This document shows positions 1-64,000 of a stretch of 64,000 bases of DNA, in pieces (the first letter of the stretch is position 1; each line of letters opens with the position of its first letter). Origin of the DNA: Candidatus Iainarchaeum sp. (GTDB taxonomy: Archaea > Iainarchaeota > Iainarchaeia > Iainarchaeales > JAGVWC01); assembly GCA_018304465.1 (NCBI GenBank), contig JAGVWC010000010.1:243473-307472 (forward strand). The letters are read 5' to 3'. A program made the translations under genes and the position numbers. The notes under the pieces are model-generated. The model did no database searches and was not told the DNA's origin. It saw nothing but the letters and a program-made list of their open reading frames with translations.

Positions 1-2
1 AA

Positions 3-1040
3 GAAACTCCCGAAACCCAACCCAAAGAATTTTTTACCCAAACAACAGTAAACCTTTCAGAGGATCTTGTGCTAAAAGAATTCCAACTCGCCCCCAATTC
101 AATTCAAGTTTTGGATACTTCAACCGAAATGTTGGTTCTATCCGTTGATTCGAATCAATCAAAAAGACTACCCAACGACATCTCCACTGAAAATGCAATA
201 GTCATCAAAGGAAAAATGAACATCAACCAATCCCAAGAAACCCCCATAACAGATCCTCTGCACTCCGACACCTGCTACAAAAAGTATCTATTAACCGGAG
301 AATGGCCCACCACTGAATGCTCCGCTACCAACACAATTTGGATCGGAACCGATTCGATAACTCAAACCATCAACACAAACCCCTTCGCCTACACCTGCGG
401 AGACCAAAAATGCAGTCAAAATTTGGGAGTTATTCTTACACAGTATATTGTTCCTCCACTAAAAGAATTTTTTACTGGTACAGATGGAGGAAGGTATTTT
501 CGCATTTCCTATACTGAAAAAGGAAAGGGTCAAGATCTTGAAGCCTGTTTAAACAAATTGGGAATAGCGAAAGACGAAATTATTCAGCACATCAACAACA
601 AGATTCTTATCCCCCATACCCCGATAGAGAAATACAATCAGCATATTGGGCAATATAGAGAGAATGGGTTAGATTGCAGTGTCTTCTATGAATCGGTTGC
701 ATTTAAAGAAAGCGGCGGTACAAAAGGTTGTGAAAAAAGTTGCGAACCGCCAGAAAAGTATATCCGAAATCCCCCAATAAGTTATCCGTCTTTTATTCCA
801 ACAGAGCATTTAGACGATTGGGTTGAAAGAATAATTAGACATAACAACGTCGAAAATGGGTGGCCTACATTAGATAGGTTTAAACCTTTTTCAGACATTG
901 GAATAATTATCGTGGAAGGAGCAGGGGTAGCTGCGGGAGCACTAATACTATGGGAAGCTACAAAACCTGTTCGATGCTTACTTGCCGCTTTTTTAGCTCC
1001 TGAAACAATTGGAGGAAGTGTAGTATTATGCGTAAGTTGA
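3..1040 (+). CDS. C-terminal part of a larger uncharacterised protein, 5' truncated by window edge
   Basis: Frame is open to position 3 upstream of the tracked GTG at 69 (ETPETQPKEFFTQTTVNLSEDL...), with no stop; ends in a hydrophobic segment. Confidence 0.6.
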   Translation, partial: ETPETQPKEFFTQTTVNLSEDLVLKEFQLAPNSIQVLDTSTEMLVLSVDSNQSKRLPNDISTENAIVIKGKMNINQSQETPITDPLHSDTCYKKYLLTGEWPTTECSATNTIWIGTDSITQTINTNPFAYTCGDQKCSQNLGVILTQYIVPPLKEFFTGTDGGRYFRISYTEKGKGQDLEACLNKLGIAKDEIIQHINNKILIPHTPIEKYNQHIGQYRENGLDCSVFYESVAFKESGGTKGCEKSCEPPEKYIRNPPISYPSFIPTEHLDDWVERIIRHNNVENGWPTLDRFKPFSDIGIIIVEGAGVAAGALILWEATKPVRCLLAAFLAPETIGGSVVLCVS

Positions 1041-1570
1041 CAAACATGGAAAAAAAGTTCGATGTCAGCTTAGTTCTGGCTAACACTAAAAATGCCAATA
1101 ACCTAAAACTTCTGTATGAAATATTGTGTTTCTGTAAAGAAATCGGTGCAGTAACCCTTGAAATAGAGTTTGTGAACCCAGATATCTTTACGGGAAAAGA
1201 TTTTGTTAATCCAGTTTTTTTCGATCGCCTAAAGGTGTGCGTTAGCCTGCCAGGAGAACGGGTTCGATACGAAAAACCAAAAAGAAAAGAGGAAATAGGC
1301 CATGAAAAATTGCATTATCTTAAAGCTAATTTTGACTCTCTTTTTATTGAGTGGTATAAAGAAAATAGCCTAATGACTTTTAACGTATTTAATTTGCAAT
1401 TATTTGACAAAAACGGATCCGTTGTTGCAGACTTTACCGACGATCAGCTTAGTATTCACATATATTCTTTGAGTAAACAAGAGTTAGAAAAAGTAAGAAA
1501 AATTGCGAAAAAATATTCCGTAGATAGTACTACTGACACGGCTAAAACCTTAATAAAAAAATGGCACTAG
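1028..1570 (+). CDS. Uncharacterised 180 aa protein, immunity-like by position
   Basis: ORF overlapping the 3' end of the upstream CDS by 13 nt; alternative ATG at 1046. Confidence 0.55.
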   Translation: MRKLTNMEKKFDVSLVLANTKNANNLKLLYEILCFCKEIGAVTLEIEFVNPDIFTGKDFVNPVFFDRLKVCVSLPGERVRYEKPKRKEEIGHEKLHYLKANFDSLFIEWYKENSLMTFNVFNLQLFDKNGSVVADFTDDQLSIHIYSLSKQELEKVRKIAKKYSVDSTTDTAKTLIKKWH

Positions 1571-1699
1571 GGACTTCGCCCATATGACCCTAAGTAAGCG
1601 TGTGTTCCACCAAACCCGAATGCTCCAAATGCGTATCCGTATAATGCATTTCATCGCAATTACCACAAGCATAATAAGGCTGACATTGGGGATCACAAG

Positions 1700-2278
1700 A
1701 TGCAAAAAGGGATCGAATACGAATATTTTGCCGACGAAAATGAAGGCAGCATACGGTTTTTGTTTCAGGGCACAGGCAGACTTGACGCACTTGAAGTCGT
1801 GAAACGTATCGTAGGAAAAAAAAGTGCAGAAATTCCCGCAAACCAATACCTCGGAAAAGAATTCATATATGAAGGACAACGACTGGTGCTGTCGTTTGCA
1901 AAAAACGGTGTGAACATAAACATCAAAAGAGTTGGTGGCCAAGTATTTGGTGAAATGGATGGCCTCCTGCTAAAAGACAATACCGTCGTAATACTAGAAT
2001 CAAAAACAGGCACCGTGGCCAAAATAGTGGAAGACTTGAGCACGCAGCTACCAAGAAACATTAATGCCATCAACAACCTTTCTCAAAAAACAACAACAGA
2101 AGCGCTTATCGCGATCCCAAAAGGCACAACCGAAGAAATAAAAGCGCTTGCAATAAACAATTCCAATCTCAACGCGCTCATCAACCAAGGAAAAATACAT
2201 TTCATTGAAATAACGCAGACAAGCGATGAACTGCTTGCAACTGCGAATACGGTAAAAGACCTTATAGGTGGCGGGTAG
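1700..2278 (+). CDS. PD-(D/E)XK-like nuclease module, possible orphan toxin tip
   Basis: Motif GEMDGLLLKDNTVVILESKTG resembles a D-x(n)-E-x-K nuclease core; frame open back to 1598. Confidence 0.5.
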   Translation: MQKGIEYEYFADENEGSIRFLFQGTGRLDALEVVKRIVGKKSAEIPANQYLGKEFIYEGQRLVLSFAKNGVNINIKRVGGQVFGEMDGLLLKDNTVVILESKTGTVAKIVEDLSTQLPRNINAINNLSQKTTTEALIAIPKGTTEEIKALAINNSNLNALINQGKIHFIEITQTSDELLATANTVKDLIGGG

Positions 2279-2983
2279 ATGAAGGACGATACGATTAGAG
2301 AAGAATACCTAAAACTAAATAAAGACCATGAATCGTTAAAAGAGCAAAAAAGGCCCGGAAATGCGCATTTGGGGGGATTTTATGTACGATTAGATCCGAA
2401 TCGAGGAACCTCTTTATCTGGCTCAGTAAGCGAGTTCGGTGTTTGCGATTTTAGTTATGAGGAAAGAAAATTTTTTTCAGAAGAAGATCGGCAAAAAAAA
2501 GTATCCAAATTAATTGAAACCTTCGGATACGCAATCAGTCTTATTTTTCTGAGTTTTGGAGAGAGTGATATCGTTATTTGGCTACAACTCCCACTTGGCA
2601 GAAAAGAAATCCAAGAAATCCTGGATTTTCTACCTTCGACAGGGACATTCAAAAAATACGAAACCCCAATCATACACACCTTGGCAAATGACGAGCAAGT
2701 ACAAAAAGCACGCAACGATTTTTATCAAAAACTTTCTGAATGTGTCGACGGCCAGCAGACCGAACATTGGCGTTTTTCGAAAGACATCGAACAAGAAAAA
2801 AAAACCGCGTTTCAAATAACCATAAACGAAGTAAAAAACATTCAAATAGGCAAAACAACAGGACACAACATTACGCTGGAATTTATGAAAAACTGCTCTA
2901 CTTTTAAAAAATACATTTTCCCCCTTGAAGAAAAAAGTTTCAAAAAAACAATTGAAAGGATTCGAAATGCGCAGGTAAAATAA
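2279..2983 (+). CDS. Uncharacterised 234 aa protein, candidate immunity partner
   Basis: ATG directly abuts the stop codon of the nuclease-like ORF (tagATG). Confidence 0.5.
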   Translation: MKDDTIREEYLKLNKDHESLKEQKRPGNAHLGGFYVRLDPNRGTSLSGSVSEFGVCDFSYEERKFFSEEDRQKKVSKLIETFGYAISLIFLSFGESDIVIWLQLPLGRKEIQEILDFLPSTGTFKKYETPIIHTLANDEQVQKARNDFYQKLSECVDGQQTEHWRFSKDIEQEKKTAFQITINEVKNIQIGKTTGHNITLEFMKNCSTFKKYIFPLEEKSFKKTIERIRNAQVK

Positions 2984-3062
2984 CGGGTAAATTCATCAGG
3001 ATACACAAAATATAAAATTTGAGTATTTAGAGATAAAAACCGCAACTAGTGGAGGGGGATAC

Positions 3063-3326
3063 ATGAGTTGGATCACAGTATTATTCGGCATCGGGGGAAT
3101 CGCATTGGTAGGATATGGAGTTTATGTACTTTACCGGGTCCCAAAGCAGCTGCGCGAAGGAAAAACGCGTCTTACTGGAAAACTCATTACTATGGGTACC
3201 CCAGATATTGAAAAGGAAAAAAATCGGACAACTTTTTGGGAAGTTACGCTGTGGAATATTATTCGAGGGATTCTCTCGATTATATTTGGGGCGTTTCTCG
3301 TTCTCAGTATGCTTTCAAATCTTTGA
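3063..3326 (+). CDS. Small two-TM membrane protein
   Basis: ORF with two hydrophobic segments; GGAGG-like SD upstream (gtggagggggatacATG). Confidence 0.6.
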   Translation: MSWITVLFGIGGIALVGYGVYVLYRVPKQLREGKTRLTGKLITMGTPDIEKEKNRTTFWEVTLWNIIRGILSIIFGAFLVLSMLSNL

Positions 3327-3361
3327 AATAATAGTTAACCTCAAAGTATGAGGGCCTTGGA

Positions 3362-4276
3362 TCACGGAAAAGAATTTGCATGAACTGACTTTGGAAATAA
3401 GTTGATTCCTTCGGTTCGCAGTTGTTCCGCCAAAATAGGATTCCGTGTAATAACCATTTTGATCGAGACGTTTTCCATGTAAAGCGAATAGACTTTTGCC
3501 ATGTCGAACTGTTCCATTGATTTTGTTTTTTCAAACAACGCATTTAATCGTTGTTTAAACTCCGTTGGATAAAAAATTTGAGCCACATAATCCCCTTCAA
3601 TCACCAAATCACCGTCCGCCGGATAAGTGACCTGATGAATGGATTGCTTGCCCATCTTTTGGGTAAACGTATTCCCAAACTGGTCCAACACCCCAGCACC
3701 ATGATACAACCCATAATAGGGAACTTGAAAAATTTTTTTCACTTGCTCCAAATCGCTTGGATCCAAACCCACCGGAAGCCAAGGATGACCCAACAGGCAA
3801 ACACGAGATTTTTTATCCGGATTAGGAAATTGATCATTAAAGACCCAAATAACAAAACGAATTAACTCAACCATACTATGGAATTCCAAATTCAGCACCT
3901 CTTTTTGCAACCAATCGGAAGGCAAAGAATAATTGGAATAGGATTGTAGACGCGCACTAAACGCCTTTACATTTAATATCCACTCAGCACTTAACGAAAA
4001 TTTCGACCCGTTTTTGACAACGACCCGCTCACCCTCCAAACTATGAAGCATTTTATGAACCGCTTGGTAGGAAGCTGAAATGGCATATTCTTTTTTGATA
4101 TCCGAAAATATTTCCTTCAAACTCAAAGGATGCCGAACGCTAAGTAAACTAATAATCGCGTCTTTTGTTGAAAGTGTTTTTTTCCCAAAACCTGGCAGAA
4201 CAATCGAAAGAGCCATCCAAATCACTACGTATAGAACATACAAAACATCGATAACCGGATTTATAAACATAACCAA
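3362..4276 (-). CDS. Winged-HTH protein (paralogue family member 1), N-terminal TM segment
   Basis: SLLSVRHPLSLKEIFSDIKKEYAISASYQAVHKMLHSLEGERVVVKNG wHTH pattern shared with ORFs at 9686 and 10585. Confidence 0.65.
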   Translation of the reverse strand: MVMFINPVIDVLYVLYVVIWMALSIVLPGFGKKTLSTKDAIISLLSVRHPLSLKEIFSDIKKEYAISASYQAVHKMLHSLEGERVVVKNGSKFSLSAEWILNVKAFSARLQSYSNYSLPSDWLQKEVLNLEFHSMVELIRFVIWVFNDQFPNPDKKSRVCLLGHPWLPVGLDPSDLEQVKKIFQVPYYGLYHGAGVLDQFGNTFTQKMGKQSIHQVTYPADGDLVIEGDYVAQIFYPTEFKQRLNALFEKTKSMEQFDMAKVYSLYMENVSIKMVITRNPILAEQLRTEGINLFPKSVHANSFP

Positions 4277-4310
4277 GTAAAAAGTAGATAAAACTCAGAT
4301 TCTGATTTAC

Positions 4311-5318
4311 GTGGCCAAAAAAACCGTAAAAGATGCCTATGAAAGCATCTTCAAAAAAAGCGTCAAAGCCAGCGGAATATCCGTCAAAGGACTTGATTTT
4401 AACCAAGAAGTCACCTTGGAAAAACTGATTAACGCGCTTGGAACCAGCGGATTCCAAGCCACGCATTTAAGCCGCGCCATCGAAATCGTCAAAAAAATGC
4501 GCAAAGACAAAGTAACGATTTTCTTAGGATATACCTCCAACCAAGTATCCAGCGGAAACCGCGACATCATCCGCTATCTGGTTCAACACAAACTCGTGGA
4601 CTGCTTGGTCAGCACCGCCGGCGGAATCGAAGAAGACTTCATCAAAACCCACGCTCCGTTTTTCATTTCCGATTTTCGACTCGACGGCGCGAAACTACGC
4701 GAAAAAGGAATCAACCGCATCGGAAACCTGCTCGCACCCAACGAGCGCTACATCTGGTTCGAAAAATTCTTCCAACCGATCCTCCAAGAACTGCTTGACG
4801 AACAACTCAACACCGGACACATTTTTTCCCCCAGCGAAATCATCGACAAAATGGGAGAAAAAATCAACCACGAAGAATCAATTTATTACTGGGCCCACCA
4901 AAACAAAATCCCGGTTTTCTCTCCAGCATTCATGGACGGAGCCATCGGCGACAACTGCTACTTTTTCAACTACAACAAACAAAAAAAATTATTCATCGAC
5001 CAAATCGCAGACCATCACCGCCTGATCGAAAAAACACTCGACTCCAAAGAAACCGGACTCATCATACTAGGCGCCGGCCTCGTCAAACACACCCTGCTAA
5101 ACGCCAACATGTACCGCGAAGGCGCCAAATACACCGTCTACATGAACACCTCCAGCGAATACGACGGAAGCGACAGCGGCGCCGAACCCGAAGAAGCCAA
5201 AAGCTGGGGCAAAATCGCAGCAGACGCCAACACGGTAAAAGTAGTTGGGGACACGACAGTGTTGTTTCCCTTAGTGGTAACAGTTGCATTAAGGCACTTT
5301 CAAAAAGCAAAAAAATAG
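4311..5318 (+). CDS. dys: Deoxyhypusine synthase
   Basis: DHS-family sequence (LVSTAGGIEEDFIK, GDNCYFFNYNKQ, GLIILGAGLVKHTLLNANMYREGAKYTVYMNTSSEYDGSDSGAEPEEAKSWGKI). Confidence 0.95.
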   Translation: MAKKTVKDAYESIFKKSVKASGISVKGLDFNQEVTLEKLINALGTSGFQATHLSRAIEIVKKMRKDKVTIFLGYTSNQVSSGNRDIIRYLVQHKLVDCLVSTAGGIEEDFIKTHAPFFISDFRLDGAKLREKGINRIGNLLAPNERYIWFEKFFQPILQELLDEQLNTGHIFSPSEIIDKMGEKINHEESIYYWAHQNKIPVFSPAFMDGAIGDNCYFFNYNKQKKLFIDQIADHHRLIEKTLDSKETGLIILGAGLVKHTLLNANMYREGAKYTVYMNTSSEYDGSDSGAEPEEAKSWGKIAADANTVKVVGDTTVLFPLVVTVALRHFQKAKK

Positions 5319-5332
5319 TGTAGGATAGTTAT

Positions 5333-6025
5333 TCAAAAATCCAGTAAACCACGTATATCAGTTTTATTTTTGACTATTGGCCATTTTCTTTGTTCAGCAA
5401 TTTCAGAAAGTTTTTTGTCGGGGTTCACAGTAACTGGATGTCCCACATGTTCTAAAACAGGAAGATCTTGTGAGGTATCTCCAAACCCAAACGAAGATTC
5501 TATGTCAATATTATACTTTTTTATCAAAGCATAGAACAAAGTTTCTTTATTTTCACGAATTACTAGATTCGTTTTGACATTCCCCGAATAAACACCATCA
5601 ACAATCTCGCATTCTGTCCCATATAAATCATCAAAGCCCAAGTATTTCAATTGTTTTATTACTTCGATAGGGGAACCGCTCATTGCAAGGACCAAATAAC
5701 CTTTTTGTTTCATTAGTTTTACAAGTTGTTTTGAGTGTTCAAAAATATTTTTTTTGTATATAGCCATGAATGCTGCCCCCAATTTTTCAACTTTTTGGTG
5801 ATCGCATCCTTTTAACCCTCTCGCAAACACTTGCGGGAGTTCGGTTGCAACTTCAGCAGCACTTTTTGTTCCTTTAATATATTCTGATAAAAGAAGTTGT
5901 ATTTTTTTATTGGATTCGGAGCCTATGCACCCTTGTTGGTCCAAATACTTTGGAAATTCACAAATGATAAAACCTTTAACAAGTACACCATCAATGTCAA
6001 ATATTGCTGCTTTTTGCGCATGCAT
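5333..6025 (-). CDS. HAD-superfamily phosphatase (SerB-like)
   Basis: AIFDIDGVL, AMSGSP, GFGDTSQDLPVLE motifs. Confidence 0.85.
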   Translation of the reverse strand: MHAQKAAIFDIDGVLVKGFIICEFPKYLDQQGCIGSESNKKIQLLLSEYIKGTKSAAEVATELPQVFARGLKGCDHQKVEKLGAAFMAIYKKNIFEHSKQLVKLMKQKGYLVLAMSGSPIEVIKQLKYLGFDDLYGTECEIVDGVYSGNVKTNLVIRENKETLFYALIKKYNIDIESSFGFGDTSQDLPVLEHVGHPVTVNPDKKLSEIAEQRKWPIVKNKTDIRGLLDF

Positions 6026-6050
6026 ACAAAAGTTCTCCTGTAAAATAATG

Positions 6051-6830
6051 TTAAAATATCTTGCCAGGATATTTATTTGCCAGAGAAACCATTTTTTTCA
6101 AGGTTTCAATACCTTTTGGTTCTTCAATGAGTTTACCAACATGAATAGCGTCAGCCTTATGTTTAAACATAAGATCAGCATCTTCAGGCGTTAAAATGCC
6201 ACTAGTTGGAATAATAAATAAATTCGTCTTTCTTGCCAATAATTCAACATGTGTTGCTGGCGGCCCAAGTTCGCTACCGGATCCACCAGCCATGATATAT
6301 ATTCGCATACCTAAATATTGGGCTGCTAAAGCGACAGATAAACTAATTTCGGGTTTTTCTCTTGGAATTGGAACGGCGCGTGCCAGCCAGTTAGCTGTTC
6401 GCATTGACCCCCGATCATCAAATACATACGCAGTAGGAATTGGTTCAAGAGTATTAGGCGTAACAGCAACTGAGTTCATTACCAACACATCACGCAAGAA
6501 AAATGGATTTTCTGAGTTCAAAACAGACATCCAATAAATTGCGGTTTTCCCTTCGTGGCCATTTAAAAAACACACTGCACTATTAGTCGGATAGGTTACT
6601 GTAGAAAAGTTATAATCCTTTACAGCCATATCTTGCACTATTTGTAATTTTTGTGGAGTGATAATGCTTCCGCCAAGCGCAATATGTTGAATACCCAAAT
6701 CAGAGATCGCTTGAAAAATTTTTGAAATTACTTCTACAGGAAGTTTGTCAGGATCTATTTGTGGGATCACTAGCGGGTGATCCTCTCGAAGAGAATAGAT
6801 TTTTTTTTCTACTTTTCCAAGGCGTTCCAT
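6051..6830 (-). CDS. Geranylgeranylglyceryl phosphate synthase-like (PcrB/GGGPS family)
   Basis: TIM-barrel GGGPS pattern: ALGGSIITPQKL, MAGGSGSELGPPATHVELL, PTSGILTPEDADLMFKHKADAIHVGKLIEE. Confidence 0.8.
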   Translation of the reverse strand: MERLGKVEKKIYSLREDHPLVIPQIDPDKLPVEVISKIFQAISDLGIQHIALGGSIITPQKLQIVQDMAVKDYNFSTVTYPTNSAVCFLNGHEGKTAIYWMSVLNSENPFFLRDVLVMNSVAVTPNTLEPIPTAYVFDDRGSMRTANWLARAVPIPREKPEISLSVALAAQYLGMRIYIMAGGSGSELGPPATHVELLARKTNLFIIPTSGILTPEDADLMFKHKADAIHVGKLIEEPKGIETLKKMVSLANKYPGKIF

Positions 6831-6833
6831 TGT

Positions 6834-7982
6834 TTACTCAGCCCCTTCAAATAATAGCGCAAGATGACCTTTGGATACATCGACTTTAGGCTTTTTTAAG
6901 ATAATCTCTTTCCCATACACTCTAGAACATAGACCAGATAAAAATCCGCCGATCATTAAGAAGTCAATTTCTTTATAAAATTTAGTCCAAGGAAAATAAT
7001 TAATGATAACTTTTAATTTTTCTCCGCTTGAAAGAACTAAAACTTCGCCCCAGCCCAAAGCCGAAAGTAACTCCATTACTTCAAGCAATCTTCTTTTATC
7101 AATTTCAGGAAATAACTCTTGACCTATCCGAAACGCACAATCAAAAAGGATTTTTTTCATTTTTTCATTTTTCATTCCTTTTTCTAGCAGGTACATCCCG
7201 CTGACTTCCATTAAGAAAAAACGCTCCTTTTGTTTGTATACAATGATGCCTTCAGAATATGAAAACAATTTGGCGTTAAGATATGATTCAAAGGATTTTT
7301 TATATTGAATGTCCACTTCAGTATTAAAACTTCGATAAGTTGAAGCGTCCTCTAATAGATCATCTACTTGAGTTTCACTATATACTTGTTCTTTGAATTG
7401 CTTTGAAAGAACATCGACAGGAGCACAGGTCACCTTACAAAACTGATCAGACCCTTTGAACAAACTATCATACATATGACCTTCAATTTTTATGTCTTGC
7501 AGTATCCACGCGATAATTCCTGCTGCACCGGCAGTAGCAAGAAAAAAATCATACCCTAACTTTCTACACACAACAAAATTTTTCAGTTCATATTTCACAG
7601 TCTTATTTTTTACATCAGTCTCTTGCGAGATATTGCTCGCATAGGTGCCTTCGACAAATTTACTCGCAATCATCACCCAATCTTTTACTGCCTCGCCAGG
7701 GTGATCTTTAATATTTTCAAACCGCCCATTCAATGCAAAGCTATACCCAAACCGTTTGCCGATGGAATATAATGTTTGCTCACCTTCAGCCCCAAACTCA
7801 GTAACTAATTGCTTTTCAAGAGCAACAAAAAAACTTTCAGGGAGCAGAAGTTGTCGCAAGTTTACAGTGGTTTTTCCAGAGATTTTAAAATCTACAAAGC
7901 CAGGCCTATCAAAAATCAATGCCCGGGGGATTACAAAGCGTTTAACGTACAATCTAACAACGCTATCTTTTACATCCACCAT
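6834..7982 (-). CDS. Protein with probable tandem V4R-like domains
   Basis: Two V4R-like segments, e.g. LSALGWGEVLVLSSGEKLKVIINYFPWTKFY...GFLSGLCSRVYGKEIILKK. Confidence 0.5.
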   Translation of the reverse strand: MVDVKDSVVRLYVKRFVIPRALIFDRPGFVDFKISGKTTVNLRQLLLPESFFVALEKQLVTEFGAEGEQTLYSIGKRFGYSFALNGRFENIKDHPGEAVKDWVMIASKFVEGTYASNISQETDVKNKTVKYELKNFVVCRKLGYDFFLATAGAAGIIAWILQDIKIEGHMYDSLFKGSDQFCKVTCAPVDVLSKQFKEQVYSETQVDDLLEDASTYRSFNTEVDIQYKKSFESYLNAKLFSYSEGIIVYKQKERFFLMEVSGMYLLEKGMKNEKMKKILFDCAFRIGQELFPEIDKRRLLEVMELLSALGWGEVLVLSSGEKLKVIINYFPWTKFYKEIDFLMIGGFLSGLCSRVYGKEIILKKPKVDVSKGHLALLFEGAE

Positions 7983-7984
7983 GT

Positions 7985-8731
7985 TTATCCGCCTGCTTCG
8001 ATAACAATGCCTTTTGCAGTAATATTATATGTTCGTGGACCGCCACGAATATCAGTTTTTCGCATTTTTCGAACTTCCAAGTTTCTATTCAAACTATCCC
8101 CAATCGAAACATGTTTGAGTAAAACTACACCGTCACATAAAAATTCACTAATTGTGTCCCGGCTCAAAAAATTTGTGGATTCAGGTAACTCAGAAATGAT
8201 TATTGATGTTGCTTTTTGATTTTTTAGTGCTTCAAGCATATCCACTATTGCTTTTCGAGTAGCAACTTCAGGCCCAAGCTGGAAAGAGAATTGGCTTTTT
8301 TGCATTCCCATTTTTTCTAAGATCTCAATATATGCAATCGTTTCTGCATAAATCCCATATGTCGAAATAGAATCCAAGACAATTCTATCCGGTTTAAACT
8401 CTTGGATTAATGCCTTAATTTCTTGTAATACCGCAGAGAAAATCATTTTGTTTGGAGTGTAAGTTACAACTTTCAATTTTTTTTCTTTTTCAAGTTTAAG
8501 CAAATCCCACCCCAATTCGTTTGATTGATCAATAATATCTTCTCTAATCTGTTCAAAACTAATCAAAAGCCCACGTTCATTATACTGCTTCACTCCATTT
8601 ACAAGGTATTGAGTAGCGAAGATGGTCTTTCCAGATCCTGTTAACCCTGACAGCAATACCAGATTCCCTTTTGGAAATCCCCCATTAATGAGTTCATCAA
8701 AACCAGATATCCCTGTTTTAACTCGTAACAT
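7985..8731 (-). CDS. KaiC-family RecA-like ATPase
   Basis: TGISGFDELINGGFPKGNLVLLSGLTGSGKTIFATQYL; VLDSIS; single RecA domain. Confidence 0.9.
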   Translation of the reverse strand: MLRVKTGISGFDELINGGFPKGNLVLLSGLTGSGKTIFATQYLVNGVKQYNERGLLISFEQIREDIIDQSNELGWDLLKLEKEKKLKVVTYTPNKMIFSAVLQEIKALIQEFKPDRIVLDSISTYGIYAETIAYIEILEKMGMQKSQFSFQLGPEVATRKAIVDMLEALKNQKATSIIISELPESTNFLSRDTISEFLCDGVVLLKHVSIGDSLNRNLEVRKMRKTDIRGGPRTYNITAKGIVIEAGG

Positions 8732-8823
8732 TCAACATCAGACTCGGCCGCGCTTTAAGATGTATTTAATGGCTTTAAACACCTATTTAAACAATGCTGT
8801 TAATCAAAAATCAGTTTATCACG

Positions 8824-9582
8824 TTAGAGCGCCAAATCATCTATCTTAATTGTAATTCCTTTTGGCGACATCTCGTACCGTAGCGAGCCTTTTTCGTGAT
8901 CAGTGTACCGCATTTTTCGGATTCGAACACTGCGAAACACCGAAGAACCGACACCCAAATAACTTAACACAATCACGCCATCCGCAATAAACTCGGACAC
9001 GCCATCCGCACTGAGTCGCGCGGCTTCTTCAAACAATTCCGACGTCAACATCGTGGTAACTCCGTAGGCTCGAAGCGACGACAACAACCGATACAAAATC
9101 TGTTTCGCGATCAATTGTTCGGTTCGCGGAATCGGAGAAACCGTTTCGGCAATCTGAACCATTGAAAACGCATCGTGTTCCGCCAAACCCCCGACAATCA
9201 TGGCATCCGTCAAGGTAGACATGGAATCCACCACAATGCGTTTGGGTTTGAATTCTTTTAGAATCAGATCAAGACGTTTGAGAAAATTATCCCCGCCGGT
9301 AATATCATAAAAAACAACCTTGATCAAGCCCCGCTTGATCAAACTTTCCAAATCCCAACCAAAACCGAGACCTTGCTTGATCAATTCGGATTCTGTTTGC
9401 TCCGTAGAAATGTATACTCCGCGCTCATTGTTTTGCGCGCCGTGGACCAAAAATTGCATGCAAAAAGTCGATTTTCCGGTTCCGGCGCCGCCTGAAATCA
9501 AAACCATGTTGCCTTCGGGAAGACCCCCTTGCAACGCTTTATCCAATCCTTCGATTCCAGTTTTGGTTCGTGAAACAGCCAC
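8824..9582 (-). CDS. KaiC-family RecA-like ATPase
   Basis: TGIEGLDKALQGGLPEGNMVLISGGAGTGKSTFCMQFL; VVDSMSTL; GTG start at 9582 preferred over tracked start at 9684. Confidence 0.9.
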   Translation of the reverse strand: MAVSRTKTGIEGLDKALQGGLPEGNMVLISGGAGTGKSTFCMQFLVHGAQNNERGVYISTEQTESELIKQGLGFGWDLESLIKRGLIKVVFYDITGGDNFLKRLDLILKEFKPKRIVVDSMSTLTDAMIVGGLAEHDAFSMVQIAETVSPIPRTEQLIAKQILYRLLSSLRAYGVTTMLTSELFEEAARLSADGVSEFIADGVIVLSYLGVGSSVFRSVRIRKMRYTDHEKGSLRYEMSPKGITIKIDDLAL

Positions 9583-9685
9583 GAAAACACACCTAATAGC
9601 CCATTGGCTGACAAGATAACACCTTCGAGGTTTAAAAACCTTATTGGTAGGCGGATTTGAAGAAAAAGAAAGAATTACTAGCATG

Positions 9686-10552
9686 TCAGGAATGGGCGTA
9701 AAGAGAATTTATCTGGTCAAACGCCATCTTTGCCATTTGCGGATTTCGATAAACCCGGACTTTAATGGAGACACTAAGTGGCTTTTTAGCTAAAAATCGG
9801 GCGTAATGCAAAAAAACATCCAACAAGTTATTCGTCTTATCATATAGTGATTCTAGCCAGCGTCTGGAGTCCGAAGAAAAATCCACTTCCCAGTAATATG
9901 AACCAATTACTCCGAAATCTTTTTCAAAATTTCCGGAAGGATTGATCCGCACGGAAAAACCTGCATCAGAATACATTTTTTGCGCCCAACGATTAAAGTT
10001 AGTGTCTCGCGTAATCACCACGCAAATCTGTCCAGGAGTTGCATCAGACATTTTTTTTAACAAAGAAAAATCAGAAAAACGAAACGACAAAGGAAACCAC
10101 GCATTTCGAATCAACGCCATTGTCTTGTCGCCTTTTCGAACTGATTTTCCAAGTGTGACGAAAATTTTTGCCATTCCAACGCAAAACTCACTTATATCAG
10201 AGAATTCAAGAATCGTATCAGAGCCAAAAGAGATGGGAACACGCCTTGATTTAGAGCGTCGGAACTCCGAGTCTAACTCGCGTGAAAAATTTTTCAAGCT
10301 CAAAACCCACTGGGGATTCAACTCGAATTTTTTTTGTTTTGAAACCAGAACATCTTCCGCTTCAAGAGAAACCAACATTTTGTGCACGGCTTGGTACGAC
10401 ACGCGATCTACTAGCGTCCAATCCATTTTTTCAAAAACGCCTTTTGCAGAAAGCGGGCCCTGCTGGCCAAGAATCAAAATAATTTGATCACGTGTGGAAG
10501 ACTTTCCTAAAAGAATTGGCAATACCCCCATAGATAACCCACTACATAACAA
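9686..10552 (-). CDS. Winged-HTH protein (paralogue family member 2)
   Basis: WTLVDRVSYQAVHKMLVSLEAEDVLVSKQKKFELNPQWVLSLKNFS aligns by eye with 3362 and 10585 ORFs. Confidence 0.65.
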   Translation of the reverse strand: MLCSGLSMGVLPILLGKSSTRDQIILILGQQGPLSAKGVFEKMDWTLVDRVSYQAVHKMLVSLEAEDVLVSKQKKFELNPQWVLSLKNFSRELDSEFRRSKSRRVPISFGSDTILEFSDISEFCVGMAKIFVTLGKSVRKGDKTMALIRNAWFPLSFRFSDFSLLKKMSDATPGQICVVITRDTNFNRWAQKMYSDAGFSVRINPSGNFEKDFGVIGSYYWEVDFSSDSRRWLESLYDKTNNLLDVFLHYARFLAKKPLSVSIKVRVYRNPQMAKMAFDQINSLYAHS

Positions 10553-10584
10553 GTATTTTAGAACTAACGGATAAAAGAGTACCT

Positions 10585-11436
10585 ATGCAAGAATTCTGGT
10601 CCATTCCGGCGGCTCACGGCAACACCACTGTCAAAGACTGGACCATCCGGATTCTCACCCAAGAATGGCCGCTGTCGTTAAAACAAATTACGGAGCGCGT
10701 CCAACAGCAATCCGGAAAAACCGTTTCTCAACAAGCCGTGTTCAAAACGCTTCAAGATTTGGTTCGACAAAAAGTCGTTGAAAAACACGACAAGAGTTAC
10801 GCATTAAACAAAGAATGGATCACGCACCTCGCGAAATCCGTTCAAGATCTCCAGACCACGTATGAAAACCACGCTGGCCAATTGCCCGCACTCGGAAAAC
10901 TTGACACCAAAACCGTAATCGAATTTCATGATCCAAGCGCCGTCGCGGTCACCGTCGCCCAGATTCTGGCCTCGCGCGTACTCACCCAAGGAAAACCGGA
11001 ACCGTTTTATGGAATCAAACGACACGGCTTGTGGCCGCTTCGATTCAGCTTTTCCGACTTCGAACTCTTAAAAGAAATGACCAAATCCATTCCGTGTTAT
11101 TGCGCCGTAATCGGAAATGACCCCTTTGACCGATGGGTGGTTGAACAATACCTTAAAGGCGGATTCAAAAAATCCAAAACCGGCGCCAAAGCCGAATTCA
11201 AAGAATGGGACATCATGGCCCACGGAGAATACGTACTGACCATTCAATACGCCAAAGAAACCGAACAAGCCATCGAATACCTGTTCAAACAAATCAACAA
11301 CCTAAGCGAACTATTCGAAAAATTCAGCCAAGAAGAACTGTCCAAATTCAAATTCCAAGCAACGTTAACAATCGAACGAAACCCGGACCTCGCACGGCTC
11401 ATCAAAGAAAAATGCATGAAAATATTGGAAGAGTAA
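10585..11436 (+). CDS. Winged-HTH protein (paralogue family member 3)
   Basis: VSQQAVFKTLQDLVRQKVVEKHDKSYALNKEWITHLAKS; C-terminal W-P-x-x-F-S-DF-ELLKEM block shared with 9686 ORF. Confidence 0.7.
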   Translation: MQEFWSIPAAHGNTTVKDWTIRILTQEWPLSLKQITERVQQQSGKTVSQQAVFKTLQDLVRQKVVEKHDKSYALNKEWITHLAKSVQDLQTTYENHAGQLPALGKLDTKTVIEFHDPSAVAVTVAQILASRVLTQGKPEPFYGIKRHGLWPLRFSFSDFELLKEMTKSIPCYCAVIGNDPFDRWVVEQYLKGGFKKSKTGAKAEFKEWDIMAHGEYVLTIQYAKETEQAIEYLFKQINNLSELFEKFSQEELSKFKFQATLTIERNPDLARLIKEKCMKILEE

Positions 11437-11503
11437 AAACGAATACTGAAAGAAGAAGTACATACAAGTTCACAAAACAAAGAGATTAGCTAGTAGTTAC
11501 CCG

Positions 11504-12661
11504 CTATTGGTTTTGGTATAGGTCTTTGCAGGATTGGACTGCTTCTTGGGTACTGAGTTCGTCACAGAGCGCAGTGTTTTGAGCGTTGATAATGATTGCG
11601 ATGATGCATAAATCAGGATTTTCGAGTTGTTTGCATATGGCGGGGTCCATCCGGGTAATCGCAATTTTTTTCATGCAACGTTCTTTTTCGGTTGTGGCTT
11701 TGCATGCTTCCAGGTCGTCTTTGGCGACTGCAACGTCCGAGAAACAAGTCTCTTCTTGATTGAGGCCTTTGCATAAGTTGGCGTCTTTTTTTGCGACGGC
11801 TACGCGCGAGATGCAAATATCACGAAACATTGCGAGTTCGGGATTTTTCGGGAGGGTTTCGCATATTTTTTCATCTTTTGCTTGTTCTGCTTGTGCAGTC
11901 GTGGTTTGTATGGTGGACCACAGGCTGTCCAACGTTGTTTGGTATCCTTTTTGGGCGGTATCCAAGCACACTTGTTTTTGAGTCGGGGTCGTAAAATTTT
12001 CGCATATCGTGGCGTCTTTTGTTTTTTCGACTACCGCAAACATGCAATTGATGCGAAAGCCGTCTAGCCGAGCCTTGCATAGGTCGTCTTGGCAGGCGGT
12101 CGGATGTTTTTCCAAAGTGACTTCTTTGCATCCTTCGAGTGTTCCAGTCTGACCGCTGACGATCGCAATGCATTGAAGTTTATAGACTTCTGATATGATT
12201 TTGTTGCAGATTTCGATATTTTGCGTTCTGTTCGCATCTTCCAATAACGCATCGGTAACCCCGCTGCTACAATACGAACCAGACCCAAGTTTTTCGCAGA
12301 CGCTATAATCCCGAAGGGTAACTGCCACTCCTTGAATGCAAGTTTGTATACCGCTTTGAGAGGTTAAGGCATTACACATCTTCAAATCGCCTCGTTTCCC
12401 TCCGATCTCAGCCAAACACTGGTCTTTTCGAATCGAAACAAAAAAAGAATCCGTGAGCAAATCGCAGATTTGCATGTTGTCTGCTTCTACGGCAACGTTT
12501 GTAATGCAAATGGACCGATTAAGCTCTTGATCAATTGTATTGCACTCCGCCAAAGCGGATTCAACATCTGAATTTAACGCGGTGTTGCTCTGCCCTAGTG
12601 GCGGGCTAGTACATCCAACGAATAAGAGGGCGATGATCAGGAGTAACAACATACGATTCAT
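11504..12661 (-). CDS. Putative lipoprotein with repeated Cys-pair units
   Basis: LLIIALLFVGC lipobox-like signal; repeated C-x(8-15)-C-x-x-x-(V/I)A(V/I)-x-x-x-D-x-x-x-C pattern. Confidence 0.75.
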   Translation of the reverse strand: MNRMLLLLIIALLFVGCTSPPLGQSNTALNSDVESALAECNTIDQELNRSICITNVAVEADNMQICDLLTDSFFVSIRKDQCLAEIGGKRGDLKMCNALTSQSGIQTCIQGVAVTLRDYSVCEKLGSGSYCSSGVTDALLEDANRTQNIEICNKIISEVYKLQCIAIVSGQTGTLEGCKEVTLEKHPTACQDDLCKARLDGFRINCMFAVVEKTKDATICENFTTPTQKQVCLDTAQKGYQTTLDSLWSTIQTTTAQAEQAKDEKICETLPKNPELAMFRDICISRVAVAKKDANLCKGLNQEETCFSDVAVAKDDLEACKATTEKERCMKKIAITRMDPAICKQLENPDLCIIAIIINAQNTALCDELSTQEAVQSCKDLYQNQ

Positions 12662-13281
12662 TTTTCCACATCCTTTTCAGGTAGTTCTTTTCCTACTGCT
12701 TGCGCGATTTTTTCTTGATCTATTGGATTCTCGGGCTGAAACATATCCCGATAATTTGGCTGAAACATATTCTTGTACAACTGAAGCAGAATCCCTTTAT
12801 GGAATGGGACTATGCTATAAACACCTGCTTGTTTGACTTTATCCACATTTATTTTCTTTTTTTCTTTTTCTCCGAAATAAATGATCGGGTGAATATAATC
12901 GTAAGGCCGCCACTTATCGAGTTCGAGTTCATGATCTCCGATTCCCCACTCCGGATTTGCTTCTTCAATCACGGTTTTGATTATTTCTAAAAAATACTTG
13001 AAGGTTTCTTCCGGATTATCTAGAACTATGCCCGTTTTTTGAGTAAAAACACTGATGCTTGTGCTTCGCTTACCGGAACGTACATTAAACTGTGTTTCTT
13101 TTTTATTAATCTTCAAAGTATATCCGACGTACCCGTACTGGCGTTCATAAAGGCCGGGAAGCGGTTCTTCAAGAGTCACTGTAAAATTTTTCAACCGCAA
13201 TGCTTGCTCAATTTTTTTTAGGATTGGTTCTTTTTCGATGGTGGTCGGAACAAAAGTCATAAAGTCATAGGTATATCCCAT
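12658..13281 (-). CDS. Candidate immunity protein, translationally coupled to the 697 aa upstream protein
   Basis: ATG at 13281..13279 overlaps the upstream stop (TAATG); tracked start at 13296 overlaps further. Confidence 0.55.
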   Translation of the reverse strand: MGYTYDFMTFVPTTIEKEPILKKIEQALRLKNFTVTLEEPLPGLYERQYGYVGYTLKINKKETQFNVRSGKRSTSISVFTQKTGIVLDNPEETFKYFLEIIKTVIEEANPEWGIGDHELELDKWRPYDYIHPIIYFGEKEKKKINVDKVKQAGVYSIVPFHKGILLQLYKNMFQPNYRDMFQPENPIDQEKIAQAVGKELPEKDVEK

Positions 13282-15374
13282 TAGATGTCCCCCCATAGTC
13301 TTACTTTTACGCCAATATTCTCAAACTCGATTAATAATTTGGAATCGATAGGTTGTTTGGTTATAAGCCACGCCTCGTCTGCTATGCTTGGATTGTTTGC
13401 TACGTAGGAAACTAATTCTTGTAATTGTGCTTTTACCTCATCTATTTCAGGCGTTTTCATCGCAATGAAGTTTTCGTTTTTTACTTCGGCTAGAACTTTT
13501 TTGTTTGTCGTTGTTTCAAGATAAATGTCTGCTTTTTTGTTTGCGTACTCGAATTCTTTGATTGTGTTTCCGTTTGTTTTTAGTTTTTCAGCGGCTTCGA
13601 GTTGGGCTTTGTATCCTTTAACACTATCTTGAGATATACTAGACCCAATATCTCCTGCCACAGTATCAATTCCTTTGGTATTTTTAAAAGTATCAATTCG
13701 AATTAGCGTATCTGATGCTAAACTTTCTTTTTGCCCTATCTCTGCGATCCCGGTTATTCCTCGATCACTCCATTCGAGTGTGCTTGTTCCGGCGATTCGG
13801 CCGACTTTTTCTCCGATTTCTTCGCTGTAATTTGCGATTACAGTTTGGTATCCTCTTTTGTTCAGTAATTTTGAAAGGATGGTGTCAGAGGCAGCTCCTA
13901 ATCGTGTAGCGATTCCTTCGACTTTTTCGCTGAAAACGATGCGTAAGGGTTCGGGAATGCTCTCGAAGAATTGTGTGAGTTTTTCGGCATCGTTTCCGAG
14001 CGCTTTGGTGATGCGCCCCAATCCAGTGGCTGCTTTTTCGCCTGCCTCAATAATGGGTTTAGTCCATTCGAGTCTTTGAAGAAGGGTAGCGGTTTGGTAG
14101 CCAAATTTGTTTCCAATAATTCGGATCAGGTCGGTAAATTTGTCGATTTTTTGAACGATTTTAAGGGCTTTGATGGCGTCTGCAATTTTTCCAACCAAAA
14201 CCGCTTGTTCGATAACATAACCGCCAATGAATCCTTGGACGTACCCAACTTGAAATGCCCGATATTCGAGTCTCTGAGTGACTGGGTTGGCAGGGTTTCT
14301 GGTTGTTCCGACTTTGTAAATGTCTATGACCGCATTGCCGAGTGCGTCGCCGATATGTTCCAACGCTTGGGGGAAGATGCGAACAATGTCAATGACGCCG
14401 CTTGCAATTTGAGTAACTTGGTCTTGGCGGTAGATAAAGCTTAGGGCGCCGTTTAATACTTGTTGGGCAAAGTCCAAATCGTCTTTGGCGCCTTTGAAAG
14501 TGCCGTCCACGAATCCTAAAAACAAGCCCGTACAATTGGAGGCAATGGAGTAAATGCGTAAGGTTTCTTTGTTGGAATCGTATAAAAGTATGACGACTTG
14601 AGTTCCTTTGGAAAAAGATTCGAGTTCGCTATTGTTTTCGAACACTTGTTTTAACGGAATCGATTCCGATTGAATTTGAACATCCAATGGTACAAAACTC
14701 GTGAGCAATTCTTGGGAATTCAGACTGTTGGCAGAGATCGGATTAGACAGCAATTCGAGTTGTTCGGAGTTGAGTTGTTCAAGATTATCTTGAATTTGTT
14801 GCTTTTCGAGCGGATTCACGCCCCCCAATAACCAGGTCATTGGATTTCCGCACGAAGTGTAAAAATCGTCAAAGACCATGGTAGCCGGATTATCATAATA
14901 GTTACCCGGATCCGTTCCAAACAACAACTCTTTTTCGTAAACAAATCCATCACAATCCGCATCATCCAAACACCCTCCGATCACAACGGTTTTTTCCAAA
15001 TAACCGTTTTTGTACCCCACTTTGGACGCAATGAACCGATACGAATGAGCGCCGACCGGAGGCGCCACATCAGAATACAACGCGGTTCCATCACTACCCG
15101 TCACCACAGAACCAAACCGATTGGGGTCGTAACTTGGAATCACCCCCACTAAGACATCCGAAAGCGGAATACCCACCGTATTCGTTGTTTGGATCGAAAA
15201 ACGAATCGTTGGATCCCGGGAAGCACCATCGAATTCAAGCGCATAATCCACGGTAAACGGCACTGCTTCGGCGTTAAATTTTTCCTCTGAAAAAGATTGA
15301 AAAACAACGAAACTGACGGCTATCAACAAAAAAAGAAAACTCGCCACAAATGCTTTTTTCAAGACGCTGTCCAC
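13281..15374 (-). CDS. Large secreted/membrane-anchored protein with C-terminal PD-(D/E)XK-like domain, candidate polymorphic toxin
   Basis: N-terminal TM anchor; Ig-like region; DDADCDGFVYEKELLFGTDP Ca-binding-like motif; helical middle; C-terminal KKADIYLETTTNKKVLAEVKNEN nuclease-like core. Confidence 0.6.
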   Translation of the reverse strand: MDSVLKKAFVASFLFLLIAVSFVVFQSFSEEKFNAEAVPFTVDYALEFDGASRDPTIRFSIQTTNTVGIPLSDVLVGVIPSYDPNRFGSVVTGSDGTALYSDVAPPVGAHSYRFIASKVGYKNGYLEKTVVIGGCLDDADCDGFVYEKELLFGTDPGNYYDNPATMVFDDFYTSCGNPMTWLLGGVNPLEKQQIQDNLEQLNSEQLELLSNPISANSLNSQELLTSFVPLDVQIQSESIPLKQVFENNSELESFSKGTQVVILLYDSNKETLRIYSIASNCTGLFLGFVDGTFKGAKDDLDFAQQVLNGALSFIYRQDQVTQIASGVIDIVRIFPQALEHIGDALGNAVIDIYKVGTTRNPANPVTQRLEYRAFQVGYVQGFIGGYVIEQAVLVGKIADAIKALKIVQKIDKFTDLIRIIGNKFGYQTATLLQRLEWTKPIIEAGEKAATGLGRITKALGNDAEKLTQFFESIPEPLRIVFSEKVEGIATRLGAASDTILSKLLNKRGYQTVIANYSEEIGEKVGRIAGTSTLEWSDRGITGIAEIGQKESLASDTLIRIDTFKNTKGIDTVAGDIGSSISQDSVKGYKAQLEAAEKLKTNGNTIKEFEYANKKADIYLETTTNKKVLAEVKNENFIAMKTPEIDEVKAQLQELVSYVANNPSIADEAWLITKQPIDSKLLIEFENIGVKVRLWGDI

Positions 15375-15447
15375 AACAATACGGCCCTAAGATGAGGCCT
15401 TTAGGCGATTGTTTTTACGGCAAAAAACGAAGTCGCCAAAAAAAAGG

Positions 15448-16005
15448 TTATTTGAGTTCCAATTGGTCTTTGGGTTCTTCTTTGGAAAAATCGAATTCGT
15501 GCACGGGTTTGACGATGAACTCGCAGGTTTTTTGATTCAAGGCAATGCACTGGTGTTCCACGCAATCCAAGTCGTTTCGAAACAACGCCGAAAACACGCC
15601 CGCAAACACGCCCCGCAACACGTGATCCACGGGTTTTTTCGCCTTGTTCACCAAACTACCCGCAATCGGATTATGATCCACCACCAAAATCGCGCGCTTG
15701 TTTTCCACGTCCAAATGCACGATCGAAACCCCGCCGATTCCGCACGCCGAAAAAAACTCGGCCAAAAACCGGGCGTTTAATTCCACGGAATTCGAAAGCG
15801 AAAAACCCGACACCAACGACCCTGCCACTTGTTTTTTAACCGCAGCGTACACCGCCCGATTAGTGGCCGGATCCGAGATCTCGGCCAGCCCCACCAAAAT
15901 ATCCACGGGAAGAATCGCAAACGGCGTGTTCATCAAAAAAAACTGGTTATTGGAAAACCGAATACCATTCGTGAAAATAAACCGGTCAAAAAACGGATTT
16001 AACAT
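15448..16005 (-). CDS. V4R-domain protein
   Basis: FFSACGIGGVSIVHLDVENKRAILVVDHNPIAGSL...LRGVFAGVFSALFRNDLDCVEHQCIALNQKTCEFIV; start chosen at MLNPFF (SD ggtg upstream) rather than tracked 16155. Confidence 0.8.
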   Translation of the reverse strand: MLNPFFDRFIFTNGIRFSNNQFFLMNTPFAILPVDILVGLAEISDPATNRAVYAAVKKQVAGSLVSGFSLSNSVELNARFLAEFFSACGIGGVSIVHLDVENKRAILVVDHNPIAGSLVNKAKKPVDHVLRGVFAGVFSALFRNDLDCVEHQCIALNQKTCEFIVKPVHEFDFSKEEPKDQLELK

Positions 16006-16093
16006 ACTTACACCAAAGGAGGTTCCCCCATAAAAAAATACCGAAAGACCCAAAAGAAAGGCTTTTTTAAGGAAAAACAACCACCAATCTATC

Positions 16094-17050
16094 ATGACGA
16101 CCACGTTCACGATGGATTTGCATTCGCATGTCATCGAAAAAAAAGTCAAAGCCAAGGATTACTGGAAAAACGTCGAACAAAAAAAAATCGACGTCATGGC
16201 CATCACCGAACACGCCCACTTCGATATCCGAAAAGCCTTTGAACGCGTCGCCAAAGAAAAACCCCGCGACAAAATACTGGTTCCCGGCGTCGAACTCAAC
16301 ACCGACATCGGACACGTCTTGTGCTACGGGCCCGACGAACGCGTATACGACCACAAAGAATTATTCGAATTCGAAGTACCCATCGAAACCTGCGTCGAAC
16401 ACGCCAAACAAGACAACTTAGTCTTAAGCTGCGCGCACCCCTGGGGATACACCCAAGACAGCGCCGCGTTTTTAATCGGACCCAAAAAACTCATGAAACT
16501 CATTCGAAAATACCCGATCGGAATCGAAGCCTACAACGGCATGGTCGGACACCTCTCCGACATCATGTACGAAAGCGGCTGGATCCGCCGACCCAACAAC
16601 TTTTTGGGTTTTCTTCAAAAAAACCGGGTCACGCGAAAAATCGGAATCGGCTCCGTCGGAGAAAAACTCCAAAAATCCCTCGACCGCCTCGTGTACAGCT
16701 ACCTAAACCGCATCACGGCCAGCGTCGAACTCGGCGAAAGCGCTTCGTTTATCACCGCCGGAAGCGACGGCCACTCCGCGGACCGCCTCGGCGAAGGCAT
16801 GCTCAAAATCAAAAGCCAAACCGAACTCAACACCCCCGAAGACATACTCGACTTAGTGGTGCATCACAAACAAGACGTGGTCTGGTGCGGCGTTGGCGTC
16901 CGCGAAGTCCGACCCGGCGTACTCGAAAAAATTTCGCCCCAAAAAATCAAACGCATGGAACTCGTCGACGGCCTCAAATACCTGGCCATGCGAAAAATCC
17001 GCGAACGCGTGATCGCCGACCGAAAAAAACGCGAACAACCCCACCCCTAA
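16094..17050 (+). CDS. PHP-domain metal-dependent phosphoesterase
   Basis: MDLHSHV, AITEHAHFD, CAHPWG, GSDGHS motifs. Confidence 0.85.
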   Translation: MTTTFTMDLHSHVIEKKVKAKDYWKNVEQKKIDVMAITEHAHFDIRKAFERVAKEKPRDKILVPGVELNTDIGHVLCYGPDERVYDHKELFEFEVPIETCVEHAKQDNLVLSCAHPWGYTQDSAAFLIGPKKLMKLIRKYPIGIEAYNGMVGHLSDIMYESGWIRRPNNFLGFLQKNRVTRKIGIGSVGEKLQKSLDRLVYSYLNRITASVELGESASFITAGSDGHSADRLGEGMLKIKSQTELNTPEDILDLVVHHKQDVVWCGVGVREVRPGVLEKISPQKIKRMELVDGLKYLAMRKIRERVIADRKKREQPHP

Positions 17051-17110
17051 AAAAAAATTTCACTAGTATTACCAAAAAAAAAACCTCTGTTTCGGAGCAC
17101 GAAAAAAACC

Positions 17111-17518
17111 ATGAAAATCTGCATCTGGCCCAATACTTCGTTACGACAAATACCGCTCGACACCATGGAGATTCATTTGGCACGCCCGATTTCCCGAAAA
17201 AAAATCACGGAAATCATCAACAAACGCCCCATTCACACTGTGACCCTCTCCAAATCCACGTTTGTGCGCATCAACGAAAAAACCCTTGATTTTCTGGAAA
17301 AACGAAAGATCAAAACCTTCATCCACAATAACCCCGGAAAACCCCTTCAGATCCCCTTAGAACAGATAATCGACGTCATTGAACGCGTCAAAGACCATCA
17401 AAGCCTGCGAAAAATCGAACACATCACCGGAATCCCCAAAAGCACCGTGCATTATCTTGTCAAATACGCCAAACGCACCAAAGCCAAAAAAGGCAATAAA
17501 CCCATTCATTTACGCTAA
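17111..17518 (+). CDS. Small HTH-domain protein
   Basis: KDHQSLRKIEHITGIPKSTVHYLVKYAKRTK HTH pattern. Confidence 0.6.
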   Translation: MKICIWPNTSLRQIPLDTMEIHLARPISRKKITEIINKRPIHTVTLSKSTFVRINEKTLDFLEKRKIKTFIHNNPGKPLQIPLEQIIDVIERVKDHQSLRKIEHITGIPKSTVHYLVKYAKRTKAKKGNKPIHLR

Positions 17519-17647
17519 AAAACGGATTTAAAATGGTTTTGGCGCATAATACCTATGTCAAGAAAACCTCTTTTTACCACATGATTTTTATATCACAAAA
17601 CGCCTAATGTTCTTGTCACACGAAATACCCTGGGGAGCCAAGAGTCC

Positions 17648-17953
17648 ATGAAGAAAAAAAGAACCGCCAAAACAGTCAAAAAAACCATCGCCGCAAAAAC
17701 CGGCATTTCCAAAGCCGCCGCCAAACGAAAAAGCTCGTTTGAAGAACGATTACTCTCGCTTGCCGACGACGACGATTTCATCTTGCCCTTAATGAACGAA
17801 AACATGCGCGAAAAACTCTTAAAAGAAGAATTCAAACTCCGCAAAAAACAACCCACGGCCTGGACCAAAACCAAATACCGAAAATACGCGATGATCAACC
17901 GCCCCAAAAAAGAAAAAGCCCGGGCCTCCATCGAAGAAGAAAACGACGAATAA
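17648..17953 (+). CDS. Small basic uncharacterised protein
   Basis: 101 aa, Lys/Arg-rich ORF with codon usage like neighbouring core genes. Confidence 0.5.
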   Translation: MKKKRTAKTVKKTIAAKTGISKAAAKRKSSFEERLLSLADDDDFILPLMNENMREKLLKEEFKLRKKQPTAWTKTKYRKYAMINRPKKEKARASIEEENDE

Positions 17954-18059
17954 AAGTACTCGAGTTCTCAATCCGCTGTGAAATTCGAAAAAGATCTACT
18001 TTTTAGTTGAATATTGTTCAACCAAATATATATTAACCCAAAATATGTAATTATATATA

Positions 18060-18239
18060 GTGAATAAGGTAACTGCACACAACCCCATTAACTTAAAGGG
18101 AACAGCAGCCGATCTGGCAAAATCGCAAGTCAAGAAAAGTGATGGTAGAACAAATGAAGCAGGGGAAATGACACTGTATGGAGAATATTGTTTCCACAAG
18201 CTATGGGTTTTCACAACCACCCGTTTTTCAACAAAATAA
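18060..18239 (+). CDS. Possible 59 aa small ORF at the head of the island, below the ORF-track size cutoff
   Basis: GTG start; MNKVTAHNPINLKGTAADLAKSQVKKSDGRTNEAGEMTLYGEYCFHKLWVFTTTRFSTK; AT-rich TATA-like sequence 18020-18059. Confidence 0.25.
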   Translation: MNKVTAHNPINLKGTAADLAKSQVKKSDGRTNEAGEMTLYGEYCFHKLWVFTTTRFSTK

Positions 18240-19035
18240 AAAAGGATTCAAAAATCAAAGTTTTTTTGTTTCTTCGGGTTCCAAGCGGTATGTTTTTGTG
18301 CCTATTGCTAACCCCTATTTTCTCAAAGCCTTGAAAATACTGCGCCAAAGAGGATTCAAAACCCCCGAACTTATTCAAACCACAGACAAAAAAGAATATG
18401 TTGAAGTCGGCGGAAAAAAATGGTGCTTACTATCTTACCTTCCCGGGAAACCAGTTCAAAGAAACAAAATTTCGCGCGCACAGGTTTTTCAAATTGCAAG
18501 GACTGTCGCACTATTTCATAAGACCTTTGAAGAGAAAGTCCGACCTTCACAAGCTTTTTTTGCGCCACGTTTTCCTGAGAATTGCCCGGAAGAAATCCAA
18601 AAAGAGGTTGGTGCACTGGTTGCAAATTTTAAGCGCCAAGCAACCGGCATGAAGTCCACTCTAATCCACGGCGACTTGGTTTTGGAAAATATTCTATTTA
18701 GCAAAGGAAACTTGTCTGGCCTGATTGACTTTGAACATCTTAGATACGGCCCCGCTATTTACGATCTAGCGGCAGTTCTAACTGAAATTCCCCCGAGCTT
18801 ACATGCTGATTTTATAGAGCAATATACGCGTCTCAATCCGTTATCCTCGACAGACATAGGTTTAATCAAACCAATGACTCGTTATTACACTTTGTTGTAT
18901 GCATTGTTCGGAATGGAAGCTTTGCCTAAAGTTACCCGTGGGCAAAAAAAGCGATTATTAGAAAAATTAAAAAGTAAAGGACTTGAAAAAAGGGGGCTTC
19001 TTAGGAATGCACAAAAACGAAGACGATCTCGTTAG
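18178..19035 (+). CDS. APH / homoserine-kinase-II-like phosphotransferase
   Basis: LIHGDLVLENILFSKGNLSGLIDFEHLRYGPAIYDLAAVL catalytic loop. Confidence 0.85.
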   Translation: MENIVSTSYGFSQPPVFQQNKKGFKNQSFFVSSGSKRYVFVPIANPYFLKALKILRQRGFKTPELIQTTDKKEYVEVGGKKWCLLSYLPGKPVQRNKISRAQVFQIARTVALFHKTFEEKVRPSQAFFAPRFPENCPEEIQKEVGALVANFKRQATGMKSTLIHGDLVLENILFSKGNLSGLIDFEHLRYGPAIYDLAAVLTEIPPSLHADFIEQYTRLNPLSSTDIGLIKPMTRYYTLLYALFGMEALPKVTRGQKKRLLEKLKSKGLEKRGLLRNAQKRRRSR

Positions 19036-21592
19036 TTTTTACGTACCAACATTTAATTCTGAAAAGACCATCCGGCGCTGTTTGGTTTCTATTCAAAACC
19101 AAAACATTACCCCGAAAGAAATACTTGTAGTCGACGCCGGATCCACGGACAATACCGTAAAAATTGCACAAGAACTTGGAGTAAAAACAATCGTAAAAGA
19201 TTCAACATTAGGGCTGGCAGCTGCGCGAAACATTGGAATACAAAACACAACTGGCGAATATGTGGCCTCTGTAGATTCCGATGTTGAACTATCTCCTGAA
19301 TGGTTAAAAATAGTTCTCAACGCCATCAAAAAAGAAGGCGTTGGGGGCGTAGGCGGTCGATTAATCGAAACAAGCAGTATTTACACAATTCAACAATGGC
19401 GTTTCTTTCATATGCAACAAAACTGGGGCGAAAAAGAAATAACCCCCAAATTCTTGTTTGGTGCCGACAACATATATCGCAGAGAAGCTCTGCTAAACGC
19501 GGGTCTGTATGACGAATCGTTCACTACAAATCACGAAGATGTTGATATCTGCGAAAAGCTGACAAAGAAAGGTTATAGACTTTTATACCTGCCTGAGGCG
19601 ACTTGTTTTCACCTCAGGGAAGACACTGTCAAATCCAACCTTGACAATTATTGGAACTGGTTTAAAGACGAAAACTGCGAAAAAAATCGATACGCAGATA
19701 TTCCTCAAAAGCTTGTGTGGGATATCGACGAGTCATTTAAATTGCTGGAAATGGACGTTAAAGAAAAAAAGTTCCACTTTGTTTATCCGAGTTTTCTGCT
19801 AAGCATTCACCACATACTGAGCGATCTAAATTTCTATTATTGCATTGGCCAAAGAGAGAATCAGCAATATTTCTCCGAAATTTTTAAACGGATTAAAGAA
19901 AACTTGATTCAAGAAATTGTTCCGTCTATACTTGAAAAAGAATTAATCATAAATGCAATTTTACGAGACTTAGAGTACATTACACCAGGAAAATTGGACC
20001 GTAAACGCTATGACAAATATCTAAAAAAAATAGAACTTTCCATAAAACCAAACCCAAACAATCTCGTTAGCAAGCTTGTTTCTTACTTTAAAAAAAGTAT
20101 CAAAAAAAAGGTTCCTGACCAAGAGCTATTCTGGAAAATGATTTGCGTTTCAATTCAACGCATTGAATACGAAAACAAAGAATATGCTGGATTAAAGCAT
20201 AACTATCGTGTTGCATTGTTAAACTTGCCATGGACCAAAGGAGATCGAAAAGGCGTCCGAGCTGGATCAAGATTCCCATTCACACTCGAATCTGAAACCG
20301 CTATCCCCTGCTATGTGCCGTTCCCTTTTTTCTTGGCATATACGCATTCCATGCTAAAGAACGCGGAAATAGGAGTCGTAACTACCGATTGTATTGGGGA
20401 AGGAATAGACGAAACTGAATTACGACTTCGAATTGTCACATATAACCCAGATCTCATTGTAGTAGAAACCGCAACTCCTTCATTCCAAAACGATATTCAA
20501 ATAGTTGAACGATTAAAAAAAACAAACAAAGGCTCAAAGATTTGCTTAACGGGGGCCCACGTTTCAACATTTCCGGCTAAAGTACTATTTGATCATGATT
20601 CTGTCGACTTTGTTATTACTGGGCAATTCGAAAATAAAGTAGTCGAATTGAGCAAAGCCTTGAAGGGAAAAACAGATTTAAGCTCGATTAAGGGCCTCTT
20701 TTGGAGAGACGGCGAGGAAATAAAGATGAGCGAAGCAAAAAGTTCAGGCCCATTATTTAGTGAATTTCCATGGCCAGAACGATTAACTTTGCCTTTGTAC
20801 GCTTACAATGACAAATTTAGTAACCAAATAGTCGAAATGCCAGAACCCAACGCGCAAATGCTCGCAAGCCGAGGTTGTCCTTACAAATGTAGTTTTTGCC
20901 TTTATCCCCAGGTCATTTACGAAGGAAAGTGCTACCAGTCCCGAGAGTCGGTTGATATCGTAGACGAAATGGAAGAACTAGTCAAACGATATGGGATTCG
21001 CGCCATACAATTTGACGATGATACCTTCAACATTAACGATTCTCGAATGAAAGAACTCGGAAATTTAATTCTGAACCGAAAACTGAACACAAAATGGACA
21101 TTTATGGGTAGAGCCGACTTGTGCGTTGAAGAAACAATGCGGTTATTTAAAAAGGCAGGATTAATTGCTTTAAAGTTTGGCGTAGAATCCGCAAACCAAG
21201 AAATCGTAAACCGTTGTGGTAAAAACCTGCAAATCAAATCTGTAGAGAAAACAGTCCAAATGTGTAAAATACTCGGAATAAAAGTCCATCTGACATTCAC
21301 TTTTGGCTTACCTGGCGAAACTAAAGAAACAATCCAAGAAACCATTGACTTTGTCAAGCGGGTCAATCCAGACTCAACTCAGTTTTCAATCACTACCCCG
21401 TTTCCGGGAACAAACTTATATAATGATCTAACCAAAGGTCAGAAGACAGACAACCTAGATTGGAATTTATTTGACGGAAATCGAACCGCCGTAATGCAAT
21501 TGGACAATTTGAGCGCCGCTGATTTGGAAAACGCCTTAATTCGAGCTGAAAAAGAATGGAAAACCTACATAGGACAGAGGCAAAAAAAATGA
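19007..21592 (+). CDS. Fusion: family 2 glycosyltransferase-like N-terminus and B12-binding radical SAM C-terminus
   Basis: SFYVPTFNSEKTIRRCLVSIQNQ...SVDSDVE (GT2); VALLNLPW...LTGAHVSTFP (B12-binding-like); ASRGCPYKCSFC (radical SAM CxxxCxxC). Confidence 0.85.
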   Translation: MHKNEDDLVSFYVPTFNSEKTIRRCLVSIQNQNITPKEILVVDAGSTDNTVKIAQELGVKTIVKDSTLGLAAARNIGIQNTTGEYVASVDSDVELSPEWLKIVLNAIKKEGVGGVGGRLIETSSIYTIQQWRFFHMQQNWGEKEITPKFLFGADNIYRREALLNAGLYDESFTTNHEDVDICEKLTKKGYRLLYLPEATCFHLREDTVKSNLDNYWNWFKDENCEKNRYADIPQKLVWDIDESFKLLEMDVKEKKFHFVYPSFLLSIHHILSDLNFYYCIGQRENQQYFSEIFKRIKENLIQEIVPSILEKELIINAILRDLEYITPGKLDRKRYDKYLKKIELSIKPNPNNLVSKLVSYFKKSIKKKVPDQELFWKMICVSIQRIEYENKEYAGLKHNYRVALLNLPWTKGDRKGVRAGSRFPFTLESETAIPCYVPFPFFLAYTHSMLKNAEIGVVTTDCIGEGIDETELRLRIVTYNPDLIVVETATPSFQNDIQIVERLKKTNKGSKICLTGAHVSTFPAKVLFDHDSVDFVITGQFENKVVELSKALKGKTDLSSIKGLFWRDGEEIKMSEAKSSGPLFSEFPWPERLTLPLYAYNDKFSNQIVEMPEPNAQMLASRGCPYKCSFCLYPQVIYEGKCYQSRESVDIVDEMEELVKRYGIRAIQFDDDTFNINDSRMKELGNLILNRKLNTKWTFMGRADLCVEETMRLFKKAGLIALKFGVESANQEIVNRCGKNLQIKSVEKTVQMCKILGIKVHLTFTFGLPGETKETIQETIDFVKRVNPDSTQFSITTPFPGTNLYNDLTKGQKTDNLDWNLFDGNRTAVMQLDNLSAADLENALIRAEKEWKTYIGQRQKK

Positions 21593-23055
21593 CTGCGGAA
21601 AATAAGTATCGGGTTTCAAGCTACGTGGCTGAATACAAGAAAAAAGACCTCTTTGCGTATTACAATAATAAGAATCTTCAAGTCATTTATGGAAAAAAGC
21701 CTCTCAAAAAAATAATCGATGACCTTAAACAACCCCAAGAATTAGAAAACTATATTAAAAAGTTTCCAACTAAACGCGACGAGTTGAGACCCATATTACA
21801 CACGCTCGTGAGTGAAGGATATTTAGTTACTGGGACAGAGGATCCGATCTTGAACAGTTCAGAAATTGAAGAACGTAACCGAATCAACCCGAACTTATTG
21901 CGATTTTTGCTTACGTTTGATTGCAATCTGGAATGCAAGTACTGCCAAATCAAAACCAATCTTTTTAGTGAATATAACAAGCCAATTACAAGAGAAGAAA
22001 TCGACAAATCATTTGAATTGTTCAAGAAAAATACAAATGAATACCACACCATTTCGATGTCTGGCGGAGAACCAACGCTAAACTTCGAGTTAGTAAAATA
22101 CATTGTCGAAAAAACAAAAAAAGAACTAAAGCCAGGAAAATATCGTATCGTTTTGTCTTCCAATGGAACAATGATTACTGACGGCATTGCCGACTACATC
22201 GTCAAAGAAAATTTATTGCCAATCATTTCTTTGGACGGACGCGAAGAAGACAACAAAATGCGCGTTTACCGAAATGGTCTTGAATCATACAAAATCGTGT
22301 TAGCTGGGTTAGAAAAACTAAAAAAGCATAATTGTAAAAAAATCGCAATATCAATGACTATCGGAACCCACAACATAAAAAATATCAAAAAAATAATGAA
22401 AAACATTATCAATGAAATCGAACCAGTAAGCGTTGGCTATAATTTCGTTCACTACCCTTACTTTGACAATCAACATTACTCTCTTCCAAACATCGACGAT
22501 TACTCAAAAGCAGTCATTCACATTTTCACCGAACTCCGAAAGCACAAAATTTACGACGATCAGTTTTTTCGAAGACTCCAACCCTTTGTAGAGAGAAAAG
22601 TTCGGATAAAAGAATGCTCTGCACTTGGTGGGGCTCTTAATCTTGTGCCCGGTGGACTCATTGGACCCTGCAAAACACTCCTGACAAGCAGACATTTTTC
22701 ACAACCAATCAATATAACCGAAAAAATAGCGGATTCTAAAATCTTTACTGAATTTTCAAACCGAAACACATTATCACTAGAAGAATGTCAAAATTGCGTA
22801 GCCAGAACCATTTGCGGCGGGGGCTGTACTTTTGATTCATTTGTGACCTATCGTGACATTTCCCATGTAGACAAACGAAACTGCGATTACATAAAAAAAG
22901 TTCTGGAATTCATGATCTGGGACTTGTATCGGCTAGCCCAAAAGAAAAAGACAGAACTGTTAATTCCAACGCAAGTGGACCGTCAAAAAATGTACGGTGG
23001 TATTGCTCTTTCCAGTACAACTCTTGCGGAATCCGTTGGTCACAAAATTTATTAA
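21589..23055 (+). CDS. Radical SAM/SPASM protein, peptide-maturase-like
   Basis: FDCNLECKYCQ cluster motif; MSGGEPTLNFELV; C-terminal ECQNCVARTICGGGC SPASM; ATGA overlap with upstream gene. Confidence 0.85.
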   Translation: MTAENKYRVSSYVAEYKKKDLFAYYNNKNLQVIYGKKPLKKIIDDLKQPQELENYIKKFPTKRDELRPILHTLVSEGYLVTGTEDPILNSSEIEERNRINPNLLRFLLTFDCNLECKYCQIKTNLFSEYNKPITREEIDKSFELFKKNTNEYHTISMSGGEPTLNFELVKYIVEKTKKELKPGKYRIVLSSNGTMITDGIADYIVKENLLPIISLDGREEDNKMRVYRNGLESYKIVLAGLEKLKKHNCKKIAISMTIGTHNIKNIKKIMKNIINEIEPVSVGYNFVHYPYFDNQHYSLPNIDDYSKAVIHIFTELRKHKIYDDQFFRRLQPFVERKVRIKECSALGGALNLVPGGLIGPCKTLLTSRHFSQPINITEKIADSKIFTEFSNRNTLSLEECQNCVARTICGGGCTFDSFVTYRDISHVDKRNCDYIKKVLEFMIWDLYRLAQKKKTELLIPTQVDRQKMYGGIALSSTTLAESVGHKIY

Positions 23056-24074
23056 ACCAAAAAATAGTCAAAGAACTGCTTGCAAGCGCGGTATTGAGGG
23101 ACCGACAAGTTTTTTCCTGTTTTAGTCAAAAAGACCGATGGTTCGGTTAAAACCCACGTTGAGCTATTTCGAATTGCATCAAAAAATCTATCCTTTGCCC
23201 TAAACGATAACATGAGGCTTTTAGCGATACCAAAAAAGGAAAGATTGTGCAGCATATCCGAATCGAAAAGGACTTTCGCTTCAATGGTGGATGGTTTGGG
23301 AATGAATCCGGGCGGTTTTCCTCTTTGTTTTGCGAGTTTTTGAAATCCTTCCAAAGAACCTGAATGTTGAAGAACACAAAGCGCCACGCGGTTTGCAAAT
23401 TCATTATTGAAGCTGTTTTCAAAAAGTTTTCTTCTTGCAATTTTACGACCGATATAGTGGTGGTTTAAGTCATTTCCAAATCCCTTTCCAATATCATGTA
23501 GCAGCGCGGCTGCGTCTACTACCAATTCATTCGCGTTTTCTGCAATTGCTACTTTTTTTGCAATGGATCGAACTTCTTGGACATGAAAATAATTGTAATC
23601 GGAACTGTTCTTCTTTACAAAATATTCCACGGGCCGCATATGCTGCTCGTAAAAAGCCAATATTTTTTGTCGCTTATTTTTATTTCCTAAGAAAGAGTAC
23701 GCCGCAAATTCCTCTTCAAACGACACTAGGGGAATATTCAGACCCTCGTGCTTAATGAAAATAATTTTTTCTGGATTAAATAATCGGATCTTTCCTCGCT
23801 TTGTCTTTTTGACCGGATCTCGAATCAAATGAACCGTTGGAGAAAAATTGAAGAAAGCCTGCTTACCCGTTGCTGTTTGTTTGGTCGAAATCACTCGATC
23901 TTTAAATTGATGCGTAAACAGCTTAAAAGACTTATAATCACAAATGACATCAAGGTCATCCCCCGTAACTTTGAGGCCTTGTACGCCCAATGCGAAGCTT
24001 CCGCAAAAAGCCCAGTTTCGGTTCTTTTTCAAGCAATTATTAATTATTTTCACGGTTTGGAACGTACAAAACAC
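23052..24074 (-). CDS. Nucleotidyltransferase-like plus HD-domain protein
   Basis: CGSFALGVQGLKVTGDDLDVICD (NTase-like) and AALLHDIGKGFGNDLNHHYIG (HD). Confidence 0.7.
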   Translation of the reverse strand: MFCTFQTVKIINNCLKKNRNWAFCGSFALGVQGLKVTGDDLDVICDYKSFKLFTHQFKDRVISTKQTATGKQAFFNFSPTVHLIRDPVKKTKRGKIRLFNPEKIIFIKHEGLNIPLVSFEEEFAAYSFLGNKNKRQKILAFYEQHMRPVEYFVKKNSSDYNYFHVQEVRSIAKKVAIAENANELVVDAAALLHDIGKGFGNDLNHHYIGRKIARRKLFENSFNNEFANRVALCVLQHSGSLEGFQKLAKQRGKPPGFIPKPSTIEAKVLFDSDMLHNLSFFGIAKSLMLSFRAKDRFFDAIRNSSTWVLTEPSVFLTKTGKNLSVPQYRACKQFFDYFLV

Positions 24075-24109
24075 CCAATAAATACCTAATGTTTTACTGT
24101 AAGAACGGT

Positions 24110-24793
24110 ATGGATAAAGTGTTTTTAATTGGTGGCAGTAAAAGCTGGAGCAAACGAATTGACGAATTTGTTACAAAAGACATTCCGCGCTCAGCTCAAA
24201 TCGCTGTAGTCGCAACCGCCGCTGTAAACGATCCTAATCCTAAATATGACCAATATACCTATTTTGAAGTCTTAAAGAAACAGTATCAAAAATTGGGGTT
24301 TGCAAAATTTGACCTTGTGAACATCGAAAAGAAAAGCGATTCGAATAAACCTTCAATCATCAAACAACTAAATCGTGCGGATGTAATCTATCTTGGGGGC
24401 GGAGACACACGGTTTCTCCTTAACTGCTTGGTAAAAACCAGAGCCGCGTCAACGATCAAGGAACAGGTTCGAAAAGGGAAATTGATTATTGGAAATAGCG
24501 CAGGGGCGATGGTCTTAGGCGAAAAAGTCCCTATAGAAATAGAACGCAGTAAGAAAAAAGAGTTTGAACTCTGGCCTGGATTAAATGTTTTATCTAAACT
24601 GTTCATACTGGCCCATGTAAATCGTTGGAACAGACAGCGTCAATTCAGAAGATTAGCAGATTCAAACCCAATACTCGTTGGACTTGGGTTACCTGAATAT
24701 TCGATTGCAAAAATATCGGACAAGAGGATTACTATTTATTGCCTTAAAAGCACAAGGTTGAAAAAGACATTCTCCAAGAAACATATCCGATAG
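24110..24793 (+). CDS. Peptidase S51 family (dipeptidase E/cyanophycinase-like)
   Basis: VIYLGGGDTRFLL and IIGNSAGAMVLG nucleophile elbow. Confidence 0.8.
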   Translation: MDKVFLIGGSKSWSKRIDEFVTKDIPRSAQIAVVATAAVNDPNPKYDQYTYFEVLKKQYQKLGFAKFDLVNIEKKSDSNKPSIIKQLNRADVIYLGGGDTRFLLNCLVKTRAASTIKEQVRKGKLIIGNSAGAMVLGEKVPIEIERSKKKEFELWPGLNVLSKLFILAHVNRWNRQRQFRRLADSNPILVGLGLPEYSIAKISDKRITIYCLKSTRLKKTFSKKHIR

Positions 24794-24803
24794 GAAGAAA
24801 TCT

Positions 24804-25766
24804 ATGGCGCGAGTTCTTGTTACTGGCGGGTGCGGATTTATAGGATCCGAAGTGGTCAAACAATTATTGCAAAAGGGATACGATGTTAGAATTGCGGATG
24901 ATTTAAGCAAGCCGAAAAGCAAAACAGACGTACAAGCTGAATTTTTACGAATCGATTTAACGAATAAAACCAATACCCTGCGTGCGTTCAAAGGAATAGA
25001 TTATTGCATCAATCTTGCTGCTAAGATCGGGGGGATTGGATACTTCCACAAAATTCCTGCAACAATTCTAAGCGAAAACAATAAGATTTACTCCTCTACT
25101 TTTGAAGCCGCGGTTGAAAAAAATATTGAACGAATGGTATATATATCGAGTTCAATGGTTTTCGAGAGCACAACTAGCTTTCCAAGCAAAGAAACTGATT
25201 TGAAAAAAGTAGCTCCTCCAATCACGGCATACGGTTTTAGCAAGCTTTCTGGTGAAAAATACTGTCACGCATTCCATGACCAATTCAACCTCGATTACAC
25301 CATAATCCGGCCATTTAATGCATATGGCATTAACGAGTTCCCTGGTCAAGAAATCGGGTACGCACATGTAATTCCTGATTTGACTAAAAAAATATTGGCG
25401 GGACAGTATCCTGTCGAAATTCTTGGAAATGGAAAACAAAGCCGATGCTTTACTCACGTAAGCGATGTCGCAAGCGGAATCATAAAAGCAATGGACTCCA
25501 AAAAAGCGATTAATGAGGACTTTAACATCAGCACTTCAGAAGAAACGAAAATTATCGAATTGGCAAAAAATATTTTCACTCTGTGCAGTTCGAGGAAAAA
25601 ATTCAAAACAAAATTTTTACCCAGTTTTAAAGATGATGTCCAAAGGCGTATTCCTGACGTATCCAAAGCCAAGAACTTGTTGCATTGGCAAGCGAAAATT
25701 CCTCTAAACGAAGGATTAAAAGAGGTGGTGGACTGGCTAAAATACAAATTAAAAAAGACGATCTAA
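24804..25766 (+). CDS. NAD-dependent nucleotide-sugar epimerase/dehydratase (SDR extended)
   Basis: VTGGCGFIGSEVVKQLL; YGFSKLSGEKY; IIRPFNAYG. Confidence 0.9.
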   Translation: MARVLVTGGCGFIGSEVVKQLLQKGYDVRIADDLSKPKSKTDVQAEFLRIDLTNKTNTLRAFKGIDYCINLAAKIGGIGYFHKIPATILSENNKIYSSTFEAAVEKNIERMVYISSSMVFESTTSFPSKETDLKKVAPPITAYGFSKLSGEKYCHAFHDQFNLDYTIIRPFNAYGINEFPGQEIGYAHVIPDLTKKILAGQYPVEILGNGKQSRCFTHVSDVASGIIKAMDSKKAINEDFNISTSEETKIIELAKNIFTLCSSRKKFKTKFLPSFKDDVQRRIPDVSKAKNLLHWQAKIPLNEGLKEVVDWLKYKLKKTI

Positions 25767-26030
25767 TTGAACAAAATTGTTTTTGTTTTGGGAATTGGCC
25801 GCGTGGGATTACCCATATCATTAGCCCTTTGTGAGGCGGGGTACACGGGGTATGGAATTGACGTCAGACCAGAACACATTGAAACACTCCTCGCAAAGAA
25901 ATTTCCGTTCATAGAAAAAGGCGCAAAAAAACTTTTAATAAAAACAGACAATTTTTTGGCGAAAAAAAAATCAGATGATTTCGCGGACTTCGACGCTTTT
26001 CTTTTTTTGTTTCAACTCAAACACCAATAA
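25767..26030 (+). pseudogene. Truncated UDP-glucose/GDP-mannose dehydrogenase-family N-terminal fragment
   Basis: VLGIGRVGLPISLALCEAGYTGYGIDVRPEHIETLLAKKFPFIEKGAKKLL matches the family N-terminus, then ends after about 80 aa, overlapping a convergent core gene. Confidence 0.75.
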
Positions 26031-26978
26031 TTCCAAGGCCCGATGCAACACGTCTTCGGTGTTCGAATGAAACGAATTAAAACCCGCAGCCGCGACATGA
26101 CCATTGCCATGACCGCCAAACGCCGGCACCAATCCCTGCATGACCGCAACCAAACTCACTTTCGAATCCTTGACAAAACCACTCGACGAACGAGCGCTTA
26201 CAACCAACGCGTTCGAACCATGATCGATTCCCGCCACCAACGCCACGTCACAACCCAACGCCACCAGCGAAGCCGCGGCTTCGGACTCGAAAAAATTCAC
26301 GGTGGACAACGCCACCAAAAAACCGTCGACTTCAAACAACCGCATGCGGCTCGCCGAACGCAGTTTCGCGATGCGCTCCGAAACCGGTTCTTGGATAACC
26401 ACCAATCGCTTGATGGATTCCACGTCCGACCTGGATTCTTTCAAACAAAACGACAAATCATCCAAGACATGCGTATCCAACACGGATAGCATCGCCGTAT
26501 CCGACAAAATACCCGCGGCCAACGCCTGCAAGGCTTTTTTCGAAAGTTTCAATTTCGCTTTTCGAATTTCGGACAACACGACTTGCGACGCGGATAACCT
26601 GTTCGAATCAATTTCGACAAAAGCTTTTTTGGGCCGATCCGCTTCCGGCAAATGATGATCCAAAATCAACACCGGGCCATTAAACGAAGAAATGCTTTTC
26701 GAAAGTTTTCCCGCGTGACTAGGCGAATTAAAATCAAGCAACGCCAAAGCGTCAAACCGATCCAACACCGGGTCTTTCACGGCTTTAATGCCAAACCGGT
26801 CCGCGAGTTGTAACGCATGCAACCCCATGTGATCGGGAAACCCCACGGTACAATTACAGGAAAGGGTTTCTTTGAGCGCAATCGCGCTCGCCAACGAATC
26901 CACGTCGGTTCCGGCGTGACACAACAAAAGCAGACGGGTGGATTTGGAAAGTTTTTTGACAAACGATTCCAAAGCCAT
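25971..26978 (-). CDS. DHH-family phosphoesterase
   Basis: LLLCHAGTDVDSLASAIAL, LILDHH, GGHGNGHVAAAGF (DHHA1-like). Confidence 0.85.
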   Translation of the reverse strand: MALESFVKKLSKSTRLLLLCHAGTDVDSLASAIALKETLSCNCTVGFPDHMGLHALQLADRFGIKAVKDPVLDRFDALALLDFNSPSHAGKLSKSISSFNGPVLILDHHLPEADRPKKAFVEIDSNRLSASQVVLSEIRKAKLKLSKKALQALAAGILSDTAMLSVLDTHVLDDLSFCLKESRSDVESIKRLVVIQEPVSERIAKLRSASRMRLFEVDGFLVALSTVNFFESEAAASLVALGCDVALVAGIDHGSNALVVSARSSSGFVKDSKVSLVAVMQGLVPAFGGHGNGHVAAAGFNSFHSNTEDVLHRALELLVFELKQKKKSVEVREII

Positions 26979-27024
26979 CGAACGAATCCCGATTCCTTTT
27001 TTTTATTTTTTAAATTGTTTTTCT

Positions 27025-27396
27025 TTATTTTTTCGATTTGGACGCGGGTTTTTGGGTTTCGTCGCTTTGCCCTTGCCCTTCAATATCGGATTTAAGCTTG
27101 TTTAATTTCTGGATCGTCGCGTCTTCCTGTTTTTGCAGGGTCTTGATGCGCAAATCCACGGTTTCTTTCTGATCCGCCAGTTCTTTCTTGGCGTCATCCG
27201 TGGTCACGGACACCAGAATGTTTCCAACGGCTTTGAAAACCTTTTTTTCGGAAGTTTTTTCCAATTCATCCAGCGACATCTTCAACGTGGCGGACTGCAT
27301 GAGGTACTGTTGTTTTTGCGAAGAAATACTGATCAATTGATCGCGGTTACGCGAAAAATCAGCGATCGCCTGTTGTTTGGATTGTTCGTCTGCCAA
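27025..27396 (-). CDS. pfdB: Prefoldin beta subunit
   Basis: Coiled-coil with VGNILVSVTTDDAKKELADQKETVDLRIKTLQKQE prefoldin beta pattern; superoperon context. Confidence 0.85.
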   Translation of the reverse strand: MADEQSKQQAIADFSRNRDQLISISSQKQQYLMQSATLKMSLDELEKTSEKKVFKAVGNILVSVTTDDAKKELADQKETVDLRIKTLQKQEDATIQKLNKLKSDIEGQGQSDETQKPASKSKK

Positions 27397-27398
27397 AA

Positions 27399-27647
27399 TT
27401 ATAACCTCCGGGTTTGGTGAACTATTTTTTGTAGAAACGAAATGTTTTTAATCGCGAAATGAAGACTCGCATTGAGGGCTTTTTCGTCCTCGGCTTCCAC
27501 GTGAACCAAAAAACCGGATTCGGATTTCGAATACGTGGTCGTGGCCCGTTTTTCAAACGACGAATCCGACCAATCCGGCGAAAGCGATTCGAAAATCACG
27601 TCGCGGGACAGCGGTTCGCACCAAAAATGAAAACGGGCAAAAAGCAA
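27399..27647 (-). CDS. pcc1: KEOPS subunit Pcc1-like
   Basis: Size, pattern and position in the archaeal superoperon. Confidence 0.65.
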   Translation of the reverse strand: MLFARFHFWCEPLSRDVIFESLSPDWSDSSFEKRATTTYSKSESGFLVHVEAEDEKALNASLHFAIKNISFLQKIVHQTRRL

Positions 27648-27662
27648 TGGAATCCCTTTTTT

Positions 27663-27791
27663 TTATCGCGCCATGACTTCTTTGACCACGGAGCTGCGTT
27701 GTTTGTATAAAATCTTGTAGGCGCAATTCGGGCACCGCACTTCGTACGCGATGCTTTCGATCATGGTTCCGCATTTTCCGCACTTGTACAT
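27663..27791 (-). CDS. rpoP: RNA polymerase subunit P (Rpb12-like), 42 aa
   Basis: Reverse-strand translation MYKCGKCGTMIESIAYEVRCPNCAYKILYKQRSSVVKEVMAR; absent from the ORF track because of size. Confidence 0.9.
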   Translation of the reverse strand: MYKCGKCGTMIESIAYEVRCPNCAYKILYKQRSSVVKEVMAR

Positions 27792-27806
27792 TTTTTTACC
27801 TCAAAT

Positions 27807-28163
27807 TCACTTTTTTTTGTTTTCGGATTCAGAAGACGGGGATTCTTCGTTTTCCCCGGTTTCCGTTACTTGGGTTGACAACAATTCACCCAAATTGGGC
27901 AAAAAGCTTTTCTGGGACACCATTTTGGCCACAATGCGACCCGTTAAGGTCTGTGGAAAATACGCGCCGCCGGTAAAACGGCCACCGCATTTTTTGCAGT
28001 CAAAAATTCCCGCGGCTTCGCGGCGAATCTTTTTGTATCCGCAACTGGGGCACTCCGAGTCTTCGTGCTGGCGTTGCTCGACTTTGAGCAAGCGTTTTCG
28101 GATTCCGACGCCGTAACGCGATCCGAACCGACCCGCGCTTTTGACTTTTTTGGTGCTACTCAT
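27807..28163 (-). CDS. rpl37ae: Ribosomal protein L37Ae (eL43)
   Basis: TKKVKSAGRFGSRYGVGIRKR...CPSCGYKKIRREAAGIFDCKKCGGRFTGGAY. Confidence 0.95.
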   Translation of the reverse strand: MSSTKKVKSAGRFGSRYGVGIRKRLLKVEQRQHEDSECPSCGYKKIRREAAGIFDCKKCGGRFTGGAYFPQTLTGRIVAKMVSQKSFLPNLGELLSTQVTETGENEESPSSESENKKK

Positions 28164-28208
28164 GTGTAGTTCTCCTTACTATCGTATCTTGACGAATTTT
28201 TTATAAAA

Positions 28209-28994
28209 CTATTTGAACGCGATTTTTCGCATTTCCTTGGTCTTTTTCAAGGCCGTTTCGATGCATTGGTGAATTTCGGCCGCTGAAAAACTGCCGGCAC
28301 CGCCTTTTTGGAAAGCCGACAAATACTCGTCATCCGTCACCGCGACCGTAAAACGGGCGTTGGAAGCCTCTTCTTCGGCCACCGTCGGATCGAGAATAAT
28401 CTTGTCCGCGACCTTGTAAAACGTGATTTCCAAGGGCAATCGCGCCAATTCCAGCTTTTTGCCGTATTCGCCTTTGACGAGTTGGAATTTGTCATCCAGT
28501 TTAGGCAAACGCGTTTCCGACAAGGCTTTCAAGGCCGCCAAAGAACACGCGTCAAAAAAGTTTCCGGAGTCGTTAATCGTATACAGATCGATAAAAATGC
28601 TCCAGACTTTTTCGCCGTCCTTGATGCTTAACTTGGAAAAATCCAAGGCATGCGATTCGCGGATTCCGCGGTCGACCACCCGCGCCATTTCAATGGATCG
28701 CGGCTGCGGCGGACCGGTTTCGAATTCCGGCGACGCGATCGGCAACATTTCCAATCCAACGCTGATGCTTCCTTCGTTCGGCGTATCCGGATACGGTTCC
28801 ACCGGCAAACACTTGGTTCCGCACACGACTTCGGTTTCTCCGATTTTCACGCGGCAAGATCCATCCGCGTTCTTGGAAATATCGGTTTCCACCGAAATTT
28901 TGCGGTACTCGTCAAACTTTCGTCCATCAAGACGCTTTCCTTCCCGAATCGCCTTGGCGGCGGCATCGGCTTGTAATTCCATCAGAATACTCAT
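28209..28994 (-). CDS. rrp42: Exosome subunit Rrp42
   Basis: RNase PH fold; GKRLDGRKFDEYRKISVETD; lies next to Rrp41/Rrp4. Confidence 0.95.
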   Translation of the reverse strand: MSILMELQADAAAKAIREGKRLDGRKFDEYRKISVETDISKNADGSCRVKIGETEVVCGTKCLPVEPYPDTPNEGSISVGLEMLPIASPEFETGPPQPRSIEMARVVDRGIRESHALDFSKLSIKDGEKVWSIFIDLYTINDSGNFFDACSLAALKALSETRLPKLDDKFQLVKGEYGKKLELARLPLEITFYKVADKIILDPTVAEEEASNARFTVAVTDDEYLSAFQKGGAGSFSAAEIHQCIETALKKTKEMRKIAFK

Positions 28995-29902
28995 TGTTCC
29001 ACCTCTTCTTCGAGTGCTTCTTCCATTTCCTGGTTTTCTTCGTCCAGGGTTTCGCTGGCATCCGCCGAAAGCATTGGACCCGCGGCGACCACGGGATTCA
29101 CTCGCGGCTTTTGCGGCAACGCTTGTTCGGAAACGCGCTCGGCTTCCACGGATTCGAGGAATTCCTTGGTTTCAAAACGCTTCTTTAACGCGGCTTCCTG
29201 CAGTTTCGCGATTTTTTTGCATCCTTCCAAACCCAAAGGCAACGCTTTTTCCCATTCGGCTTTGGTGAACAATCCGTCCATTTGCAGCAAGACGATTTCT
29301 TCGGTCGACGGAATAATCGCGATCGGAATATCCACGGCGTCCGGCGCGTCTTCTTCTTCCTTGGTGACGTCCAGCATGATTTGTCCGCCGGCGCGACCGA
29401 CCGTACAACCCGCAACGACGCCGCGCATCGGAATACCGGCATCCGCCAACGCCACCGCGGCTGCGGTCAAACCCGCAATTCGGGTTCCGGCGTTCGCATC
29501 GAGAATTTCAACGTGCACGTCAATCGCGGTGTTCGGGAATTGTTCCAAAAAAATCGCTTTTTGAAGCGCTTCGCTGCACACTTTCGAGATTTCGGTTTCG
29601 CGTCGACCGGGTTTCGGATTTTTCCGGTCGGGAACGCTAAACGTCGCCATTCGATAATAGAAATTCACGCGGCCTTTCAGCGGATCCGCCGTGTGCTTTG
29701 GCAAGCATTCCTTGGGTCCGTACACGGCAGCCACGACTTTGTTCTGGCCCCATTCCAAATACGCGCTTCCGTCCGCGCGGGGCACCACGCCGACTTCGAT
29801 CTTGATCGGGCGCAAGTCGGTTAAGCCCCGTCCATCCAGGCGCTTTCCTTTCTTGTCCACGTATGTCAATTCTTCTTCTTTTTTCTTGGCCATTTTCTTC
29901 AC
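28991..29902 (-). CDS. rrp41: Exosome subunit Rrp41
   Basis: KRLDGRGLTDLRPIKIEVGVVPRADGSAYLEWGQNKVVAAVYGPKE. Confidence 0.97.
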   Translation of the reverse strand: MKKMAKKKEEELTYVDKKGKRLDGRGLTDLRPIKIEVGVVPRADGSAYLEWGQNKVVAAVYGPKECLPKHTADPLKGRVNFYYRMATFSVPDRKNPKPGRRETEISKVCSEALQKAIFLEQFPNTAIDVHVEILDANAGTRIAGLTAAAVALADAGIPMRGVVAGCTVGRAGGQIMLDVTKEEEDAPDAVDIPIAIIPSTEEIVLLQMDGLFTKAEWEKALPLGLEGCKKIAKLQEAALKKRFETKEFLESVEAERVSEQALPQKPRVNPVVAAGPMLSADASETLDEENQEMEEALEEEVEQ

Positions 29903-30552
29903 TCCTGCTTTCCGGACGCCGGCACGGGGGCGTCTTTTTTCAAATAATCCGACATTTTGTTCGTCAGATTCGACAAATGCGCTTCGTCATCGATTTTTTG
30001 CAAACCGACTTTTAGCAATTCCATGTCGCCGCCTTTGACCCAAACAAAACCGTTTCGTCCGATCATGACGTTACAACCGGTTCCGCGTTTTAACACTTCG
30101 AGCATGGACCCGTTTTTTCCGATCATGCGCGGCACTTTAACCGGCATCACGGGAATCACGGTTCCGCCGTAAAACACGCGAACAAACCCGAGTTCCACGT
30201 CATGGGTTTCGTTGACACTCATGACTTTCGCGGACACCACGGTTCCAACCTGCAAAGGATCCCGCAATTCTTTCTTGGACACAAACGCGTAATTCACGCC
30301 GTTGACGTCCACCAAATAACCCGGATACACTTCTTGCGCGACGATTCCAACGATCAAATCGTTCATCTGCGGAACGTATTTTCCGCGCAACGGAACCACG
30401 GACGCGAAATTTCCTTCGACCCGGCTGATTCCCAACGTATCCGAAAAAATCTTTCCGTCCCGGATATAGACGTGCTCGCCCAGACGCTTTCGCTCTTCCG
30501 TAACAAGCTCTCCTGGTACCACGATTTTCTTCGTCATTTTTTTCTCTCCCAA
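29899..30552 (-). CDS. rrp4: Exosome RNA-binding subunit Rrp4
   Basis: S1 plus KH pattern: GEKKMTKKIVVPGELVTEE...IGKNGSMLEVLKRGTGCNVMIGRNGFVWV. Confidence 0.95.
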   Translation of the reverse strand: MGEKKMTKKIVVPGELVTEERKRLGEHVYIRDGKIFSDTLGISRVEGNFASVVPLRGKYVPQMNDLIVGIVAQEVYPGYLVDVNGVNYAFVSKKELRDPLQVGTVVSAKVMSVNETHDVELGFVRVFYGGTVIPVMPVKVPRMIGKNGSMLEVLKRGTGCNVMIGRNGFVWVKGGDMELLKVGLQKIDDEAHLSNLTNKMSDYLKKDAPVPASGKQE

Positions 30553-31245
30553 TTACTTCAACATTTTGCTTTCAATCGACCCTTTGGCCAAATGATTCAA
30601 TTCCGCCACGACGGCTTGCTGCAACCCGACCGGCATTTCCAAAATCGCGATCAAGCTTCCGTCCGACTGCCATTCCTGGCGCTTCACTTCATGCCGAAAC
30701 AACGCGGCACTGGCTCGCGCCGCATACTCCGACGGAATCTTCACGGCCATGGAAACGTTTTCCATGGAAATCGGCAAAATCTTTCGGATTTCCTTTAACG
30801 CTTCCTGGGCCTGCTGATTCGTCGACTTGAACAAATCCGGCGTAAACCGGATTTCATTCAACGCGTTTTCAATGCGCTGCGGCGGATGCGGCGTTTTGTG
30901 CTGCGGATCAATGCAATTCTGCGCCAAAAACGTAACAATTTCCTTGCGGCGTTCCTCGATCAAATGACGACGCTGATCCGTCGTCAAATGAACCTCGCCA
31001 TCCAACACGATTCTTTTCGCGATATCCTCGAAATTCGTGGTCTGGAACACCGATTTGATGTTGCCATCCGACTGCGCTTCGCCTTTCTTGGCGTCCTTAA
31101 ACACCGCGTCAATCGCCACCAAATCATTGATGGAAACCGGTTTTCCTTTTTTTAAGGCCAACGCCAAATCCGGGTCTACCAGCAATTCAAACTTCAAACC
31201 CGCATGTTCAAGACGAGCCACTACTGCATCTTCCACTCGGACCAT
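30553..31245 (-). CDS. sdo1: Ribosome maturation protein SDO1 (SBDS)
   Basis: VRVEDAVVARLEHAGLKFELLVDPDLAL; start at MVRVED preferred over tracked 31293. Confidence 0.95.
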   Translation of the reverse strand: MVRVEDAVVARLEHAGLKFELLVDPDLALALKKGKPVSINDLVAIDAVFKDAKKGEAQSDGNIKSVFQTTNFEDIAKRIVLDGEVHLTTDQRRHLIEERRKEIVTFLAQNCIDPQHKTPHPPQRIENALNEIRFTPDLFKSTNQQAQEALKEIRKILPISMENVSMAVKIPSEYAARASAALFRHEVKRQEWQSDGSLIAILEMPVGLQQAVVAELNHLAKGSIESKMLK

Positions 31246-31301
31246 GTGTTTTTTTCCCCTTACGTGGAAAAAAACAAGCCGACCAAAACACAACGATTAC
31301 G

Positions 31302-32039
31302 TCATGCATTCTTGGATTTCGCCCACAACGATTTCAATTCGTCCGCCGAAACCCGAGTCAACGGCTTGTTTCGTTCAATAAACGCAAAATCCAGCCGGTT
31401 TGCATCCAGCTTTTCTTTTTCCGACAATCCTTTCTTGATCACCGACAACAAAATACCCACAGCGTCTTCCTTGGACATGTTTTCCTTGTAATCCTTTTCA
31501 AACAATTCCATGGCTTCTTTTTTCCCTTTTCCGATCGCGATCGCCTTGTATTCCGCCAACGCGCCGCTGGGTTCGGTTTCAAACAACTTAAAACCGGTTT
31601 CGTCAAAACCACCAAAAATAAACGAGACACCAAACGGTCGCACACCGCCATACTGGGTAAAATACTGCATGATTCCGGACACTTTCTTGGCCAACGCCTT
31701 GACTTGGATCGGTTCGTCGTAATAAATCATGTTTTCCTGGGATTCTTGACGCGCAAACTCAACCAATCGACGCGCGTCCCCGACCAATCCGCTTGAAACC
31801 GCGGCCACATGATCGTCAATCAAAAAAATCTTTTCAATACTCGTCGGAAGAATCAACCGCGTGGAAATCTTCTTGTCCGCGGCAAACATAACCCCGTTAT
31901 TGTAAATAACCGCAGCACCCAGGGTGCCTTGTTCCACGATTTTGGAGGCGTATTCGACTTGGTATAAACGGCCATCCGGCGAAAACATCGTCGCGGCGCG
32001 GTCATACGCTTGAGACTTTGGCGAAGCGGAATACATCAA
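31302..32039 (-). CDS. psmA: Proteasome alpha subunit
   Basis: YDRAATMFSPDGRLYQVEYASKIVEQGTLGAAV. Confidence 0.97.
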   Translation of the reverse strand: MMYSASPKSQAYDRAATMFSPDGRLYQVEYASKIVEQGTLGAAVIYNNGVMFAADKKISTRLILPTSIEKIFLIDDHVAAVSSGLVGDARRLVEFARQESQENMIYYDEPIQVKALAKKVSGIMQYFTQYGGVRPFGVSFIFGGFDETGFKLFETEPSGALAEYKAIAIGKGKKEAMELFEKDYKENMSKEDAVGILLSVIKKGLSEKEKLDANRLDFAFIERNKPLTRVSADELKSLWAKSKNA

Positions 32040-32208
32040 AAAACCTCCCTAAAACAGTGTACAGCGATCTCTCTCAAATTTAAATAAAGATAGACGAATA
32101 ACCATAAAAACCCTTTGGAGGCTCAAAACCCAAAAAAAAGCCAAAAAACCCGTTTTTGGACGGTTGGACAGACAAACGCTTAAAAAAAAGAAAACAGGAA
32201 CCCGAAAA

Positions 32209-32577
32209 TCAGTTTTTTGAAAGCGCTTTTAACGAACCCGAGACCTTTTTGATTTCCGGAACCACGGGTTTGGATCCGATGTGGGTTAACAACAACAAAC
32301 CCGCTTTGACGTTTTGCAATTCGGATAATTCGCTTTTGATGATCGCAATCCCCAACTTGGGATCAAACCGCACCACGCCGATTTTTTGCTTGGACAAACC
32401 CACGGACCCGAATAATTCGCGTTGCTTGGCCAACACCGCGGACACCACGTCCCGCTGGGAAAACAATTCATTCGAATGCAACAACAACGCCACATACCGT
32501 TTTTTTCCGCGATACGATTTGGGCAACGGATTCGATTTTTTCTTTTTGGCCAACTGTTTCACGACGCCACCCATCAC
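32209..32577 (-). CDS. rnp2: RNase P protein component 2 (Pop5)
   Basis: RYVALLLHSNELFSQRDVVSAV...KQKIGVVRFDPKLGIAIIKSE; superoperon context. Confidence 0.9.
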   Translation of the reverse strand: MMGGVVKQLAKKKKSNPLPKSYRGKKRYVALLLHSNELFSQRDVVSAVLAKQRELFGSVGLSKQKIGVVRFDPKLGIAIIKSELSELQNVKAGLLLLTHIGSKPVVPEIKKVSGSLKALSKN

Positions 32578-33158
32578 GGATTGTTTGATTCTCCGGAATC
32601 AAAATCCGATTCCGAATAATCGGGCAACGCCGGCGGCACATACTTTACCGACGAAACACCAAGGTCTGACGCGGCCGCCAAAAACGCCTGGTACGCCTTG
32701 TCCGAATGCAACACCAAAAACACGTGTTTTAGGTACTGCGGCGAAAAAGCATTCACTTGTTTTACAATCAATCGCGCGCCGTCTTCAATCGCAAAACCGC
32801 CGACACCGCAACCCAACGCGGGAACACCCAAGGTATCGCATTCAAGCGAATCCGCGAGTTCCAACGCGTTCTGCAAGGCTTTTTCAATGATCTCCGCGGA
32901 CGCGGCCTGACCTGGTTTAATCACCGCGGCATGAATCACGAACTTCGCGTTCAATTTTCCGGCGGTCGTCGCGATCGCTTGACCCAATTCCACGGGACCC
33001 AATTCCAACGCTTCTTCTTCAACGTCTTTTCCGCCGCCTTTTCGCAACGCCAAAGCGACGCCTCCGCCCATTCGAAGCGTAATATCCGCGGCATTCACCA
33101 ACGCGTCCGCTTCCAAACGCGCCAAATCCCCTTTGTCAATACTGAGCTGCATAAACAT
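32574..33158 (-). CDS. Macro-domain protein
   Basis: ADALVNAADITLRMGGGVALALRKGGG; VIHAAV; GVPALGCGVGGF. Confidence 0.9.
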   Translation of the reverse strand: MFMQLSIDKGDLARLEADALVNAADITLRMGGGVALALRKGGGKDVEEEALELGPVELGQAIATTAGKLNAKFVIHAAVIKPGQAASAEIIEKALQNALELADSLECDTLGVPALGCGVGGFAIEDGARLIVKQVNAFSPQYLKHVFLVLHSDKAYQAFLAAASDLGVSSVKYVPPALPDYSESDFDSGESNNP

Positions 33159-33209
33159 TTCCTCTGTCTACCAACATACGGTGCAAGACATTAAAATACT
33201 TAATTGCGG

Positions 33210-33761
33210 CTATGCCGACAACCAATCGCGGAAAAAAATCAAATCCGATTCGCTTCGGACAAACAAAGGCTTCGACGCCCCCGACACGACTTGAAAAAAC
33301 ACCTTTGTTTTTTTGGCCAACCGACTCCACGCCGAAACCGATTTATGCAATTCGATCGCGTCCACGGACGCCAAACGCAACAACGACTCCGCCAAAAACA
33401 AAAAACCCACATTGCTTTGGCGCGCGGTTTCAAACAACTGAACATCCAGCATCGGTTTTTCACCCAGCACCGGCAACAACACAAAATCCACGGATCGCGA
33501 CGACACCGCCAGATTCAACGCGCTTGCGGAATCCGGCCACACGGCCACCCAAAACTTTTGCTGTATCGCGCGCGACAACCACAACGAATCCGGGCGATTC
33601 AAAACAAAACAACCCGGCAAACCGGTTTTTTCGCACAACGATTTCAAAGCCGCAGCATCGGAATCGGATTTTATTTTTCGAGCCAGAACGAAACCATTCT
33701 TCGGAAACAATTTTTTCGCTTCCGCGACATCCGCTTCGGTTGACAAAAAAACCAAGTCCAT
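33210..33761 (-). CDS. rnp3: RNase P protein component 3 (Rpp30)
   Basis: Rpp30-like pattern (RSVDFVLLPVLGEKPMLDVQLFETARQSNVGFLF); position between rnp2 and L15e. Confidence 0.85.
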   Translation of the reverse strand: MDLVFLSTEADVAEAKKLFPKNGFVLARKIKSDSDAAALKSLCEKTGLPGCFVLNRPDSLWLSRAIQQKFWVAVWPDSASALNLAVSSRSVDFVLLPVLGEKPMLDVQLFETARQSNVGFLFLAESLLRLASVDAIELHKSVSAWSRLAKKTKVFFQVVSGASKPLFVRSESDLIFFRDWLSA

Positions 33762-33836
33762 GAAAAACCAACCACCAAAAAGGAGAACAGAAACAGTTAA
33801 AGAGCTTTTTCCCGGGCTTTTCGCGAAAAGGTTGAG

Positions 33837-34454
33837 TTACTTGGTTTTTCCGCTGTTGGCGCGAACGCTTGGACGCACTTTTTCGGTTCCGCGTCCTTTC
33901 TTTCGCAATCCACGCGACTTCTTGGCGGCGCTCGTTAATCCGCGCGCGACACGATTGCGGTTCACGGGATCCGTAATCCAGGACAAATTCTTGTCGGATT
34001 CGATTTCGGGTGTTTGCGGATCCACCATAATGACTTCAAAATACTTGTCTTTGCCGTCTTCGCCGACCCAGTACGAATTCAATACTTCGCAGTTGACGAA
34101 CCCCGCTTGGGCGCGTTGTTCCGCGATCGACTGAATGTTTTTTCCGCGCGTCAGTTTTCTGACACCCATGCGTTTGGGTTTGCGGCCATTATACGGTCGG
34201 CGATGCAGTCCTGATCCTTTTCGGATGCGGACACGCACGACAAAAATGCCTTTTTTGGCTTTAAATCCAAGGCTTCGCGCGCGACCGGGGTTTGACGGAT
34301 GCGCGAGCCGCACCACGCTTTCGGTGGGTTTTCGGTATTCCATCAATCGTTCGCGGTACAACTGGCCAAAATCGTAATCGTTAGTCTTTTCGCCTTTATA
34401 GAGCGCTTGCAAGGTACTGGCCAAATGCTGCTTTGCTGAAACCATAAATAACAC
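33837..34454 (-). CDS. rpl15e: Ribosomal protein L15e
   Basis: RPTESVVRLAHPSNPGRARSLGFKAKKGIFVVRVRIRKG-type L15e core; HRRPYNGRKPKRMG. Confidence 0.95.
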   Translation of the reverse strand: MLFMVSAKQHLASTLQALYKGEKTNDYDFGQLYRERLMEYRKPTESVVRLAHPSNPGRARSLGFKAKKGIFVVRVRIRKGSGLHRRPYNGRKPKRMGVRKLTRGKNIQSIAEQRAQAGFVNCEVLNSYWVGEDGKDKYFEVIMVDPQTPEIESDKNLSWITDPVNRNRVARGLTSAAKKSRGLRKKGRGTEKVRPSVRANSGKTK

Positions 34455-34553
34455 TCGAAAAAAACGTTCTGATGAACAGAATCGGATAGATTAATTACCC
34501 CTGGCAAGGTTTTTAAGGTTTTGTTTAAAACCCTTTTTTCCGGGTATTTTCGT

Positions 34554-35570
34554 ATGGAAACCAAAACCTGCGAACGATGCCAAAAAACCGCGAAAGTCCA
34601 CGTTCCATACGGACCCCACTGGTTTTGCGCCGAACACTTCAACCATTTCTTTGAAAACCGGTTTCGTGAAACCATTCGAAAACACAACCTGGTGCGATAC
34701 GGCGAAAAAATACTCATCGCCTTATCCGGCGGCAAAGACTCCATGGTATTGTTGCACCAACTGCATAAACACTTCGGAAAACAAAACGAACTCCACTGTT
34801 TGATCATCGACGAAGGAATCCCGGGGTACCGCGACAAAGCGATCCGGCTGGCCACCGATTACTGTAAACAACTCGGAGTACCCTTCACTGTGGTTTCCCA
34901 CGAAAAAGAATTCGGCGTCACCAATGCCCAAGTCGCGTCCACTTTGGAAAACACCACCGAGCGACTCGGAAAAAGCGTGTGCAGTTACTGCGGCACGTTT
35001 CGCAAAACACTCATGAACAAATACGCCAAACAACTCGGCGCCCAAAAACTCGCCACCGGACACAACCTTGATGACGAAAGCCAAAGCGTGCTCATGAACG
35101 TGTTTGACAACGACGTGCAAAAACTATTGTCGCTTTCCCCCAAAGCGGATCATTTATCCGACGACTTGGTGGTACCGCGCATCAAACCCCTCTACGAAAC
35201 CCCTGAAAAAGACATCATCACGTTTGCCAGCCTAAACGAAATCCCGCATTATTCCGACGAATGCTGCCCGTATTCCTACAAAGCCAAACGAAACGATTTT
35301 CGACAACTCCTCAATTCCTTCGAACACAAATACCCTGGCACCAAACACTCGGTCCTGCGATTCTTGCAGGACATCCAACACGCGGTTCCCGCACCGGGAA
35401 AAAAAAGCCAATTAAAACCCTGTCCGGAATGCAGCGAACCCGCAACCGGCGTGCTTTGCCAAGCCTGCCAAAAGAAAAAAATCATTCGCCAATACGTCGG
35501 AATGAAAAAAAACAAAATTAAGGTCAAACCGATCGATGCCCTGACCTGCAATGAAACAAAAGGCATGTAA
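34554..35570 (+). CDS. tRNA 2-thiolation protein (TtuA/Ncs6 family)
   Basis: CERCQKTAKV, ALSGGKDSMVLLHQL, CSYCGTFRKTLMNKYAKQLGAQKLATGHNLDDESQSVLMN, C-terminal CPECSEPATGVLCQAC. Confidence 0.93.
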   Translation: METKTCERCQKTAKVHVPYGPHWFCAEHFNHFFENRFRETIRKHNLVRYGEKILIALSGGKDSMVLLHQLHKHFGKQNELHCLIIDEGIPGYRDKAIRLATDYCKQLGVPFTVVSHEKEFGVTNAQVASTLENTTERLGKSVCSYCGTFRKTLMNKYAKQLGAQKLATGHNLDDESQSVLMNVFDNDVQKLLSLSPKADHLSDDLVVPRIKPLYETPEKDIITFASLNEIPHYSDECCPYSYKAKRNDFRQLLNSFEHKYPGTKHSVLRFLQDIQHAVPAPGKKSQLKPCPECSEPATGVLCQACQKKKIIRQYVGMKKNKIKVKPIDALTCNETKGM

Positions 35571-35591
35571 CCCCGAATCACCGGCAATGCA

Positions 35592-36683
35592 GTGCCTCCA
35601 AAGGAACTAATCTATCAAAATGCTTTTTCTGAAGTGAAAGAAAAACGAATCTATTTACCGAAAGAAGTTCAGAAAAAATTCTTCTTAGATGTTAAGCGTT
35701 CACTTGGAAACAATTCTTGGCCAGCACTTGCCAATCGCTTCGGAATAAACTACTGGAAATTTAAGAATTACAAAAAAGGAGATTTAACGGTTCCAAATTC
35801 ATGTTTTGAAGAATTCGTACGGGTATTGAATAAAGAAAAAACAGAAGAATACCGCGCACAAACCCATATGTTTGACGGAAATTGGGGCGCGGTGAAAGGT
35901 GGAAAACGGGCAATCCAAGTTCTTCGAGAAAAATATGGCCAAGAGTATTTAGATTCTCGACGTTTGAAAGGACAAAGAAACAGCCCCGTGATTGGCGCAT
36001 CCGTCTGCAAGAAAATTGTAATACCAAAAGAAATTAATTCAGAAATTGCCGAACTCGTTGGCGTGTATCTGGGCGACGGAACACTCACAGACTATTTAAT
36101 TCGCATTTCCTCCGACAAGCGGTTTGATCTGCGATACATGCAGTATTTGGCACACGTTGTGCAGAAGAACTTTGGTTTTATCTCGTTTATTCGCTTCGAC
36201 AAAAAAACCAATTCGGGTTATTTAGAAATTCCTTCCAAAAAGTTCGTGGACTATTTCAAAGAAACTTTCGGTTTTTCGACAGGAGACAAAATTAGAAACA
36301 AAGCCCGTATTCCCGACGTCATCTTGCAGAATTCAGATTGGACAAAAGCGTGCCTGAGAGGATTGATGGATACAGACGGGTCGTTTTCCCGGCGGGATAA
36401 TTATCTGTGCATGGAATTTACTTCATTTAATCCGACGCTCTTAAGCCAAGTGCAGGAAATTGGTTATAAAGAAGAGTTCTTTTCTTTCCATAGCACACGA
36501 CATACAGGATCAAACTCATGGCCCCGAATTCAGAAGTACTTCCGCGAAGTCGGAAGCTCAAACTTGCGGCATATCATCCGTTTTGACCAACGATTGCAAA
36601 ATAATCGCTGTTTGTACGTAAAAGAAACATTAAAATATTTTCCCCAATATGAAAATGTTACCATACCCTATTTTTCGGGCTAG
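35592..36683 (+). CDS. Free-standing LAGLIDADG homing endonuclease
   Basis: ELVGVYLGDGTL and CLRGLMDTDGSF motifs; N-terminal HTH-like segment; stop TAG lies in the tRNA-Val acceptor stem. Confidence 0.85.
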   Translation: MPPKELIYQNAFSEVKEKRIYLPKEVQKKFFLDVKRSLGNNSWPALANRFGINYWKFKNYKKGDLTVPNSCFEEFVRVLNKEKTEEYRAQTHMFDGNWGAVKGGKRAIQVLREKYGQEYLDSRRLKGQRNSPVIGASVCKKIVIPKEINSEIAELVGVYLGDGTLTDYLIRISSDKRFDLRYMQYLAHVVQKNFGFISFIRFDKKTNSGYLEIPSKKFVDYFKETFGFSTGDKIRNKARIPDVILQNSDWTKACLRGLMDTDGSFSRRDNYLCMEFTSFNPTLLSQVQEIGYKEEFFSFHSTRHTGSNSWPRIQKYFREVGSSNLRHIIRFDQRLQNNRCLYVKETLKYFPQYENVTIPYFSG

Positions 36684-36748
36684 TAGTCGATTGGTAAGAC
36701 GTCCGCTTGACGTGCGGAAGACAGGGGGTCCGATTCCTCCCTGGCCCA
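36677..36748 (+). tRNA. tRNA-Val (anticodon GAC)
   Basis: Cloverleaf: acceptor GGGCTAG/CTGGCCC, anticodon stem TCCGC/GCGGA with loop TTGACGT, T stem GGGGG/CCTCC with loop TCCGATT. Confidence 0.88.
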
Positions 36749-36776
36749 ACTATTTTTCAAAAAAAAGCCGCAACGC

Positions 36777-37886
36777 CTACATTCGTTTTCGGCCCATTTC
36801 CAAATCATTCAACCGGTTTTTGATGTCTTCGAATTCGCGGCGAAGCGAAGCCGCGTCGATTTCGCGCGAAATCCGGTCGACTTCTTCGAGTTTTTGGTTT
36901 GCGTCCGACGAAAGCTCGTTTATTTTTTCAATCGTCAAACGGTCAATGCGGTTATTCGCGTCCTTGACCCAACTGTTAATGATCGCGTGCTCCAATTCAA
37001 GGGTTTTCGTGGCGCGGTCCTCAATGGCCAACATTTTTTTCCGCGCGTCTTCCAACGTCAACACCAGTTCGGACTTGTACTTGACGGTGTCCGCATTCAA
37101 CTGAACCAGGGACTTGTCGCGCAGTTCTTTCGAATGCGCAAGTTCCTCCGACAATTGTTTGAACAATTCGGACGCGACTTTTCGCTCGGTCTTTATGGAT
37201 TCCTGCTCTTGCCGCAACTCGTCGCGGTTTTTTTTCAGTTCCGCAATCCGCTGATCCAGGGTTTCGACGATTTCACCTGATTTTTTTTCCAATTCCGAAT
37301 TCATTTTCGAAATCATCAATTTTTGGGTGTTGTCCTGCAACGCCGCCATTTTCACGGATTCCTTGTCCAATGCTTTTTGGATACGGCTCTCCAATGTCTT
37401 GTCCAGGTCATCCCGGATTTTTTTGATTTCCAAAAGCGAATCCGTCACGGTGTTAAGAATTCCTTTTTCCCAAAGCGAAGACACCGTTTGATCCGGGAGA
37501 GTCAACGCGGTTTTTTGGGAACCCGATGCCGTTTCGTCTTCAAACGAAGACACTGATTTTGTTTTTTGCGATTTGGAAGGAGGCGCTTCAATGGAAACGG
37601 TTTGGACAACCGGTTTCTTGGAATCCGGTTTTTTCTTTGATGTCACCGGCAAATCATTGATTACCGGCGGCGCAAAGGCTTCCTCGATTTGCGCGCGGGT
37701 TTCTTCAAGCGTTTCCTGCGGGTTTTCAAGTTCCACGGGCGCGTCGGTATCCCCCGCCAAAAGCGAGCGAATATAGTTTTCGGAAATTCCGAATTCTTTC
37801 AAATAAGAAACGATTTCGTCTTCCGAAACATTCAGGCGCCTAAGCTTCGCAATCGAGTCGAGCAAAACTTTTTTTTTGTCAGGCAT
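36777..37886 (-). CDS. Coiled-coil uncharacterised protein
   Basis: 369 aa; extended heptad-like charged region. Confidence 0.7.
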   Translation of the reverse strand: MPDKKKVLLDSIAKLRRLNVSEDEIVSYLKEFGISENYIRSLLAGDTDAPVELENPQETLEETRAQIEEAFAPPVINDLPVTSKKKPDSKKPVVQTVSIEAPPSKSQKTKSVSSFEDETASGSQKTALTLPDQTVSSLWEKGILNTVTDSLLEIKKIRDDLDKTLESRIQKALDKESVKMAALQDNTQKLMISKMNSELEKKSGEIVETLDQRIAELKKNRDELRQEQESIKTERKVASELFKQLSEELAHSKELRDKSLVQLNADTVKYKSELVLTLEDARKKMLAIEDRATKTLELEHAIINSWVKDANNRIDRLTIEKINELSSDANQKLEEVDRISREIDAASLRREFEDIKNRLNDLEMGRKRM

Positions 37887-38095
37887 GATCGCTAAAGAAA
37901 AAGCAAAACAAGTATATAAACAAAACGACAGGGGCGTTACTTAAACGCGGATTGGACCACTGCCGGATCGAATCCCTGGGCGATTTTGGTCCGGGTCGGT
38001 AACGGTACAACGCCGCGATAAAAAAAAAAAAACGGACTCGCACTGACAAAAGTAGAGATTCTTTTTCCCAGGTTTTTCTTTTAAAGAAAAAGCTG

Positions 38096-38166
38096 TGGAC
38101 CAACCGGGAGTCGAACCCGGACCCCGTCCACGCCAAGGACGAATACTACCATTATACTATCGGCCC
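38096..38166 (-). tRNA. tRNA-Ala (anticodon GGC)
   Basis: Reverse complement GGGCCGATAGTATAATGGTAGTATTCGTCCTTGGCGTGGACG...CCGGGTTCGACTCCCGGTTGGTCCA; G3:U70 alanine identity pair. Confidence 0.92.
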
Positions 38167-38257
38167 AAAAAAATCGATTGGCTACTAATTGTTTTGAAAG
38201 AAAGAAATAAAAAGAAAAAGGGACTTTCAGGCGTTTTTCGCCTGAAAGACCGTTGAT

Positions 38258-39331
38258 TTAGATGTAATCCAAACCGGTGTCGTTTCGGGCCTGGCTCTGC
38301 ACTTGGCGAGTCTGGGCTTTTTTATGGGAACCCGAAATATACGGCGAGTGGACTCCGGTGAAAATCGCGATGATTTGGATGCGGTTTTCAAACGTCGGAT
38401 CGACACGTGCACCCCAGATGACGGTTGCTTTCGGATCGATTTTTTCCGTCAACAGTTCACCCGCAGTGTTTGCTTCTCCCAACGTCAATTCCGGTCCTCC
38501 GGTAATGTGGATCAAGGCTCCGGTGGCACCGGCGATGTCAACATCGAGCAGTGTGTTGTTCAATGTGTCTTCAACGGCTTCTTCGACCTTGTTGACCGAT
38601 TTGTTTTCTCCGACCGCGATCATGGATAATCCGTGATTGGTCATAATGGATCGCACGTCCGCAAAGTCAAGGTTGATCAATGACGGTTGCGTGATGGTTT
38701 CGGTGATTCCGGAAACCGCGCGTGCAATGACTTCGTCCGCTACGCGGAAAGCGTCTTGAATCGGCAGGTTTGGAACCAACTGGACCAAGCGGTTGTTGTC
38801 CAATACGACAACGGTGTCCGCGATTTCGGCCAACAGGTTAAGTCCTTCTTCGGCTTTTTCGATTCGGGCGCGTTCCAAAATGAATGGATACGTGACCATC
38901 GCAATCACGATGGCGCCTTGTTCCTTGGCGAGCTTGGCAATGATGGGCGCCGAACCGGTTCCGGTTCCTCCGCCCATTCCCGCGGAAACAAACACCATGT
39001 CGGCGTTCTTCAATACTTGAAGCAACGCGTCTTTGCTTGCTTCGGCTGCCTTGGCTCCGATTTCGGGGTATCCGCCGGCACCAAGACCGCGCGTAACCGA
39101 TTTTCCGATCAATACTTTGGTAATTTCATCGCTGATAATCGACAAGTGTTGCTTGTCGGTGTTCACAGCAACCAATTGGGCACCGCGGATTCCCATGGTG
39201 GCAATTCGGTTCACACAGTTACATCCGGCGCCGCCTGCTCCGATCACAACGATCTTTGGCGTACCGAATTCTTCGACATTATCCTGGACTTGCGGTCGCG
39301 TAGATACCGCCGAGTCAATCATTGACTTCAT
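38258..39331 (-). CDS. ftsZ: Cell division protein FtsZ
   Basis: IGAGGAGCNCVNRI; GMGGGTGTGSAPIIA. Confidence 0.98.
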   Translation of the reverse strand: MKSMIDSAVSTRPQVQDNVEEFGTPKIVVIGAGGAGCNCVNRIATMGIRGAQLVAVNTDKQHLSIISDEITKVLIGKSVTRGLGAGGYPEIGAKAAEASKDALLQVLKNADMVFVSAGMGGGTGTGSAPIIAKLAKEQGAIVIAMVTYPFILERARIEKAEEGLNLLAEIADTVVVLDNNRLVQLVPNLPIQDAFRVADEVIARAVSGITETITQPSLINLDFADVRSIMTNHGLSMIAVGENKSVNKVEEAVEDTLNNTLLDVDIAGATGALIHITGGPELTLGEANTAGELLTEKIDPKATVIWGARVDPTFENRIQIIAIFTGVHSPYISGSHKKAQTRQVQSQARNDTGLDYI

Positions 39332-39744
39332 GTTGATTCAACCCCTCATTGGCAAAACATTTATCGCATGGTCCTGACAAAAAAAGCAAATACATTCTTT
39401 CTTTTCGCACCTTTTTTGCAGTACAATCGCCTCATACGGTGATCATGCTACTGCTATATATGCTGCCTTTGTAGAATAAAAACGTATCTCGCAAAAACAA
39501 TTGGAAAAACACGAGTATACATAATGGTTTTTTCGTCCAAAAATGATCTTGGCCCAACTCACAACCAAATGGAACCTGCTACATAACTCAGGGTTGTGTT
39601 AAAATCCAACCCCCTAAAACAACCGGTTACGACTCCGCGTTCTTAACCCCCCAACAAGCGCGGTTTCAGAGCGGTGGAAAGATACTTTCACGAAATTCGT
39701 CGATGGAACACGGTGAAAAGAAAAGAAAAAGAAGAATAAATTCT

Positions 39745-39978
39745 TTACGGGTTGATCAACAACACGTTGTCGCCGCGCAGAACCAGTTTTCCGTACTTGG
39801 TTTTGGTGCGCCCTTCTTCCAGTTCTTCCGCTTCCGAAAGCACCAGGTTCATATGAACGTCGAAAGCCCGCAACGTGCCGTGAAACGAAACGTTTCCCTT
39901 TAACACGACGAGCACCGGTTTTCCGATCGATTCGTTAAGCAAATCGAACGGACGATTAACAGCTGATTCATGCGCCAT
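39745..39978 (-). CDS. LSm/Sm-like RNA-binding protein
   Basis: PFDLLNESIGKPVLVVLKGNVSFHGTLRAFDVHMNLVLSEAEE...LVLRGDNVLLI. Confidence 0.95.
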   Translation of the reverse strand: MAHESAVNRPFDLLNESIGKPVLVVLKGNVSFHGTLRAFDVHMNLVLSEAEELEEGRTKTKYGKLVLRGDNVLLINP

Positions 39979-40002
39979 AATGGAAATCCCCCATAAAACT
40001 AA

Positions 40003-42198
40003 TTACTTTCGTCTAAATAAGGATAAGAGCGAATTAAAAAACCCACTGAGACCACCGGTTTTTTTGGTTTCTTCCACGATCTTGGTTCCCACCAACCGCG
40101 CGGCCACGCCTTTAATGGCTTTGGATGCCGGAGAATTCGGAACGCGCAAAACAACGGGCGACACTTTTTCCTGCATAAACGACTTTCGCACTTCCGGATC
40201 AAACGGAATCACGCCAAAACTCGGAAGCTCCAGCACTTTTTGAATGTCCTGCGACTGAATCTCGCCTTTTTGACCATACACGAAATTAATCACGACTCCG
40301 ATCGGTTTTACGCCCAAACGCTCGGACATGGTTTTGGTTTTCACCGCGTCCGCAATCGAAGGCGACTCCGGCATCGTCACCAGCAACACTTCTTCGCTTG
40401 CCGACAACGCCGCCAACACGTTTTTTTCGATTCCTGCAGGCGCGTCCAGCAACACGAAATCAAACCGCGACTTGATCGAACGAATCACGCTTTCAAGGCG
40501 CTCGGAATCCACGCGCCGATAACTTTCAAGGCTTAAACCGCTTGGAATAAACTTAACTCCCGCCGGACCGTCATACAACGCGTCTTCCACCGACGCTTCG
40601 CCAAGCAACACGTCTTGTAACGTAATCGGAGACGACTGCATCCCCAGCAACAAAGACAAATTCGCCATGGCAATATCGGCGTCCACCAAGCACACGGAGT
40701 AACCCATTTGCGCCAAAGCGATTCCCAGATTCGCAGTGATCGTGGTGTTTGAAACCACGATTCCCGAAGCAAGAACAAAATGACCACCGAGTTCGCTCAC
40801 TTGGAAATCGTACACATACGGCCAATCGTATTGCTTTCGTTCCACCGATTCCACGCGACGAAAACCCATGGGACCTGAAATCAGGGTCTCTAACCAGAAA
40901 ATCGAGGCATGGACGATTCCAAGGGATTCATAGACATCCAAATACCGTCGAATCGTTTCACGCGAAAGCGCATAGTACTCCCATTCGTATTCGTAAACCA
41001 TTTGCTTTGAACAACCCAATCGTTTTCCAAGTTCGACCGCGGTCAGTTTCGCGTCGGTTCGGATTTTTTTCACTATTTTTCCAACGGGAAAGACATCCAC
41101 GTTCGTATTGAACGGCTTTCCATCCAGAATGCGGTTTTTTAACCGATTCTGTTTATCGGGATGACCAAAACCGATTTTTTCGGCAAAACGACAACAGTTC
41201 TTTCCGCGGATGCTCAATTGCCAGTAAGACGCTTTTTCGGTTTTTTTTCCGTTGGTTGCCCGCTTGAAGGTTTCCCGAACATCCGAAAAAACGCCAAAAC
41301 GAGTTCGTAGCAAGGAAGCCACCTGCAATACCAATCGCTTAGACTTCGAATCAAACTGAATTTCCCGTTCCCGATTGCTAACGGTTCCATCCGTATCAAA
41401 CAACGCGGAAATAAACGCGGCCACGGATTCATTATCGGAATAAAAAATCGCCAACGGAACCTCTTTTCCGGCCGCGGTCGAAACTTTCACGCCGTACTTT
41501 TCATACAATGCTTTCACTTGCGCTTGCCTGAAAAAAGAAATCCGATGCAAATTCCGGTTAACCAATTCGGAATATTTTCCGAAAACAGAAACAAAAGAAG
41601 AACGAACCAAAGGCAAAAAACTTCCGGGAGCGCAAAACACGTGGACCTTATAATCCTCCATGTAGCCATCGCCCATTACGAAACCCAGCCATTGCGCGAT
41701 GTTTTTTGGAACTCCATTCGAAGCCGTTACGTTGCGTTCTTTTCCAAAAACCAAAAGAAAATCCGTTTTCGGAACCATCTGATCCGCGCGCACTTTCCGA
41801 AGCTGGCCATTGCGCATGACAATAAACTCGTGCTCTGGCGTTACCGAAATCGAACCGGAAGAAGAAAAAACTTCAAGCAATTCGTTCGGAGCCGGTTTTC
41901 GCATCAAACACACCGGTTTTTTTTCCGTGTGACACAGCTTTTGACTCGCCGCTTCAAAAACAAAAGAATCCAACACCAGATCAGCGGGAGTTTCGATCAC
42001 TTCAAAGGATTCTTCTTTTCCTTCAACCGTTTTGACGATGATTTTTTTTACGGCCGCGGAATTCGTTTCAATCAAATCATCAATAAAAGGCCCGATCTGA
42101 ATTATTTGTCCATCCGCAAGGCTCACGTATTCGTCAAACGCCAGGCTTTTTCCAACGCCGCCTTTTCCCGAAGCAATCGTAATCGCGCGCATGTTCAT
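40003..42198 (-). CDS. minD: MinD/ParA-family ATPase interrupted by an intein in the P-loop
   Basis: Exteins ITIASGKGGVGK + TTITANLGIALAQMGYSVCLVDADIAMANLSLLLGM; 264 aa after intein removal. Confidence 0.92.
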   Translation of the reverse strand: MNMRAITIASGKGGVGKSLAFDEYVSLADGQIIQIGPFIDDLIETNSAAVKKIIVKTVEGKEESFEVIETPADLVLDSFVFEAASQKLCHTEKKPVCLMRKPAPNELLEVFSSSGSISVTPEHEFIVMRNGQLRKVRADQMVPKTDFLLVFGKERNVTASNGVPKNIAQWLGFVMGDGYMEDYKVHVFCAPGSFLPLVRSSFVSVFGKYSELVNRNLHRISFFRQAQVKALYEKYGVKVSTAAGKEVPLAIFYSDNESVAAFISALFDTDGTVSNREREIQFDSKSKRLVLQVASLLRTRFGVFSDVRETFKRATNGKKTEKASYWQLSIRGKNCCRFAEKIGFGHPDKQNRLKNRILDGKPFNTNVDVFPVGKIVKKIRTDAKLTAVELGKRLGCSKQMVYEYEWEYYALSRETIRRYLDVYESLGIVHASIFWLETLISGPMGFRRVESVERKQYDWPYVYDFQVSELGGHFVLASGIVVSNTTITANLGIALAQMGYSVCLVDADIAMANLSLLLGMQSSPITLQDVLLGEASVEDALYDGPAGVKFIPSGLSLESYRRVDSERLESVIRSIKSRFDFVLLDAPAGIEKNVLAALSASEEVLLVTMPESPSIADAVKTKTMSERLGVKPIGVVINFVYGQKGEIQSQDIQKVLELPSFGVIPFDPEVRKSFMQEKVSPVVLRVPNSPASKAIKGVAARLVGTKIVEETKKTGGLSGFFNSLLSLFRRK
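40747..42147 (-). mobile_element. Intein (467 aa) with LAGLIDADG endonuclease and HTH, in MinD
   Basis: Starts SLAFDEYVSLADG, ends FVLASGIVVSN, +1 residue Thr; LGFVMGDGYM and FISALFDTDGTV motifs. Confidence 0.9.
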
Positions 42199-42695
42199 CC
42201 CTTGGCCGGGGCATCCGCTTCTTTTTTGGCCCGGATCAAAAATTCTTCCACTTCGTTTGAAATCGCCCGCAATTCAATCGTCGTCAAATGCATCGGCGCC
42301 TTGATAATAAAAATTTTCGAATTATATTTGAACAGCATGTTCCAACTCGGGGACGCCTTGATCAGCACCACTTCGCTTTTCGGAATCTCCGACTGGACAT
42401 AATTGAACAACGCGCTTGCCGTGATGACTTCACTGGCACCGTTTCCCGTCGAACTGGCCAATAACGATCCGTTGGTTTGTGAAATCGAAATCGAATCTAC
42501 GATGTGTTTTCGGCGCAACCCTTCCACGAGTTCTTTCAAGTCGCTTGGCGCCTGATTGAATGCCTGCCGCGCAAGCAAATCCTGCAACGCCACCAAATGC
42601 TCTTGCGGCACGCGGGTGTCATCCATGTCCAACACGGTTTGGGCGAATCCGCGCAACGCATTTCCAATGAATTGTCGAACACCCATGACGATCAC
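42195..42695 (-). CDS. Uncharacterised, roadblock/LC7-like C-terminal region
   Basis: GSLLASSTGNGASEVITASALFNYVQSEI...VVLIKASPSWNMLFKYNSKIFIIKAP; overlaps minD start. Confidence 0.45.
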   Translation of the reverse strand: MIVMGVRQFIGNALRGFAQTVLDMDDTRVPQEHLVALQDLLARQAFNQAPSDLKELVEGLRRKHIVDSISISQTNGSLLASSTGNGASEVITASALFNYVQSEIPKSEVVLIKASPSWNMLFKYNSKIFIIKAPMHLTTIELRAISNEVEEFLIRAKKEADAPAKG

Positions 42696-42864
42696 TCAAT
42701 TTACCTAATAGAGTTTTTGAATAAGAACAATAAAGACATTGAAGGTATTTAAAGCTTGGTTTTCCGTTCAAGAAAACGGAAAAAACACCCCGTCACGAAG
42801 AGGATTCCGACCACCCAATCCAATCGCCGGTTTTAGGCCATTTGGACAAAAAAAGACCCGGGTC

Positions 42865-43365
42865 CTATTTGAACAGTTCACCCAGCTCGATTTTTTTCAA
42901 CACTTCGAACTTTCTGGAATCCGCGGCCGCCGGACGGGATTCCTTGGGAATCAGCTTTTGAACCAGCTCCGCCGAATACCTCTTGGCCACCAAGGAACGC
43001 AACCCCGAACCCGGATCCTCCACCCCGATTTTTTCTTCCAACGCCAAAATCAATTCGACTTGCTGGCGCGACAAACCATACACATCCACGATTCCGTTTG
43101 GCGCCGCCAGCGCGTTGAAAAACAACTGTAACCCCGTCTGTGCATACGAAATAATGTCAAACGCGTCCAGCGAATACGCGCACGCGACCACTTTGCCTTC
43201 GAGCAAAAACAACAATCCTTCCTCAACCCCGCTGGCACCTTCAATGGTTGCAACCAAATAACCCGAAAACTTCTGTTTTTGCAATTCGAACACGCGCTCC
43301 GCGTCAAACTGGGACAACGGCGCCAAATGAACGACTGCATCCCCCACCGGAAAATTCAATACCAT
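42865..43365 (-). CDS. Uncharacterised archaeal protein
   Basis: 166 aa ORF in same orientation, between minD and NYN genes. Confidence 0.55.
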   Translation of the reverse strand: MVLNFPVGDAVVHLAPLSQFDAERVFELQKQKFSGYLVATIEGASGVEEGLLFLLEGKVVACAYSLDAFDIISYAQTGLQLFFNALAAPNGIVDVYGLSRQQVELILALEEKIGVEDPGSGLRSLVAKRYSAELVQKLIPKESRPAAADSRKFEVLKKIELGELFK

Positions 43366-43369
43366 GACA

Positions 43370-43843
43370 TCACTTGGTTTTCTTCAAAATCACGACGAAA
43401 TCCGACGTGTTCTTTAGCGACGCGGCACTTGCTTCGTCCGCCAAACACACCACTGTGTCTTTTCCATACCGCTTGGCTTTCACGATCGCGGGCCAAAAAT
43501 CCGCGTCCCGTGACACGAACGCGATCACGCCGATATTGGGATTAAAAATCGCTTCCACGGCCTCGACCGCCATGGCCACGTCAATATCTCCCACCGTAAT
43601 GATCGATTCGAAACCCTGGTTCACCACGGCTTCCACGAGCTTTTCGGACGCAAACTGGTTCAAAAAAACTTTTCCGATCTTGATCTGCCCAAACGGCGCC
43701 AACGCCGCTTTCACGTCTTTAAGATCGATTCCAAGCTCTTTTCGCAAAATATTCGGACCGTCCACGAACACCGCAATGTTCTTGGCGGCTTTTTTCTTTT
43801 CTTTTTCCTTTCCGCCAACCCGTTGGCGCAATCCTTCCAGCAT
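43370..43843 (-). CDS. NYN-domain (LabA-like PIN fold) protein
   Basis: IAVFVDGPNIL; IITVGDIDVAMAVEAV; VSRDADFWPAIVKAKRYGK. Confidence 0.85.
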   Translation of the reverse strand: MLEGLRQRVGGKEKEKKKAAKNIAVFVDGPNILRKELGIDLKDVKAALAPFGQIKIGKVFLNQFASEKLVEAVVNQGFESIITVGDIDVAMAVEAVEAIFNPNIGVIAFVSRDADFWPAIVKAKRYGKDTVVCLADEASAASLKNTSDFVVILKKTK

Positions 43844-43988
43844 CGCAAAACCCCACTAATAAACGCTGTTTTAGATTTTAAAGCTGCTGTCGAAGCCGCC
43901 CAAAAAGGTATTTAAACCCGATTACGGAGAAATAGGTAAACGCTTACTTAAAAAAAAAAACCAATTCTGTTTAGAGGACTGATCGTTC

Positions 43989-44384
43989 ATGGAAAAAAAA
44001 TTCGTCAAAGTCGGACAACTCAAAGAAGGCGGATACCTATTGATTGAAGGAATCGCCTGTCAAATCAAAAGCATTGAAAAATCAAAACCCGGAAAACACG
44101 GCGCCGCCAAAGCGCGTATCACCGCGGTCGGATTATTCAACAACCAGAAAAAAACCGCTTTAATGGGAACCACCGACGAAGGCGAAGTCCCCATTGTATT
44201 ACGCGGAAACGCACAAGTCAACGCCGTCATGGGCGACCTCTTGAATCTCATGGACATGGAATCGTTCGAAATCTTTGACGCGTCAAAACCCAAAGACGTC
44301 ACCGGCATCAAACAAGGCGACGAAGTCGAATACATGAAACTGGACGACCAGGTACGCGTATTGCGACGAAAAGGCGCGGAATAA
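43989..44384 (+). CDS. eif5a: Translation initiation factor aIF5A
   Basis: SKPGKHGAAKARITAVGLFNNQKK hypusination loop. Confidence 0.97.
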   Translation: MEKKFVKVGQLKEGGYLLIEGIACQIKSIEKSKPGKHGAAKARITAVGLFNNQKKTALMGTTDEGEVPIVLRGNAQVNAVMGDLLNLMDMESFEIFDASKPKDVTGIKQGDEVEYMKLDDQVRVLRRKGAE

Positions 44385-44489
44385 ATCAATTCAATCCAGG
44401 ACCCGGTGAAAGAATCCCGGGGCCTTTGAAACCTTTTTTTAAATACCCTAATCATTAAATCCGCCAACGCATATCAAAATACATACCCT

Positions 44490-45176
44490 ATGCCGCACCC
44501 CAAAAAAAGACAGCAACAAATCCACTCTCGACAGCAACGCCGACAAAAACGCGGACAATGGCTGAAGCTTTCCGCCAAAGAACGCGAAGAGGTTAGATTC
44601 CAACGCGAATATTATCCCAAGATTTCCGATTACCTTCAACCCGACCAACGGTCAATATTTGGCGTAAGCGATTTGCACGAACACGATTTTTTGGAGGCCG
44701 TTGTAAGTCAACGCCAAAAAAAACCCAACGAACCCATCCACGTGCTAAACGAAGGCGCGGGAAGAAGCACTTTTTCCGCAGAACTCAAACAGTTGGCGAA
44801 CCTGTTCCAGATCCCGGTCCAAGTAACCGAAACGGACCTGCGACCGCTTTTTCGCGCGACCAAAAACGTGTCCCCCGAAGAAATCGTTTCCAAATTCGGA
44901 AAAAAAAAATTCCAGGTGATCGTTTCCACTTTCGGAGGATTCAATTATACCCGCGCGAACCGCCGACACGCCCTCGTGAACTTCATCCAAGCGCTTTCGC
45001 CAGGGGGACTTGCCAGCATCGTTTTTATGCACCAGCACTTGGCCGCGGTGTCCGCGGAAGTCCGACAAGTCCAAAAACGGTTTCCAGAAATTTCCTTTGA
45101 AATAAAACAAAACCGCCGGATCCATGCCGCGTACATCCTAACGATGCGAAAACCCGCCAGTTCACCCAACATCTAA
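44490..45176 (+). CDS. Class I SAM methyltransferase-like protein, tandem paralogue A
   Basis: VLNEGAGRSTFSAELKQLA...FQVIVSTFGGFNYTRANRRHALVNFIQALSPGGLASIVF. Confidence 0.65.
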   Translation: MPHPKKRQQQIHSRQQRRQKRGQWLKLSAKEREEVRFQREYYPKISDYLQPDQRSIFGVSDLHEHDFLEAVVSQRQKKPNEPIHVLNEGAGRSTFSAELKQLANLFQIPVQVTETDLRPLFRATKNVSPEEIVSKFGKKKFQVIVSTFGGFNYTRANRRHALVNFIQALSPGGLASIVFMHQHLAAVSAEVRQVQKRFPEISFEIKQNRRIHAAYILTMRKPASSPNI

Positions 45177-45248
45177 GAACTCTAAATACGCGCGAAAAAA
45201 AGGGACGACACGAATAAATAATCCCCTTTCATTGGTATATCGGATTTC

Positions 45249-45920
45249 ATGCCACAACCCAAAAAAAGAACCGCGTTGATTCAACGCCGCCAAAACCAAC
45301 GGAAAAAACAAAGCCGCTTGCTAAAACTGTCCGAGTATGATCGAAAACTGATTTTGCAAGAACGGCGGTTTCACCAGTTGGATCCCGTGCCCAACATATA
45401 TACTACGCAGGAACGCACGCTTCGACAGGTGAACAAAGAACACGGAAAAAACTTTTCCGAAATCGTCCGAAAACTCGCAAAAAAATTCCCGAAACGACCC
45501 GTCGAAATTCTGGACGAAGGCACCGGACACAGTAAATTCCTCCAAGAGCTCGCACAACAACACCGCATGCCCAGCATGCGTTTTACCACAACCGACATTC
45601 GAGACATTGGAAAACCCGTCCACGACGCCGCTCCCGAAGAACTGGTGGCAAAATTCGGAAAAAACCGCTTTCATTTAATCGTTTCCACGTGGGGCGGAAC
45701 CCATTTTTCGCCGGTTCGAAAAGAAAAAGCCCTCGTGAACATCATTGCAAGCCTGGTTTCCGGCGGAATGGCCAGCGTCTGCGTTTCAAACGAAAGCGAC
45801 GACAACAACCCCGTTCGAATCGCCCAAAAACTCGCGCGAAAACTCAAAAACGTTTCGATCCGCGTCGAACCCCAGTACCGCGACCCGCGATACCGCGTGC
45901 TTTCGATTCACAAAAGATAA
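45249..45920 (+). CDS. Class I SAM methyltransferase-like protein, tandem paralogue B
   Basis: ILDEGTGHSKFLQELAQQ...FHLIVSTWGGTHFSPVRKEKALVNIIASLVSGGMASVCV. Confidence 0.65.
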   Translation: MPQPKKRTALIQRRQNQRKKQSRLLKLSEYDRKLILQERRFHQLDPVPNIYTTQERTLRQVNKEHGKNFSEIVRKLAKKFPKRPVEILDEGTGHSKFLQELAQQHRMPSMRFTTTDIRDIGKPVHDAAPEELVAKFGKNRFHLIVSTWGGTHFSPVRKEKALVNIIASLVSGGMASVCVSNESDDNNPVRIAQKLARKLKNVSIRVEPQYRDPRYRVLSIHKR

Positions 45921-45947
45921 AACACATTTTGGAACGGCTTTGAAAGC

Positions 45948-48119
45948 TTACAAAAGACGGAATTTTCCGCCGCAAAATTTCGTGACCAGTTCCCCGATTT
46001 CGTTTGCGGCTTTTTGCAGCAATTCATCGGAAGTTTCCCGGTTTCCCTGCACGTAAAACACCAGGTGTTTGGTTGCCTCCTTGACTTTGGTGGCATCGCA
46101 TTGTTTTTCATCCAACCGACAAACGATTTGAGACGCGTCAAGCACCGCGAATTCCCCCGCTTTGACGGGTTTGAGTTGACGTTCCCCCAACGGAACAAAC
46201 CGTTCTTTTCCCGAGGTAATCGCAAAACGCAAGTCGCCTTGCACCCGATCGATGTCATGACAACCCACGACCAAACCGTATTTGAGCGAAACCACGTTGT
46301 ACGCGTCCACCGCGGTGTTGATCTGCGGCAACTGACCGGAACGCATGACCAGTTCATCCAGATTCTCAACGGAATTCGTCACGTTTTTGACATTCAGTTT
46401 TTTGTACACGTCAAAATATCCTTTTCGAATCAATTGACGCGTTTTTGCTTCTTTTCCAGAACCCGAAATCGCGGGAAGCGTTTCTCCCGCGGTTCGCTCT
46501 TTTAATTTTTCCAAACCTTCGTGTTTTTTCTTAATCGAAACGTTTTCCACAACACCGGAAACGATTTTCAAACCAAGGTCCGACACCTGCAAATCCACGA
46601 CCACCGAAATTTTGCGGGCTTTGGGTTCTGGTTTTTCCTGTTTTTTGAATTCAAGCTTCGGAAACAAAATCCGCGGATTCGACACCACGACTTTTTCAAG
46701 CAGTCCCGGTTTGCAATCCTTCAAAAACCCTTTTGAAAAACCGAACTGGGAATTTATTTTTTCGCACGTGGACGGAACCACGGGTTCCAGCAAAATCGCG
46801 CTGATCCGAAGACAATCCGCCAGATTATACAAAACTTTTTCGGCTTCTTTCCCCTCAAGTCCCCAAGGCTTTTGATCGTTGACAAACTTGTTTCCGGCGC
46901 CGATGAACGCGAATATTTCCTCAAGCGCGCGGTTAAACTGGAACGAATCGTACGAATCCGAAATCTTGTCCAGATTCAACGCCTTGAATAACGTCGGATC
47001 TGTTTTTTGCTTCGAAAGAGATCCGTTGCATTTTTTTTCGATCAACGCGCTCACGCGGCTGGCAAGGTTTCCAAGTTCGTTGGCAAGTTCGTTGTTATGG
47101 CGCTGCACAAGCGATTCTTCGGAAAACTGACCGTCAAATCCGAATGGGATTTCGCGCAGGAAAAAATATCGGACAGAGTCCGCACCGAATTTTTCAGATA
47201 AGTAATGCGGATCGATTACATTTCCCGCGACTTTGGACATCTTGTCACCGGCGTCGGTGTTGATGAAGCCATGCGAAACCACGCGCGGCAATTCGATTCC
47301 CGCCGACAAAAGAATAGACCACCAAATCACCGTATGGTGCCACACAATATCGCGTCCGATGACATGCGCGTCCGCCGGCCAAAAATCATTATACTTCTTG
47401 TTGGGATAATCCACTGTCGAGAGATAGTTGATGAGCGCGTCCATCCACACAAAAAAAATGTGTTTGGAATCGATCGGAAAAGGAATCCCCCACTTTAATT
47501 TCGAACGACTGACGCTTAAGTCGCGTAAAGGCCGGCGCAAACGGTTAAGCATTTCTTTCCGACGCTCAACAGGCACCAACAGAGCTTTTTTTTCCAAAAG
47601 TTCCAAAAGCTTCGGTTGATATTTGCTCATTTTAAAAAAATACGATTCCTCTTTCATCAACCGAAGCGGCGAATGATGCACAGGACAATTAACACCGTCT
47701 TCGGCTTCGGTTTCCGTGTAAAAGCTCTCGCAATCCACGCAATACAACCCCTCGTATTCGCCCTTGTAAATGTCGCCTTTTTCGTTCACGCGCTTGAAAA
47801 TCTCTCGAACCACTTTTTTATGCCGCTCTTCGGTGGTCTTGATAAAATCGTCAAACGAAATATTGTAGTCCGAACAAAGCTTTCGATACAGCGGTTCCAT
47901 TGCATTAACGAATTCCTGCGGCGATTTTCCTGCTGCTTCCGCTTTTTCGGCAATTTTTTGGCCATGGCAATCAAGGCCAGTCGAGAAATGGACTTTTTCG
48001 CCTTTCAAGCGATGCCAGCGCGCCATCGCATCCGCGCAAATCTTTTCGTACAGATGGCCTGCGTGCGGAGGAGCGCTGGGATAATCAATGGCAGTGCTGA
48101 CAAAGAACTTTTTTCCCAA
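45948..48119 (-). CDS. metG: Methionyl-tRNA synthetase with B3/4-like C-terminal domain
   Basis: AIDYPSAPPHAGHLYEKICADAMARW; C-terminus LPQINTAVDAYNVVSLKYGLVVGCHDIDRVQGDLRFAITSGKERFVPLG. Confidence 0.92.
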   Translation of the reverse strand: MGKKFFVSTAIDYPSAPPHAGHLYEKICADAMARWHRLKGEKVHFSTGLDCHGQKIAEKAEAAGKSPQEFVNAMEPLYRKLCSDYNISFDDFIKTTEERHKKVVREIFKRVNEKGDIYKGEYEGLYCVDCESFYTETEAEDGVNCPVHHSPLRLMKEESYFFKMSKYQPKLLELLEKKALLVPVERRKEMLNRLRRPLRDLSVSRSKLKWGIPFPIDSKHIFFVWMDALINYLSTVDYPNKKYNDFWPADAHVIGRDIVWHHTVIWWSILLSAGIELPRVVSHGFINTDAGDKMSKVAGNVIDPHYLSEKFGADSVRYFFLREIPFGFDGQFSEESLVQRHNNELANELGNLASRVSALIEKKCNGSLSKQKTDPTLFKALNLDKISDSYDSFQFNRALEEIFAFIGAGNKFVNDQKPWGLEGKEAEKVLYNLADCLRISAILLEPVVPSTCEKINSQFGFSKGFLKDCKPGLLEKVVVSNPRILFPKLEFKKQEKPEPKARKISVVVDLQVSDLGLKIVSGVVENVSIKKKHEGLEKLKERTAGETLPAISGSGKEAKTRQLIRKGYFDVYKKLNVKNVTNSVENLDELVMRSGQLPQINTAVDAYNVVSLKYGLVVGCHDIDRVQGDLRFAITSGKERFVPLGERQLKPVKAGEFAVLDASQIVCRLDEKQCDATKVKEATKHLVFYVQGNRETSDELLQKAANEIGELVTKFCGGKFRLL

Positions 48120-48532
48120 GAAACAAACACCCTGAATAGTATACCACTTATCGCCCTGAAGATTTAAAATAGTGATTTACACCAGTAAAACCCGTCTTTC
48201 ACTCCAACGGATTTCGGCACGTGATTCGACTAGGCGCATGCAAACACGCCCCTTGACGGCGATGAAACCCGCCGCGCTTTAATCAAATATCTTTTTGATA
48301 GTTTGAAAACCAAAAACGATTCCATCAAAACGCCACGGCCCCACTACATGAACATCCGGACAAAAAAACAATACTTTGGAATCCGAACTCCATTTCATTA
48401 AATAAATCAACACTGAAAGTATTACACGAAAAACAAGCCGCTTATTCGGGGGAAAAACACGGCAAACAAGGGGTTTTCACCGGCAAAACAGCAAAACGCG
48501 TTTCTTAAACCGGCTTAGCCAATACTCTGTCT

Positions 48533-51500
48533 ATGAGTACACCGGAAAAAAAGATCGCGTCCGGCCAAAAACCCAAAATTTTTCGAGAAAACGTGGGAAA
48601 AGGAAACGCCATGGAAGACGAATTCGAACTAGACATAGGGCAATTAGAAGCCGAAAGCGACGAAAGCCCGTACATGGCCAAATTCAAATCTTTTTTTGAA
48701 AACAGTTACTTAAAAGACATCGAAAAACTCGCCAACCAATGGCCGCACCACAAATCCCTTGAAATCGATTTCAAAGACCTTGAACACTTCGATTTTGAAA
48801 CCGCGGACGAACTCCTCGAACACCCCGACGTATTACTCGAAGCCGCGGAAATGGCGGTTCAAAGCATCAATATTCCCGCGTTTGACGTCAAAGACTTCAA
48901 ACCCCACGTTCGATTTTACAATTTACCCAAAGACCGCGTTCCGTATCTGCGAAACATCGGATCCGAACACCTCGGAAAACTCACCACGGTCGAAGGCCTC
49001 GTCCGTCAAGTCACGGACGTATTACCCAAACTTAAAATCGCGGCCTGGCAATGCCGCCGCTGCGCCAACGTCTACAAAAAAGAACAGGAAACCGACAAAA
49101 TCACGCAACCCATGATGTGCGAATGCAAACACCGCGAATTCGTACTCCTACCCGAACAATCCGTTTTCATGGACTCCCAAAAAATACTGGTTCAAGAACC
49201 CCTTGAATTATTGAAAGGAAGCGAACAAGCCACGAACTTCGAAGTCATTGTCACCGACGACCTGGTCAACAAAATTCTTCCCGGAGACCGCACCAAAATC
49301 ACGGGCATCGTGCGCCTCAAAACCCCCAAAGAAAAAGGACTCATTTTCCAGCGATTCATGGACGCGCTGCACTTGGAAGAAACCGCCAAAGAATTCGACG
49401 AAGTCGAATCTTCACCCGAAGAAATCGAAGCCGTTCGACAACTCGCCAAAACCCCGAAAATTTACGACATCCTCATTCAAAGCATCGCTCCCAACATTTA
49501 CGGTCACAACGACCTCAAAGAAGCCATCGCATTGCAATTATTCGGCGGCATCACCAAACTATTGCCCAACGAAAGCAAGGTCCGCGGAAACATTCACGTT
49601 TTGCTGGTTGGAGACCCTGGTTGCCTGGTCGGAGACGAACGCGTCGCACTCGGAAACGGGGCCATTGAACGAATCGAAAAACTCGGAACCGAACACCTCC
49701 AAGAAATCAGCACTCAAGTCTTGACTGGCGAAGGACAAGCCAAACGAGACTGGGCGACCGCATTCCATTACTATGCGAACCAACCCGTCATGGAAATCAT
49801 CACTGAAAGCGGAAAAAGCATCAAAGGCACATTGAACCACCCCTTGCTATGCGTTTCAAAAGAAAACGGAAAACCCAAGCGCGATTGGAAACGATTAGAC
49901 GAATTCCAAATCGGAGACAAAGTAGCGGTGGTCACCCACATCCCTTGCACGATCAAAAGATACATTCCCACAGATTTTACCCAAAGACCAAAAACACTCG
50001 GACCCAAGTTTAAAGGAAAACTGCCCGCCAAAGTCACTCCTGAATTGGCCGGACTATTCGGATACATCGTTGGCGACGGCTGGGTCACCCAATACAAAAC
50101 AGGTTTTGTCGTCAATGACCAAGAAAAAGACCTGTTACCCAAATTGTTAAATGCAAGCCAACGCTTGTTTGGCATCAAACCGATTCCCCATATTCGAACA
50201 CTCCTGGAACGAAAAATGCCTTTATATTATTCGGAAATCAACTCGAAAGACATCGCGCAAAACCTGAAATTTCTCGCAGAAAAAAGAGTACCGGAACTAG
50301 TCATGAGATCCGGAAACAAAGTCGCGGCCGAATTCCTAAAATGGTTGTTCGAAGCAGACGGTTGTTGTTTCTGCAAAGGCAGAGGCCGCCGAGCCATCGC
50401 ATTGAAAGCCAAGAACATTGAACTGCTCCGCGACGTACAAATGTTGCTGTTGCGCTTTTCAATTCACTCACGCATCACTTCAAACGCACTTCAAATCAGA
50501 CGTGGAAAAGACATTCAAAAATACGTCCAACACATCGGATTTGCATCTGCCAAAAAAAGAGCAAAGCTTAAACAACTCGCCAAAGAAGCCAAATCGTTTG
50601 CCCGATTCAATTCGCAACGCAGCGAAAAAATAGTCAAAATCATCCATCACCCCGTCGAAGACGTTTTCGACATCGAAGTACCCGCCGGACACCGATTCAT
50701 CGCCAACGGAGTTATTTCGCATAACACCGCAAAATCACAGCTATTGCAAAGCGTGCACAAAATCGCGCCGAAAGCGGTTTACGTTACGGGGAAAACTTCT
50801 ACTGGCGCCGGTCTGTGCATTGCTCCCGACTCGCTGATTTTAAATGACAACGGATTCAAGTCAGTGCAGGAATTCGTCGAATCGAATTTCAACGAGACAA
50901 GCGCAAAAGAAGAAATCCCTAATGCATGGAGCAATGATTTTCTCGGAGTCGCACATTCATTAAGTAATACGCTTGATTTCGTGGAAGCGCCAGTCGAAAA
51001 AATCTGGCGAATCAAACCCCCCGAAAAGATGTTCAAGATCACTACCCGTACCGGAAGATCACTTTCCTTGACTCCCGCTACAAGCCTGATTCGAATTAAG
51101 AATGGAAAGATCGAGTGGATTTCGGCAAGCGAATTGCAAACTGGCGACTACGTTGCAACCCCCCGGAACTTACCCGAAGGAAACGTGAAAAAAATCCCCA
51201 CGATCCAGATTCTTGCTTCAACCCCAAACATAAAAACCGGTGATCCCTTGGCGGTGTGGATAAAGGAAATAACCGACCGACTTATTCCAAAGTATGGCAG
51301 TCTTCAAGCGATCGCAAAAAAAATTGGAAAAAGCCGTAATACGCTTTATGCGGTACGAAATCCAAAATTCTTCCATGGATGGGAATTAAAAACCGTTATC
51401 GCACTGGCTACCGAAGCAGGATATACTGAAAGCGAAATCAGCGAAAAGATTACAACTCTATTTATAAGCCACGGGAAAAATTTTCGCATTCCACGCCATA

Positions 51501-53440
51501 TCGATAACCCGGATCTTGCATATCTTGCCGGGCTTGCACTCGGAGATGGAAACTTCATCGAGGATCCCAAACGAGGTATGATTCGAATCGCTTGCGCCGA
51601 TCCCGAACTCTTGAATGAAGCAACCCGAATAATTCAAACCCAATTCGGCATTGAACCAGAACGTTTTGATGATGGAGAACGCGTACCGGGTATACGCGTC
51701 AATTACAAAGCTATTGCCGAACTCCTAAAAGCCTTCGGTTTACACCCGAAAAAAACCCAAAACCAAATTTCGCACTTGGCAACCGAGATGTCGAATCCGA
51801 TTCTTGCTCGGTTATTGCAAGGCCTTTTCGATACAGACGGATATGTTGCAACACACAAGAATGGCTCACCTTCGGTTGGAATCAGTTCAGTAAGCCCCCT
51901 TCTTGCACAAACCCTACAACTCGCACTGCTAAAATTCGGAATTATCTCAAGGAAACGGGTTCGGAAAATTGCTGGAAAGACCTCAGTTGGAAAAACCATC
52001 CACGTAACAAGTCGCAACGATGCACATGTAATCGAAATCACAGACAGACACAACTTAGCCCTCTTTAGTCAGCAAATCGGGTTCGCGCTTTCCAGAAAAC
52101 AAGAAGCACTGGAGAAAGTCATCGCAGGAATCTCTTGTTCCAACACGAACATCGATGTAATACCAGAGATCCACAACCAATTGAAAGAGCTCAACTTGGA
52201 CTGGGAGTATACGCATCAAAAGAGAAGAATTTCGACCGCACGACTGCAACAACTCACTCAAAACCTTCCTAACGACCATTTCCTAAAAAAACTGGGTTGC
52301 GCCAATATTTTCTGGGATCAAATCAAAACGAAAGAACCGTTCAAACCAGAATACCAATACGTTTACGACTTCAGCGTGAAAGAACATCACAATTTCATTG
52401 CCAACGGATTTTTCGTCCACAACACCGCGACCGCGGTAAAAGACGATTTCGGAGAAGGCGGATGGACCCTAAAAGCCGGAGCCCTCGTACTCGCCAACGG
52501 CGGAATGGCCATGATCGACGAATTCGACAAAATGGACCCCGAAGACCGGTCCGCCATGCACGAAGCCATGGAACAAGGAATGATTTCGGTTGCCAAAGCC
52601 GGAATCGTCACGCGCCTCAAAACCGAAACCACGATTCTTGCCGCCGCCAACCCGAAATTCTCACGGTTTGACCAATTCAAAAACTTCTTCGAACAAATCG
52701 ATTTGCCACCCACGTTGATTTCCCGTTTCGACTTGTTTTTCATGATCCGCGACGTACTGGACCGAAAACGCGACGAAGAAATCTCCGCGCACATCCTCAA
52801 AATCCACCAAACCGGCGCCATCATGCGCCAGCACAAGGTTTCACGCGATCATTTGAAAGCCGAAGACCTCGCCGACCAAAAAGCCATTACCCCCATCATC
52901 GACAACAACATGCTCAAAAAATACATCGCGTTCGCGCGACAACAAGTATTTCCCGTGCTCACCAAAGAAGCCATCAAATCCATTTCCGAATACTACGTGA
53001 ACCTGCGCGAACAAGGAAAAAAAGAAGGCACGTACTCGGCCACGCACCGACAACTCGAAGGACTCGTACGATTATCCGAAGCCAGCGCGCGCATCCGCTT
53101 GTCCGACACCGTCGAAGAAATCGACGCGGCCCGCGCGATTCGCCTGCTTCGAACCTCGCTCCAAGAACTCGTCACGGACAAAGAAACCGGACGCATCGAC
53201 ATCGATTTGCTCACCACCGGACAATCCACCAACCAAACCCAACAATTAAAAACGATTTTAAACATCGTGAAATCGCTTTCGCAAGAACACGACAAAGTAC
53301 TCGTGGACCAGGTACTCGAAGAAGCGGGCCAAGCCGGAATCGACAAGGAAAAAGGCCGCGACCTGATTTCCAAACTCAAACGCAGCGGCGAACTATACGA
53401 ACCCAGCCACGGCGTACTAAAACCCGTGCAACGGGAATAA
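48533..53440 (+). CDS. mcm: MCM replicative helicase with two inteins
   Basis: N-terminal OB/Zn domain; split LLVGDPG+TAKSQLLQSV and GKTSTGAGL+TATAVKDDFGEGGWTLKAGALVLANGGMAMIDEFDKM. Confidence 0.97.
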   Translation: MSTPEKKIASGQKPKIFRENVGKGNAMEDEFELDIGQLEAESDESPYMAKFKSFFENSYLKDIEKLANQWPHHKSLEIDFKDLEHFDFETADELLEHPDVLLEAAEMAVQSINIPAFDVKDFKPHVRFYNLPKDRVPYLRNIGSEHLGKLTTVEGLVRQVTDVLPKLKIAAWQCRRCANVYKKEQETDKITQPMMCECKHREFVLLPEQSVFMDSQKILVQEPLELLKGSEQATNFEVIVTDDLVNKILPGDRTKITGIVRLKTPKEKGLIFQRFMDALHLEETAKEFDEVESSPEEIEAVRQLAKTPKIYDILIQSIAPNIYGHNDLKEAIALQLFGGITKLLPNESKVRGNIHVLLVGDPGCLVGDERVALGNGAIERIEKLGTEHLQEISTQVLTGEGQAKRDWATAFHYYANQPVMEIITESGKSIKGTLNHPLLCVSKENGKPKRDWKRLDEFQIGDKVAVVTHIPCTIKRYIPTDFTQRPKTLGPKFKGKLPAKVTPELAGLFGYIVGDGWVTQYKTGFVVNDQEKDLLPKLLNASQRLFGIKPIPHIRTLLERKMPLYYSEINSKDIAQNLKFLAEKRVPELVMRSGNKVAAEFLKWLFEADGCCFCKGRGRRAIALKAKNIELLRDVQMLLLRFSIHSRITSNALQIRRGKDIQKYVQHIGFASAKKRAKLKQLAKEAKSFARFNSQRSEKIVKIIHHPVEDVFDIEVPAGHRFIANGVISHNTAKSQLLQSVHKIAPKAVYVTGKTSTGAGLCIAPDSLILNDNGFKSVQEFVESNFNETSAKEEIPNAWSNDFLGVAHSLSNTLDFVEAPVEKIWRIKPPEKMFKITTRTGRSLSLTPATSLIRIKNGKIEWISASELQTGDYVATPRNLPEGNVKKIPTIQILASTPNIKTGDPLAVWIKEITDRLIPKYGSLQAIAKKIGKSRNTLYAVRNPKFFHGWELKTVIALATEAGYTESEISEKITTLFISHGKNFRIPRHIDNPDLAYLAGLALGDGNFIEDPKRGMIRIACADPELLNEATRIIQTQFGIEPERFDDGERVPGIRVNYKAIAELLKAFGLHPKKTQNQISHLATEMSNPILARLLQGLFDTDGYVATHKNGSPSVGISSVSPLLAQTLQLALLKFGIISRKRVRKIAGKTSVGKTIHVTSRNDAHVIEITDRHNLALFSQQIGFALSRKQEALEKVIAGISCSNTNIDVIPEIHNQLKELNLDWEYTHQKRRISTARLQQLTQNLPNDHFLKKLGCANIFWDQIKTKEPFKPEYQYVYDFSVKEHHNFIANGFFVHNTATAVKDDFGEGGWTLKAGALVLANGGMAMIDEFDKMDPEDRSAMHEAMEQGMISVAKAGIVTRLKTETTILAAANPKFSRFDQFKNFFEQIDLPPTLISRFDLFFMIRDVLDRKRDEEISAHILKIHQTGAIMRQHKVSRDHLKAEDLADQKAITPIIDNNMLKKYIAFARQQVFPVLTKEAIKSISEYYVNLREQGKKEGTYSATHRQLEGLVRLSEASARIRLSDTVEEIDAARAIRLLRTSLQELVTDKETGRIDIDLLTTGQSTNQTQQLKTILNIVKSLSQEHDKVLVDQVLEEAGQAGIDKEKGRDLISKLKRSGELYEPSHGVLKPVQRE
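49622..50725 (+). mobile_element. MCM intein 1 (368 aa), LAGLIDADG type
   Basis: CLVGDERVALGNG... to ...GHRFIANGVISHN, +1 Thr, within Walker A; LFGYIVGDGW and LKWLFEADGC. Confidence 0.95.
50816..52423 (+). mobile_element. MCM intein 2 (536 aa), LAGLIDADG type with HTH
   Basis: CIAPDSLILNDNGF... to ...HHNFIANGFFVHN, +1 Thr; LAGLALGDGNF and LLQGLFDTDGYV. Confidence 0.95.
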
Positions 53441-53488
53441 CGACTGCACCAAAAACCCATTAAACCGTTTTGACCCAAACAAATAATC

Positions 53489-54106
53489 ATGATCAAAGTC
53501 ATCTTGTTTGATTTTGGAGGCGTATACCTCAAAGGCAGCGCGGCCAACTTCGTGAAACGATCCTGCAAAGCCCTCGGAATCCACACACCAAAAGAATTAC
53601 CAGTCGACTATGTCACGTTTCACTCCGGACTGAACCTGGGCGAAATGACCACCGAAGCATTCGTCCAACACTATTTCAACAGACCCATGACCCCGAACCA
53701 AACCAAAAAAATCGTTGACATTTGGGCCAGCACGTGGAAAGCCAACCCACACATGCAAAAACTCGCCCACCAACTGAAAAAACAGTATCGCTTGGGCGTA
53801 CTCTCCAATTCCGATTTGCTTAACACCCAAAATTACCATAAAGCAGGAGCCTACGATCCCTTCGAACAATTGATTCTGTCACACGAACTTGGAATCCTAA
53901 AACCGGACCCCAAAATTTATCGGATCGCAATTCGAAAATTCAACGTAAAACCATCGGAAATATTATTCATTGACGATCAAGAACGCTGCCTTGTCACCGC
54001 CCGAAAACTCGGAATGAAAACCCTACGTTTCACTTCTTTTTCAGGGTTCAAAAAAGACCTGCGAACACACGGGATTTGGCCTACCAAAAAAATTGCCGGC
54101 AAATAG
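53489..54106 (+). CDS. HAD-superfamily hydrolase
   Basis: VILFDFGGVYLKG; LGVLSNSD; LKPDPKIYRIAIRKF; LFIDDQE. Confidence 0.9.
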   Translation: MIKVILFDFGGVYLKGSAANFVKRSCKALGIHTPKELPVDYVTFHSGLNLGEMTTEAFVQHYFNRPMTPNQTKKIVDIWASTWKANPHMQKLAHQLKKQYRLGVLSNSDLLNTQNYHKAGAYDPFEQLILSHELGILKPDPKIYRIAIRKFNVKPSEILFIDDQERCLVTARKLGMKTLRFTSFSGFKKDLRTHGIWPTKKIAGK

Positions 54107-54358
54107 CATTGGCTCCGAAAAAACCGCCTTTTTTTCGTCATTGCCGTTTGGAATCAACGAAAACGAATATTGCAACCCCGCCGGGTGAGGCGAGTTTTGA
54201 TCGGGAATCAAGGGATGGCAAACAGGAGGCAATGAAACCGATGCGACCGAATCCCAATCGGTCACCACAGGGCCCACGGGAGCGGTATTGGATAAAACCA
54301 ACACCAAGAGCACACCCAGTAAGAAACTCACGAAAAACGAAACTGTTTGTTCCAACAT
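54041..54358 (-). CDS. Small membrane-anchored protein
   Basis: MLEQTVSFFVSFLLGVLLVLVLSNTAP with upstream SD ggaggga; overlaps the convergent HAD gene 3' end by 66 nt. Confidence 0.6.
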   Translation of the reverse strand: MLEQTVSFFVSFLLGVLLVLVLSNTAPVGPVVTDWDSVASVSLPPVCHPLIPDQNSPHPAGLQYSFSLIPNGNDEKKAVFSEPMLFAGNFFGRPNPVCSQVFFEP

Positions 54359-54489
54359 TTTTGATCCCTCCGCGGAACAACCAACGAAAGGAACGCTATA
54401 ATCATTTGGACGCACCCCCGTCATTGCCGGTAAAAACGGGTTTTTTTGGCCGAACAAAATAAATAAACAAAACCCCCATACCAGTAATC

Positions 54490-55335
54490 ATGAACCAAAA
54501 ACTGCTTTCCCAATTCATTGTTATCTTTCTGGTGACCAATCTCTTGGGTTTGCTCGTGGCCAGCACGTTTATCCGCGAAAACATTTCGGTTCCTATCGTG
54601 AATCCCGACCGCGAAAGCTACGAAAACCCCCTCGGATTGTTCCTGTACATTCTGATTTCAACCGCAGTATTGCTTGCCGTAATCAAACTCTTGCCCAAAC
54701 GCACGTTTCTTTTGTTCAAAATCCTCGAAGGATTCGCAATTTTTTTCATGATCCCCATCGTACTCTGGGCGGTATTGTCGCTTTTTTTCAAACCCCAAGA
54801 ATTCGAACTGGCACTCCAACCTCTCGCGTTACTCGTCGTGATTTTGCGCAACACCCTTCCCGAACACCTGTTGCTTCGAAACATCATCACGTTGTTTTTA
54901 GCCGCGGGCATCGGCGTGTTCATCGGAACCGGAATCGGAACGATTCCCATCATCGCGTTTTTGGTGGCCATGAGCGTTTACGATTACATCGCGGTCTTCA
55001 AAACCAAACACATGATGACATTGGCCAAAGCCGTTACCGAAAAAAACCTCTCGTTCACCTTTGGCATGCCGACCCCCGAACACCAATTCGAACTCGGCAC
55101 CGGCGACCTCGTGATCCCACTCGCGTTTGCGGTATCGGTGTTAAACGAATACGTGGTGCAACTCGGATCCCCGCATTATTGGATCGCGCCGCTCGTGATA
55201 TTGCTGTTTTCATTTATCGGACTCGTCATTACGTTATGGCAAAGCAGTCAAAAAATCGGACACGCATTACCCGCCTTGCCGCTACAATCCGTTCTGATGA
55301 TTCTTGCCTACGCGGGGCTACGACTGTTCCTGTAA
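54490..55335 (+). CDS. Presenilin/signal peptide peptidase-like intramembrane aspartyl protease
   Basis: YD motif in AMSVYDYIAVFKTKHMM and GxGD motif in ELGTGDLVIPLAF; multiple TM segments. Confidence 0.85.
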   Translation: MNQKLLSQFIVIFLVTNLLGLLVASTFIRENISVPIVNPDRESYENPLGLFLYILISTAVLLAVIKLLPKRTFLLFKILEGFAIFFMIPIVLWAVLSLFFKPQEFELALQPLALLVVILRNTLPEHLLLRNIITLFLAAGIGVFIGTGIGTIPIIAFLVAMSVYDYIAVFKTKHMMTLAKAVTEKNLSFTFGMPTPEHQFELGTGDLVIPLAFAVSVLNEYVVQLGSPHYWIAPLVILLFSFIGLVITLWQSSQKIGHALPALPLQSVLMILAYAGLRLFL

Positions 55336-55355
55336 AAAAAAAAGAAAAAAAATCG

Positions 55356-55762
55356 TCACGAGGTAACGGTGATTTTTCCGAACATCTTGACACCCAAATG
55401 CTCGTGATACGACCATTCGCCCGCGTCGTTAAACATAAACGAGTAACGTTCGCCTTTGGCAAGACCCCGGCACGCATCGAAAATGGTCAGCGCCTCCGGT
55501 GAACCGCATTTTTCGATACCCGAACCCGGATACTCGGTGTGCGTCGGATGACGCGCGGTCGCGGGCCAATTGGGCGTATCCGTTTCGTTTACCCACGTCA
55601 CGGTTCCGCCGATTGGAATCGACACGTTTTGCGGTTCATATCCTTGCGCCGTGATTCGAACCGTGACATTGGCGGTAGGCGGATTTTGCCCCGGATTATT
55701 GGGCGGATTGGAATCCGGCGAACGGCAAGCCCCAAAAGCGAAAAACGAATCGTGTTGTTCAT
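55356..55762 (-). CDS. Cupredoxin-domain (plastocyanin-like) protein, apparent N-terminal frameshift
   Basis: YEPQNVSIPIGGTVTWVNETDTPNWPATARHPTH...GEWSYHEHLGVKMFGKITV; SD-led ATG at 55762 lies in another frame. Confidence 0.7.
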
Positions 55763-55916
55763 TGCATCCTCCATAAAACAGTAAGTTAGTTATGAAAAGA
55801 AACGATACATTATAAATCAATTGTATCGCTTTTTCAAAAAAATTTGAATTGATGACCGGAGGAAAAACAACCCGTCTTGGCAAAAAAAATAAATAGCGGA
55901 ACACCGTGAATTAGTC

Positions 55917-56650
55917 ATGAAACCAGTCCGACACAAAAGCTTGCGCCGCTTCATCGCAATCAAAAAATAAGCAAAGGACTCGAGATCGCCGCCGCAACCA
56001 GCATGAGCCTTGGCCTTGTTGCCGCCGCTTCGCAACGGTGGGCCAGTGCAGCCCTAGCTAACGTTGCGGCCATGGCGATGCTTTCAAGCGCAGGCGCCGT
56101 GAACAAAAAACTCTATACGAAAGCCATCGGCAGACCGGCATTGGCCAAAGAAATGCTCAAAAAATCCACAAGCAAATCTCAAAAAATATTTTTTCAAGTC
56201 CTTTCGTCGTTTGGACGCATTGCACCCCCCTATCGCGCCGAAGCCGCCGTCATGATCAACGAACTGCTTCGCATCGGAATACCCAACGCAAAACGCTCCA
56301 ACGTCGATTACGCCGAGCTTTACCGCGCGCTTTTTCGCGGACGAATGCAAAGCGTTACCCGAGACAAAAACACGCAAGAAGTCGGAGAAACCGTGTTAAA
56401 GGAACTCGCATACGATCGCCCGCTCTCCCACTATTTTCCTGTTTTTTTGGGCAAACTTCCGGACATGATCGAACAACTGGCCAAAGACCCGAAAACGGAA
56501 AACCGCGCGATCGGATTAGAAATCTCCGTGAACGGCACCAAAACGAACAAAATTACAATCTTAAAATTTCAAAACCACTGGCGCGTCGTACGCGTTGACT
56601 GGCCGGCACGGGAACAAAAAGCGGACTCGCACCCGGCAAAGAAAAGCTGA
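55917..56650 (+). CDS. Uncharacterised protein, apparent frameshift near A6 run at 55962
   Basis: Tracked ORF starts 56003; same frame open upstream (ISKGLEIAAATS) and joins MKPVRHKSLRRFIAIKK across the A-run. Confidence 0.5.
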
Positions 56651-56662
56651 CGGATCGGCGGT

Positions 56663-57244
56663 TCATCCGACAAAAATCTTTTTCAGCAATTCCAAACCGT
56701 AATACCCCGCAAGCGCGATCAAAACGTCGCGAATGATTTTTCCAACCAGCGTCGCGGCAAAAAACTTTTTGGCGTCCATGCGAAGGACGCCGGCCGCAAG
56801 CCCGAACACGTCAAACGGCAGCGGCGACAACGCCCCCAAAAAAACAATCCAGTTCCCGTGTTTTTTAATCTGGGACTCGATTTTAAGCAACAGCTTCTGA
56901 TTTAAGGCATCCGAAAATTTTCTCACGCCGCGTTGACCCAGATAACCAACGAAAAAACTCGACATCTCACCGATCGCCGCGCCAATGCCGCCGGCGATTC
57001 CCATCAAAATCGCAAACCCGACCCCGAGGTTGTACTGCGCGGCAAACGCTCCCGAACCAAACACGAGCAACACGACCGGGGCCGGCAAAAAAATCGTGGC
57101 GTTTCCGATGATCGAAACCACCATCACCACGCCAAACGCCAGCACATACCCGAATACGCCGTGCTCTAACACCAGCGAATGAATCAAAAAAAGCGCGTCC
57201 GAAACCAGTTTCTCGGAAAACGCCCGCAAATCATCCAAAACCAT
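56663..57244 (-). CDS. DedA/VTT (SNARE-associated) family membrane protein
   Basis: GGIGAAIGEMSSFFVGYLGQRG; FLGALSPLPFDVFGLAAG. Confidence 0.8.
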   Translation of the reverse strand: MVLDDLRAFSEKLVSDALFLIHSLVLEHGVFGYVLAFGVVMVVSIIGNATIFLPAPVVLLVFGSGAFAAQYNLGVGFAILMGIAGGIGAAIGEMSSFFVGYLGQRGVRKFSDALNQKLLLKIESQIKKHGNWIVFLGALSPLPFDVFGLAAGVLRMDAKKFFAATLVGKIIRDVLIALAGYYGLELLKKIFVG

Positions 57245-57306
57245 TCAGTATCGTATAACCCAAAAACGAACCCCTTAAAAAAACTAAGCCGAGGCAATTC
57301 TAGTAT

Positions 57307-57711
57307 ATGGAATACGAAAGAATGCTTGATCGGGTGTATATGTCGCTTCCAAAAGAAGCCCTTACCAAGGAACGATTCGAAATTCCCCGCGTGGACTCGT
57401 TTGTGGAAGGAACCAAAACCATCATCCGAAACTTCTCGAATCTGGCCAAACTGGTCCGCCGAACCGACCGGGAAATCTACAAATTTTTCACCAAGGAATT
57501 CGCCGTTCCCGCGCAAATCAGCGGCGAACGACTGATCCTAAACGGAAAATTTTTCGGAAACCAAGTTCAAACCGCTTACGAAAGTTACGTGAAATCCTTC
57601 GTGCTTTGCCACGAATGCCACAAACCCGACACGCATTACGTGGACCAGTCCGGCGTACGCATCCTAAAATGCGAAGCCTGCGGCGCGATTTCGTCCGTCA
57701 AACACATTTGA
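57307..57711 (+). CDS. eif2b: Translation initiation factor aIF2 beta
   Basis: FFGNQVQTAYESYVKSFVLCHECHKPDTHYV...CEACGAISSVKHI. Confidence 0.95.
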   Translation: MEYERMLDRVYMSLPKEALTKERFEIPRVDSFVEGTKTIIRNFSNLAKLVRRTDREIYKFFTKEFAVPAQISGERLILNGKFFGNQVQTAYESYVKSFVLCHECHKPDTHYVDQSGVRILKCEACGAISSVKHI

Positions 57712-57771
57712 ACCAAACAACGAATTTAAAAAAACAAAACACAATCAAACTAACGAATAAAAGGTGAAACC

Positions 57772-58089
57772 ATCGTCAAAAAACCACGCGTACCGCAGCA
57801 AACGGAATTCAAAGTTCGGTTGCCGAACAGAAATGAAAACGAAATGTTCGCGTTAGCGATCCAACTCATGGGCGCAACCCAAATCAAAGCCCAGTGCGAA
57901 GACGGAAAAGAACGCATGTGCCGCATCAAAGGCACCATGAAGAAAAAAGTCTGGATCCGCGCCGGCGACGTACTCATCATCCGACTGTGGGACTGGCAAA
58001 AAGACCGCGCGGACATCATCTGGCGATACTTTGGAACCCAATCGGAACACCTCAAACGAAACGGATACCTCAACAACCTACCGGTTTAA
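57772..58089 (+). CDS. eif1a: Translation initiation factor aIF1A, non-canonical or frameshifted start
   Basis: EFKVRLPNRNENEMFALAIQLMGATQIKAQCEDGKERMCRIKGTMKKKVWIRAGDVLIIRLWDWQKDRADIIWRY; no ATG/GTG/TTG between stop at 57751 and TTG at 57820. Confidence 0.9.
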   Translation: MVKKPRVPQQTEFKVRLPNRNENEMFALAIQLMGATQIKAQCEDGKERMCRIKGTMKKKVWIRAGDVLIIRLWDWQKDRADIIWRYFGTQSEHLKRNGYLNNLPV

Positions 58090-58126
58090 AGCAACAAATA
58101 AATAACTCTTTCTTCCATCAGCAGTA

Positions 58127-58690
58127 ATGCTTCAAAAAAAACCAGGTCCTTTTCACGGAAAAAAACCCAAGGCGTTAACAGGCCCCGCAAACAAAAAAAA
58201 ACGCGCGCAATACCGTTCTTTGCGCGGAGCAACCTACCCCAAATACCTTCAAAAAGCGTTTCCTTCAAGACCAGAACTATTCCGCGGAATGATAAACGCC
58301 AGGAAAAAAAGTAAACCCGCAGTCGAAGACTATTTTCTTCGAAGACTGTTTTCAAAAAAATTTCAACAGAACTGGAAATACAGTCAACCAGATTTTGCAG
58401 GCGTCGAGTATCTTCAACGAGTCAGAGGAATTCGAACAGAAACGAACATTCCAACTCTGATCAAATTTTCAAAAATGATTTCGGAAATGCTGGACGAATA
58501 TCGAAAAGTACAAGAACGACTGCATCAACTTACCAGCCATATCAAGCTCCCGGTAAAATACACCCAAGGCGAAGGCGCTTTGGTCCGCCACGCGTTTAAC
58601 AATTGTTTTTCCCGAATTTCCCTCCTAAAAGAATACCAATCCGTCGCAGAAAAGAGAATCAAACAACTGCGTGCCCCCGAGATATATTAA
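58127..58690 (+). CDS. Uncharacterised basic protein
   Basis: 187 aa ORF between aIF1A and rio1. Confidence 0.6.
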   Translation: MLQKKPGPFHGKKPKALTGPANKKKRAQYRSLRGATYPKYLQKAFPSRPELFRGMINARKKSKPAVEDYFLRRLFSKKFQQNWKYSQPDFAGVEYLQRVRGIRTETNIPTLIKFSKMISEMLDEYRKVQERLHQLTSHIKLPVKYTQGEGALVRHAFNNCFSRISLLKEYQSVAEKRIKQLRAPEIY

Positions 58691-58715
58691 AATCCCCTTC
58701 AGCCCTACATTTGTA

Positions 58716-59489
58716 ATGCCCAAAGACGAAACAGCGCCGGAATACGAACGATACAAGGATTTGTTCTCCGAAGAAAAAGAACACCGCACGTTCGCCAAAG
58801 TATTCGATTACAATACGATTCAAACCGTGCATCATTTGGCCAAAAAAGGATTCTTCGAACAACTCGAATTCGTGCTTTCAACCGGAAAAGAAGCCCACGT
58901 GTTCCGCGCCGTGGATCAAGCCGGACAATTTCGCGCCATCAAAATTTACAAAACCGACACCAGCAACTTCAAACACATGCAAGAATACATCGAAGGCGAC
59001 CGACGATTCCAAAACGTGCGCAAAGAAAAACACGCGTTGGTTCGCGCGTGGACTCAAAAAGAATACAAAAACCTCGATCTTGCGACCAGAGCGGGAATCC
59101 GGGTTCCGTTGCCCATCGCGTTTTCCGAGAACGTCTTGATCATGGAATTCATCGGGAAAAAAGGAATCCCCGCGCCGACCCTCAAAGACCAAGCCCCCAA
59201 AAACCCCGAAAAATTCCTCGACCAAGTGCTGGAAGCCGTGGCGGGACTCTACAACGCCGGACTCGTACACGCGGACTTGTCCGAATACAACATTTTGAAT
59301 CAAGACGACGAACCCGTTCTCATCGACATCGGCCAAGGCCTCTTAACGGGACACCCGCGCGCCAAAGAATTCTTCGACCGCGACATTTTGAACTTATCCA
59401 GGTATTTTTCAACCCAAGGCCTAAAAACAAACGCAAATACCATTCGAACCCAAATCAAGCAAAAAACCGAAAAAGGAAAAACGAAATGA
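58716..59489 (+). CDS. rio1: RIO1-family serine kinase
   Basis: STGKEAHVFRA; AIKIYKTDTSNFKHMQEYIEGDRRF; LVHADLSEYNIL; LIDIGQGL. Confidence 0.95.
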   Translation: MPKDETAPEYERYKDLFSEEKEHRTFAKVFDYNTIQTVHHLAKKGFFEQLEFVLSTGKEAHVFRAVDQAGQFRAIKIYKTDTSNFKHMQEYIEGDRRFQNVRKEKHALVRAWTQKEYKNLDLATRAGIRVPLPIAFSENVLIMEFIGKKGIPAPTLKDQAPKNPEKFLDQVLEAVAGLYNAGLVHADLSEYNILNQDDEPVLIDIGQGLLTGHPRAKEFFDRDILNLSRYFSTQGLKTNANTIRTQIKQKTEKGKTK

Positions 59490-60098
59490 TGCGAACGCGA
59501 CGAATAAAACTCGGCACCATGGAAGGATGGCGCCGGCATTTTGATCGCGCAAGTATTCAAACAGACCGCCAGGTAAAAAAAACTTTCAAGACCAATTCAG
59601 GAAAACCGCAGAGGGGTGTCCCGTCAGCATCTGTTCAACCGGTTTTTTCGCGAAACAATATTTCAAGATTTTTTTCCGCCCAAACAAGCATACTTTAACC
59701 GCCTGCAAAAGCACTGGCGATCCACCATAAATCTAACGGCAAGCGAACAAGTGCATGATTTTCGAACGGCCGTCATGCGGGAACTGAACCGGATACGATC
59801 GAGACGCCGAATTTCACTCCAAAAGGCCATAGCAGAAATGCGGCGAGATTTGAAAGTCGTTTCAGCGGAAAGAGAAAAAAATCGGGCGATATTGGATTTC
59901 GAACGGCAAAAACCCGAAAACCAAGCCGGAAGCGGAAAAATCGGAGAAATTTACCATGCCAGCCTGAACCAGATGTGGGCCGTTGAAACACAAGGCGATT
60001 TAATCGAATGGACGCTCCACAAAATTGCCACCAACGCCCCGATGCATCCAAACGAACTAAAATCCCTTTTGGAAGCCAAAAACCAAAAAAATGTGTAA
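59486..60098 (+). CDS. Uncharacterised protein, apparent frameshift at A8 run
   Basis: ATG overlaps rio1 stop (ATGATG); MMRTRRIKLGTMEGWRRHFDRASIQTDRQVKK then frame change to LSRPIQENRRGVSRQHLFNRFF. Confidence 0.5.
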
Positions 60099-60247
60099 AA
60101 ACCAATCGCAAGTCTTTTTAAGGTCAACAAGCTATAGAACTATTGACCCTTCCACCCCTCCGCCAACAACGGATTTTTAAAAGTTTTATAATATATAGTA
60201 TATATTGGAGCAAATCGACCTGTTTTTGCACCCCCGAGTTGAAAAAA

Positions 60248-60778
60248 ATGGAAGAAAGTGTTCGAATCCCAAAAGAGCGCGTAGGCGCCGTCATTGGAAA
60301 AAACGGCCAGACCAAAAAAGACCTGGAAAAACACACCGGAACCCGCTTAAAAGTCGATTCGGAAAGCGGCGAAATCACGATCAAGGGAACCGAAAAAAAC
60401 CCCATTGGATTCTATAATTCTTTAAACATCATCAAAGCCATCGGACGCGGATTTTCACCGGAACGCGCGTTTATGCTAACACAAGAAAACTACATGCTTG
60501 AAATCATCGACATCAAAGACGAACTCAACGCGACCGATAAAGAACTCGAACAAAAAAAAGGCCGCATCATCGGCACCAACGGAAAAACCCGCAACGAAAT
60601 CGAAAGCAAAACCGACTGCGCGATCGCAGTATACGGAAAAACGGTTTCCATTATCGGAGAAGCGGACAAAATGCACACCGCCAAAAAAGCCATCGACATG
60701 CTTTTATCCGGCGCCACGCATTCCAAAGTCTATGGATTTTTGAACAAAAAACAATCGTTTGAAACATTCGAGATCTAA
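60248..60778 (+). CDS. Dim2/Krr1-like KH-domain RNA-binding protein
   Basis: VRIPKERVGAVIGKNGQTKKDLEKHTGTRLKVDSESGEITIKG; GRIIGTNGKTRNEIESKT; follows rio1. Confidence 0.93.
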   Translation: MEESVRIPKERVGAVIGKNGQTKKDLEKHTGTRLKVDSESGEITIKGTEKNPIGFYNSLNIIKAIGRGFSPERAFMLTQENYMLEIIDIKDELNATDKELEQKKGRIIGTNGKTRNEIESKTDCAIAVYGKTVSIIGEADKMHTAKKAIDMLLSGATHSKVYGFLNKKQSFETFEI

Positions 60779-60803
60779 AACCAAGAAAACAAATGGTGAT
60801 ACT

Positions 60804-62558
60804 GTGGCCGAAAAAACAAAAATAAAAACAGCAACCGTTGAAGAAATCGAAGAAAAAGACACCGGAATGACCGCCGACCAGCTGGCCAAAGAATTCAAAG
60901 AACATTCCGTAGCCGAATTCTTCAAGAAAAACAAACAAATGCTCGGATTATCCGGAAAAATAAAAACCCTTACAACGATCATCCACGAATACGTTTCCAA
61001 TTCGCTGGACGCCTGCGAAGAAGCCCACGTGCTCCCCAGCCTTGAAATCAAAATCGCGGAACTCGGCGAAGAATACTACGAAGTCACGGTCACCGACAAC
61101 GGACCCGGTCTCACCAAACAAACCATCGGAAAAGCCCTCGGACAACTGCTTGCCGGAACCAAATTCCACCGCATGATCCAACAACGCGGACAACAAGGAA
61201 TCGGAGCCGCCGGCGCCACCATGTTCTCGCTCATGACCACCGGAAAAGCCATTCAAGTCATTTCCAGCGGCGGCGACAAAGGCACGTTCATGGCCGAACT
61301 CACGATTGACCCGAAATTAAACCAACCCAAAATCATCAAAATGGAAGACGTGGACCGAAAATTCTCGGGCACCGCGATCAAAGCCAAATTCAAGGAAATC
61401 AAATACCAAAGAAGCGAACAAGGACCATTCGAATACCTGCGCCGCACCGCAATCGCGAACCCCCACGCGCAAATCACCCTGGTGGAACCCGACGGAACCA
61501 AAACCACGTTTCCGCGAACATCCAAAGTACTGCCCACCAAACCATCCGAAATCAAACCGCACCCCAAAGGCATCACGGTCGACGAACTCTTGACTTTATC
61601 GCACAAAGCCAGCGGACACAAAATCAATTCGTTCCTCAAAAACGATTTCGACCGAATGGGCGACAAAGCCATTGAAGAAATCGAAAAACAAGTTCACTTC
61701 GACCTCAACAAAGACCCCAAAAAAATGAGCTGGGAAGAAGCCGAAGAAATCGTCAAAGCATTCCAAAAAATAACGTTCATCGCGCCCCGACTCGACGGAC
61801 TGCGCCCCATCGGCGAAGAAAACATCAAAAAATCTTTACAGGAAATCGTTCAACCCGAATTCATTTCCGTCGTCGAACGAAAACCCACCGTGTACAAAGG
61901 CGGATTCTCGTTTCAAGTCGAAGCCGCGGTTGCCTGGGGCGGAAACGCCGGACGCGAAATGGGAAAAGACGATTCCGGACAAGCCGTCCGCAAAGTCGAA
62001 ATCATGCGATTTGCCAACTGCGTCCCCTTATTGTTTGACTCCGGCGGATGCGCCTTGACCAAAGCCGTCAACAGCATCGAATGGAAACGATACGGCATCA
62101 AAGACGTCGACAGCGCGCCGCTCACCGTGTTCTTACACATCTGCTCGGTTCACATTCCATACACCGGCGCCGGAAAACAAGCCGTGGCCGACGAAGACGA
62201 AGTCATGGAAGAACTCCGCCTCGCCCTCATGGACACCGGACGAAAAATCTACCGATTCGTCGCGCTCCAGCGCCGCGAAGCCGAAAAACAATTGAAACGA
62301 AAATTATTCACGAAATACGCCAAAGAAGTCGCGATCGGAATCCACGAACTCACCAAAAAACCGACCAACGACATCGAACGAAAACTATTGGACATCGTAT
62401 TGCAAAAACTAAAAATCGAAGAACAACAAGAAGCAAAAGACGACCTGCCCGAAGAATTATCGGACGAAGAAATCAAAAAATTGGAAGCCAAAGAAAAAAA
62501 AGAAAAAGACAAAAAAACGAAAAAAAGCCGTTTGGAAACAGTAGAAGGTGACGAATAA
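60804..62558 (+). CDS. top6B: DNA topoisomerase VI subunit B
   Basis: EFFKKNKQMLGLSG; VTDNGPGLTKQTI; QQRGQQGIGAAGATMFS; GTG 60804 preferred, 60759 also possible. Confidence 0.97.
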   Translation: MAEKTKIKTATVEEIEEKDTGMTADQLAKEFKEHSVAEFFKKNKQMLGLSGKIKTLTTIIHEYVSNSLDACEEAHVLPSLEIKIAELGEEYYEVTVTDNGPGLTKQTIGKALGQLLAGTKFHRMIQQRGQQGIGAAGATMFSLMTTGKAIQVISSGGDKGTFMAELTIDPKLNQPKIIKMEDVDRKFSGTAIKAKFKEIKYQRSEQGPFEYLRRTAIANPHAQITLVEPDGTKTTFPRTSKVLPTKPSEIKPHPKGITVDELLTLSHKASGHKINSFLKNDFDRMGDKAIEEIEKQVHFDLNKDPKKMSWEEAEEIVKAFQKITFIAPRLDGLRPIGEENIKKSLQEIVQPEFISVVERKPTVYKGGFSFQVEAAVAWGGNAGREMGKDDSGQAVRKVEIMRFANCVPLLFDSGGCALTKAVNSIEWKRYGIKDVDSAPLTVFLHICSVHIPYTGAGKQAVADEDEVMEELRLALMDTGRKIYRFVALQRREAEKQLKRKLFTKYAKEVAIGIHELTKKPTNDIERKLLDIVLQKLKIEEQQEAKDDLPEELSDEEIKKLEAKEKKEKDKKTKKSRLETVEGDE

Positions 62559-63661
62559 TGGCAGTAACAGACAAAAAAGACAAAGAAGTAATCCAAAAAC
62601 TCGAAAGCGTCGGCGCCGCACTCCTAAAACAAATCGACAAAAAAGAAGACCCCCAAATCGAACTGCCGGTTCGAAGCCTCAACAACATTTATTTCGACAA
62701 AAAATCAAAAACCATCAAACTCGGCGACAAAACCTCAATGCGCAACTTCCTCAACGTCGCGCACACCCGCAAATTCATGCAAAGCGTGCTGGTCGCCGCC
62801 GAAATCAAAAAAGTCATTGAAGAAGAAGCCACGGTCTCCATTCGTGATCTGTATTACGCCCTCAAACACACGATTGACGGAACCACGGAAAACACGTTTG
62901 AAGAACAAGGCGAATCCGACCCGATCATTGAAGACATCGAAGCCTCCACCAACCTGTTACGCGAAGAACTACACTTGGCGGCATCCTCCAAAGGCGTTGT
63001 TACCGGAGACCTCAAAATTCGCGACGGAAAAGACACGATCGACCTGACCAAAATGGGAAGCGGAGGATGGGGCGTACCATCCAACGTGGAACCCGAACGC
63101 ATCGAATTCAAAGACGTCAACGCCGAATACGTGCTCTTCATCGAAAAAGACGCCGTCTGGAAACGATTCAACGAAGACCAATTCTGGAGAAAAAACAAAT
63201 GCATCATCGTCACCGGACGCGGACAACCATCACGCGCCGAACGACGACTGGTCCAACGATTAAACCACGAATACGAATTACCCGTATACGCCTTAATGGA
63301 TGCCGATCCCTGGGGAATGTACATTTATTCCGTGATCAAACAAGGATCCATCTCGCTATCCTACTCCGAAGAAAAACTCGCATGCCCCGACACCAAATAC
63401 ATCGGACTCTCCACGCAAGACGTCGAAACCTACAAAATCCCAAAAGAAGTCACCATCAAACTCAACAGCCTCGACGTCAAACGCCTAAACGAAATGGCGT
63501 CCTACGAATGGTTCAAGAAAAAAGAATGGCAAGACGAATTTGCGAACATGAAACAAAAAGCCGTCAAACTGGAATTGGAAGCGTTATCCAAAAAAGGAAT
63601 CCGCTTCATCACGGAAGAATACCTTCCGGACAAAATCAAACGAAAAGACTTCCTGCCGTAA
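62558..63661 (+). CDS. top6A: DNA topoisomerase VI subunit A (Spo11-like)
   Basis: SIRDLYYALKH; IIVTGRGQPSRAERRLVQRL; ALMDADPWGMYIYSVIKQGS. Confidence 0.97.
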   Translation: MAVTDKKDKEVIQKLESVGAALLKQIDKKEDPQIELPVRSLNNIYFDKKSKTIKLGDKTSMRNFLNVAHTRKFMQSVLVAAEIKKVIEEEATVSIRDLYYALKHTIDGTTENTFEEQGESDPIIEDIEASTNLLREELHLAASSKGVVTGDLKIRDGKDTIDLTKMGSGGWGVPSNVEPERIEFKDVNAEYVLFIEKDAVWKRFNEDQFWRKNKCIIVTGRGQPSRAERRLVQRLNHEYELPVYALMDADPWGMYIYSVIKQGSISLSYSEEKLACPDTKYIGLSTQDVETYKIPKEVTIKLNSLDVKRLNEMASYEWFKKKEWQDEFANMKQKAVKLELEALSKKGIRFITEEYLPDKIKRKDFLP

Positions 63662-63965
63662 AACGGAAAGCTTTTTTTCCTGTTTTTCTTTGACCAAAAA
63701 ACGATTTTGTCAAACGAACCATCGAATTTAACCAAAAAAAAAACAATTTTCCGTCTTCAAACCGCCATTTTTGATCAAGCAATAGTTCCATTCGGAATTC
63801 CAATGGCTCAAACGGAAGAACAAACCTGCCCGACACCGATTGCTTCAATCCAACACCATTGCCAAAACAATTCCCCCGCATAAAAAGGTTTCCTTGTTTC
63901 AGGCTCTGTTGAAAATGTCTGTTTTTTAAGTTGAATCGGGTTTTGTGGTTTGGGTAAGGTTAAGG

Positions 63966-63990
63966 GGGAAACCAGTTCAGGTGGTTTCCC
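63966..63990. repeat. Perfect 9-bp inverted repeat with 7-nt loop
   Basis: GGGAAACCA gttcagg TGGTTTCCC. Confidence 0.6.
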
Positions 63991-64000
63991 AAGTGAAGAA

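What the first reader, a model, noticed from the sequence alone, without database searches (positions are those of the whole stretch)
11504..15374. Candidate archaeal polymorphic toxin/immunity/lipoprotein operon
The 697 aa protein has an N-terminal TM anchor, an Ig-like region, a DxDxDG-like Ca-binding motif, a helical middle and a C-terminal PD-(D/E)XK-like module (KKADIYLETTTNKKVLAEVKNEN). This resembles polymorphic toxin architecture. Its stop overlaps the next start (TAATG at 13283..13279), and that gene overlaps a repeat-rich lipoprotein gene (ATGA). Tight coupling to an uncharacterised partner fits toxin/immunity. Toxin function is inferred.
Basis: partly seen in the sequence, partly recalled or inferred. 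Interest (0 to 1): 0.8.

Follow-up and report, generated by a model that had tools for sequence, protein, structure and literature searches.

The report
Archaeal surface nuclease toxin with immunity
A small archaeon, placed by its nearest named relative in the Diapherotrites, carries a cell-surface protein whose tail is predicted to be a DNA- or RNA-cutting toxin, followed directly by the likely gene for its own protection; this is a real but previously recognised kind of microbial weapon, here in a lineage where it is almost unstudied.

Summary
In detail: a 697-aa anchored protein (13281..15374, -), TAATG-coupled to a 207-aa gene (12658..13281), which is ATGA-coupled to a lipoprotein. The toxin/immunity reading holds; the lipoprotein does not belong. 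The C-terminus is predicted to fold as PD-(D/E)XK (pLDDT 78; top Foldseek hits are nearly all PD-(D/E)XK nucleases), with D616, E630, K632 and Q650 invariant in six homologues. The partner is cytosolic-looking and recurs directly downstream of PD-(D/E)XK-type ends: five of five further loci found with partner queries (three in the same order, two haloarchaeal) carry such an end just upstream. The best Pfam hit of most close homologues and of the Halorussus one is TsiV (immunity to T6SS VRR-Nuc effectors), below cut-off; the model's best fold match is a T6SS effector-immunity complex. Relatives show swapped C-termini on conserved N-termini and stand-alone toxin cassettes, including a cassette and a paralogue at the window's left end. 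This is a polymorphic toxin system: known kind, known in archaea, new members in Diapherotrites. Toxicity, substrate and delivery are inferred. The lipoprotein is a common Cys-repeat family not tied to these loci.

The parts
13281..15374 (-). Polymorphic toxin protein, 697 aa: N-terminal anchor, Ig-like domain, TSP3-like Ca-binding motif, helical pre-toxin region, C-terminal nuclease
15282..15374 (-). N-terminal signal/TM anchor (residues 1-31)
   Evidence: hydropathy scan
14976..15212 (-). Ig-like / CarboxypepD-reg-like domain (residues 55-133), shared with the paralogue at the window's left end
   Evidence: 51% identity to L002; Pfam CarboxypepD_reg scores in relatives
14907..14972 (-). DxDxDG TSP3-like calcium-binding motif (residues 135-156)
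   Evidence: sequence; TSP3_bac (PF18884) in relatives at the equivalent place; alignment
13695..14447 (-). Helical pre-toxin region (about residues 310-560)
   Evidence: conserved in A3 with invariant Q and three G; profile search
13284..13679 (-). C-terminal PD-(D/E)XK-like nuclease domain (residues 566-697); D616, E630, K632, Q650 invariant in six homologues
   Evidence: AF2 model pLDDT 78, pTM 0.72; Foldseek; alignments A2/A6; residue numbers
12658..13281 (-). Predicted immunity protein, 207 aa (alternative start 13296, 212 aa); no signal or TM segment
   Evidence: adjacency in homologous loci; TsiV sub-threshold in homologues; fold match 9oz0_A
1..1040 (+). C-terminal part of a 642-aa paralogue whose gene starts about 0.9 kb upstream of the window; ends in a hydrophobic segment, no recognisable toxin domain
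1028..1570 (+). Putative immunity protein of the paralogue (180 aa, 34% GC); inferred from position only
1700..2278 (+). Stand-alone toxin cassette, 192 aa; related to the C-terminus of a surface protein in G022
   Evidence: BLASTP E 1e-6 (two-sequence comparison) to the L049 C-terminus
2279..2983 (+). Putative immunity protein of the stand-alone cassette (234 aa); inferred from position only
15448..16155 (-). V4R-domain gene, positional neighbour of the toxin locus in several families; not known to be part of the system

Best explanation
This is a polymorphic toxin and immunity pair. The 697-aa protein is exported by its N-terminal signal anchor and displayed on the cell surface, with Ig-like and calcium-binding stalk parts. 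Its C-terminal 115-130 residues form a PD-(D/E)XK nuclease that cuts nucleic acid once it is delivered into a competing cell. The 207-aa partner stays in the cytosol and blocks the nuclease, protecting producer and kin. The C-terminal toxin plus immunity gene is an exchangeable cassette; other toxins are mounted on related N-termini and spare cassettes are kept nearby. Shown here: architecture, predicted fold, conserved catalytic-type residues, partner linkage, C-terminal swapping, stand-alone cassettes. Inferred: nuclease activity, neutralisation, target, how the toxin is released and enters the target.
For: Fold: the AF2 model of residues 566-697 has a-b-b-b-a-b order, core pLDDT about 90; nearly all of the highest-ranked PDB matches are PD-(D/E)XK nucleases (NucS 2vld, Card1, XisH 2inb TM 0.56/0.58, HindIII 0.60, VRR-NUC 4qbn), although no match reached E 0.001. 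D616, E630, K632, Q650 invariant in six homologues. Linkage: the partner profile found new members in G030, G043 and G029, and tblastn with a partner protein found Halorussus and then Halomicrobium; in all five the gene directly upstream carries a D/E..(E/Q)xK motif near its C-terminus (5/5 against a 24% background for the loose pattern, binomial 7e-4). Partner homologues score best to TsiV PF11876, E 0.002-0.26; hhalign links A4 to the Halorussus partner, prob 97; the best full-length fold match is 9oz0_A of the T6SS pair PA3907-PA3908. Polymorphism: G033a and G033b are up to 92-98% identical in stretches between residues 354 and 650, then about 25% after 770; related carriers have other ends in G014, G022, G068; the G034 stand-alone cassette matches the G068 C-terminus at 46%.
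Against: No toxin or immunity Pfam/NCBIfam/PADLOC family reaches its cut-off for the window's own proteins; TsiV is not among the window partner's hits. Different toxin subfamilies are not joined by profile comparison (prob 4%). Whether 9oz0 chain A is the immunity protein was not verified. The GC drop over the cassette (45 to 37%) is not rare in this window (6% of slices). No processing peptidase or secretion system was identified with the locus.
Confidence: 0.85

Rival explanations
1. A surface nuclease for DNA scavenging, uptake or against incoming phage DNA; the partner is a cytosolic inhibitor or chaperone rather than kin immunity.
For: PD-(D/E)XK domains are common in restriction and repair enzymes, which dominate the fold matches; the protein is anchored and exported.
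Against: Different toxin-like ends sit on the same N-terminal part within one genome and between genomes, with stand-alone cassettes; the partner goes with the end type; PADLOC gives nothing.
Confidence: 0.09
2. A three-gene system in which the lipoprotein is a working third part (receptor, surface immunity or delivery factor).
For: ATGA overlap with the partner gene, same strand.
Against: The Cys-repeat family is in 37 of 87 genomes, up to 13 hits each, and no listed hit lies on the toxin contigs of relatives; no homologue turned up among the genes around the relatives' loci; GC of the lipoprotein gene (46%) is unlike the cassette (37%).
Confidence: 0.05
3. An intracellular toxin-antitoxin or abortive-infection pair.
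For: Tight two-gene coupling, nuclease plus small neutraliser.
Against: The toxin is fused to an exported, anchored multi-domain surface protein of about 700-2900 aa, which intracellular toxin-antitoxin systems lack.
Confidence: 0.03

Closest known systems
Polymorphic toxin systems (Zhang et al. 2012, PMC3482391; archaeal survey Makarova et al. 2019, cited in PMC8416519)
   Same: Exported multi-domain protein, exchangeable C-terminal toxin, immunity gene next to it, stand-alone cassettes. Nuclease domains and Ig-containing effectors are reported for archaeal systems.
   Different: No RHS, HINT or known releasing peptidase found; lineage is Diapherotrites; the 2019 survey could not be read here, so exact overlap with it is unknown.
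TseV/TsiV T6SS pairs (DUF3396, PF11876; PMC9635880)
   Same: PD-(D/E)XK nuclease toxin next to an immunity protein; the partner family scores best to TsiV in most of the homologues that have a hit.
   Different: Scores are below Pfam's cut-off; no T6SS/PAAR part; the toxin gives no VRR-NUC Pfam hit.
TseT/TsiT (PA3907-PA3908; Tox-REase-5/Imm52)
   Same: Best full-length fold match of the partner model is 9oz0_A (TM 0.52/0.47).
   Different: No Imm52 or Tox-REase-5 Pfam hit; chain identity in 9oz0 not verified.
Haloarchaeal TSP3 toxin loci on plasmids (Halorussus caseinilyticus, Halomicrobium mukohataei pHmuk01)
   Same: TSP3 repeats and a C-terminal or separate E-x-K domain directly followed by the same partner family; Halomicrobium has three partner copies in a row.
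   Different: Different N-terminal parts; many TSP3 repeats instead of an Ig-like stalk.
VARTIG modules of Thermococcales (PMC8416519)
   Same: Large Ig-domain surface protein with variable C-terminus and co-directed downstream genes.
   Different: VARTIG has no recognisable nuclease; here the variable end is a predicted nuclease.

Membership tests
Polymorphic toxin system | Exported or surface-anchored multi-domain carrier protein | tested here: met
   N-terminal anchor, Ig-like and TSP3-like parts; export itself is predicted
Polymorphic toxin system | Toxin domain at the extreme C-terminus | tested here: met
   Predicted PD-(D/E)XK fold with conserved D, ExK, Q; prediction only
Polymorphic toxin system | Immunity gene directly downstream, tracking the toxin type | tested here: met
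   Six homologous pairs plus 5 of 5 further loci found with partner queries
Polymorphic toxin system | Different toxin domains on related N-terminal parts | tested here: met
   G033a/b; G014, G022, G068
Polymorphic toxin system | Stand-alone toxin/immunity cassettes | tested here: met
   window 1700..2983, L013 10242..11931, L016 4026..5306
Polymorphic toxin system | Known releasing peptidase (HINT, PrsW) or known secretion route | tested here: not met
   No such Pfam domain in the carrier; a common accessory, not present in every known system
Polymorphic toxin system | Toxicity and specific neutralisation | not testable with these tools
   needs an expression assay
PD-(D/E)XK nuclease superfamily | Core fold with D and (D/E)xK residues | tested here: met
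   topology, one search matches, D616/E630/K632; by prediction
VRR-NUC / TseV toxin | VRR-NUC sequence family | tested here: not met
   no Pfam hit; only a fold-level match 4qbn
TsiV / DUF3396 immunity (PF11876) | Score above the curated cut-off | tested here: not met
   homologues E 0.002-0.26, below 25 bits; window protein has no TsiV hit
TsiT / Imm52-like fold | Immunity fold | tested here: inconclusive
   9oz0_A TM 0.52/0.47, model pLDDT 70; chain identity not checked
VARTIG | Hypervariable C-terminal Ig domain, Thermococcales | tested here: not met
   C-terminus is a predicted nuclease; lineage differs

The most novel reading that the evidence does not exclude
Diapherotrites own a lineage-specific polymorphic toxin class: a carrier with its own helical pre-toxin domain, held at a conserved chromosomal spot beside V4R/KaiC/HTH genes, that delivers nucleases into neighbouring cells by a route unlike any known secretion or contact-dependent inhibition system.
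Probability: 0.2. Interest if true: 0.68.

Novelty: new member of a known kind. Interest (0 to 1): 0.46.

Why it matters
Archaeal polymorphic toxins are predicted but, as of 2021, had not been characterised experimentally (PMC8416519), and most bacterial immunity families were thought absent from archaea (PMC3482391). Here a nuclease toxin and a TsiV-like immunity family pair consistently in Diapherotrites and haloarchaea, giving a short, cytosol-testable pair. The haloarchaeal members come from cultured strains, so the delivery question could be approached there.

Tried and rejected
Family scans of the three proteins with Pfam, NCBIfam, PADLOC: nothing at cut-off. PHROGs for CTD and partners: only weak unrelated hits. 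PDB sequence searches with A1, A2, A4, A8: no meaningful match. Genome-contig scan with the 697-aa protein found no relative; the scan with the G052 core found only two records. Search of plasmids with the G007 CTD: none. Profile link between two toxin subfamilies (A6 and A7): not supported, so only motif and position join them. The partner hit in G021 (E 9e-4) was discarded: a short match in an ORF that looks like a different nuclease. GC shift as proof of recent transfer: rejected, since 6% of window slices are as low. KaiC as a linked gene: weak evidence, as the genome holds about ten copies. Lipoprotein as a component: rejected. The archaeal survey of Makarova et al. 2019 was not held, and a search centred on the Halorussus genome was not possible.

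Full report
WHAT IS THERE. The window lies in a 1.25-Mb genome, 92% complete. The nearest named relative carrying the core is LFW-281_4 (contig CABMIU010000039.1), listed as Diapherotrites in PMC8561730. The window's genome is in the same order as that one, so I place it in Diapherotrites; this is by kinship, not by a tree of my own. The partner has an alternative in-frame start at 13296.

THE LONG PROTEIN. Residues 1-31 are the only strongly hydrophobic stretch. Residues 55-133 are 51% identical to a paralogue that starts just outside the left end of the window. A DxDxDG motif follows; the equivalent place in relatives scores as TSP3. Residues 114-583 form a core shared with G007, G027 (two copies), G034 and G052. 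The relatives' full proteins run to 2892 aa.

THE C-TERMINUS. The six homologous C-terminal domains share D616, E630, K632 and Q650 (window numbering). The AF2 model made from those six has mean pLDDT 78, pTM 0.72, with the order helix-strand-strand-strand-helix-strand. Foldseek against the PDB returns at the top NucS, Card1, SfsA, XisH, AF1548, HindIII, EndoMS and, lower, VRR-NUC, mostly with probability 0.9-1.0 and TM up to 0.60. E-values are modest (2e-3 and up), as is usual for a short superfamily fold. I take the fold as likely, not proven.

THE PARTNER. It has no signal or TM segment. Its homologues sit directly after the toxin gene in G007, G027 (twice), G034 and G052. As a test of linkage I searched with the partner only. 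The profile found G030, G043 and G029, besides a G034 copy at a contig end and a discarded short hit in G021. A plasmid search with a partner protein found Halorussus caseinilyticus, and from that Halomicrobium mukohataei pHmuk01. In all five the gene directly upstream (in Halomicrobium, directly before the first of three partner copies) has a D/E...(E/Q)xK motif. The loose motif occurs in 24% of other ORF ends, so five of five has a binomial tail of 7e-4; the pattern was written after seeing the sequences, so this is a guide rather than a strict test. Pfam's best hit for four of five close homologues and for the Halorussus one is TsiV, an immunity family for PD-(D/E)XK T6SS effectors, always below cut-off. 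The window's own partner has no TsiV hit. Its model (pLDDT 70) has, as the only listed match with TM above 0.5 normalised to the query, the T6SS pair PA3907-PA3908 (9oz0_A); I could not verify which protein chain A is.

POLYMORPHISM. G033 has two proteins that are 92-98% identical in stretches of the middle and unrelated after about residue 770. The core or stalk carries other ends in G014, G022 and G068. The G022 end is related to the stand-alone 192-aa gene at window 1700..2278 (E 1e-6 in a two-sequence comparison). The G068 end is 46% identical to a stand-alone gene in G034, and stand-alone genes in G027 and G034 begin with a signal peptide and a piece of the core that lies just before the toxin junction. 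These are the marks of a polymorphic toxin system.

THE LIPOPROTEIN. Its Cys-repeat family is found in 37 of 87 genomes of the class, up to 13 hits in one, and no listed hit is on the toxin contigs of relatives. It is a neighbour, not a component, on present evidence.

NEIGHBOURHOOD. The V4R gene next to the toxin has one or two copies per genome where found, and lies within about 15 kb of the toxin locus in G000, G007 (both), G029 (both), G052 and G033 (one of two), also G014. In G022, G027, G030, G034 and G068 it is on another contig, so distance is unknown there. The HTH genes cluster near the toxin in G000, G029 and G068. The locus seems held in place while its C-terminal cassette changes. 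Whether V4R or HTH genes regulate it is unknown.

HOW IT WORKS. Exported and anchored carrier, nuclease tip delivered to a neighbour, cytosolic partner protects the producer. Architecture, fold and pairing are supported here; nuclease activity, release, entry and target are inferred.

NOVELTY. Polymorphic toxins in archaea, including Ig-containing effectors with nuclease ends, are already reported (PMC3482391, PMC6393860, PMC8416519). This is a new set of members, with a TsiV-like immunity family shared between Diapherotrites and haloarchaea. I score it as moderately interesting.

Noticed in passing
window 15448..16155: V4R gene, 1-2 copies per genome, repeatedly within about 15 kb of toxin loci in different families; suggests a conserved chromosomal site.
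   Followed up: partly
window 9686..10552, 10585..11436, 3362..4276: Family of about 280-aa HTH-like proteins without a clear Pfam match, clustered near toxin loci in G000, G029, G068.
   Followed up: partly
window 11504..12661: Cys-repeat lipoprotein of a family expanded across the class (13 hits in G028); function unknown.
   Followed up: partly
window 1..2983: Second toxin-type locus: truncated-looking paralogue end, low-GC 180-aa gene, stand-alone 192-aa cassette and 234-aa follower.
   Followed up: partly
L086 3085..6190: Halomicrobium mukohataei pHmuk01: E-x-K domain gene followed by three partner-family genes in a row, an immunity array.
   Followed up: partly
L013 8987..9469: The first G027 toxin is split: the C-terminal domain is in another frame near an ambiguous base in the assembly, either a frameshift or an assembly error.
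   Followed up: no
window 48533..53440: 1635-aa ORF, not examined.
   Followed up: no
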